A stretch of 32,966 nucleotides of DNA from Bacteroidota bacterium (GTDB lineage Bacteria; Bacteroidota; Bacteroidia; Bacteroidales; VadinHA17): positions 1-32,966 of the forward strand of contig JADFQJ010000027.1 in assembly GCA_022561875.1 (NCBI GenBank), written 5' to 3'. A program made the translations under genes and the position numbers. The notes under the pieces are model-generated. The model had not been told where the DNA came from and made no database searches. It saw only the letters and a program-made list of their open reading frames with translations. Position 1 is the stretch's first letter; every line of letters starts with the position of its first letter. Positions 1 through 32,966 of the stretch are shown piece by piece.

Positions 1-27
1 TATTAGCCTTATTGTATTTATGAATTA

Positions 28-66
28 CCCCGAAATTACATAATTTTTACGTTTTTCGGGGGTTTT
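28..66 (+). terminator. Possible intrinsic terminator at window edge
   Basis: CCCCGAAA at 28-35 pairs with TTTCGGGG at 54-61, with an 18-nt AT-rich loop that can itself pair, followed by TTTT. It could end a plus-strand gene lying before the window. The loop is long and the T run short, so this is tentative. The rest of 1-195 shows no gene I can support. Confidence 0.35.
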
Positions 67-195
67 CTATGACTATTTATCAACATATTCTGCTGATCAT
101 CTGCGGATTATGTTATTGGCGAAGGTCCCTATTTAGCGGACTCCTTTGGTTTATTATAAGTCAGTGGTTATATCAGGAATGCGCCTTTTCGTCTG

Positions 196-269
196 TGGGC
201 CCAGCTGGGCTCGAACCAGCGACCCCCTGATTATGAGTCAGGTGCTCTAACCACCTGAGCTATGGGCCC
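196..269 (-). tRNA. tRNA with CAT anticodon (probably Ile2, or elongator Met)
   Basis: On the minus strand the sequence folds into a full cloverleaf. The acceptor stem is GGGCCCA/TGGGCCC, the D arm is GCTC...GAGC, the anticodon stem CCTGA/TCAGG holds loop CTCATAA (anticodon CAT), and the T arm is GCTGG-TTCGAGC-CCAGC. The discriminator is A and no CCA is encoded. CAT is read by elongator Met or, after lysidine modification, by Ile2. The T arm and GGTCGCTGG stretch resemble E. coli ileX more than metT, so I lean to Ile2, but this is not decisive. Confidence 0.93.
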
Positions 270-409
270 GTATTAAGATAAAAGTAAAAAGCGGGTGTGT
301 ATTATTTATAAAGAACATGAACTGATTTGGGACTGCAATATTACATAAATAGTAAATAATAAACAATTATTTAAAATGCAAAAAGGCATGCAATACGGGC
401 TTTACAAAA

Positions 410-1159
410 TCAATCGATCTTTGAGATCGCTTTCAGTATAAGACGGATAACATTATCAACATTCTGATTAAATACTTTCAATACTTCTTCCCATGAAACA
501 GGTTCCTCGTCATCTTTCCAGGAGTCAAAATCTGTGCTCATCGCAATTGTGGCATATGGGATACCAAGCTCATTAGCAAGGATCACTTCGGGGGCTATCG
601 ACATATTGATCACATCGGCGCCCCACATACGAAACATACGGGATTCGGCACGGGTGGAAAAACGAGGTCCTTCTATTGTTAAAACCGTACCTGAAGAATG
701 ATATTTAAACTGCAATTCCTTACATGAACTGATAATGATATTCCGCAGCATATTGTCGAAAGGATCTGCCATAGAGACATGTTTCAGATCTCCTTTATTA
801 AATTCTTCGAAAAATGTAATCTTCCTGTGGCGTGTAAAGTCAATGAACTGATCGGGAATTACCATATCTCCTCTTTCTATATCTTCCCTTAAGCTGCCAC
901 ATGCAGTGGTTGTAATAATATGAGTACACCGCTGTTCGTTTAATGCATAAATATTTGCCCTGTTATTTACCTGGGTTGGTGGAATTTTGTGCTTTCTTCC
1001 ATGCCTTGAAAGAAGCGCCACGTTTTTATTCCCCAGCATCCCCTCAAGAAGCGAGGAGCTTGGATCGCCAAAAGGAGTGCTTACTTTTATTTCAGTTGCT
1101 TTTTTAAGTATCTCCGGATCTTCCAGACCCGACCCTCCGATAACACCAATTTTTACCAT
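410..1159 (-). CDS. mtnP: S-methyl-5'-thioadenosine phosphorylase
   Basis: This 249-residue enzyme of the PNP/MTAP family splits methylthioadenosine with phosphate into adenine and methylthioribose-1-phosphate, the first step of methionine salvage in the cytoplasm. Visible motifs are GGSG at 8-11 and SRHGRKH at 51-57 (phosphate and ribose site), TTACGSL near 84-90, EGPRFSTRAES at 163-173, and the TDFDSW segment at 209-214. The pair D210 and D212 matches the two aspartates that read the 6-amino group in human MTAP, which favours methylthioadenosine over inosine or guanosine. It lies downstream of mtnA on the same strand, whose product uses its product. The stop codon is TGA. A purine nucleoside phosphorylase role is the main alternative. 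Confidence 0.93.
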   Translation of the reverse strand: MVKIGVIGGSGLEDPEILKKATEIKVSTPFGDPSSSLLEGMLGNKNVALLSRHGRKHKIPPTQVNNRANIYALNEQRCTHIITTTACGSLREDIERGDMVIPDQFIDFTRHRKITFFEEFNKGDLKHVSMADPFDNMLRNIIISSCKELQFKYHSSGTVLTIEGPRFSTRAESRMFRMWGADVINMSIAPEVILANELGIPYATIAMSTDFDSWKDDEEPVSWEEVLKVFNQNVDNVIRLILKAISKID

Positions 1160-1203
1160 AATTATTAATATTGTATTGGTTATTTTGGATAATACATAAC
1201 TTG

Positions 1204-1370
1204 TTTTGGAATAATGGAATATTGGAATGTTGTAGAATCAAGCATCTCATCATTCCATTCTTCTACTCTTCGACTTCTTCACTCATCTCTCACATCTCAC
1301 CTCTTCTTCTTTTCTTCCCACTATTCCATTATTCCACCATTCCACCATTCCATCATTCCATTCTTCTACT
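1204..1370. repeat. Octamer/heptamer repeat block with 15-bp inverted arms between mtnA and mtnP
   Basis: TGGAATAATGGAATA at 1207-1221 is repeated exactly in inverted form at 1322-1336. Both arms belong to degenerate 8-bp arrays (GGAATAAT units on the left, ATTCCACC units from about 1321 to 1363). Between them lies CT-rich sequence that includes the reverse complement of the GAGGTGA heptamer. The right array runs into the 3' end of mtnA and supplies its last codons and stop. No gene is seen here; it resembles a small MITE-like inverted-repeat unit. Confidence 0.7.
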
Positions 1371-2462
1371 TGCAGAGAATAATTTCATGATATCATAACG
1401 GTTAGCTTTGCATGTTCCTCTTTCTGTGATCAAACCGGTTACAAACCGTGCAGAAGTGATATCAAATCCATAATTCAAGGCAGGTGTACCCTCAGGAGCA
1501 ATTCTTATGTCAGCAGAATGGTTATCATACCAGCCTTTTACATAAAGCACTTCTTCAGGATCTCTTTTTTCAATAGGTATTTGAGTTGCATTTTTTAGTT
1601 TCCAGTCGATGGATGTTGATGGAAGAGCAACATAAAATGGAACGTTATTATCTTTTGCAGCCAATGCTTTCAGGTAGGTTCCGATCTTGTTGGCAAAATC
1701 ACCGTCCGGAGTCATACGGTCGCTGCCAACGATCACCATATCCACTAATCCTTCCTGCATCAGTTGTCCTCCGGTGTTGTCAGTTATTAAAGTGTGCGGG
1801 ACTCCATGTTCACCAAGTTCCCACGCAGTAAGACGTGCTCCCTGATTCCTGGGACGTGTTTCATCTACCCAGACATGAAGATTAATACCTTTATTATGAG
1901 CCATATAAATTGGAGCAGTGGCTGTGCCCCAATCGATGCACGCCAGCCAGCCGGCATTGCAATGGGTAAGGATGTTTACAAGACGGTCCTTTTTGCGCCC
2001 GGCCATATTTTCAATAAGCGGTAATCCGTAAATACCTATTTTCCGGCTATTTTCCAGTTCTTCATTTTTCAGGCTGATAGCAGTTTGTAATGCGATATTT
2101 ATTTGTTCATCAAGAGTGTGGCTTTTTCTAATGCTATGAAGTATCCGGTCTACTGCCATAGCAAGATTTACAGCAGTTGGGCGGGCTGATTTTAGTTTGT
2201 TGGCAATAATGGTAATTGATTGATTTGCGTGGTTTTCCCTGCTGTTCAGCAAAGCAAGGTAAATCCCGAAAGCTGCTGTTACACCGATCAATGGTGCTCC
2301 GCGCACCGTCATGTTGCGAATAGCCGTGTAAACATCATTATTAGTTCTAAGTTCAAGGATTTGGAAAGAAAAGGGCAGGTAGCGCTGGTCTATAACCTTA
2401 ACAACCGAAGGATCAGAGCTATCAATCCAGATGCTGTGATAATGTTGTCCCTTAACTTTCAT
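1353..2462 (-). CDS. mtnA: S-methyl-5-thioribose-1-phosphate isomerase
   Basis: This 369-residue member of the aIF-2B/MtnA family converts methylthioribose-1-phosphate to methylthioribulose-1-phosphate, the second step of methionine salvage. It shows RGAP at 54-57, the THCNAG motif with catalytic Cys168, and GSDR with Asp248, equivalent to the Cys/Asp pair of B. subtilis MtnA. The ETRPRNQGARLTAWEL segment and the C-terminal GFDITSARFVTGLITERG are also family-typical. It is followed by mtnP with 193 bp of repeat between them, so the pair is probably one transcription unit. The last residues (RRME) and the TGA stop are encoded by the GGAATGAT-type repeat. Later salvage genes (mtnB, C, D or an aldolase) are not in the window. 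Confidence 0.95.
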   Translation of the reverse strand: MKVKGQHYHSIWIDSSDPSVVKVIDQRYLPFSFQILELRTNNDVYTAIRNMTVRGAPLIGVTAAFGIYLALLNSRENHANQSITIIANKLKSARPTAVNLAMAVDRILHSIRKSHTLDEQINIALQTAISLKNEELENSRKIGIYGLPLIENMAGRKKDRLVNILTHCNAGWLACIDWGTATAPIYMAHNKGINLHVWVDETRPRNQGARLTAWELGEHGVPHTLITDNTGGQLMQEGLVDMVIVGSDRMTPDGDFANKIGTYLKALAAKDNNVPFYVALPSTSIDWKLKNATQIPIEKRDPEEVLYVKGWYDNHSADIRIAPEGTPALNYGFDITSARFVTGLITERGTCKANRYDIMKLFSASRRME

Positions 2463-2521
2463 TTAAATAACAGGTTAACCAAATATTTCCTTAACTTTAC
2501 TAATAATCAAATGTAATTAAA

Positions 2522-3169
2522 ATGATTAAATGGGAAGAGGGGAACTCTCTAAAAAATATCATATTTGATCTGGGTGGTGTAATACTTGATCTGGATGTTC
2601 AGAAAACTTTTGATGCCTTTGGTGAAATGGGGTTGAGTAAAGAAGTAATAATGGAAAGTTATAACAGTGAGGATAATTTTTTTCTTCAATTTGAAAAAGG
2701 TCAGATCTCGGCAGATGAATTCAGGGCATCACTGAGGGAAATGATCGGCAACTCTGTGTCAAATGAAAAGATTGATCATGCGTGGAATGCAATGCTAAGA
2801 GGGTTTAAAAAGGATACGATAAGATTACTGACCAATTTATCAGGGAAATATCCTCTTTATCTGCTCAGTAATACCAACGAAATACATCTGCCTTTTTATT
2901 CCGAACAGTTCCGGGAAACATCAGGGGGAACAATGATGCAGGAATACTTTGCAGAAACTTATTATTCACACATAATAGGAACGCGGAAACCTGAACCGGA
3001 ATCGTTCAGATATGTTTTGAATGATGCAGGTATCGAGGCGGAAGAAACTTTGTTTATTGATGATTTTGAAGAGAATTGTATCTCAGCAGGAAAAACAGGC
3101 CTGATTGCACATCGGTTTAAACCGGGTGAAAGGCTGGAGGATGTTTTGGAAATATATGGTTGTTTGTAG
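2522..3169 (+). CDS. HAD-superfamily (subfamily IA, YihX-like) phosphatase
   Basis: This 215-residue soluble protein has all four HAD motifs. Motif I is FDLGGVILDLD with nucleophile Asp16; the second Asp of DxD is Gly, as in the YihX-like branch. Motif II is LLSNTNEIH, motif III is the Lys of GTRKPEPE, and motif IV is LFIDDFEEN. It probably hydrolyses a small phosphoester, but the substrate cannot be read from sequence. ATG 2522 is the only in-frame start that keeps motif I close to the N terminus. It is divergent from mtnA across 59 bp. That is suggestive, because methionine salvage can use HAD phosphatases, but it is not proof of a link. Confidence 0.85.
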   Translation: MIKWEEGNSLKNIIFDLGGVILDLDVQKTFDAFGEMGLSKEVIMESYNSEDNFFLQFEKGQISADEFRASLREMIGNSVSNEKIDHAWNAMLRGFKKDTIRLLTNLSGKYPLYLLSNTNEIHLPFYSEQFRETSGGTMMQEYFAETYYSHIIGTRKPEPESFRYVLNDAGIEAEETLFIDDFEENCISAGKTGLIAHRFKPGERLEDVLEIYGCL

Positions 3170-3190
3170 GAAGCCGGAAGGAAGAAAGAG

Positions 3191-3240
3191 TTCACGCAAA
3201 GATCGCAAAGAAGGCGCAAAGATCGCTAAGAAAAGAGTTC
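3191..3240 (+). repeat. Solo TTCACGCAAAG repeat
   Basis: TTCACGCAAAGATCGCAAAG at 3191-3210 is followed by a second, degenerate GCGCAAAGATCGCTAAG copy. It matches the right arm of the GxxExxY cassette (26980 onward) at 18 of the first 20 bases and stays similar for about 45 bp. No nuclease gene sits next to it, so it looks like a lone arm. Confidence 0.75.
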
Positions 3241-3292
3241 AAAATAACTTTGTCCTTCTTCAATCGAACTTCGTCCTTCCAAAGATTTACTG

Positions 3293-4129
3293 TTATTTAA
3301 TATCCGATTCGGTAAATGATATGCTGTAATTTCCGTTACCGGTTGCTCCGAGCGTTGCACCTACCCTGAGGTATCTGCTTATACTTCCTCCGGACCCACT
3401 GCCAACGGATGCCTGGAGAATTTGTCCCGGTGTGCCTTCGGTTTCTTCAACTACAACCGACCGGTCTTCCCAAAATATTTTGTAGTTCATCATTATGTCA
3501 TTAGCAGAAGGTGTGAGAGTAAAATCAACTCTTTTATTTACATCGACAAGAAGAATAAAGAACTCAAAATCACCATTTTGATTATCATCTGAAGCATTAG
3601 AGAGAATTATACCTGCAATACCCCCTGAAGGGTAAGATGAAACTATGAAGGCATCGTCAAAAGTATCATCCGGCTCATTAGAATCGTTGGCTTGAAGAAG
3701 TGTTACAGTAAGTTTATAGTTCCCTTCATGTTCACTGTTATTATCGTAGATTTCAATATAGTATGAACTGCTTTTTGTGGTCAGACTTATATCCATATTA
3801 ATTCCGGCATTCCCGGTAAAAGAACCAAACGGATTGCCCTGGCTGTCATATAAAACAACAGTCAATTCCATTTCTTCAGTAAGATTCTCTATTTCAATAA
3901 GGGCTTTATCAATGATACCGCCTGTTTCAATTGTAAAGGAATACCAGTCGTGATCTCCCTTGGCAATGGAGGCATCAACCTGCTCACCGAGGGTGAGCTC
4001 ATAAGCTTCATTCCTGCTGTTATTGGGTTCAAGACCATCTTTAAAAGGATCTTCTTTTTTGCATCCTGACAGATTTAACAAAATAGTAATTGCCAGGATT
4101 ATCCAGAATATGTTTTTTATTCGTTTCAT
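3293..4129 (-). CDS. Lipoprotein with two PPC-like domains
   Basis: This 278-residue protein begins with a type II signal peptide: a hydrophobic segment at 7-20 and lipobox LSGC with lipidated Cys23. The residues after the Cys (KKED) resemble the lysine/acidic export signal that places Bacteroidota lipoproteins on the cell surface; surface exposure is inferred from that. Two copies of a pre-peptidase C-terminal (PPC)-like beta domain follow. Copy one runs about 35-145 (EPNNSRNEA, then DHDWYSFTI) and copy two about 150-275 (EPDDTFDDA, then GDFEFFILLVD and GNYSISFTE). No catalytic domain is attached. It lies 97 bp downstream of ispG on the same strand with no evident functional tie. A specific role is unknown. 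Confidence 0.75.
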   Translation of the reverse strand: MKRIKNIFWIILAITILLNLSGCKKEDPFKDGLEPNNSRNEAYELTLGEQVDASIAKGDHDWYSFTIETGGIIDKALIEIENLTEEMELTVVLYDSQGNPFGSFTGNAGINMDISLTTKSSSYYIEIYDNNSEHEGNYKLTVTLLQANDSNEPDDTFDDAFIVSSYPSGGIAGIILSNASDDNQNGDFEFFILLVDVNKRVDFTLTPSANDIMMNYKIFWEDRSVVVEETEGTPGQILQASVGSGSGGSISRYLRVGATLGATGNGNYSISFTESDIK

Positions 4130-4226
4130 AACAATTTAATTTTTTCCGGTTAATAAGAAAAAAAGCAGCTATTTTTTCAATAAACTTATATAAAGATAAG
4201 TCAAAACATCAAATTTATTCCGCAAA

Positions 4227-4616
4227 TCATAGATTTTTCCAATCGCCATTCTCTTTAATAAGCCTGATCAGTTCATCAACCGCATCATCTGAATAAATGT
4301 TTGTTCTGACGACTTCTTTCTTTTTATAGAGTGTTATTCTTCCCCTGGCTGCACCAACATAACCATAATCGGCATCTGCCATCTCGCCCGGGCCATTTAC
4401 AATACAGCCCATCACAGCTATCTTAAGTCCTTTGAGGTGACTAGTTGCTTTCTTTACTCGTGCAGTTGTTTTCTGCAGATCAAAAAGGGTCCTGCCGCAT
4501 GATGGACAGGAAATGAACTCGGTTTTGCTGAACCTTGCCCTGGCTGCCTGTAACAAACCAAAAGATGCAGAAAGTTTTTGTTCATGAGTTTTGTTTTCTC
4601 CATTAATTAACCATAT
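4227..4616 (-). pseudogene. ispG: ispG, C-terminal [4Fe-4S] part after an in-frame TGA
   Basis: This is the downstream part of the same gene as the entry at 4617-6062 and is in the same frame. Reading on past the TGA at 4617-4619 gives IWLINGENK and then, near 4556, the standard IspG C-terminal domain: [19 protein letters not shown] with two cluster cysteines, [19 protein letters not shown] with the third, and the usual IKENGDW end. There is no ATG in frame between the TGA and the conserved domain; the first plausible start is TTG at 4554-4556. Independent translation is therefore doubtful. The gene is broken by nonsense mutation, misread in this assembly, or read through. The domain holds the cluster needed for catalysis, so the upstream fragment alone should be inactive. 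Confidence 0.8.
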
Positions 4617-6062
4617 TCAATTGCAAACCTTTTCCAGAAAGAGAATTCCCAATTCGCCTGACATTTTAATAAGGAAAGACTCATGATCTTTCTTTTTGTA
4701 AGTTTTTTTGAAAATTAACGGGTTAAGGGAATTATGTTTATGGTAATAGTTAAGGAATTCATAAAATGAGGAAGGTTCCCGGAGAGGTTGAAGTTCCAGA
4801 ATAAAAACAATATTCCTTCCTTTGGTGGCAGGAATAATACTATCGGGGTTAGTGCCAGGTTCAATCTTTACAAAATTCAGATCTTTATTTATTAAACCTG
4901 ATGTTAAAAATTCATTTGTTGTAAGTAAAGGGAAAAGATTTTTATAATTGTTTTGAAGTTTTAACCAGAGAGCATAAGGAACTATCAATTTGGTATCCAA
5001 AGAATAGTTTTCAATTTCCAGTTCTTTTTCAACAAAGAGATAATCAGGTATATTTTTTACAATGCTTTTATTAACAGGAAGTGATGAGATCACCACAGGA
5101 ACAGAATTGCCGCCAATATTTCCAACATTGCTAAACAGGGTGCCGGACATTTTGTGAATAAGTGAGAAAAACAATCTTTTTTGTACAGAAACCGGACATT
5201 TTCGTGTAGAGAAATGCTTAACAATATTTATGGCTACCGGAATTTCTTTAACAGGATCTTCTGTAAGCGACACCCTGATAGTATCCCCGATACCCTCATT
5301 TAATAAAGTCCCTATACCCACAGCCGACCTTATCCTTCCGTCTTCTCCATCACCGGCTTCAGTAACACCAAGATGCAGGGGATAGTTCATCTTTTCCTGT
5401 TGCATGGTTTTTACCAGAAGCCGGTATGCTTTAACCATTTCGCGGGTATTGCTGGATTTAAGTGAAACAACCAGGCTGTGAAAATCCGCCTCATTGCAGA
5501 TCCTTAACATTTCCATTGCCGATTCAACCATTCCCTCAGGAGTATTCCCATATCGTATCGTCATCCGGTTAGATAATGATCCATGGTTTACTCCAATCCG
5601 TATTGCCGTATCATTGTTTCTGCAAATATTCAAAAGAGGTAACAGCCTTTGTTTGATCTTCTCCTTTCCGTGTTTATATTCTTCTTCAGATATTGAAGAC
5701 GGAGGATTTTTCATTCGTTTATCTGCGAAGTTACCCGGGTTAATACGTACTTTCTCGACATTCCCTGCAGCAATTTCAGCAACACCCGGATTAAAATGCA
5801 CATCGGCGATAATTGGAGTTAAGTATCCTTTGTTCCTTAGTTCACTGCGAATCATAGCCAGGTTTTCTGCTACATTTTTGTTCTGGGCAGTGATCCGCAC
5901 GTAGTCAGCCCCTGCTTTAATGATCCTGATGCACTGTTTTACAGTTGCAGTAGTATCCATCGAATCGGTGTCGGTCATAGACTGAATCCTGATGGGATTA
6001 TTCCCTCCTAACGGTACATCACCAACATACACTTCCCTGGATTTCCATTCCGGATTTTTCAT
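4617..6062 (-). CDS. ispG: ispG (gcpE), HMBPP synthase: TIM-barrel and insert domains, ended by in-frame TGA
   Basis: IspG makes 4-hydroxy-3-methylbut-2-enyl diphosphate from methylerythritol cyclodiphosphate, the penultimate step of the MEP isoprenoid pathway. These 481 residues cover the N-terminal TIM barrel (IRIQSMTDTDSMDT, ADVHFNP, KVRINPGNF, GVNHGSLS, VTEAGDG) and, from about residue 285, the large middle domain found in Bacteroidota, Chlamydiae and plants. The frame stops at TGA 4617-4619 after LFLEKVCN. Homologues, as I recall them, have a Gly just before IW at this place, so GGA to TGA would explain it. With the downstream part the gene spans 4227-6062, a normal length of about 611 residues. 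It lies 88 bp downstream of cysS on the same strand. Confidence 0.9.
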   Translation of the reverse strand: MKNPEWKSREVYVGDVPLGGNNPIRIQSMTDTDSMDTTATVKQCIRIIKAGADYVRITAQNKNVAENLAMIRSELRNKGYLTPIIADVHFNPGVAEIAAGNVEKVRINPGNFADKRMKNPPSSISEEEYKHGKEKIKQRLLPLLNICRNNDTAIRIGVNHGSLSNRMTIRYGNTPEGMVESAMEMLRICNEADFHSLVVSLKSSNTREMVKAYRLLVKTMQQEKMNYPLHLGVTEAGDGEDGRIRSAVGIGTLLNEGIGDTIRVSLTEDPVKEIPVAINIVKHFSTRKCPVSVQKRLFFSLIHKMSGTLFSNVGNIGGNSVPVVISSLPVNKSIVKNIPDYLFVEKELEIENYSLDTKLIVPYALWLKLQNNYKNLFPLLTTNEFLTSGLINKDLNFVKIEPGTNPDSIIPATKGRNIVFILELQPLREPSSFYEFLNYYHKHNSLNPLIFKKTYKKKDHESFLIKMSGELGILFLEKVCN

Positions 6063-6076
6063 TGTTTAATAAAATA

Positions 6077-6105
6077 TTAGGCTAAGGCTAAGGCTGAGGC
6101 TAAGG
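6077..6105. repeat. GGCTAA hexamer repeat upstream of ispG
   Basis: Four tandem units (GGCTAA, GGCTAA, GGCTGA, GGCTAA) lie in the short spacer between cysS and ispG, 15 bp before the ispG start codon. On the ispG coding strand they read as TTAGCC repeats within the probable leader. Their function is unknown. Confidence 0.75.
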
Positions 6106-6150
6106 TTTTTTATCACACATATTAACCTTCTTTCCTTCATTAAAAAAAAA

Positions 6151-7644
6151 TCATCTGATTTTCCATTCGAAACCATCTTTTTTATCCTTAATTTCAATGC
6201 CTAACTTATTCAGGGTTTTACGGATATTGTCGGATGTTTGAAAATCTTTGTTTTTTTGTGCTTCAAGGCGGAAATTCAGGATCATATCGATTAATTTGCC
6301 CGAAAGCTCTTCTTCTCCTTTAGCGTTCCGGGGGGTATCCAGCCCAAAAATGCCGAAAACAAAACTTCGATACAGATCTTTCAATTCATTAAGATCATTA
6401 TCATTAATTGATCCTTTACCGCTTTCAACAGAATTGATCAGCCTGATACCGTCGTACAGGTGAGAGATAGTCATTGCTGAATTAAGATCGTCATTCATAG
6501 CTTTGTAACATTTTTCTTTTAGTTCTGTTACATTTAAAGTTGATTTGGCTGAAGGTTTGATCTTTTCGAGGGTTTTCATTCCGTCCAGCAATCGCTCCAG
6601 TCCTTTTTCGGCAGCCTGAAGCGCCTCATTTGAAAAATCAAGAGTACTCCGGTAATGTGCCTGGAGGATAAAGAAACGGAGTGTCATAGGGTGGTAGGGT
6701 TTCTTAAGCAATTTATGATCACCTGAGAAGAATTCATCCAGAGAAATTGCATTACCAAGGGATTTCCCCATTTTCCGGCCGTTAAGTGTGACCAAATTAT
6801 TATGCATCCAGTAACGCACCGACTCTTTTCCCAGAGCAGCGGTTGATTGAGCAACTTCACATTCGTGATGAGGGAACAGGAGGTCGATCCCACCACCATG
6901 AATATCAAACTGTTCACCAAGATATTTTGTGCTCATCACCGAACATTCAAGATGCCAGCCGGGGAATCCTGAGCTCCATTCAGATGACCACTGCATAATA
7001 TGTTCAGGAGAGGCTTTTTTCCAAAGAGCGAAGTCAAAAGGGTTCTTTTTTTCACTTTGCCCGTCGAGTTGGCGTGTGTCGCTTTTCAGATCTTCCAGGA
7101 CCCTGCCTGAGAGTTTTCCGTATCGATAATTTTTATTGTACTTCTCTACATCAAAATAAACTGATCCGTTAATTTCATAGGCATAGCCATTTTCCAGGAT
7201 TTTTTTAATAAATTCTTGTTGTTCAATAATATGGCCTGATGCATGTGGCTCGATACTCGGTTCGAGCACATTCAACTGACGCATATTTTGATGATACCTG
7301 TTGGTATAATACTGCACAACTTCCATAGGTTCAAGCTTTTCAATCCTGGCTCTTTTTGCGATTTTGTCCTCTCCTTCGTCTGCATCACTTTCAAGATGCC
7401 CGACATCGGTAATATTCCTTACATACCTGACATTGTATCCGATATGCTTCAGATAACGGAACAGCAGATCAAAAGTTATTGCCGGTCGTGTATGTCCGAG
7501 GTGAGCATTCCCATAAACAGTAGGGCCACATACATAAAGCCCTACGTGGGGAGGGTTAATGGGTTCGAACTTTTCCTTTTTCCTGGTTATAGTATTGTAA
7601 ATGTAGAAGTCTTGCATTTTCTTTAAAACGGGATTGATTGTCAT
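6151..7644 (-). CDS. cysS: Cysteinyl-tRNA synthetase
   Basis: This 497-residue class I synthetase charges tRNA-Cys in the cytoplasm. The ATP-site signature is HLGH at 48-51 (a normal HIGH variant) and KMGKS at 291-295. Zinc ligands that select cysteine are visible as C39 (YVCGPTVY), C234 (WHLECSVMS), and H259 with E263 (FPHHECE). The FPGWHLECS and [15 protein letters not shown] blocks are diagnostic for the family. The C-terminal anticodon-binding region ends at EWKIR, and the length fits the family. Upstream is the divergent SAM-riboswitch leader of metH; downstream on the same strand is ispG. Confidence 0.97.
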
Positions 7645-7746
7645 ACAAAATTAGCAATTATTCTCCACTCACCGTGTATGAAGTTTATAGTTTAAGGTTT
7701 AAAGGAAAATTTTATGTTGTTTCGCATGAACTCTGTCTGCTATCTC

Positions 7747-7777
7747 TTGGAAAAATAAAATATTCACTGTAGTTTAG
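7747..7777 (+). promoter_or_regulatory. Candidate promoter for the SAM-riboswitch leader
   Basis: TTG at 7747 and TAGTTTAG at 7770-7777 are spaced about as in the Bacteroidota consensus TTTG-N19-TAnnTTTG, with one mismatch in each box. Transcription would begin roughly 30 nt before the riboswitch. This rests on pattern only. Confidence 0.3.
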
Positions 7778-7811
7778 CAGTCAATTTTCAAATATTCTTA
7801 AACAGGAAGTT

Positions 7812-7920
7812 TGATTATTAAGAAGAGGCGAGAGAATAGGCTCTTTGAACCTCTAGCAACCTCCTTCTCCGAAGGAAAGGTGCTAAAACCTAATTCCGCT
7901 ATTGCGGGAAATGATAATTA
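7812..7920 (+). ncRNA. SAM-I (S-box) riboswitch upstream of metH
   Basis: The sequence fits the SAM-I aptamer in order. ATTATTA near 7814 pairs with TGATAAT near 7912 (P1). The GAGGCGAGAGAATAGGCTCT core follows, then CCTCTAGCAACC with the invariant GCAACC. CCTTCTCCGAAGG forms P3, GGTGCTAAAACC matches the GGTGCnAAnnCC element, and a P4 hairpin lies in CCGCTATTGCGG. Binding of S-adenosylmethionine should lower expression of the metH-metF unit that follows. About 270 nt lie between the aptamer and metH. No clear poly-U terminator follows it, so control may act on translation or on the small ORF starting 14 nt after P1. Confidence 0.9.
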
Positions 7921-7933
7921 AAATGATTGAATC

Positions 7934-8038
7934 ATGAAACGAAGATTTTTCAGTGATATCTTATCACATCCGTTAATCTCTAATTATTTCATTATGTTCA
8001 TGCCTATGGGCATGGATTCATTCAGACAAATCGTCTGA
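7934..8038 (+). CDS. Small Met-rich ORF (34 aa), possible leader peptide
   Basis: ATG 7934 opens 14 nt after the riboswitch P1 stem and runs 34 codons to TGA at 8036-8038. The peptide begins MKRRFFSDIL and carries Met at 21, 23, 25 and 27 (MFMPMGM), four methionines in seven residues. Its last codons lie in a perfect hairpin (8020-8040). A methionine-rich peptide between a SAM sensor and methionine synthase is what an attenuation leader would look like. It could equally be chance: no homologue is known to me, and there is no U tract after the hairpin. Confidence 0.35.
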   Translation: MKRRFFSDILSHPLISNYFIMFMPMGMDSFRQIV

Positions 8039-8040
8039 AT
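8020..8040 (+). promoter_or_regulatory. Perfect 8-bp hairpin in the metH leader
   Basis: ATTCAGAC at 8020-8027 and GTCTGAAT at 8033-8040 form a perfect stem with a 5-nt loop that spans the stop codon of the small ORF. A second short hairpin (ATGCC...GGCAT) lies just before it over the Met codons. The sequence after it is not T-rich, so it is not a classical terminator. Confidence 0.5.
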
Positions 8041-8191
8041 AGCCACTGACCGTTGACGGGATAACCATTCTAAAACATCCTTTTCATATTTTTATATCCT
8101 GACTTTTTGATCACGGATATGATTTTAGGAGTTTCGGTTAAATTTAAGTTTGTTGGAAACAGTTTTTCAGGGGTATAAATAAATCATTTCG

Positions 8192-11100
8192 ATGAAAAAC
8201 GAAATCAGGGAAAAATTAAAAAAACGTGTGCTCGTGCTGGATGGCGCCATGGGGACAATGATACAATCATACAGGTTGGAGGAGCAAGACTTTCGGGGAG
8301 AACGGTTCAGATTAGTCTCAAAGGACCAGAAAGGAAACAATGATCTGCTTAACCTGACTCAACCTGAGGTCATCCGGGAGATTCACCGGAAATACCTGGA
8401 GGCGGGAGCTGACATCATCGAGACCAACACTTTCAGCGCCAATCGGATATCCCAGTCTGATTGGGGAATGGAAGATCAGGTATTCGACATAAATTATGAA
8501 GCTGCACGGATAGCTTCTGCCTGTGCTTCTGAATTCACCCGTAAAGATCACGGCAAGCCACGGTTTGTTGCCGGATCAATAGGTCCGACAAACAAAACAG
8601 CATCTCTCTCATCCCGGGTAGAAGATCCAGGGTACCGAGATGTCACTTTTGATGATTTTGTGAAGATTTACGGTGAACAGGCAGACGCTTTGATTGAAGG
8701 AGGAGTTGATTTGCTATTGGTTGAAACGGTATTTGATACGCTTAACGCCAAAGCGGCATTGTATGCTATCCGTCAGGTGCAGGCGAAAAGGAATACTGAT
8801 ATACCGGTAATTGTTTCGGTAACTATCTCAGATTCAAGCGGCCGCACCCTTACAGGACAAACACTGGAGGCTTTTCTGGTATCTGTTTCTCATGCCGACC
8901 TGTTAAGCGTTGGGTTAAACTGCTCTCTTGGTGCGAAGGAACTGAAGCCATATGTTGAAGAGTTATCGCGGAAATCACCCTGGTATTTGAGTGTTTATCC
9001 AAATGCCGGCTTACCAAACGAGTTCGGGGAATATGATGAATCGCCTGAGGCAATGGCATTACATATCAAAGAATTCCTTGATCAGAAATTAGTAAATATT
9101 ATTGGCGGTTGTTGCGGAACCACTCCTGAGCATATCAGGCAGTTTGTAAAACTGGCAGAAAAATCAGAAAACAGAATCCCCCCTCCTGTAAAACATAACC
9201 TGAATTTAAGCGGACTTGAACCATTGACAGTTTTTCCAGGGAGCAACTTTATTAATATTGGTGAACGGACGAATGTTTCGGGATCAAAAAAATTTGCAAA
9301 ACTAATACGTGAAGGAAAATTTGAAGAAGCATTGTCTGTTGCACGGCAACAAGTTATCGGTGGAGCTCAGATACTGGATGTAAATATGGATGAGGCCTTA
9401 CTGGATTCGGAAAGGGCAATGGAGAAATTTCTCAGGTTAGTGGCATCTGATCCGGAAATAGCCCGGGTACCTGTGATGATCGATTCTTCAAAATGGTCGG
9501 TGATTGAAACAGGGTTAAAAAACCTTCAGGGGAAGGGTATAGTAAATTCAATCAGTTTGAAAGAGGGAGAGCAGGTGTTTCGGGATCACGCCGAAACGAT
9601 CAGGAAATATGGAGCGTCTGTTGTGGTAATGGCATTTGATGAAAAGGGACAAGCCGCAGGCTTTGAAGAAAAAACAAGAATATGCCGGCGGGCATATGAA
9701 ATTTTAACAAAACAAATAGCATTTCCTCCCGAAGATATCATTTTCGACCCTAATATTCTTACGATAGGGACCGGTATTGAGGAACACAACAATTATGCTG
9801 TTGATTTTATCAGGGCTATCCGCTGGATCAAGGAAAATCTCCCTCGTTCAAAAGTGAGCGGGGGGATCAGTAATTTATCATTCAGTTTCAGAGGGAACCA
9901 GGTGATCAGGGAAGCGATGCATTCTGCTTTTCTTTATCACGCTATTAAAGCAGGTCTCGATATGGGAATCGTTAATGCAGGAACGCTTACGGTATATGAT
10001 GAAATTCCGGCAGATCTGTTAGAGCGGATAGAGGATATTATTTTCAACCGGCGCCCTGATGCTACCGAAAGACTTGTTGAATTTGCCGGAAAAATCAAAA
10101 AAACAGATCAGGCAGAAAAACCAAAAGAATCCTGGAGAAAAAATCCGGTAGATGAGCGGCTGACCTATTCGCTGGTTAATGGTATAACCGATTATATTGA
10201 GGATGATATTAAGGAAGCACAGAAACAACATCCGAAAGCACTCGACATTATTGAAGGTCCGTTGATGAACGGAATAAGCCGGGTAGGCGACCTTTTTGGT
10301 TCGGGAAAAATGTTCCTGCCCCAGGTGGTTAAAAGCGCCCGTGTAATGAAAATAGCTGTGGCAATACTGGAGCCATATATAAATGCCGGGAAATCGGAAA
10401 AAACCGGGGATTTGCAAAAAGCCGGCAAGATCCTTTTAGCTACTGTGAAAGGAGATGTGCATGATATTGGAAAGAACATTGTGGGGGTTATCCTGGGCTG
10501 CAATAACTATGAAGTGCTCGATATAGGTGTGATGAAGTCTGTTGAGAGTATTATTGAAGAAGCAGGGAAAAACCAGGTGGATATTATTGGTGTGAGCGGG
10601 TTAATTTCCCCGTCATTGGAGGAGATGATCCATCTGGCCAGGGAGCTTGAACTAAAAGAATTCAAAACACCACTGTTGATAGGTGGTGCAACCACTTCAA
10701 AGATGCATACCGCAGTTAAAATCGATCCGGAATATTCTGCAGGAGTAGTACATGTGAAAGATGCTTCACGCAGCGCGGAGATTGTGAATAAATTGATTTC
10801 TAAAACAAAAAGAACCGGTTTCCTGAAGAATGTTCGTTCAGATTATGCCCGGTTAAGAGAGATAAAAAAAGGCATTCAGCAAAAACATATAAGTTTAATT
10901 AATGCACGGTATAAAAAATTCCGGATCAATTGGTCTGAAAAAAACATTTATGCTCCGAAAAAACCCGGAATTCACCTGTTCGGGAAATATTCACTCGAAG
11001 AGGTCAAACCCTATATTAACTGGACATATTTTTTTCATGCCTGGGAACTTAAAGGAAAATTTCCGGAGATACTGGATCATCCTGAAAGGGGAAAGGAAAG

Positions 11101-11854
11101 CCGTAAACTATATGAAGATGCCCGGAAATTTATGGATCGTATTATCAGGGAGGAGATACTCGAAGCCCGGGCTGTATTTGGTATTTTCCCGGCAAATGCA
11201 AGAGGCGATGATATTGAAGTTTATGCTGATGAAAGCAGAAAACAGGTATTAACTGTTTTCAATATGCTTCGGTCGCAATCAGAAAAAACCAACAACGGAG
11301 ATCACCGCTCTCTGGCTGATTATATTGCTCCGTTAGAATCCGGGATACCTGACTACATTGGGGTTTTTGCTGTATCAGCAGGGTTTGGGGTGGAAAAATG
11401 GATTGCCAGTCTAGGAAAGCAGAGGGATGATTATCAAATTATAATGCTCAAAACACTGGCAGACCGGCTGGCAGAAGCATTAACCGAACGTATTCATCAG
11501 AGGATCAGGAACGAATTCTGGGGTTTTGAGAAAAAAGCAGATCAGTCAATCGAAGGTCTGTTTAAGTCACAATATCAGGGTATCCGTCCGGCTTATGGAT
11601 ATCCTTCCTGCCCGGATCATTCTGAAAAGCAAAAGCTTTTTGAGCTGTTGAACGTTGAAAAAAACATTGGGGCCACACTCACTGAAAGTTTTATGATGGA
11701 TCCGGCTGCTTCGGTAAGCGGCCTGGTCTTTGCCAATCCCCTGGCATCATATTTTGATGTCGGAAAAATACTGGATGATCAGGTGCTTGATTATGCCCGG
11801 AGGAAAGGAAGATCGAAAACGGAAATTGAAAAGTGGCTAACCCGTAACACGTAA
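8192..11854 (+). CDS. metH: Cobalamin-dependent methionine synthase
   Basis: MetH moves a methyl group from methyl-THF via cobalamin to homocysteine. All modules are present in 1220 residues: homocysteine domain (10-320) with zinc ligands C244, C307 and C308; pterin-binding domain (about 350-620); B12 cap and Rossmann domains (650-880) with DVHDIG at 755-760, whose His757 ligates cobalt; and the SAM-dependent reactivation domain (about 900-1210) with [12 protein letters not shown] near 1132-1143. The full length suggests a self-contained enzyme that does not need split subunits. It lies under the SAM-I leader and 27 bp before metF. The last four codons (TRNT) and the TAA stop fall in a CGTAACA heptamer array, so the extreme C terminus is repeat-derived. 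Confidence 0.97.
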
Positions 11855-11872
11855 CCCGTAACACGTAACAAT
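11838..11872 (+). repeat. CGTAACA/CGTAACC heptamer array at the metH stop
   Basis: Four tandem 7-bp units (CGTAACA, CGTAACC, CGTAACA, CGTAAC) begin inside the last codons of metH and end before metF. The unit holds TAA, and since 7 is not a multiple of 3, an array of it stops translation in every frame within a few codons. Confidence 0.8.
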
Positions 11873-11881
11873 TTAAACATT

Positions 11882-12841
11882 ATGGCAGAAAAGATCATCG
11901 ACATACTAAAGAACACAAAAAAAACATTTTTTTCATTCGAGTTATTACCTCCGCTGAAAGGTATCAGTATAGAAAGCATTTACCAGACCATCGATCCGTT
12001 GATGGAATTCAAACCTTTATATGTAAATGTTACTTATCATCAGGAGGAGGTTATTTATAAAAAACGTAAGGATCATTTACTGGAAAAAAAAGTGGTCAGG
12101 AAACGACCGGGAACCGTGGCAATGTCGGCTGCAATTAAATACAAGTATAAAGTAAAGGTGGTTCCTCATATGATTTGTGGCGGTTTTACCAGGGAAGAAA
12201 CTGAATATGCTCTGATCGATCTCCATTTTCTTGGGATCGATAACCTGCTGGTGATCAGGGGTGATCCGGCGCCAGAACAAAAGTATTTCATTCCGGAACC
12301 TGACGGACACCCGGATGCATTGGGTTTGGTAAAACAGGTAATAAATCTAAACCATGGAAGGTATTTGGATGAGGATATTGGAAATATGACTGCTACAAAT
12401 TTTTCGGTGGGAGTTGCCGGGTATCCTGAGAAGCACCCCGAGTCTCCCAACCGGGATTCCGACTATTATTTCCTGAAGAAAAAGGTTGAGGCCGGGGCTG
12501 ATTTTATTGTTACCCAGATGTTTTTTGATAACGAAAATTTCTTTGAATTTGTCAGACAGTGCAAAAAGAGGGGAATTAATGTGCCTGTTATACCGGGGAT
12601 CAAACCACTTACCACAAAGAATCATCTTAATTATTTACCAAGAACTTTTAGTATTGATCTTCCGGAATCTCTGGTAAAAGAGGTTTTAAAATGTAAAACC
12701 CCGGAAGCAGTAAAACAGGTTGGCATTGAGTGGGCAATTGAACAAAGTCGCGAATTAATTAAATCCGGTGTTCCCGTAGTGCATTATTTTACCCTGGGTA
12801 AAGCTGACAGCATTAAGGAAATTGCAGAAGCTGTGTTTTAG
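11882..12841 (+). CDS. metF: 5,10-methylenetetrahydrofolate reductase
   Basis: This 319-residue flavoenzyme reduces methylene-THF to methyl-THF, the methyl donor for MetH encoded directly upstream. The start FFSFELLPPLKG carries the conserved Glu of the folate site. LLVIRGDP, the QMFFDNENFFEFV segment and VIPGIKPL are typical of the family, which is a TIM barrel binding FAD. The small size is the usual bacterial form without the eukaryotic regulatory domain. With 27 bp separating it from metH it is almost surely co-transcribed and under the same SAM riboswitch. It ends TTT TAG, and purine-rich repeats begin at once. Confidence 0.96.
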   Translation: MAEKIIDILKNTKKTFFSFELLPPLKGISIESIYQTIDPLMEFKPLYVNVTYHQEEVIYKKRKDHLLEKKVVRKRPGTVAMSAAIKYKYKVKVVPHMICGGFTREETEYALIDLHFLGIDNLLVIRGDPAPEQKYFIPEPDGHPDALGLVKQVINLNHGRYLDEDIGNMTATNFSVGVAGYPEKHPESPNRDSDYYFLKKKVEAGADFIVTQMFFDNENFFEFVRQCKKRGINVPVIPGIKPLTTKNHLNYLPRTFSIDLPESLVKEVLKCKTPEAVKQVGIEWAIEQSRELIKSGVPVVHYFTLGKADSIKEIAEAVF

Positions 12842-13060
12842 AGTAGGAAGAAAAGTTGAAAATTGAAAGTTGAAAGGGAAGAATGAAGAGTTCAAGGTTT
12901 AAAGTCCTTAACTCGTAACTCGCAACACGAAACTCGTAACACTTTGGAAGAATGTAAAATGTAGAATGTAAAATGAAGAAGTTGGAAGAGGTGAGTAGTT
13001 GAGTAAGTTGAGTAGGAAGAGAAGAGGAGATTGGTTCACTTCGTTCGCAAAATCACGTTA
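12842..13060 (+). repeat. Purine-rich tandem-repeat spacer after metF
   Basis: This gene-free spacer strings together short degenerate arrays: GTTGAAA/ATTGAAA (7 bp, near 12855), CGTAACT/CGCAACA/CGAAACT (7 bp, near 12910), AATGTAA/AATGTAG (7 bp, near 12955) and GTTGAGTAA (9 bp, near 13000). It ends in TTGGTTCACTTCGTTCGCAA at 13034-13053, a copy of the arm seen at 15779-15799. The purine-rich strand is the sense strand of metF. Beyond it lies the terminator at 13094. Confidence 0.75.
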
Positions 13061-13093
13061 ACTTATTATGCTTAAAAGCAGACATGACAAACC

Positions 13094-13115
13094 CTGTGCT
13101 TTGCACAGTTTTTTT
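13094..13115 (+). terminator. Intrinsic terminator of the metH-metF unit
   Basis: CTGTGC and GCACAG form a perfect 6-bp GC-rich stem with a TTT loop, followed directly by seven T. It lies about 250 bp after the metF stop, beyond the repeat array, and 64 bp before rnr. Confidence 0.85.
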
Positions 13116-13129
13116 GTAATATTTTTTTA

Positions 13130-13159
13130 TTTGTTTTCATTTTATTTCCTTTATTTTTA
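13130..13159 (+). promoter_or_regulatory. Candidate promoter for rnr
   Basis: TTTG at 13130-13133 and TATTTTTA at 13152-13159 are 18 bp apart, near the Bacteroidota consensus with the last base of the -7 box changed. The predicted leader is about 13 nt. The region is very AT-rich, so chance is likely. Confidence 0.28.
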
Positions 13160-13178
13160 ATGTTTCAAACTTTATAAA

Positions 13179-15449
13179 ATGGAAAGAAAAAAGGAAAAAG
13201 GCAATTTTACCAGAGAAAGTCTGACGAATCAGCTAAGTGGTATTTTTTCGAACAATCCGGATAAATCATACAATTATAAACAACTTGCCGGCAGGTTGGG
13301 AATAAAAGATTCTTCGATAAAAAAACTTATTAATGAAGTTTTGTATGAATTGAAGGAGAATGAATTTCTTGAGGAGTTACACAGAGGCAAGTTCAGATTC
13401 AGATCAAAGGGAGGTTACATAATTGGGAAAGTTGACCTTACGGCATATGGTTCAGCGTATATAGTGTCTGACAATCTGGAGGAGGATGTTTTTGTGTCAC
13501 AGGCAAATTTGAAACATGCCCTTCAGGGAGACAGGGTAAAGGTGTTTTTGTTTGCCAGGCGAAAAGCGCGCAGACTTGAAGGGGAAATTATTGAGATTAT
13601 TGAACGGGCAAGGACAAAATTTGTGGGTATTGTTGAAGTGTCAAAGAATTTCGCGTTCCTGGTACCTGAAAACAGGCTAATGCCATATGATATTTTTATT
13701 TCAAAAGATAAGCTTAAAGGTGCGAAAACCGGACAAAAAGCTGTTGCACGGATTGTTGACTGGCCTGACAAGGTTAAAAACCCTTTCGGTGAAATTGTCG
13801 ATGTGCTGGGCATGCCCGGCGAACATGAGGTGGAAATGCATGCTATCCTGGCAGAGTTCGAGTTGCCCTATAAATTTACTGATGAAGTAAATGAAGCTGC
13901 CGGGAAGATCATGGACCAAATTTCGAAGGAAGAATACAAACAAAGAAAAGATTTTAGAAAAACCCTCACTTTTACTATTGACCCGGAAGATTCAAAAGAT
14001 TTTGATGATGCTTTGTCTTTGCGGAAGCTGACCGGAGGAAATTGGGAAGTCGGGATCCATATAGCAGATGTTACCCATTATGTAAAACCCCGGACTCTTT
14101 TGGATAAAGAAGCCAGGGAAAGGGGAACATCTGTGTACCTGGTTGATCGTGTTGTACCTATGTTACCTGAAAAACTGTCAAACAAGATTTGTTCCCTGAG
14201 ACCTGATGAAGAAAAACTTTGCTTCTCGGCAGTATTTGAGCTTGATAAGGATGCAAATGTAAAAAATGAATGGATCGGAAAAACTGTGATCAGATCGAAA
14301 CGCAGGTTTACATATGAAGAGGCGCAGCAGGTGATTGAAACAGGGAAAGGGGAAATGAGTGACGAGTTGCTGAAATTGAATGAGTTAGCGCAAATATTAC
14401 GTAGAAGAAGATATGAAAAAGGATCGCTGGATTTTGACAGGGTTGAAGTTAAGTTCAATATTGATGAAAAAGGAACTCCTATTGGTGTGTTTTTTAAAGA
14501 GCAAAAAGAATCAAACCAGCTTATTGAAGAGTTCATGTTGCTTGCCAACAGAAGGGTGGCCGAATTTATCTCCAAACGGTTAGGGAAAAAGCCCAAAACT
14601 TTCGTTTACAGGATCCACGATAAACCTAACCAGGAAAAGCTTGAATCATTTTTAAAGATACTGAAACGATTCGGTTATAAAATTGACACTTCCTCACAAA
14701 AGAAACTTTCCCGGTCGATGAACCATTTGTTAAAAACTGTTCAGGGAAAAAGAGAACAAAATCTTGTTGAGACACTGGCATTGCGTTCTATGGCCAAAGC
14801 TGTTTATTCAACCCGCAACATTGGGCATTACGGACTGGCGTTTGGTTATTACACCCATTTTACCTCGCCTATCCGCCGGTATCCTGATATGATAGTTCAT
14901 CGTTTACTGGAAGCGTATATGAAAAATTTACCGTCAAAAAGTGAAGATAAATATGAGAAGCTTTGCAGACATTCCTCAGAGATGGAGCGGAAGGCAGTGG
15001 ATGCTGAACGGGCATCAATTAAATATAAACAGGTTGAATTTCTGAAAGATAAAATTGGTGAAGAATTTGAGGGAATCATTTCGGGGGTGGTGGATTGGGG
15101 TTTATATATTGAGATCGTTGAGAATAAATGCGAGGGACTTGTTTCGATCAGGGAGCTTGATGATGATTATTATGAATTTGATGAAGAGAATTACAGGCTT
15201 ATTGGCAGACATTCAAGGAACCAATATCAGTTAGGCGACACCGTAAAAGTAGAAGTAGTACGTGCAAATCTTGCCAGGAAACAGCTTGATCTGAAACTGG
15301 TGAAGGGGCGAAGAAGTAAGAAGGCGGAAGGCGGAAGGCGGAAGGCGGAAGGCGGAAGGCACAAGACGCAAGACACAAGGTGCAAGGAGGAGGAAGGCAG
15401 AGGTCGGAGGAGAAAAGACACAAGGCGCAAGACACAAGGGAAGAAGTAA
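13179..15449 (+). CDS. rnr: Ribonuclease R, with repeat-encoded basic tail
   Basis: RNase R is a 3'-5' exoribonuclease that degrades structured RNA. Its 756 residues hold an N-terminal winged helix (about 12-75), two cold-shock domains (about 80-225), the RNB domain (about 255-590) and an S1 domain (about 630-708, EEFEGIISGVVDWGLYIEI). The catalytic aspartates D268, D274, D276 and D277 are in TIDPEDSKDFDDA, matching the metal site of E. coli RNase R. Residues 710-756 are encoded by GAAGGCG and CAAGACG heptamer repeats: a tail with 21 Lys/Arg of 47 that contains KKAEGGRRKAEG. Natural RNase R often has a Lys-rich tail, so the repeat may have replaced or extended it. The stop (TAA) lies in a GTAAGAA unit. 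Confidence 0.95.
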   Translation: MERKKEKGNFTRESLTNQLSGIFSNNPDKSYNYKQLAGRLGIKDSSIKKLINEVLYELKENEFLEELHRGKFRFRSKGGYIIGKVDLTAYGSAYIVSDNLEEDVFVSQANLKHALQGDRVKVFLFARRKARRLEGEIIEIIERARTKFVGIVEVSKNFAFLVPENRLMPYDIFISKDKLKGAKTGQKAVARIVDWPDKVKNPFGEIVDVLGMPGEHEVEMHAILAEFELPYKFTDEVNEAAGKIMDQISKEEYKQRKDFRKTLTFTIDPEDSKDFDDALSLRKLTGGNWEVGIHIADVTHYVKPRTLLDKEARERGTSVYLVDRVVPMLPEKLSNKICSLRPDEEKLCFSAVFELDKDANVKNEWIGKTVIRSKRRFTYEEAQQVIETGKGEMSDELLKLNELAQILRRRRYEKGSLDFDRVEVKFNIDEKGTPIGVFFKEQKESNQLIEEFMLLANRRVAEFISKRLGKKPKTFVYRIHDKPNQEKLESFLKILKRFGYKIDTSSQKKLSRSMNHLLKTVQGKREQNLVETLALRSMAKAVYSTRNIGHYGLAFGYYTHFTSPIRRYPDMIVHRLLEAYMKNLPSKSEDKYEKLCRHSSEMERKAVDAERASIKYKQVEFLKDKIGEEFEGIISGVVDWGLYIEIVENKCEGLVSIRELDDDYYEFDEENYRLIGRHSRNQYQLGDTVKVEVVRANLARKQLDLKLVKGRRSKKAEGGRRKAEGGRHKTQDTRCKEEEGRGRRRKDTRRKTQGKK

Positions 15450-15570
15450 GAAGAAAGTAGGTAGTAAGTAAGTAGGTAGAGGAAGAGGTGAGAGGTGAGA
15501 GGTGAGCGGTGAGTGAAGAAGTAAGGAGGCGAAGAGAAAAGGCGAAGAGGCGAGGGGGCGACGATGAGAA
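15308..15570 (+). repeat. Composite heptamer array across the rnr 3' end
   Basis: In order this block holds GGCGGAA units (15323-15360), ACAAGAC/GCAAGAC units (15361-15385 and again 15417-15440), GTAAGAA/GTAGGTA units (15445-15480), GAGGTGA units (about 15483-15515), and a GGCGAAGA-type 8-bp array (about 15528-15565). The first part is translated as the RNase R tail; the rest is non-coding. The same units in nearly the same order follow the SDR gene at 24645-24882. Confidence 0.85.
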
Positions 15571-15685
15571 AAAAAGCAGTGTGCTATATGGGTGGATTTG
15601 TAGAACAACTCTGAGAGTCGTAATTAACGAATGTTTTGTTTCAAAGGACTCAGTTTTAACCGGATTTTAGAGGTTAAAAAAGGAT

Positions 15686-15806
15686 TTTGCGAGGAGCGAA
15701 GCGACGAAGCAATCTCCCAAAGACAACCGGAATGCCAAATAAATGGACTGTTATGAGGTTTACGAAAAGCCGGGAGAGATTGCTTCACTTCGTTCGCAAT
15801 GATCCG
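15686..15806. repeat. GCGAAGCGACGAAGCAATCTC inverted repeat (about 120 bp)
   Basis: The left arm, with GCGAGGAGCGAAGCGACGAA then GCAATCTCCC (15690-15719), is an imperfect inverted match to the right arm GGGAGAGATTGCTTCACTTC then GTTCGCAATG (15771-15802). The arms enclose about 50 bp without a gene. I recognise the core (ATTGCGA..GCGAAGC..GAAGCAATC) as a dispersed hairpin repeat found in many bacterial genomes. A lone right arm lies at 13034-13053. Confidence 0.75.
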
Positions 15807-15863
15807 GCACATTCTTTAACTTTTAGCTTATAACTAATAACGCAATAACTTAACCCGTAACCA

Positions 15864-15966
15864 CAGTGAAATATGCTCCTTCCCCAGTGAAATATTTTCG
15901 TACCTCAAATTTCACGGGGCAGGCGTTGCATTTCACCCCGATGAAATAAAAAGAATTTCATGGGGT
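15864..15966. repeat. TTTCA/TGAAA repeat with G4/C4 tracts
   Basis: Several TGAAAT or ATTTCA words next to GGGG or CCCC runs alternate in orientation (CAGTGAAAT at 15864, TTTCACGGGG at 15910-15919, CCCCGATGAAA at 15936-15946, TTTCATGGGG at 15956-15965). They can form competing hairpins. With the neighbouring repeats this leaves 15450-16073 without any gene I can support. Confidence 0.55.
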
Positions 15967-16073
15967 AAACGTGGCAAGCCCGTAACAGTTGAAGGATGAA
16001 GTAAAAACAATGTAAATATATTTTAATTTTTATCTTTACCCGGAAAAAAGTCGTTCACTAATTCGATAATCCT

Positions 16074-16616
16074 ATGAAAAATCTACCATTACCGGTAATT
16101 GCACTTTTTTTAATTATTATTCCGATAAGTGTAACAGCCCAACAAACGGATCTTCAGGTTGGAAGCAAGGCAACTGAATGGGAATTCATGGATGCAGATA
16201 AAATTCCTTTTACTATGGATACCTGGGAGGGCAAGGTTTTGCAGATCAATTATGTTGACCCCGATGAATCTGACCTGAATGATGAATTCAATGACCTGAT
16301 CAAGAAAGCCATCGATGTTGACAGCATTATTCCCAGGGAGGATTTTAAAGGGTTTGGTATAGTTGATTGTGCTTCTTCGTGGAAACCGAATTTTTTAATT
16401 CGTATTGTTGCCGGAAAAAAAGCAGAGAAATATGAAACAACAATACTGTTCGATTATGATGCTGTACTTCGTGAGCAATGGAATCTGGCAAGGGACAGCT
16501 ATAATGTAATAATCCTGGACAAAAACAGGATATGCAGGGCTATATACAGGGGACAAATACCAACTTCGGAAAATCAGGAAATCATCGATCTGATCGTTAA
16601 GCTGACGAAGGAATAA
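16074..16616 (+). CDS. Secreted YtfJ-like thioredoxin-fold protein
   Basis: This 180-residue protein starts with a signal peptide (hydrophobic 5-20, VTAQQ cleavage region near 21-24). The mature part resembles the YtfJ family of thioredoxin-fold proteins: QVGSKATEWEF, then WEGKVLQINYVDPDESDLND (the strand and turn where thioredoxins carry CxxC, absent here), then the typical end NVIILDKNRICRAIYRGQIP and a C-terminal helix. Without a CxxC pair it is unlikely to be a redox enzyme. A TATCTTTA box at 16031-16038 could be its -7 element. It stands alone on the plus strand, convergent with lspA. The family assignment comes from pattern similarity, not a search. Confidence 0.6.
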   Translation: MKNLPLPVIALFLIIIPISVTAQQTDLQVGSKATEWEFMDADKIPFTMDTWEGKVLQINYVDPDESDLNDEFNDLIKKAIDVDSIIPREDFKGFGIVDCASSWKPNFLIRIVAGKKAEKYETTILFDYDAVLREQWNLARDSYNVIILDKNRICRAIYRGQIPTSENQEIIDLIVKLTKE

Positions 16617-16727
16617 AAGCGCCTAAATGAAGAAGCGCCTAAAGCGACTAATTTCATTATACTTTGCATTTTTGTCGATTGCGGACTGCCGAATGATTCG
16701 TTACAAATAAACTATTATCCACCGGGA

Positions 16728-17330
16728 TTATTTCTTAAAAAATCTTTTCTGGAAAATCAGAATAAGCGTCACACCTATGGTGATGGAGGAATCGGCAATG
16801 TTAAATACAGGTCGGAAGAAAATAAAATTTCCACCTCCTTTAAAAGGTATCCAATCGGGGTAAGTACCTTTCAGAACCGGGAAATAGAACATATCGACCA
16901 CCTCACCGTGCAGGAAGGAAGAATAACCTCCTTCAGGAGGGAACATGCCGGCAACATGGTAATAACTATTTGAAAAGATCATGCCGTAGAAAACACTGTC
17001 AATAATATTTCCCAATGCCCCTGCCATTATCAGTGAAACGGTAATAATGAAACCGGTGGAAACTTTCTGTTTTATCAGATATAAAAGATACCATCCTATT
17101 CCTGCCACTGCTGCAATCCGGGAAAGGCTAAGAATTATCTTGCCGAATTTCCCGGCAATTTCCATCCCGAAAGCCATTCCATTGTTTTCAATAAAATGAA
17201 TAATAAACCAGTTTCCCATAATGTGATATTCCTGTCCAAGTACCATATTGGTCTTAACCCATATTTTCAGAGCCTGATCGATGATAAGGATCAGTAGTAT
17301 GAAGAGTATAGATTTCTTTGCGTCAGTCAT
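16728..17330 (-). CDS. lspA: Lipoprotein signal peptidase (signal peptidase II)
   Basis: LspA is an inner-membrane aspartic protease that cuts prolipoprotein signal peptides. The 200-residue protein has four membrane segments (about 8-25, 62-86, 91-110 and 176-195). The catalytic pair is D111 in GALGNIIDS and D180 in FNIADSSI. The loop between them (about 115-170) is longer than in E. coli, as usual in Bacteroidota. It is the last gene of the ileS, dksA-like, lspA cluster; ileS-lspA linkage is widespread. A hairpin before it (17394-17423) may partly separate it from the dksA-like gene. It would process the lipoprotein encoded at 3293-4129. Confidence 0.96.
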   Translation of the reverse strand: MTDAKKSILFILLILIIDQALKIWVKTNMVLGQEYHIMGNWFIIHFIENNGMAFGMEIAGKFGKIILSLSRIAAVAGIGWYLLYLIKQKVSTGFIITVSLIMAGALGNIIDSVFYGMIFSNSYYHVAGMFPPEGGYSSFLHGEVVDMFYFPVLKGTYPDWIPFKGGGNFIFFRPVFNIADSSITIGVTLILIFQKRFFKK

Positions 17331-17384
17331 ATATGTTGGTTTAGGCGCTAAAACTATTCAAAATATGAAAAAGAAATAACATAT

Positions 17385-17423
17385 TAATAAAGAAATGATT
17401 GAAACAAAATTGTCTCAATCATT
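17385..17423 (-). terminator. Dyad between dksA-like gene and lspA, possible terminator
   Basis: AATGATTGA at 17394-17402 and TCAATCATT at 17415-17423, with further pairing inside (13 of 14 positions with a 2-nt centre), make a 30-bp dyad. On the minus strand it is followed by a T-rich stretch (TTTCTTTATT), as an AT-rich terminator or attenuator would be. It could also be an operator for lspA. Confidence 0.45.
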
Positions 17424-17455
17424 GGAAATGTCAGCATGCAAATTATTACCGGCTG

Positions 17456-17839
17456 CTATTTTTGTCTTTGTTTAGCTTCAATGCTCAAGGTTGCATGAGG
17501 AACAGCACGAAGGCGTTCCTTTGAGATGAGTTTGCCCGTTTCACGGCAAATCCCGTAGGTTTTGTTTTCTATTCTTATCAGGGCGCCCTGCAGGTGCTGG
17601 ATGAACTTATATTGTCTTTGTGCCAAGCGTCCTGCCTCTTCCTTAGAGAGGGTAGCAGCACCTTCTTCAAGTACCTTAAATGTAGGTGATGTGTCTTCAG
17701 TATCGTTACTTTCCTGATGAGTAATAGTATTTTTTAAGAGTTCGTAATCTTTTTTTGCTTTCTCAATTTTTCCCAGAATAAGTTCCTTGAATTCAACCAG
17801 TTCGTTATCTGAATATCTTGTCTTCACGGTTTCAGTCAT
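17456..17839 (-). CDS. DksA/TraR-family regulator with degenerate zinc finger
   Basis: This 127-residue protein has a long N-terminal helical, probably coiled-coil, region (about 10-95), then the DksA/TraR finger region YGICRETGKLISKERLRAVPHATLSIEAK. Only the first of the four zinc cysteines is kept; the second is Thr and the last two are gone. I recall this as the usual form in Bacteroidota, so it need not mean loss of function. DksA proteins enter the RNA polymerase secondary channel and tune promoters with ppGpp. The target genes here are unknown. It sits 100 bp after ileS and 125 bp before lspA on the same strand. Confidence 0.88.
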   Translation of the reverse strand: MTETVKTRYSDNELVEFKELILGKIEKAKKDYELLKNTITHQESNDTEDTSPTFKVLEEGAATLSKEEAGRLAQRQYKFIQHLQGALIRIENKTYGICRETGKLISKERLRAVPHATLSIEAKQRQK

Positions 17840-17939
17840 AACTCAAATTTTGTTTAAAGATAATATTTTTTTTCATATAACAGATAAATATGGATTTCGT
17901 GCAAAGGCAAATAAATATGTTAAAAAACATAAGTAATAA

Positions 17940-20900
17940 TTAAACTTTTTTAATGATAATCAGGATTTTAACATCGTCAAGCTCCAGATGATAGGCTTCT
18001 TCATCATTCAATTTATCAACCAGAACAACACTCAAAGCAAGTGTCTGTGAACCAATATAATCCGCATAATTTTCAATTGCAGAATTAATAGATTCTTGTT
18101 TTTGTATTTGAACATATATCTTATCAGTAACATTAAAGCCACTTTCTTTCCTGAGGTTCTGAATTCGATTAATAAACTCACGGGCAATACCTTCTTCTTT
18201 CAGTTCATATGTAACTGTAACATCCAAAGCGACAGTAAGCTGCCCTTCATTAGTAACCAGCCATCCCGGAATATCTTCTGAAGTGATCTCAACATCTTCA
18301 AGGGTTAATAATATTGATTCTCCATCTGCAATAAGTTCAAACCTGCCTTCTTTTTCAAGTTCCGTAATATTTTCAGGACTCATTTCAGCAATTGCAGAGG
18401 CAATAGACTTCATTAATTTTCCGTACCTGGGGCCAAGAGATTTAAAATCAGGTTTTATCTTTTTAACAAGAATATCTGATGTGTCGGTGATATATTCAAC
18501 ATCCTTTACATTTACTTCCGACAGAATAAGCTCCTTAACAGCATCGAATTTTTTCTTAAAATTATCATTTAGCACCGGGATCATGATCTTATTCAATGGC
18601 TGACGCACCTTTATATTTACCTTTCTTCGCAAACCGAGGATCATGGAAGATATTTTCTGTGCGATATCCATTCTGTCCTCGAGGTTTTTGTCGATGAGGT
18701 TGGGATCATGTTTTGGAAAACTGGTAAGATGCACAGACTCATTGTTATCCTTTCCCGTAGTCTCATCGAGATCTAAAAAAAGCATATCCATATAAAACGG
18801 AGCAATAGGAGCAGCCAGACGTGATACAACATCAAGGCATATATATAGGGTTTGATATGCGGCTATTTTATCGTTGTCGTATTTCCCTCCCCAGTATCGT
18901 TTACGATTCAGACGAACATACCAGTTGCTGAGATTTTCCAAAACAAAATCCTGAATGGCTCTTCCTGCCTTAGTAGGCTCATAATCAGTATAATATTCTT
19001 TAACATCTTTAATGAGACTGTTTAATAAGGAAATGATCCACCTGTCAATCTCGCCTCTTTCTTCCATAGGGATATTTTCTTCCTTATACCTGAAACCGTC
19101 AATATTGGCATATAGTGCAAAGAAGGAATATGTATTATAAAGAGTTCCGAAGAACTTCCGTTTTACCTCATCGAGTCCTGAAATATCAAATTTGAGATTG
19201 TCCCATGGTTGTGCGTTGGTGATCATGTACCATCTTAATGGGTCTGATCCGTGTTTTTCAATAGTGTCATACGGATCGACGGCATTTCCCAGTCTCTTTG
19301 ACATTTTATTACCGTTCTTATCAAGTACCAGTCCGTTTGAAATAATATTTTTATATGAAACGGAATCAAATAACATTACGGCAATTGCATGCAATGTAAA
19401 AAACCATCCACGTGTCTGATCAACCCCTTCGGCGATGAAATCAGCCGGATAAAAATTTTCAAACTCAGGGTCTTTCATTGCAAAAGGATAATGATGTTGT
19501 GCATACGGCATGCATCCCGAATCGAACCAAACATCAATCAGGTCAAGCTCACGGAACATTTTTTTACCTGATGCTGAAACAAGAATGATATTATCCACGA
19601 AAGGCCGGTGCAGATCGAAGCTGGAATAATTCTTTTGAGAAAAGTCTCCTTCCTGATAGTCGGCTAACGGGTTTTCTTTCATAAATCCTGCTTCCAGCGA
19701 TTTCCCGATCTCCTCTTTCAGTTCCGATACTGAGCCAATGCACTTTTCTTCTTTTCCGTCTTTTGTTAACCATATCGGTAAAGGAGTTCCCCAAAACCTT
19801 GAACGGGAAAGGTTCCAGTCAACAAGATTCTCAAGCCATTTCCCGAAACGCCCTGTACCTGTGGCAGCAGGTTTCCAGTTAATGGTTTTGTTGAGTTCTA
19901 TCATTCTTTCTTTGAGTGCAGTGGATTTAATAAACCATGAATCAAGGGGATAGTAAAGAATCGGCTTATCAGTTCTCCAGCAGTGTGGGTAATTGTGGAC
20001 ATACTTCTCGATCCTGAAAGCTCTTCCCTCATGTTTGAGTCTTACTGCAATATCAATATCAACGGATGTTTCATTATTTTCCAGTGAGTTATCATATTCA
20101 TTTCTAACGTAACGACCGGCAAATTCATTATAGATTTTTATATCGACATTATCATGAACAAACTTTTCATTAATTTCATCGATGCGAAAAAATCGTCCTT
20201 TCCTGTCCACAAGCGGGTTAACAGTTTGTTTTTTATCTTTTATGGTTAAAGAAGGGATATTGTTTTCCGCAGCAACTTTCTGGTCGTCGGCGCCAAAAGT
20301 TGGAGCGATATGAACTATTCCTGTCCCTTCCCCGGTTGTGACGAAATCACCTGTGATAACCCTGAATGCATTTTTTCCGGGATTTACCCATTTTAGCAGT
20401 TGTTCGTATCTGATCCCGGTCAATCTGTCACCTTTGAACTCATCAAGTACCTGGTAAGGAATATTTTTATCACCTTCATGATAATCTTCAAGTTTCAGAT
20501 CCTTATTTTTTTCAGGGAAAAAGTCATGTAACAGATCTTTTGCTAAAATTACAGTTATCGGGGATCCGTTATAAGCGTTAAAAGTTTTAATTTTGAGATA
20601 ATGAATATTTTTTCCGACAGCAAGAGCAGTGTTTGATGGCAGGGTCCAGGGAGTAGTAGTCCAGGCCAGAAAAAACAGATCCATGTTATCACCTGAGAAA
20701 AGAAATTTGGATTTTTCATCCTTGATCACCCTGAACTGGGATACAATGGTCGTATCTGTAATATCACGGTAGCAACCCGGTTGATTCAACTCATGACTGC
20801 TGAGTCCTGTGCCTGCAGCAGGGGAATAAGGCTGGATAGTATATCCTTTATATAACAATCCCTTGTCATGAATTTTTTTCAGCAGATACCATACTGATTC

Positions 20901-21374
20901 GATATACCTGTTATCGTATGTGATATAAGGTTCATCCATATTGATCCAGTAACCCATTTTCCGGGTAAGGTCTTCCCACTGGTCGGTATATTTCATCACA
21001 TCTTTTCTGCAGGCATCGTTATATTCTTCAATCGATATCTTTTTTCCGATATCTTCTTTTGTTATTCCAAGTCTTTGCTCAACACTGAGCTCGACAGGCA
21101 AACCGTGAGTATCCCAGCCTGCTTTTCGTTCAACATAATATCCTTCCATCGTTTTGAAGCGGCAGAAAATATCTTTTATGGCACGCGACATAACATGATG
21201 GATACCGGGTATGCCATTTGCAGAAGGGGGTCCTTCAAAAAAGATAAATGATTTATCCTTTTTTCTGCTGTCCAGGCTTTTTTGAAATGTATTCCTGTCA
21301 TCCCAAATTTTCAGAATCTTTTTATTGACCTGTGAAAGATTGAACTCTTTATACTCCGGAAATTTTTTGTTCAT
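17940..21374 (-). CDS. ileS: Isoleucyl-tRNA synthetase
   Basis: This large class I synthetase charges tRNA-Ile and edits misactivated valine. I choose ATG 21374 (MNKKFPEYKEFNLSQ), giving 1144 residues; the frame stays open 22 codons further upstream but that extension is not like the family. The HIGH site appears as GIHH in NGIPGIHHVMSRAIKDIFCR, followed by AGWDTHGLPVE; the second signature is KMSKR in NGNKMSKRLGNAVDP. The catalytic core is interrupted by the editing domain (TTPWTLPSNTALAV, GEGTGIVHIAPTFGADD). The C-terminal zinc-finger type of E. coli is absent, fitting the IleRS2-like form known from Bacteroidota. It heads the ileS, dksA-like, lspA cluster, 123 bp after a histidine kinase. 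Confidence 0.96.
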   Translation of the reverse strand: MNKKFPEYKEFNLSQVNKKILKIWDDRNTFQKSLDSRKKDKSFIFFEGPPSANGIPGIHHVMSRAIKDIFCRFKTMEGYYVERKAGWDTHGLPVELSVEQRLGITKEDIGKKISIEEYNDACRKDVMKYTDQWEDLTRKMGYWINMDEPYITYDNRYIESVWYLLKKIHDKGLLYKGYTIQPYSPAAGTGLSSHELNQPGCYRDITDTTIVSQFRVIKDEKSKFLFSGDNMDLFFLAWTTTPWTLPSNTALAVGKNIHYLKIKTFNAYNGSPITVILAKDLLHDFFPEKNKDLKLEDYHEGDKNIPYQVLDEFKGDRLTGIRYEQLLKWVNPGKNAFRVITGDFVTTGEGTGIVHIAPTFGADDQKVAAENNIPSLTIKDKKQTVNPLVDRKGRFFRIDEINEKFVHDNVDIKIYNEFAGRYVRNEYDNSLENNETSVDIDIAVRLKHEGRAFRIEKYVHNYPHCWRTDKPILYYPLDSWFIKSTALKERMIELNKTINWKPAATGTGRFGKWLENLVDWNLSRSRFWGTPLPIWLTKDGKEEKCIGSVSELKEEIGKSLEAGFMKENPLADYQEGDFSQKNYSSFDLHRPFVDNIILVSASGKKMFRELDLIDVWFDSGCMPYAQHHYPFAMKDPEFENFYPADFIAEGVDQTRGWFFTLHAIAVMLFDSVSYKNIISNGLVLDKNGNKMSKRLGNAVDPYDTIEKHGSDPLRWYMITNAQPWDNLKFDISGLDEVKRKFFGTLYNTYSFFALYANIDGFRYKEENIPMEERGEIDRWIISLLNSLIKDVKEYYTDYEPTKAGRAIQDFVLENLSNWYVRLNRKRYWGGKYDNDKIAAYQTLYICLDVVSRLAAPIAPFYMDMLFLDLDETTGKDNNESVHLTSFPKHDPNLIDKNLEDRMDIAQKISSMILGLRRKVNIKVRQPLNKIMIPVLNDNFKKKFDAVKELILSEVNVKDVEYITDTSDILVKKIKPDFKSLGPRYGKLMKSIASAIAEMSPENITELEKEGRFELIADGESILLTLEDVEITSEDIPGWLVTNEGQLTVALDVTVTYELKEEGIAREFINRIQNLRKESGFNVTDKIYVQIQKQESINSAIENYADYIGSQTLALSVVLVDKLNDEEAYHLELDDVKILIIIKKV

Positions 21375-21497
21375 CAGGTAACTTTTATTAACCGCTTTAA
21401 AATTAGTCCACAAAGATAGAGGTATGGAGGTAAAAAACAAAGAAGGAACATTTCAAAGACCTTAACTTACCCGTAACATTGCCTCACAATTTCTCTT

Positions 21498-22535
21498 TTA
21501 AGCTTTTTGTAAAGTGAAACCAAACGTGCTGCCTTTTTTAATCCTGCTGTGCACATGGAGGGTTTGTTTATGTGCTTCAATAATATGTTTTACAATTGCC
21601 AGCCCAAGACCGGTACCTCCCAGGTTACGAGACCTGCTACGATCAACACGGTAAAACCGTTCAAAAAGACGGGGGATATCCTCTTTTGTAATTCCAATGC
21701 CATCATCAGTTACTTCGATCAAAAGCTTTTTCCCCATGGCGGTAAATGAGATAGTTGTTGTTCCGTTTTTTTTACCATAATTGATAGAATTAACAACCAG
21801 ATTATTCAGTACCTGGTAAATTCTTTTTCTGTCAGCGTTTACAAATACCGGGTTATCAGAAGAATGTGTATGCTTTAAAGTAAACTTGTATTCTTTAGCC
21901 CTGATCTCCTGTGTTTCAAACACCTCTTCAACCAGCTTGACAATATTGAATTTTGTTTTCTCCAGCTTCAGCTTTCCGGATTCCAGGCTGGAAATAATTC
22001 CCAGGTCTTCAACAATTGAAATCATGCGATTAATACTTTTCTCCGTTCTTTCAAGGTACATTCGGTTTATATCAGGATCATCGATCCCACCATCGAGTAG
22101 CGTGAGAATATATCCCTGGATATTGAAAATAGGAGTTTTCAGTTCGTGCGAAACATTACCAAGATATTCCTTCCGGTATTTTTCCATTTGTTTTAAATGA
22201 GCTATTTCCTGTTTTCTGTCTTTTGCCCAGTCGATAACATCTTTCTCTGCAGTTGTAATAATATCTTTCGGTTTTTTTTCTTTTGAGGCTGATTCAGAAA
22301 TGTTTATATTATGAATTATTTTATAAACAGGAGTGATCTTATCTGTAATGAACCGTTGAACTATTTTTAATGTAATCCAGTTAAGTAATATGAACGCCAA
22401 TAAAAAAACAACAATAGCGATAAGCCAATTTTCAAGAATAGCATAATTGCTGAAGATTAAAAACAGTGTTAGAAAAATCAGTGAGGATATCAGGGAAATA
22501 AGAAAAGATATCTTTTTCGGAGATAAATCTTTCAT
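21498..22535 (-). CDS. Membrane sensor histidine kinase (PhoR-like)
   Basis: Two membrane segments (about 10-30 and 35-56) with only a few residues between them lead into a linker and then a HisKA domain with the H-box LGNVSHELKTP, phospho-acceptor His130. The HATPase domain follows with N-box LNNLVVNSINYG, VTDDGIGI, FERFYRVDRSRSR and GGTGLGLAIVKH. At 345 residues it has no periplasmic sensor domain, so it may sense the membrane or rely on partners. No response regulator lies next to it in this window: upstream is a divergent gene and downstream is ileS. Its partner and signal are unknown. Confidence 0.93.
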   Translation of the reverse strand: MKDLSPKKISFLISLISSLIFLTLFLIFSNYAILENWLIAIVVFLLAFILLNWITLKIVQRFITDKITPVYKIIHNINISESASKEKKPKDIITTAEKDVIDWAKDRKQEIAHLKQMEKYRKEYLGNVSHELKTPIFNIQGYILTLLDGGIDDPDINRMYLERTEKSINRMISIVEDLGIISSLESGKLKLEKTKFNIVKLVEEVFETQEIRAKEYKFTLKHTHSSDNPVFVNADRKRIYQVLNNLVVNSINYGKKNGTTTISFTAMGKKLLIEVTDDGIGITKEDIPRLFERFYRVDRSRSRNLGGTGLGLAIVKHIIEAHKQTLHVHSRIKKGSTFGFTLQKA

Positions 22536-22605
22536 AATAAAATGATAAAATGACTGAAAAACAAATTTAGGAAGAATTAAGTTATTTTGGGTAAAATTTA
22601 TAAGA

Positions 22606-23049
22606 ATGAGTAAACATCCTGAGAAAAGAATGGTTGAATTTATAAACAGCCATCATGTTCTGACGCTTGCAACATCAAAAAACAACCAGCCTTGGTGTGC
22701 GAATTGTTTTTATGTATATCTGGAAAAGGAAAATTGTTTTGTGTTTACGTCCGATCCTGACACCAAACATATTGGTGATACGGAGGAGCAGAATATGGTT
22801 GCGGGGTCTGTTGTTCTGGAAACGAAAGTGATTGGCAAAATCCAGGGCATACAGTTCAGGGGAAAGATTTACAGACCGGAAAAGGAATTGATGAAAAAAT
22901 CAAAAAAGGCTTATTTGAAAAGATTCCCTGTAGCTATGCTGATGAAAACCACCCTGTGGATTGTACGACTTACTTATATAAAAATGACTGATAACCGGCT
23001 GGGGTTTGGGAAGAAGATTGTTTGGAGCGAAGAAGTAAGAAGTAAATAG
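22606..23049 (+). CDS. YhbP-like (UPF0306) flavin split-barrel protein
   Basis: This 147-residue protein matches E. coli YhbP throughout: HHVLTLATSKNNQPWCANCFYVY at the start of the pyridoxamine-phosphate-oxidase-like split barrel, TSDPDTKHIGD, then VIGKIQGIQFRGKIYRP, AYLKRFPVAM, and the diagnostic KMTDNRLGFGKKIVW near the end. Members are expected to bind FMN; the substrate is unknown. The last residues (EEVRSK) and the TAG stop are read from GTAAGAA-type repeats that form the left arm of the S23 cassette, so the C terminus has probably been rewritten by that insertion. It is divergent from the histidine kinase across 70 bp. Confidence 0.85.
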   Translation: MSKHPEKRMVEFINSHHVLTLATSKNNQPWCANCFYVYLEKENCFVFTSDPDTKHIGDTEEQNMVAGSVVLETKVIGKIQGIQFRGKIYRPEKELMKKSKKAYLKRFPVAMLMKTTLWIVRLTYIKMTDNRLGFGKKIVWSEEVRSK

Positions 23050-23588
23050 TAGGTAGTAAATAGTAAGAAGAAAGAAAGAAGAAAGAAAAGAAATAATAGA
23101 AAAAAAAAGGCAAGAAAGAAAAATTTGGTTATAGAATCAATAATTAAAAAAAATTTTACATGGAGAATAAGAGAACATATCAAGGGTTCAAAGATCTAAT
23201 AGTATACCAGAAAGCATTTGCTCTGTCAATTGAAATATTTAATTTGACAAAGTCATTTCCAAAAGAAGAAAAGTACTCTCTTACAGATCAAATTCGCCGT
23301 TCTTCTAGATCAGTTGGCGCTAACATTGCGGAGTCATGGCCTAAAAGAAAGTATGAAAAAGCATTTATCGCTAAATTAATTGACGCTCAATCTGAAGCTT
23401 GTGAGACGATACATTGGCTTGATGAATCTCAAGCCCTGGGATATATTGAAAAAGAAAAGCTAAATGAACTCAATGAATTAACACTTGAAGTTCAAAGAAT
23501 GCTCGAAAGCATAATTCAAAATCCCGGAAAGTTTTGTTACTAACTTCTACTTACTATATACTTTTTACTACATACTTCTTACTTTTTC
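23031..23588. mobile_element. Inverted-repeat cassette carrying an S23/four-helix-bundle gene
   Basis: The left arm (23031-23070) is a heptamer array of GTAAGAA, GTAAATA, GTAGGTA, GTAAATA and GTAAGAA. The right arm (23543-23588) is its inverted counterpart, reading in reverse GTAAGAA, GTATGTA, GTAAAAA, GTATATA and GTAAGTA; about 32 of 38 positions match. The only gene inside is the S23 ORF, whose TAA stop abuts the right arm. No transposase is present. S23 proteins were first found in stem-forming intervening sequences of 23S rRNA genes, so this looks like an intergenic relative of those elements. Mobility is inferred, not shown. Confidence 0.55.
23160..23543 (+). CDS. Four-helix-bundle (S23 / 23S rRNA IVS) protein
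   Basis: This 127-residue protein has the signature of the S23 family: FKDLIVYQKAFALSIEIFNLTKSFP, SLTDQIRRSSRSVGANIAESW, AFIAKLIDAQSEACETIHWLDES, and a last helix LNELTLEVQRMLESII. It should be all-helical and oligomeric with no enzyme motifs. The family is known from intervening sequences in bacterial 23S rRNA genes and as scattered copies in Bacteroidota; it is related in fold to the Avd protein of diversity-generating retroelements. Its function is unknown. Here there is no rRNA or retroelement nearby. The gene lies between inverted heptamer arms, and its ATG follows an A-rich stretch. Confidence 0.88.
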   Translation: MENKRTYQGFKDLIVYQKAFALSIEIFNLTKSFPKEEKYSLTDQIRRSSRSVGANIAESWPKRKYEKAFIAKLIDAQSEACETIHWLDESQALGYIEKEKLNELNELTLEVQRMLESIIQNPGKFCY

Positions 23589-23642
23589 ATACGGCTATAA
23601 ATTAAAAATTACTATATTCCGGTTATTATAAAACAGCGAAAA

Positions 23643-24737
23643 ATGATATTAGTAACAGGAGCAACCGGACTTGTAGGCAGTCATTTGCTTTATGAATTGC
23701 TCAGCAAGGGAGAAAAGGTTAAAGCATTGAAGCGGCAATCAAGTGATACAAACCGTGTATTAAAAACATTAGGTTACTATACCGGTGAGCCTGAAAATCT
23801 TTTTTCGGGAATAGAATGGATTAACGGAGATGTAACAGACAGAGAAAGTCTGGACCCGGCTTTTCTTGATGTTGATAAAGTTTATCATGCTGCGGGAATG
23901 ATTTCGATGGACCCTGCTGATCGTGCTGAAATGGCCAGGATTAATATTGAGGGAACTGCAAACATAGTGAACCTGTGCGTTGAAAAGAAGATACGTAAAC
24001 TTTGCCATGTAAGTTCTGTAGCTGCTTTTGGTCATCGTGTACCTCCTGTCGTTGTGGACGAAAATGTTTCATGGAAAGCAGGTACGCACAAATTAACATA
24101 CAGGGTCACAAAATTCAATGCTGAAATGGAGGTTTGGCGGGGAATGGCTGAAGGACTGGAGGCGGTGATAGTTAACCCGTCAATCATTATTGGTCCGGGT
24201 GACTGGAGAAAAGGGAGTCCGGCTATGTTTGACAGAGTGGCGAAAGGATTAAAGTTCTATACACATGGTGTTACCGGTTATGTTGATGTCAGGGACGTTG
24301 CAAAAGCAATGATACTGCTGATGGAGAGCAGTGAAAAGGAAGAGCATTTTATTCTGAACTCAGAAAATCTGTCTTTTCAGGAATTATTTGAAATGATTGC
24401 TATTGAATTGAATAAACCGGTCCCGTCAATAGCAGCTACACGATTTATGACAGGACTGGCCTGGCGGCTGGATTATGCCAGGAAAAAGTTATTGGGAGGT
24501 ACCAGTTTAATAACCAGGGAGGCAGTTGCATCAGCTCATAAAGAAACCTTGTATTCGAATGAGAAGGTAAGGAAAGCGCTGGGGATTGATTTTATACCGA
24601 TACGGGAAAGTGTCATGAATACTGTGAGATGTTATTGTGAGTCGGGGGCGAAGAAGGCAGAAGGCGGAAGGCGGAAGGCGGAAGGCACAAGACGCAAGGC
24701 GCAAGACGCAAGACACAAGGCGGAAGGGAAGAAGTAA
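23643..24737 (+). CDS. NAD-dependent epimerase/dehydratase (extended SDR) with repeat-encoded tail
   Basis: This extended short-chain dehydrogenase/reductase has the Rossmann motif GATGLVGSH at 6-14, the Asp-containing INGDVTD segment, VYHAAGMIS, the catalytic Ser in HVSSVAAFG and YRVTK (YxxxK), and VNPSIIIGPGDWR. Members act on nucleotide sugars, steroids or flavonoid-like substrates, and the substrate here cannot be named. The native protein ends about residue 334. Residues 335-364 are read from GAAGGCG and CAAGACG heptamers and contain the same KKAEGGRRKAEG peptide found at the end of RNase R. The stop lies in a GTAAGAA unit. It is convergent with the Wzi-like gene, the spacer being entirely repeats. 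Confidence 0.88.
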   Translation: MILVTGATGLVGSHLLYELLSKGEKVKALKRQSSDTNRVLKTLGYYTGEPENLFSGIEWINGDVTDRESLDPAFLDVDKVYHAAGMISMDPADRAEMARINIEGTANIVNLCVEKKIRKLCHVSSVAAFGHRVPPVVVDENVSWKAGTHKLTYRVTKFNAEMEVWRGMAEGLEAVIVNPSIIIGPGDWRKGSPAMFDRVAKGLKFYTHGVTGYVDVRDVAKAMILLMESSEKEEHFILNSENLSFQELFEMIAIELNKPVPSIAATRFMTGLAWRLDYARKKLLGGTSLITREAVASAHKETLYSNEKVRKALGIDFIPIRESVMNTVRCYCESGAKKAEGGRRKAEGTRRKAQDARHKAEGKK

Positions 24738-24882
24738 GAAGGCGGAAGGCGGAAGGCAGAAGGGCAGAAGGCAGAAGGCAGAAGGCAGAAGGGAAGAGGA
24801 GAAGAAGAGAGCGGTGAGAGGTGAGAGGTGAGAGGTGAGTGAAGCAACCAGCAACCAGTAACCAGTAACCAGCGACCAGTAG
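24645..24882 (+). repeat. Composite heptamer array filling the SDR / Wzi-like spacer
   Basis: From inside the SDR gene to 2 bp before the stop of the convergent Wzi-like gene, the sequence is arrays of 7-bp units: GGCGGAA (24660-24685), CAAGACG/CAAGGCG (24687-24720), GGCGGAA/GGCAGAA (24740-24790), GAGGTGA (24813-24840) and CAGTAAC/CAGCAAC (24843-24880). The purine-rich strand is again the plus strand. Order and units match the block after rnr. Confidence 0.88.
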
Positions 24883-24884
24883 AA

Positions 24885-26471
24885 TTAAAATCCGAAATTA
24901 AACCCGAAGTTAAAGGTGTTTGTTTTGCCATACCAGAATGCCGGGCAATAATCTTCATTGCCGGTGACATTCCTGTGTGTATAGCCGGCAAACACAAATC
25001 CGTTGTTAATGATCTCATACCGGGCGGATAAGAAGAACATACTGCTTTCCCATTCAATCGATTCCATAAACGGAAGTCCAAGCCGGTAGGTTCCGAGTGC
25101 AGTGTAATCGGGTCCCTTTTGGGCATGAGTATAGCTTGCTTTCAGGAACAACCCACGCAACGGTTTGGCTTCAAGTGATAAGTAAAACTCTTTGCTGTTA
25201 TCGCGAAGATAATGTCCCAGGTTGAAACGGTTCGATTCAAAAGTTATTGTAGGCACATAATGCATAAATGTCAGCGGATTTGAACGGGTATATTCGGTTG
25301 TGAAAAAAACATTTCGAACAGGGAAATGATCAATCCTGAAACCCAGCTTTGTTGAAAAGAAGTTAGAGTGTTCTTCGGGCTTGAACATTCGTCCGATAGC
25401 CACTTCATCAATAAATAAAGAAGCATACAAATGGAGATTTTTTATTTGCCTTGAACTTATATCAAAAAACATCTGGGAATTCTGATTATCAATTCCCGGG
25501 CTCAGGGTGTGATCGATCGATTTAAAGAAAAACAGGGGAATTAAATATCCGGGATGTACCCCTATATCAGAATAAACAATTGAGTTCCCGACAGAGATAT
25601 TCAGTTTTTTTAAAGGTGTAAATGTGAAAAGGTTGGTTGCGATGAATTTCTTATAAAACACCTCCCTGTAATCTGTGCCGTAGCTGTTTACCAGGAAGTA
25701 TGATCTTGAACTGTCAACCACTTCCGAAACCAGCCATCCGTGAACATAGTTGAATTCAAACCAGGATACCGGCTTCAGGTTTACTTTAATATGGGCAAAA
25801 GAGGGAGTACGACCTGAAAAAATGTTCGAACCATTATAATTTGTGCCCCAGGTAAAATGATCCTTCACCAATCCTATCATTCCCCAATTCCATGAATAGG
25901 TTATCCCGCCCATCATTTCGCTGTAATCATATTGTGCTTTATAGTTTCCTCCTGTTCTCTGATTAAGAAAGCGATCCTCCGATAGTTTTTCGTTTTCATG
26001 ATTGTCTCTCAGACTGGCATAAAAGCCCCAGTGGTCACCGTAATATGCAAAAGCCTCTGCACCGTTCCAGCGATGCCATACCGCCCCGTTTTCGTTAGAC
26101 CAATATTGAATCCCGCCAATCGGGTTTATTGACAATGTAAAAACGGAGTCTTTTCTATATAACAGATCCAGACGTTTATCAAATTCCTTATCCGGTTTCA
26201 GTTCCTTATTAAAGTCTTTCAGGTAGAATATGAGGTCCTTTATTTGTCTCGGGTTTAAATTATCTTTTTGGCTTTCAATTTCCTGAAGCTTGTTGGCAAT
26301 GAATGTGCGTGAATATGGTTTATAAGCTGAATTCAAATTAATTATTTGGTTATTTGCCATCTCGTCCAGAAAATTATACAAGCTTGTGTTTGAAAGATGA
26401 TAGAAAACATTCTGTGCAGTAGAGGAAAAAAGGATTAGTAAAGATATTAATATAAGGAATGTTTTTCTCAT
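24885..26471 (-). CDS. Wzi-like outer-membrane beta-barrel (capsule assembly family)
   Basis: From ATG 26471 the protein is 528 residues and begins with a clean signal peptide (MRKTFLILISLLILFSSTAQ); nine extra codons upstream are possible but spoil this. The mature part opens with a helical region (about 30-110, LYNFLDEMANNQIINL, RTFIANKLQEIE) typical of the capsule-assembly Wzi family, then many short amphipathic beta strands ending in aromatic residues and a terminal NFGFNFGF, as outer-membrane barrels do. Wzi proteins anchor or help export surface polysaccharide. The sugar transferase two genes upstream fits that role. A general outer-membrane porin of another family is the alternative. 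Confidence 0.72.
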   Translation of the reverse strand: MRKTFLILISLLILFSSTAQNVFYHLSNTSLYNFLDEMANNQIINLNSAYKPYSRTFIANKLQEIESQKDNLNPRQIKDLIFYLKDFNKELKPDKEFDKRLDLLYRKDSVFTLSINPIGGIQYWSNENGAVWHRWNGAEAFAYYGDHWGFYASLRDNHENEKLSEDRFLNQRTGGNYKAQYDYSEMMGGITYSWNWGMIGLVKDHFTWGTNYNGSNIFSGRTPSFAHIKVNLKPVSWFEFNYVHGWLVSEVVDSSRSYFLVNSYGTDYREVFYKKFIATNLFTFTPLKKLNISVGNSIVYSDIGVHPGYLIPLFFFKSIDHTLSPGIDNQNSQMFFDISSRQIKNLHLYASLFIDEVAIGRMFKPEEHSNFFSTKLGFRIDHFPVRNVFFTTEYTRSNPLTFMHYVPTITFESNRFNLGHYLRDNSKEFYLSLEAKPLRGLFLKASYTHAQKGPDYTALGTYRLGLPFMESIEWESSMFFLSARYEIINNGFVFAGYTHRNVTGNEDYCPAFWYGKTNTFNFGFNFGF

Positions 26472-26536
26472 AATACTTTTTGGATTGGCAAGCATCATAA
26501 ACCACCAAAATATCTCTGTGATCTTTGTGTATGAAA

Positions 26537-26999
26537 CTTTGCGGTCTTTGCGTGAAATTTTTTACAGATTATTTACTAATCGATGAATTCCGTTTTTAAT
26601 AATTTTTTCGTTAAAATTTATTAGTAATCCTAATTTCTTTTCAGACAATTTTAAATAAGTAAGTGTTTGTGCAAAATGAACAGGGGCTAATCTGTCCACT
26701 GATTTAATTTCTAAAATTACCTTATTTTCAATCATCAAATCGATCCTATAACCTACTTCCAAATAAACATCTTTGTATTTAAAAGGCATTGGAACTTGTT
26801 GTTCAACCTCTAAACCCAGGCTTTTTAAGTCATAGGATAAGGCATTTTCATAAGCTGATTCAAGAAGACCGGGGCCTATTTGTTTATGAAGTTTTATAAC
26901 TGCACCAATAACTTTATAAGATATTTCATTTTCAGTCATTGTATAAATATAATAAGTTTCTTGTAAAGATATAAAAGAGTTCACGCAAAGGCCGCAAAG
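26537..26999. mobile_element. Inverted-repeat cassette carrying a GxxExxY nuclease-fold gene
   Basis: CTTTGCGGTCTTTGCGTGAA (26537-26556) and TTCACGCAAAGGCCGCAAAG (26980-26999) are inverted copies matching at 19 of 20 positions. They enclose a single gene whose stop lies 5 bp from one arm and whose start lies 40 bp from the other. The right side continues as further degenerate CGCAAAG repeats to about 27060, including a second TTCACGCAAAGG. A lone copy of the arm is at 3191. No transposase is encoded. The unit behaves like a non-autonomous or nuclease-driven element; this is inference. Confidence 0.55.
26562..26939 (-). CDS. GxxExxY protein (PD-(D/E)XK nuclease-fold family)
   Basis: I choose ATG 26939 (MTENEISYKVIG), giving 125 residues; an upstream extension in frame is translated from the flanking repeat. 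The naming motif is G24-L-L-E27-S-A-Y30. The nuclease-type residues follow in order: D67 in YRIDLMI, E77-I-K79 in ILEIKSV, and Q91xxxY95 in AQTLTYLKL. The family is placed in the PD-(D/E)XK superfamily, but its biological role is not known to me. All expected catalytic positions are intact, so it is probably an active metal-dependent nuclease. It sits between inverted repeats, inserted in the same orientation between the sugar transferase and Wzi-like genes. Confidence 0.88.
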   Translation of the reverse strand: MTENEISYKVIGAVIKLHKQIGPGLLESAYENALSYDLKSLGLEVEQQVPMPFKYKDVYLEVGYRIDLMIENKVILEIKSVDRLAPVHFAQTLTYLKLSEKKLGLLINFNEKIIKNGIHRLVNNL

Positions 27000-27122
27000 A
27001 AGGCGCAAAGAACGCAAAGAGTTCACGCAAAGGCTGCTAAGCAGTGCAAAGAACGAAAAGTTTGCATAGTTTAAACCTACTGCAGATAAAAAACCAAAAA
27101 GGTCGTAATTTGTATGGTTAAA

Positions 27123-28676
27123 TCATTGGCTTCGGGCTTGTTTGATAACAATATTAAATATTGCTTTCCAGAAATATTTCAGGTCTGTTCGGAATGGAGC
27201 TTTTTCATATGCTTCAAGATACTTCATCTCGGATTTCTGGATCTCTTCAAGTGTTTTAGGGAGATCGTAATAGAAAGGAGGGATAAGTCCGGGTTTATGT
27301 TTTATTCGTTTTTCCTGTAATTCTTTATCATACAGGTTGAAGTATTGCCTGCTCAGGGGTCTGACACCAACAAGTTTCATGTTACCTTTGAGCAAGTTAT
27401 ACAGCATGGGAAGTTCATCGATCCAAAATCGTCGCATGATCTTACCCACGGTTGAAACACGGAAATCATGATTGAATTTACCTCCATCCTTAAGTTCATG
27501 CATTTGGTACATATAATCCTGCAGATATTCGGCAAACGGATACATGGTGCGGAATTTCAGTATCCTGACTATCTCCCCGTTTCGACCGACACGGTCAAGT
27601 TTTATCAAAGGGCCATAGCTCGGGTCAGGATCATTTGAAGGTTCCTGCACTTTCTTTGCGGCCAAATAACACAAACTATCAATATATTCTTCATCTGTTA
27701 TTTCAAATCCGCTTGATATCAGCCGTCCGAGAGTTTCAGCCCGGGTTATCACACGATTACTGCCATGGGTAAGGAAAAAGTATATGCCTTTTGTTAAACC
27801 GAATTTCGGGAACACTCTTTTTATTGGGTAGTCGATTAAGTAGTAATAAAAAAAATTGAAAGGCAACAAATATTTTTCGAACAACCTTTTCTTTCTCATA
27901 TCCTTGGTTTCAACACAACATATGAATGTGCCACCCAATGGAAGTTTTGAGTTTGCCGATTCAAAAAAACGGTTTATATACCGGAGATCATTGATCCGTT
28001 TCAGGTTAAAAATGGACCGGTACCGGTTTTCAGGCTGACTTTTGATATTAAAAAGGCTGGTGGTTGAAAGCAGAAGGGTGTTATTGCTGTCCCCATTGGT
28101 ATTTCTGATAAAGAAGTCCAGTGCAATTTTACCACATTCAGTAATAATATTGTCCCGCAGGCGTTCCGATATCTTTGAACTCAGATTAACTGCGGCTTGT
28201 TCATTTTTGTTTCCGTTTTTTCTTTTTCCGTTGTTTTGCAACTGCCTGAAGGCAATATATTCCTGATCCCGAGGAAATGAACTGGACCGGGCGATCTGCA
28301 GAAAATAATATAAGTTAACAGCAATGATCTCAATAATTGAAGCAGTCAATATTGTACCGAAAACAACAGTGCGTGAATAATAGGTTGTTCTTAAGAGGAA
28401 CATCAAAAAAGAGATTGAACCGAGGATAATGAAATTACAGAGGACCATGTTCCCCAGTTTTTTCTTAAGAACAATTTCTTTAGTAATGTCATATTTTTTA
28501 AAGAAGAAAGAAATAACCATCCAAATTGTGAGAAAAATGAAGAAGGGGTTAAGGAGTCTTTCGATATAGGAAATATCCTTGCCGGACTTGAACCAGACAG
28601 TAAGGAAGAAAGAACCGGTAACTATTACCAGATCAATAATAAAAAAAACAAATCCCTTTTTTAGCTGTTTCTCCAT
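27123..28676 (-). CDS. Polyprenyl-phosphate sugar-1-phosphate transferase (surface polysaccharide)
   Basis: This membrane enzyme of 517 residues should start a surface glycan by moving a sugar-1-phosphate from a nucleotide sugar to undecaprenyl phosphate. Four N-terminal membrane segments lie within about residues 8-130. The C-terminal bacterial sugar transferase domain (from about 350) shows IKLDRVGRNGEIVRILKFRTM, the FWIDELPMLYNLLKGNMKLVGVRP block and KHKPGLIPPFYYDLPKT. The middle (about 190-345) is unusual: it lacks the KRxxD re-entrant helix just before the catalytic domain and instead has a globular region with LGGTFICCVETKD and RAETLGRLISSGFEI, reminiscent of methyltransferase C-terminal strands. 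I recall this layout in other Bacteroidota. The sugar is not identifiable. Confidence 0.88.
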   Translation of the reverse strand: MEKQLKKGFVFFIIDLVIVTGSFFLTVWFKSGKDISYIERLLNPFFIFLTIWMVISFFFKKYDITKEIVLKKKLGNMVLCNFIILGSISFLMFLLRTTYYSRTVVFGTILTASIIEIIAVNLYYFLQIARSSSFPRDQEYIAFRQLQNNGKRKNGNKNEQAAVNLSSKISERLRDNIITECGKIALDFFIRNTNGDSNNTLLLSTTSLFNIKSQPENRYRSIFNLKRINDLRYINRFFESANSKLPLGGTFICCVETKDMRKKRLFEKYLLPFNFFYYYLIDYPIKRVFPKFGLTKGIYFFLTHGSNRVITRAETLGRLISSGFEITDEEYIDSLCYLAAKKVQEPSNDPDPSYGPLIKLDRVGRNGEIVRILKFRTMYPFAEYLQDYMYQMHELKDGGKFNHDFRVSTVGKIMRRFWIDELPMLYNLLKGNMKLVGVRPLSRQYFNLYDKELQEKRIKHKPGLIPPFYYDLPKTLEEIQKSEMKYLEAYEKAPFRTDLKYFWKAIFNIVIKQARSQ

Positions 28677-28769
28677 AATTAAGGTGATAAAGCTATAAAT
28701 TTCTGAGAAGACTCGATTGTAGTTTCTTTTTATTTTATATATGACTGAAATTGGGAGGGAATGGTTGCA

Positions 28770-28960
28770 GGGGGGACGAAGAAGAAGAGAGAAGAAGAAG
28801 TAATTAGTAGGTAGTAAGTAGTATGAAGAAAGAAAGAAGTCGGAAGGCAGAAGGCAGAAGGCGGAAGGCGGAAGTAAGGAGTAAGAAGAGATGAGAGGTA
28901 AGTTGAAGAGTGAAGGACAAAGAAGGACAAAGGCAAAAGGAGAAGAGCAGAAGCGAAGAA
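28770..28960 (+). repeat. Composite heptamer array between sugar transferase and Rhs genes
   Basis: The block contains GTAATTA/GTAGGTA/GTAAGTA units (28800-28825), GGAAGGC/AGAAGGC units (28842-28875), GATGAGAGGTAAG-type units and GAAGGAC units. Positions 28799-28839 match the S23 cassette left flank 23041-23081 at 38 of 41 bases, so it looks like a lone S23 arm. The block sits between divergent genes, so it is not confined to 3' ends. The rest of 28677-29301 holds no gene I can support. Confidence 0.8.
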
Positions 28961-29089
28961 TAAAAAGCTGGGAGCAAGAAAATCATTTGTAATAATGTTT
29001 CTCATGTATAATAAGAAATTACAGAAATTCATGTAATTTTTTCGGTATTAACCAACAGGAACAGAGATACATATAAAATAAAAACAAAA

Positions 29090-29109
29090 AACATGTTGCA
29101 TAACATGTT
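29090..29109. promoter_or_regulatory. AACATGTT dyad upstream of the Rhs gene
   Basis: Two copies of the palindrome AACATGTT are separated by GCAT (29090-29097 and 29102-29109). The arms can also pair as an 8-bp RNA stem with a 4-nt loop. It lies about 190 bp before the rhs start and could be an operator; no regulator is encoded nearby. Confidence 0.35.
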
Positions 29110-29149
29110 CGTGACCGGTTACCTTTTGGCCTTTTTTGGGATTAAGGAG

Positions 29150-29185
29150 TAGAGAGTCGCAGAGTCGAAAAGTCAAAAAGTAAGA
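29150..29185 (+). repeat. AGTCGAAA octamer repeat
   Basis: Four degenerate 8-bp units (AGTCGCAG, AGTCGAAA, AGTCAAAA, AGTAAGAG) lie in the leader region of the Rhs gene. They are of the same purine-rich style as the heptamer arrays elsewhere. Confidence 0.55.
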
Positions 29186-29301
29186 GAATAAATGACAATA
29201 GTAATTATAGTACGGTGGAACAAAATGTTAACTTGCAGATATAGAATAGATTGCCTGATTGGTTATATAATAGAGCTGCCAATAACCTGATACCTGGAAT
29301 A

Positions 29302-32300
29302 ATGAGAAGACCATTTTCGGTTATATTATTTATGCTAATAATCCTACCTTGCATTGCACAACCGGGCGGTCAGAATTATGTTATGACCAGGGCGCCTTTT
29401 TTGCAAATTTCCGGTGTAGCAGAATTAAATAACCTGCCCAGCCAGTACCTGCAAACCCGCATAAATTATTTCGACGGGATCGGCCGGAAAGTACAGGAAA
29501 TCGGGGTTCAGGCAAGCGCTGCAAAAAACGATATCATATCAACCATACAATATGACAAAGCAGGACGGGTAGTGCGTAATTATCTTCCCTTTACCGGAGG
29601 AACAAAGAAAGGGGATCTGATCAATGACCCGGTTGGCAGTATTGAAAGTTTTTATGCAAATCCACCGGAAAATGTTACCGGTACTTCCCTGCCATACGCT
29701 GAAAATGTATTTGATAACTCTCCTTTAAATGAAATAACAGAACAGAGCGCTCCCGGTGAAAGCTGGTCGTTAGCGGAAGGGCACACTATACACATGGCGC
29801 TGAAAACCAATGGACAGGCTGTGCCGAAGTGGATAGTGAATAGTGACGGCTCATGCCGGGTATCAGGAACTTATCCTGCAGGGAGTCTTTTACTTACTGA
29901 AATTACTGATGAAAATGATAATATAACCAGGGAGTACAAAGATAAACTTGGACAGGTGATCCTGAAAGAAGCTTTATTGCAGAGTGGAACTGCTAAGACA
30001 TATTATGTATACGACCGGTTAGGTGATCTGCGAATGGTGATCCCTCCCAAAGCGGCAGCCACCCTTTCAACATATGAATCATTGGTTTACAGGTACAGGT
30101 ACGATGACAGGCACAGGATGATCGAAAAAAAGATCCCTGGTCAGGAGATTGTGGAGATGGTTTGGGATAAGCTCGACAGACTGGTATTATCACGGGACGG
30201 GAACCTGAGGAATGACAGTCTATGGATATTTTACAAATATGATGTTTACGGGAGGCAGGTGGTAGAGGGATTGTATAAAAACCATGATTCAAGAGCAAGC
30301 TTACAAAACAGTGTTAATTCATCAGGTCAGATCTTTGAAACAATCACAGGCGGGGAATATCAGAACAATGCTTTTCCGAAGGTGAATATTACCCCGCAAA
30401 AATATTTTTTTTATGATAATTATGACTTTGTGAGCCAGACAAAGTTTGAATACAACCAGGCATTTTCTTCAGGCGATGTTCCGGAATCCGGGATTTACCC
30501 TCAGCAGTCAACAAAAACCATAAACAAAATTACCGGGGAACGTGTGGTTATTCCCGGGACCGGACAATGGTTAACCACGGTTAGTTATTATGACAAACAT
30601 GGGAGGGTCATACAGAGTGTATCAGATAATCATTTGGGAGGAACAGACAGGGTTAGCTTGTTATATGATTTTCCCGGGAAGATACTGAAAACAGTTGAGC
30701 TACATACAGTGAACAAGGAGGAGTTCACGAAGGTGAAAAAGCGATATGAATATGACCATGCCGGGCGGTTGAAAAGAATATTTCACAAGGTGAATGAACA
30801 GGGTGAGGTTGTCCTGTTTGAGAATGAATATAACGAATTGGGAGAAATAGTAACGAAAAAACTGCATGGCAACAATGGAAGCTTTTTACAGGAGACGGAC
30901 TACCGTTATAACATCCGCGGATGGCTTATCAGCATTAACGATCCCTCGGGCTTAGGCAGTGACCTGTTTGCAATGAACCTCGGGTATGAATCAGGGATTG
31001 CGGGACTTGGTGCGGAAGCGCAATATAATGGCAACATATCTTCAACCAGTTGGAGGACTGCCGGGAATTTAACAGTATCGGGATTTGGATACAAATACGA
31101 CAGGTTAAACAGGCTTACTTCCGCCACCTTTGGAGAATATGCCGGAGGCTGGGGTCCTTCAGCTGAAGATCATAGTGTGCCACATATCGGGTACGACCTG
31201 AACGGCAATATTGACACCCTAACCAGGATGGGCCTCACAGGTCCGGGTCAGTTCGGGTTGATGGATGGTCTTAAATATTATTATGAAGGGAACAGGTTAC
31301 TTGCGGTGGATGACGGAGCGCCTTATAATGTAAACGACTTTGATTTTTCAGATGGACTTTCAAAATACAGCGGCAATCCCGTAGATTCGGAATACAGTTA
31401 TGATGCCAACGGGAATATGATTTCGGATGATAACAAAGGGATACAGGAGATCATATACAATCATTTAAACCTGCCGGCAGAAATTTATCTTGAAAATGAC
31501 CGTGCCATCCATTATCTTTACGATGCTAATGGCAATAAACTAAGAAAGATTGTGTTTGGCGAACAGGGAAAGATAGATTACATAAGAGATTATTCAGGAG
31601 CGTTTGTTTACACTGACGGTGCGCTTGATTTTATTCTGACTGATGAGGGGAGGGTCAATAATAAAGTTGAAGGTCTTATTTATGAATATTTTCTTAAGGA
31701 CCATCTTGGTAATACCCGTGTAAGTTTCGAGGTGGATAACGGAACCATAAACACCACAGGCGAAACACATTATTATCCATTTGGCATGACACTTCACGGC
31801 TTAAACCAGCCCATGCGCCGGCACCGCGATCCGGTCAAATCGCAATACCTGTATAACGGCAAAGAGCTGCAACAGGATAACGGGCTGGAGTGGTATGATT
31901 ACGGGGCGAGGTTTTATGATGCGCAGTTGGGGCGTTTCCATACGATTGACCCTCTAACAGAGTGGCACTTTAAATACACACCATATCACTATACCTTCAA
32001 TAATCCTATTAGGTATATTGATATAATGGGATTAGATACTACTGAAGTTAATAGTAAAAGTATTTGGGCTGCCTCTGGATTTTGGTTCTCAGGTTCGTTA
32101 GAATGGAAAATATGGGGCTTTGGAGTTGGAGGTCAATTAGGTCCCTTAAAAGGAAATGTGGAAGCGAATGTAGTTAAAGCAGAAGGGACAATAAAGAAAG
32201 AAGGAGAACAAGTTATAATAGAAGGCAAAGGAAAACTTGGTAATGCTGAAGTTAAAGGGGGGATTAATAATATTATTGAATTAAGTGCTAGTGGAAATGT

Positions 32301-32658
32301 TGCTGAAGGCACATTTTTGATTAATAATGATGGTATTAATGTTAAAGGGAAAGCTCTTTCATGGGAGTTAGAAGTGAGTAATAACAAGATACAAAGTTCA
32401 TATAAAAGGACTGGCTCTGTTTTTCCAAAGGAAATAAGAACTGAACAGAAGAATTCACCTTTTGGTAGTGATATAGATAATTTTACAATGGGAATGAAGG
32501 TAAAAATAGGACCAGCAAGAATTAATGTTGGTTGGAATCCAGCAATTGCAGGCGCTAAAGGTATTTTAGTTATGGATTCTTATGCAAAACAAGCAACAGG
32601 TAAGGCTCCTCCTATGCCAATGTTTATAATTTTCAAAGCGTTATTTGGAAAGAAATAG
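29302..32658 (+). CDS. Secreted DUF6443 / Rhs repeat protein with variable C-terminal tip
   Basis: From ATG 29302 the protein has 1118 residues and a signal peptide (MRRPFSVILFMLIILPCIAQ); a TTG start 51 bp upstream is less likely. The N-terminal part (GRKVQEIGVQAS, VRNYLPFTG) matches the DUF6443 region of Bacteroidota Rhs proteins. Many YD-like repeats follow (YDKAGRVV, YDRLGDLR, YDHAGRLKR, YDANGNMIS). The Rhs core ends with DHLGNTRVSFE, YYPFGM, YNGKELQQDNGLEWYDYGARFYDAQLGRF, YTFNNPIRYIDIMGLD at about residue 912. The last 206 residues are unrelated to the core, glycine- and valine-rich, and more AT-rich in DNA. In Rhs systems such a tip is the variable, often toxic, domain; I do not recognise this one. 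The RDD gene follows 43 bp later. Confidence 0.88.
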   Translation: MRRPFSVILFMLIILPCIAQPGGQNYVMTRAPFLQISGVAELNNLPSQYLQTRINYFDGIGRKVQEIGVQASAAKNDIISTIQYDKAGRVVRNYLPFTGGTKKGDLINDPVGSIESFYANPPENVTGTSLPYAENVFDNSPLNEITEQSAPGESWSLAEGHTIHMALKTNGQAVPKWIVNSDGSCRVSGTYPAGSLLLTEITDENDNITREYKDKLGQVILKEALLQSGTAKTYYVYDRLGDLRMVIPPKAAATLSTYESLVYRYRYDDRHRMIEKKIPGQEIVEMVWDKLDRLVLSRDGNLRNDSLWIFYKYDVYGRQVVEGLYKNHDSRASLQNSVNSSGQIFETITGGEYQNNAFPKVNITPQKYFFYDNYDFVSQTKFEYNQAFSSGDVPESGIYPQQSTKTINKITGERVVIPGTGQWLTTVSYYDKHGRVIQSVSDNHLGGTDRVSLLYDFPGKILKTVELHTVNKEEFTKVKKRYEYDHAGRLKRIFHKVNEQGEVVLFENEYNELGEIVTKKLHGNNGSFLQETDYRYNIRGWLISINDPSGLGSDLFAMNLGYESGIAGLGAEAQYNGNISSTSWRTAGNLTVSGFGYKYDRLNRLTSATFGEYAGGWGPSAEDHSVPHIGYDLNGNIDTLTRMGLTGPGQFGLMDGLKYYYEGNRLLAVDDGAPYNVNDFDFSDGLSKYSGNPVDSEYSYDANGNMISDDNKGIQEIIYNHLNLPAEIYLENDRAIHYLYDANGNKLRKIVFGEQGKIDYIRDYSGAFVYTDGALDFILTDEGRVNNKVEGLIYEYFLKDHLGNTRVSFEVDNGTINTTGETHYYPFGMTLHGLNQPMRRHRDPVKSQYLYNGKELQQDNGLEWYDYGARFYDAQLGRFHTIDPLTEWHFKYTPYHYTFNNPIRYIDIMGLDTTEVNSKSIWAASGFWFSGSLEWKIWGFGVGGQLGPLKGNVEANVVKAEGTIKKEGEQVIIEGKGKLGNAEVKGGINNIIELSASGNVAEGTFLINNDGINVKGKALSWELEVSNNKIQSSYKRTGSVFPKEIRTEQKNSPFGSDIDNFTMGMKVKIGPARINVGWNPAIAGAKGILVMDSYAKQATGKAPPMPMFIIFKALFGKK

Positions 32659-32701
32659 AGTTATATAATTGTGTTAATGTTAAAATTGGAATTTTCAAAA
32701 T

Positions 32702-32966
32702 ATGAATAACACAAGTGATAATGCAATCTGGTATAAACGTTTAATAAATTATGTAGTAGATATAGGATGTATATTACTAGTTTTTTATATAATACTCAGA
32801 ACATTACCTTATACGCTTAAATATTTACCATTTGATTTTGAAATTGACCTGAATATTATTCTATTAATTGTTTATTCGATCTACTTTATTCTTCTTGAAA
32901 GTATAAATGGAAGAACTATTGGGAAATACTTCACTAATACAAAAGTCGTTGGTACTAATGGGAACA
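32702..32966 (+). CDS. RDD-family membrane protein (truncated by window end)
   Basis: ATG 32702 opens a frame that runs off the window after 88 codons. It begins MNNTSDNAIWYKRLINYVVD, where the Arg and Asp of the first helix match the RDD signature. A hydrophobic segment (CILLVFYIILRTLPY), a second (IILLIVYSIYFILLES) and then NGRTIGKYFTNTKVV, the standard RDD second-helix end, follow. It is AT-rich like the adjoining Rhs tip. By position it could be the membrane immunity partner of the Rhs tip, but RDD proteins have many other roles, so this is only a hypothesis. Confidence 0.8.
   Translation, partial: MNNTSDNAIWYKRLINYVVDIGCILLVFYIILRTLPYTLKYLPFDFEIDLNIILLIVYSIYFILLESINGRTIGKYFTNTKVVGTNGN

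Follow-up and report, generated by a model that had tools for sequence, protein, structure and literature searches.

Genes of the GxxExxY family lie between inverted arms built of short repeated units, an architecture that is family-wide, and at orthologous sites the gene and its arms are gained, lost and exchanged together. On balance we favour the view that gene and arms make up a mobile cassette of about 0.5 kb, whose nuclease would recognise its own arms and promote copying of the cassette by repair, with both the cleavage and the movement deduced from the comparisons described below. The finding assigns a role to a gene family that is very common and known mainly by the name of a motif, and it names an owner for a class of intergenic repeats that is widespread. 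No description of such a GxxExxY element was found in the collection of open-access papers to which the search was confined.

The window gene and its arms

The window, by which we mean the whole stretch of 32,966 nucleotides that was analysed, comes from a member of the Bacteroidota and contains a GxxExxY gene for which a first, sequence-only reading had reported inverted copies of one 20-mer on the two sides. These copies are indeed present, at 26537-26556 on the reverse strand and at 26980-26999 on the forward strand, with 19 of 20 positions alike, and the claimed distances of 5 bp to the stop and 40 bp to the start of the gene are correct as well. They prove to be parts of longer arrays of 7-bp units, with four units downstream (at 26546, 26537, 26523 and 26514, spanning 26514-26552) and two tandem copies upstream (Table 1). 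The upstream and downstream arrays are mutually inverted, and the inverted pair I1 matches 26537-26564 with 26972-26999 over 28 nt at 89% complementarity. An ORF that starts at 27026 is a mere read-through of the upstream arm. The lone copy of the 20-mer, said to occur without the gene, is found at 3191-3210, where it is 18/20 alike to the copy at 26980 and 19/20 alike to the copy at 26537, and the CGCAAAG repeats that had been seen around it form a four-unit array of their own. We take its neighbours to be a HAD-like gene on one side and a lipoprotein-like gene on the other.

With at most one mismatch, the 11-mer TTCACGCAAAG occurs four times in the window against 0.71 expected, and one of 100 shuffles contained as many. 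The 20-mer, with at most three mismatches, occurs eight times in the 2.77-Mb genome, four of these in the window, and the reversed control pattern does not occur. A second GxxExxY gene in the same genome has arms of the CACAAAG type, and solo arrays are present on several other contigs.

Table 1. The GxxExxY gene of the window, its arms, its neighbours and the lone arm
Feature	Position	Strand	Remarks
GxxExxY gene	26562..26939	-	125 aa, predicted PD-(D/E)XK nuclease of Cas4/RecB type; matches to TIGR04256 and PF13366
Downstream arm	26514..26556	-	TTCACGCAAAG-AC-CGCAAAG...CACAAAG-AT-CACAGAG; from the sequence
Upstream arm, copy 1	26980..27019	+	four CGCAAAG units, at 26984, 26993, 27004 and 27013
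Upstream arm, second degenerate tandem copy	27022..27060	+	direct repeat D1, 82% identical, spacing 42
Lone four-unit arm without gene	3191..3230	+	units at 3195-3230; polymorphic within the genus
Upstream neighbour of the GxxExxY gene	27123..28676	-	marks the orthologous site; tblastn to relatives; presumably a sugar transferase, by resemblance
Downstream neighbour, 537-aa gene	24885..26498	-	marks the orthologous site; relatives found; no Pfam or NCBIfam match at E 0.001

The enzyme

By profile, motif and modelled fold, GxxExxY is a predicted PD-(D/E)XK nuclease of the Cas4 fold. The window protein matches TIGR04256 (GxxExxY) with an E value of 6.7e-42 (142.5 bits, cut-off 35) and PF13366 (PDDEXK_3) with 9.7e-40 (136 bits, cut-off 22), and these are its only family matches, with none to a transposase of the DDE or Y1/HUH kind. 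The statement that the protein keeps every residue expected of such a nuclease holds true: H18, G22, G24, E27, Y30, D67, E77, K79, Q91, Y95, N108 and R120 are all there, each is found in 97-100% of 116 intact members, and we take H18, D67, E77-x-K79 and Q91xxxY95 to be a motif of the Cas4/RecB type. An AlphaFold2 model of the protein (pLDDT 95.7) has its best VIA-align match in SSO0001 (4ic1; Z 9.6, 102 residues aligned, rmsd 4.5), presumably a Cas4 protein. Foldseek places lambda exonuclease high in its list (E 3e-3), with a best E of 1.5e-3 and none at or below 0.001, and a sequence search of the PDB returned no solved relative (best E 0.22). There is no conserved cysteine cluster in an alignment of 16 members.

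The protein is under purifying selection, with its catalytic residues kept. At a Flavobacterium locus that is treated below, the median dN/dS of intact genes is 0.13 in type A (14 pairs) and 0.14 in type B (23 pairs), and 7 of the 30 copies there are disrupted, with a longest ORF of 110 aa or less. The window protein has no match in 50,697 phage records; eight plasmid records match it, all of them predicted to be non-mobilizable.

Inverted arms across the family

GxxExxY is present in 186 of 395 genomes of the phylum Bacteroidota. The assignment to this phylum, and of genus g40 to Flavobacterium, follows from loci that are identical in the two collections used (L116 = L240, Flavobacterium frigidimaris; L128 = L250, Flavobacterium sp.). 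Arms were scored as the best inverted match between 250-bp flanks, with a threshold score of 30, in a phylum set (118 genes with full flanks, of 119 matches) and in a named set drawn from another collection (77 of 82); the two share three loci, and both hold best-scoring loci, in the named set the best 80 of at least 584, which makes them a non-random draw. In the phylum set 74 of the 118 genes reach the threshold; the figure is 59 of 1168 for swapped partners and 6 of 157 for control genes taken from the same loci. In the named set it is reached by 49 of 77, compared with 96 of 916 swapped partners and 9 of 382 control genes. Some related loci are among the swapped pairs. The sequence-only reading had staked itself on finding inverted arms beside related genes, and on these not being ordinary spacer repeats; both expectations are borne out, the rate being 63-64% for GxxExxY and 3.8% and 2.4% for control genes. 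Scores below 30 were obtained for 44 of the 118. Arrays of at least three units were found, by one measure, at none of 26 GIY-YIG genes against 81 of 118 GxxExxY genes, and, by a second measure, at none of 30 Y1-transposase loci against 84 of 118.

The genus of the window contains eight GxxExxY genes in seven genomes, and seven of them are included in the set of loci (L021 is unscored); six of the seven scored reach 30 and the seventh reaches 29. The arms in this genus are of the CGCAAAG, CACAAAG, CGCAGAGACGC, CGAATT and CACTAAA types, and the two sides of each gene match. Because the arm sequence varies between genes, in step with the protein, a search for TTCACGCAAAG alone would miss most of them. 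Loci of the named set that reach 30 include some with the labels Opitutae (L254), Anaerolineales (L261), Anaerolineae (L242), Gammaproteobacteria (L259), Rhizobium (L229), Treponema (L238), Planctomycetota (L184) and Ignavibacteria (L201). MAGs with arms are found under the labels Planctomycetota, Opitutae, Anaerolineales, Gammaproteobacteria and Treponema, and contamination of such MAGs is possible. Loci labelled Opitutaceae (L202), Spartobacteria (L222), Acidobacteria (L194), Anaerolinea (L246) and Chlorobiaceae (L231) stay below 30, and L190 and L195 score 29.

Anatomy of the arms and their match to the protein

The arms are arrays of CRCNRAK-type units, and not palindromes with GTAG/GTGG. 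When the nearest arrays of the 118 genes are compared, 60 genes show the order array, gene, reverse-complement array, and 10, the window gene among them, show the opposite orientation; 11 have no array, and 37 are one-sided or otherwise arranged. The upstream array often begins 25-60 bp ahead of the start codon, and the downstream array begins soon after the stop. Long direct repeats on both sides are additionally present in 31 of 118 genes, and many of these resemble two-array hairpins. Four-unit arms obey an x-y-x rule, with first and third spacings equal in 86% of 69 arms against 47% expected (p 8e-11) and a middle spacing that is larger in all, and such an arm spans 30.8 ± 1.2 bp, or about three helical turns.

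At the variable purines of the unit the two arms of a cassette agree at 0.90 (n 230), compared with 0.55 between cassettes, and at the spacers they agree at 0.53, compared with 0.35, in 35 comparable cassettes out of 192. Since recent copying would have kept the spacers too, high agreement of the purines next to diverged spacers points to a shared specificity, and the matched units suggest the trace that a common reader of both arms would leave. Among 5891 gene pairs from different families, those with more identical proteins also have more similar arms (Mantel r 0.36, p 0.001), against r 0.03 (p 0.17) for control flanks 740-900 bp away. Among 1078 directed whole-gene alignments between unrelated loci most end at the ends of the gene, a smaller peak ends 40-60 bp outside it (98 upstream, 182 downstream), and 49 extend beyond 100 bp. 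Gene and arms form a unit in which arm and protein match, and recognition of the arms by the GxxExxY protein is strongly suggested by these comparisons.

Filled and empty sites

Polymorphism between filled and empty sites, the third expectation of the sequence-only reading, is found at the window locus, at the site of the lone arm and among 88 Flavobacterium loci. The window locus holds the gene, flanked by the same pair of neighbours, in genomes G000, G001 (95% identical) and G003, and lacks it in G002, G008, G010 and G017. The gene of G003 is 57.6% identical and has different arms, next to neighbours that are 84-91% identical. As for the lone array of the window, G000 has it, G003 has it in rearranged form, and neither G002 nor G005 has it between the same genes; the 260 bp read in G001 do not contain it either.

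The Flavobacterium locus lies downstream of the map gene and was fetched as 88 loci of 91 genomes searched. A GxxExxY gene stands before a methyltransferase gene in 30 of these, 54 have no such gene, and four lack the second neighbour. The 54 consist of 51 loci classed as empty and three gene-less hairpins at the same site (L357, L358, L370); the empty class includes three loci with another long insert (L366, L367, L382), and arm-like scars are visible by eye in some of its members (L338, L340, L346). As a separate observation, another palindromic repeat (CCTGCAAGGTTTT...AAAACCTTGCAGG) fills the gap in L321 and L331, both counted as empty, which indicates that this gap accepts unrelated inserts.

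The 30 genes at this locus are of two types, A being 68-100% and B 37-42% identical to the query, and the class of arm tracks the type of gene in all 30, with CRCNRAG in 17/17 of type A and CRCRRATT in 13/13 of type B (p 8e-9). Map proteins that are 97.8-98.5% identical to the reference are nevertheless accompanied by type A in L314, by type B in L313 and by nothing in L315. On the map tree the 84 scored loci need at least 27 state changes; shuffled labels need 30.6, and 6 of 200 shuffles needed as few as the real labels, which shows slight clustering of the states. The well-supported branches alone require 12 or more gains or losses of A and 9 or more of B. At such orthologous sites the gene comes, goes and is exchanged along with its arms.

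Solo arrays

A strict three-unit pattern has 1171 matches (a four-unit array may count twice) in 122 of the 395 genomes, and its reversed control has 15 matches in 11 genomes. Genomes that possess GxxExxY hold 1125 of the 1171. Arrays occur in 109 of the 186 genomes with the gene and in 13 of the 209 without it (odds ratio 21, p 2e-31), and phylogeny was controlled in part by leaving out family f35, after which the figures are 109 of 181 and 11 of 128. The strict pattern is absent from 77 of the 186 positive genomes. One genome, G410, has 24 strict matches and no GxxExxY gene that was found, and its arrays may have lost their owner or may have a different one.

Thirty arrays, the first among the matches listed and at least one of them ending at a contig end, were inspected individually. 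For 26 of them the sequence read, which extended up to 1.5 kb to either side, contains no GxxExxY gene, so the association between array and gene is not only that of the gene with its own arms. Nine are close pairs in opposite orientation, and five overlap an ORF of at least 100 aa. Solo arrays show a modest likeness to the sampled cassettes of the same genome (p 0.025, partly a family effect, in twelve genomes with one or two of the cassettes of each taken for comparison); the own genome ranks high in families f1 and f23, and not in G331, G233, G229, G185 and G312.

Probable movement of the cassette and rival explanations

Type A partly follows the host gene map (Mantel r 0.66, p 0.002), and type B shows no detectable tracking of it (r 0.13, p 0.18). 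The pair L342/L343 shows a difference of 1% at third positions for the GxxExxY gene, as against 34% for map. The near-identical block of this pair begins with the left arm, near the stop of map, and continues to about 66 bp inside the methyltransferase gene; identity then falls to about 85-92% for 270 bp and returns to 96-98% over the final 160 bp of the comparison. The left end of the block is what one would expect if a break at the arm had been repaired from a filled template. The mosaic right side is also compatible with ordinary recombination, and the transfer in this one pair resembles recombination into an orthologous site more than a clean transposition.

We infer from such comparisons how a cassette would be copied. 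The GxxExxY protein would recognise the phased units, both in its own arms and in solo copies, the nuclease would cut at the units so recognised, and repair would copy the cassette into the cut site by way of homology in the arms or the flanks; solo arms would then be decayed, gene-less or co-mobilised copies of the cassette. By analogy, the best reading of this logic is one that resembles either REP/RAYT or homing, carried out by an unrelated nuclease. The original proposal of a mobile element tied to its own repeats is supported: it could have failed in three ways, and in each the opposite was found, as relatives have inverted arms, the arms are not ordinary spacer repeats, and sites are both filled and empty.

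The rival that deserves most attention, although we regard it as rather improbable, makes the cassette a passenger that is carried by general homologous recombination between species, or has its arms moved in trans, for example by a Y1 transposase, with GxxExxY serving the host in some other way. The block in L342/L343 runs into the neighbouring gene and is followed there by a second near-identical stretch, no target-site duplication was recognised by eye at pairs of filled and empty sites, and Y1_Tnp is present in 26 of 26 array-rich genomes tested. Recombination, however, leaves unexplained the covariation of protein and arm between families, the type-specific arms at one site and the concentration of arrays in GxxExxY-positive genomes, and Y1_Tnp loci own palindromic repeats of their own and lack the arrays counted above. 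It is the presence of Y1 in all 26 array-rich genomes, together with the ability of recombination to explain the transfer that was mapped, that keeps this rival from falling further. A regulatory role, in which the arms would be operators or pairing RNA that control the gene (through long-range 5'/3' pairing, attenuation or insulation), agrees with the usual position of the arrays just ahead of the start codon and just after the stop, and a dN/dS of about 0.13 suggests a maintained function. We think it improbable, given that most of the sampled arrays have no GxxExxY gene nearby, that the spacers of the two arms disagree at about every second position, which would break pairing, and that an Rfam search over the window returned a SAM riboswitch and a tRNA only, with nothing at the arms.

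The closeness of the fold to Cas4 raises the thought of a module for host defence, or one resembling CRISPR adaptation; SSO0001 and lambda exonuclease are the top structure matches, and one PADLOC Cas4 model matches 12 of 16 family members weakly (E up to 0.1, best 1.9e-4). With an arm right next to the gene on either side, there is no space for a partner gene, which makes such a module very improbable to us, and the lack of a match in the phage records speaks neither against defence nor for carriage by phages. That ordinary intergenic repeats came to lie beside the gene by chance is hardly credible and already contradicted: similar arrays do exist away from the gene, and 4 of 157 control genes score at least 35, but the rates in control genes, the missing arrays at GIY-YIG genes, the covariation of arm and protein and the tracking of gene type by arm class are all against it. 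The preferred reading remains that of a cassette copied through the action of its own nuclease.

Relation to known systems

The system closest in logic is REP/RAYT. In a published account (PMC3686654), a nuclease gene is described as lying between inverted copies of a repeat that is also found alone elsewhere, with an abundance of the repeat that tracks the gene, a repeat type that may change around the gene, and occasional pseudogenes. The GxxExxY gene is likewise flanked by inverted repeats that also have solo copies, and the abundance of its arrays tracks the gene in the way reported above. The enzymes differ, however, RAYT being a Y1 (HUH) enzyme and GxxExxY a predicted PD-(D/E)XK protein of the Cas4 fold, and so do the repeats, since REP is a palindrome with GTAG/GTGG and the GxxExxY arms repeat a CRCRRAG or CRCRRATT unit in phased direct arrays. 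RAYT-like Y1-transposase loci of the same genomes have repeats of a different kind; in a similar test 15 of 24 of them are inverted, compared with 2.9% of swapped pairs. The GxxExxY cassette works like REP/RAYT and is no member of it. If the preferred reading is true, it would represent a second version of the same design, non-homologous to the first.

Homing endonuclease genes include the PD-(D/E)XK enzyme I-Ssp6803I. GxxExxY shares with them the filled and empty alleles at orthologous sites, the disrupted copies and the repeated changes of state, but it is not located in an intron, an intein or a conserved host gene, it carries its own arms, and it has dispersed solo arms. Autonomous insertion sequences with MITEs have terminal inverted arms and gene-less copies, as does the GxxExxY cassette, whose one gene, however, has no transposase domain, whose arms are phased arrays, and for which no target-site duplication was recognised by eye. 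With Cas4, lambda exonuclease and RecB the family shares its fold and predicted catalytic motif, but it is minimal at 125 aa, has no conserved cysteine cluster and leaves no room for a partner gene. Two further candidates were ruled out: a CRISPR array, as the units are of 9-13 bp with no repeat-spacer pattern of CRISPR size, and a type III toxin-antitoxin, a system to which arms on both sides and solo copies are foreign.

Other gene families also have repeats beside them. Standalone GIY-YIG genes of the phylum (L400-L429) are accompanied by inverted or direct repeats of another class, of the TGTCATCCCGAG...TCGAGG type, and a score of at least 30 is reached by 13 of 26 such loci and by 23 of 650 swapped pairs. 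The arm score needs a minimum length, which 26 of 30 GIY-YIG and 24 of 30 Y1_Tnp loci had, and the flanks of the GIY-YIG, Y1_Tnp and TIGR02436 loci were cut slightly differently from those of the 118-gene set. In genome G018 (locus L035) the gap orthologous to that of the window contains a gene, read as GIY-YIG-like, between inverted GTCATTGCGAG repeats; the GTCATTGCGAG repeat was beside none of 26 standalone GIY-YIG genes tested. A TIGR02436 four-helix-bundle gene of the window (23160-23543) has 12 copies in its genome and is present in 114 of 148 genomes; taken as a control family (L282-L311), it is inverted in 5 of 30 loci against 27 of 870 swapped pairs, with other repeats, such as AAGTATCAAG.

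More tentatively, and as a conjecture that could well fail, we suggest that GxxExxY cassettes are undescribed minimal selfish elements, in which the nuclease would read a helically phased, clade-specific code and drive the copying of the cassette and of gene-less arms, and that together with RAYTs and standalone GIY-YIG genes they may represent one of several unrelated nuclease families with private dispersed repeats. A large part of the short interspersed repeats in these genomes would in that case belong to one nuclease or another. The occurrence of matched gene and arm types at one locus makes the specificity of nuclease for repeat directly testable by swapping arms between types.

Other features of the window

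Runs of another 7-bp unit, GGAAGGC/AGAAGGC, lie at 15319-15360, 24652-24786 and 28842-28869, two of them being read as the C-terminal tails of ORFs. The gene at 4227-6062 on the reverse strand, presumably ispG, has an in-frame TAA after residue 481, beyond which its C-terminal part continues in frame; this may reflect an assembly error, a split gene or decay. The SAM riboswitch is at 7812-7920, ahead of a large ORF (8192-11854), and is an ordinary one.
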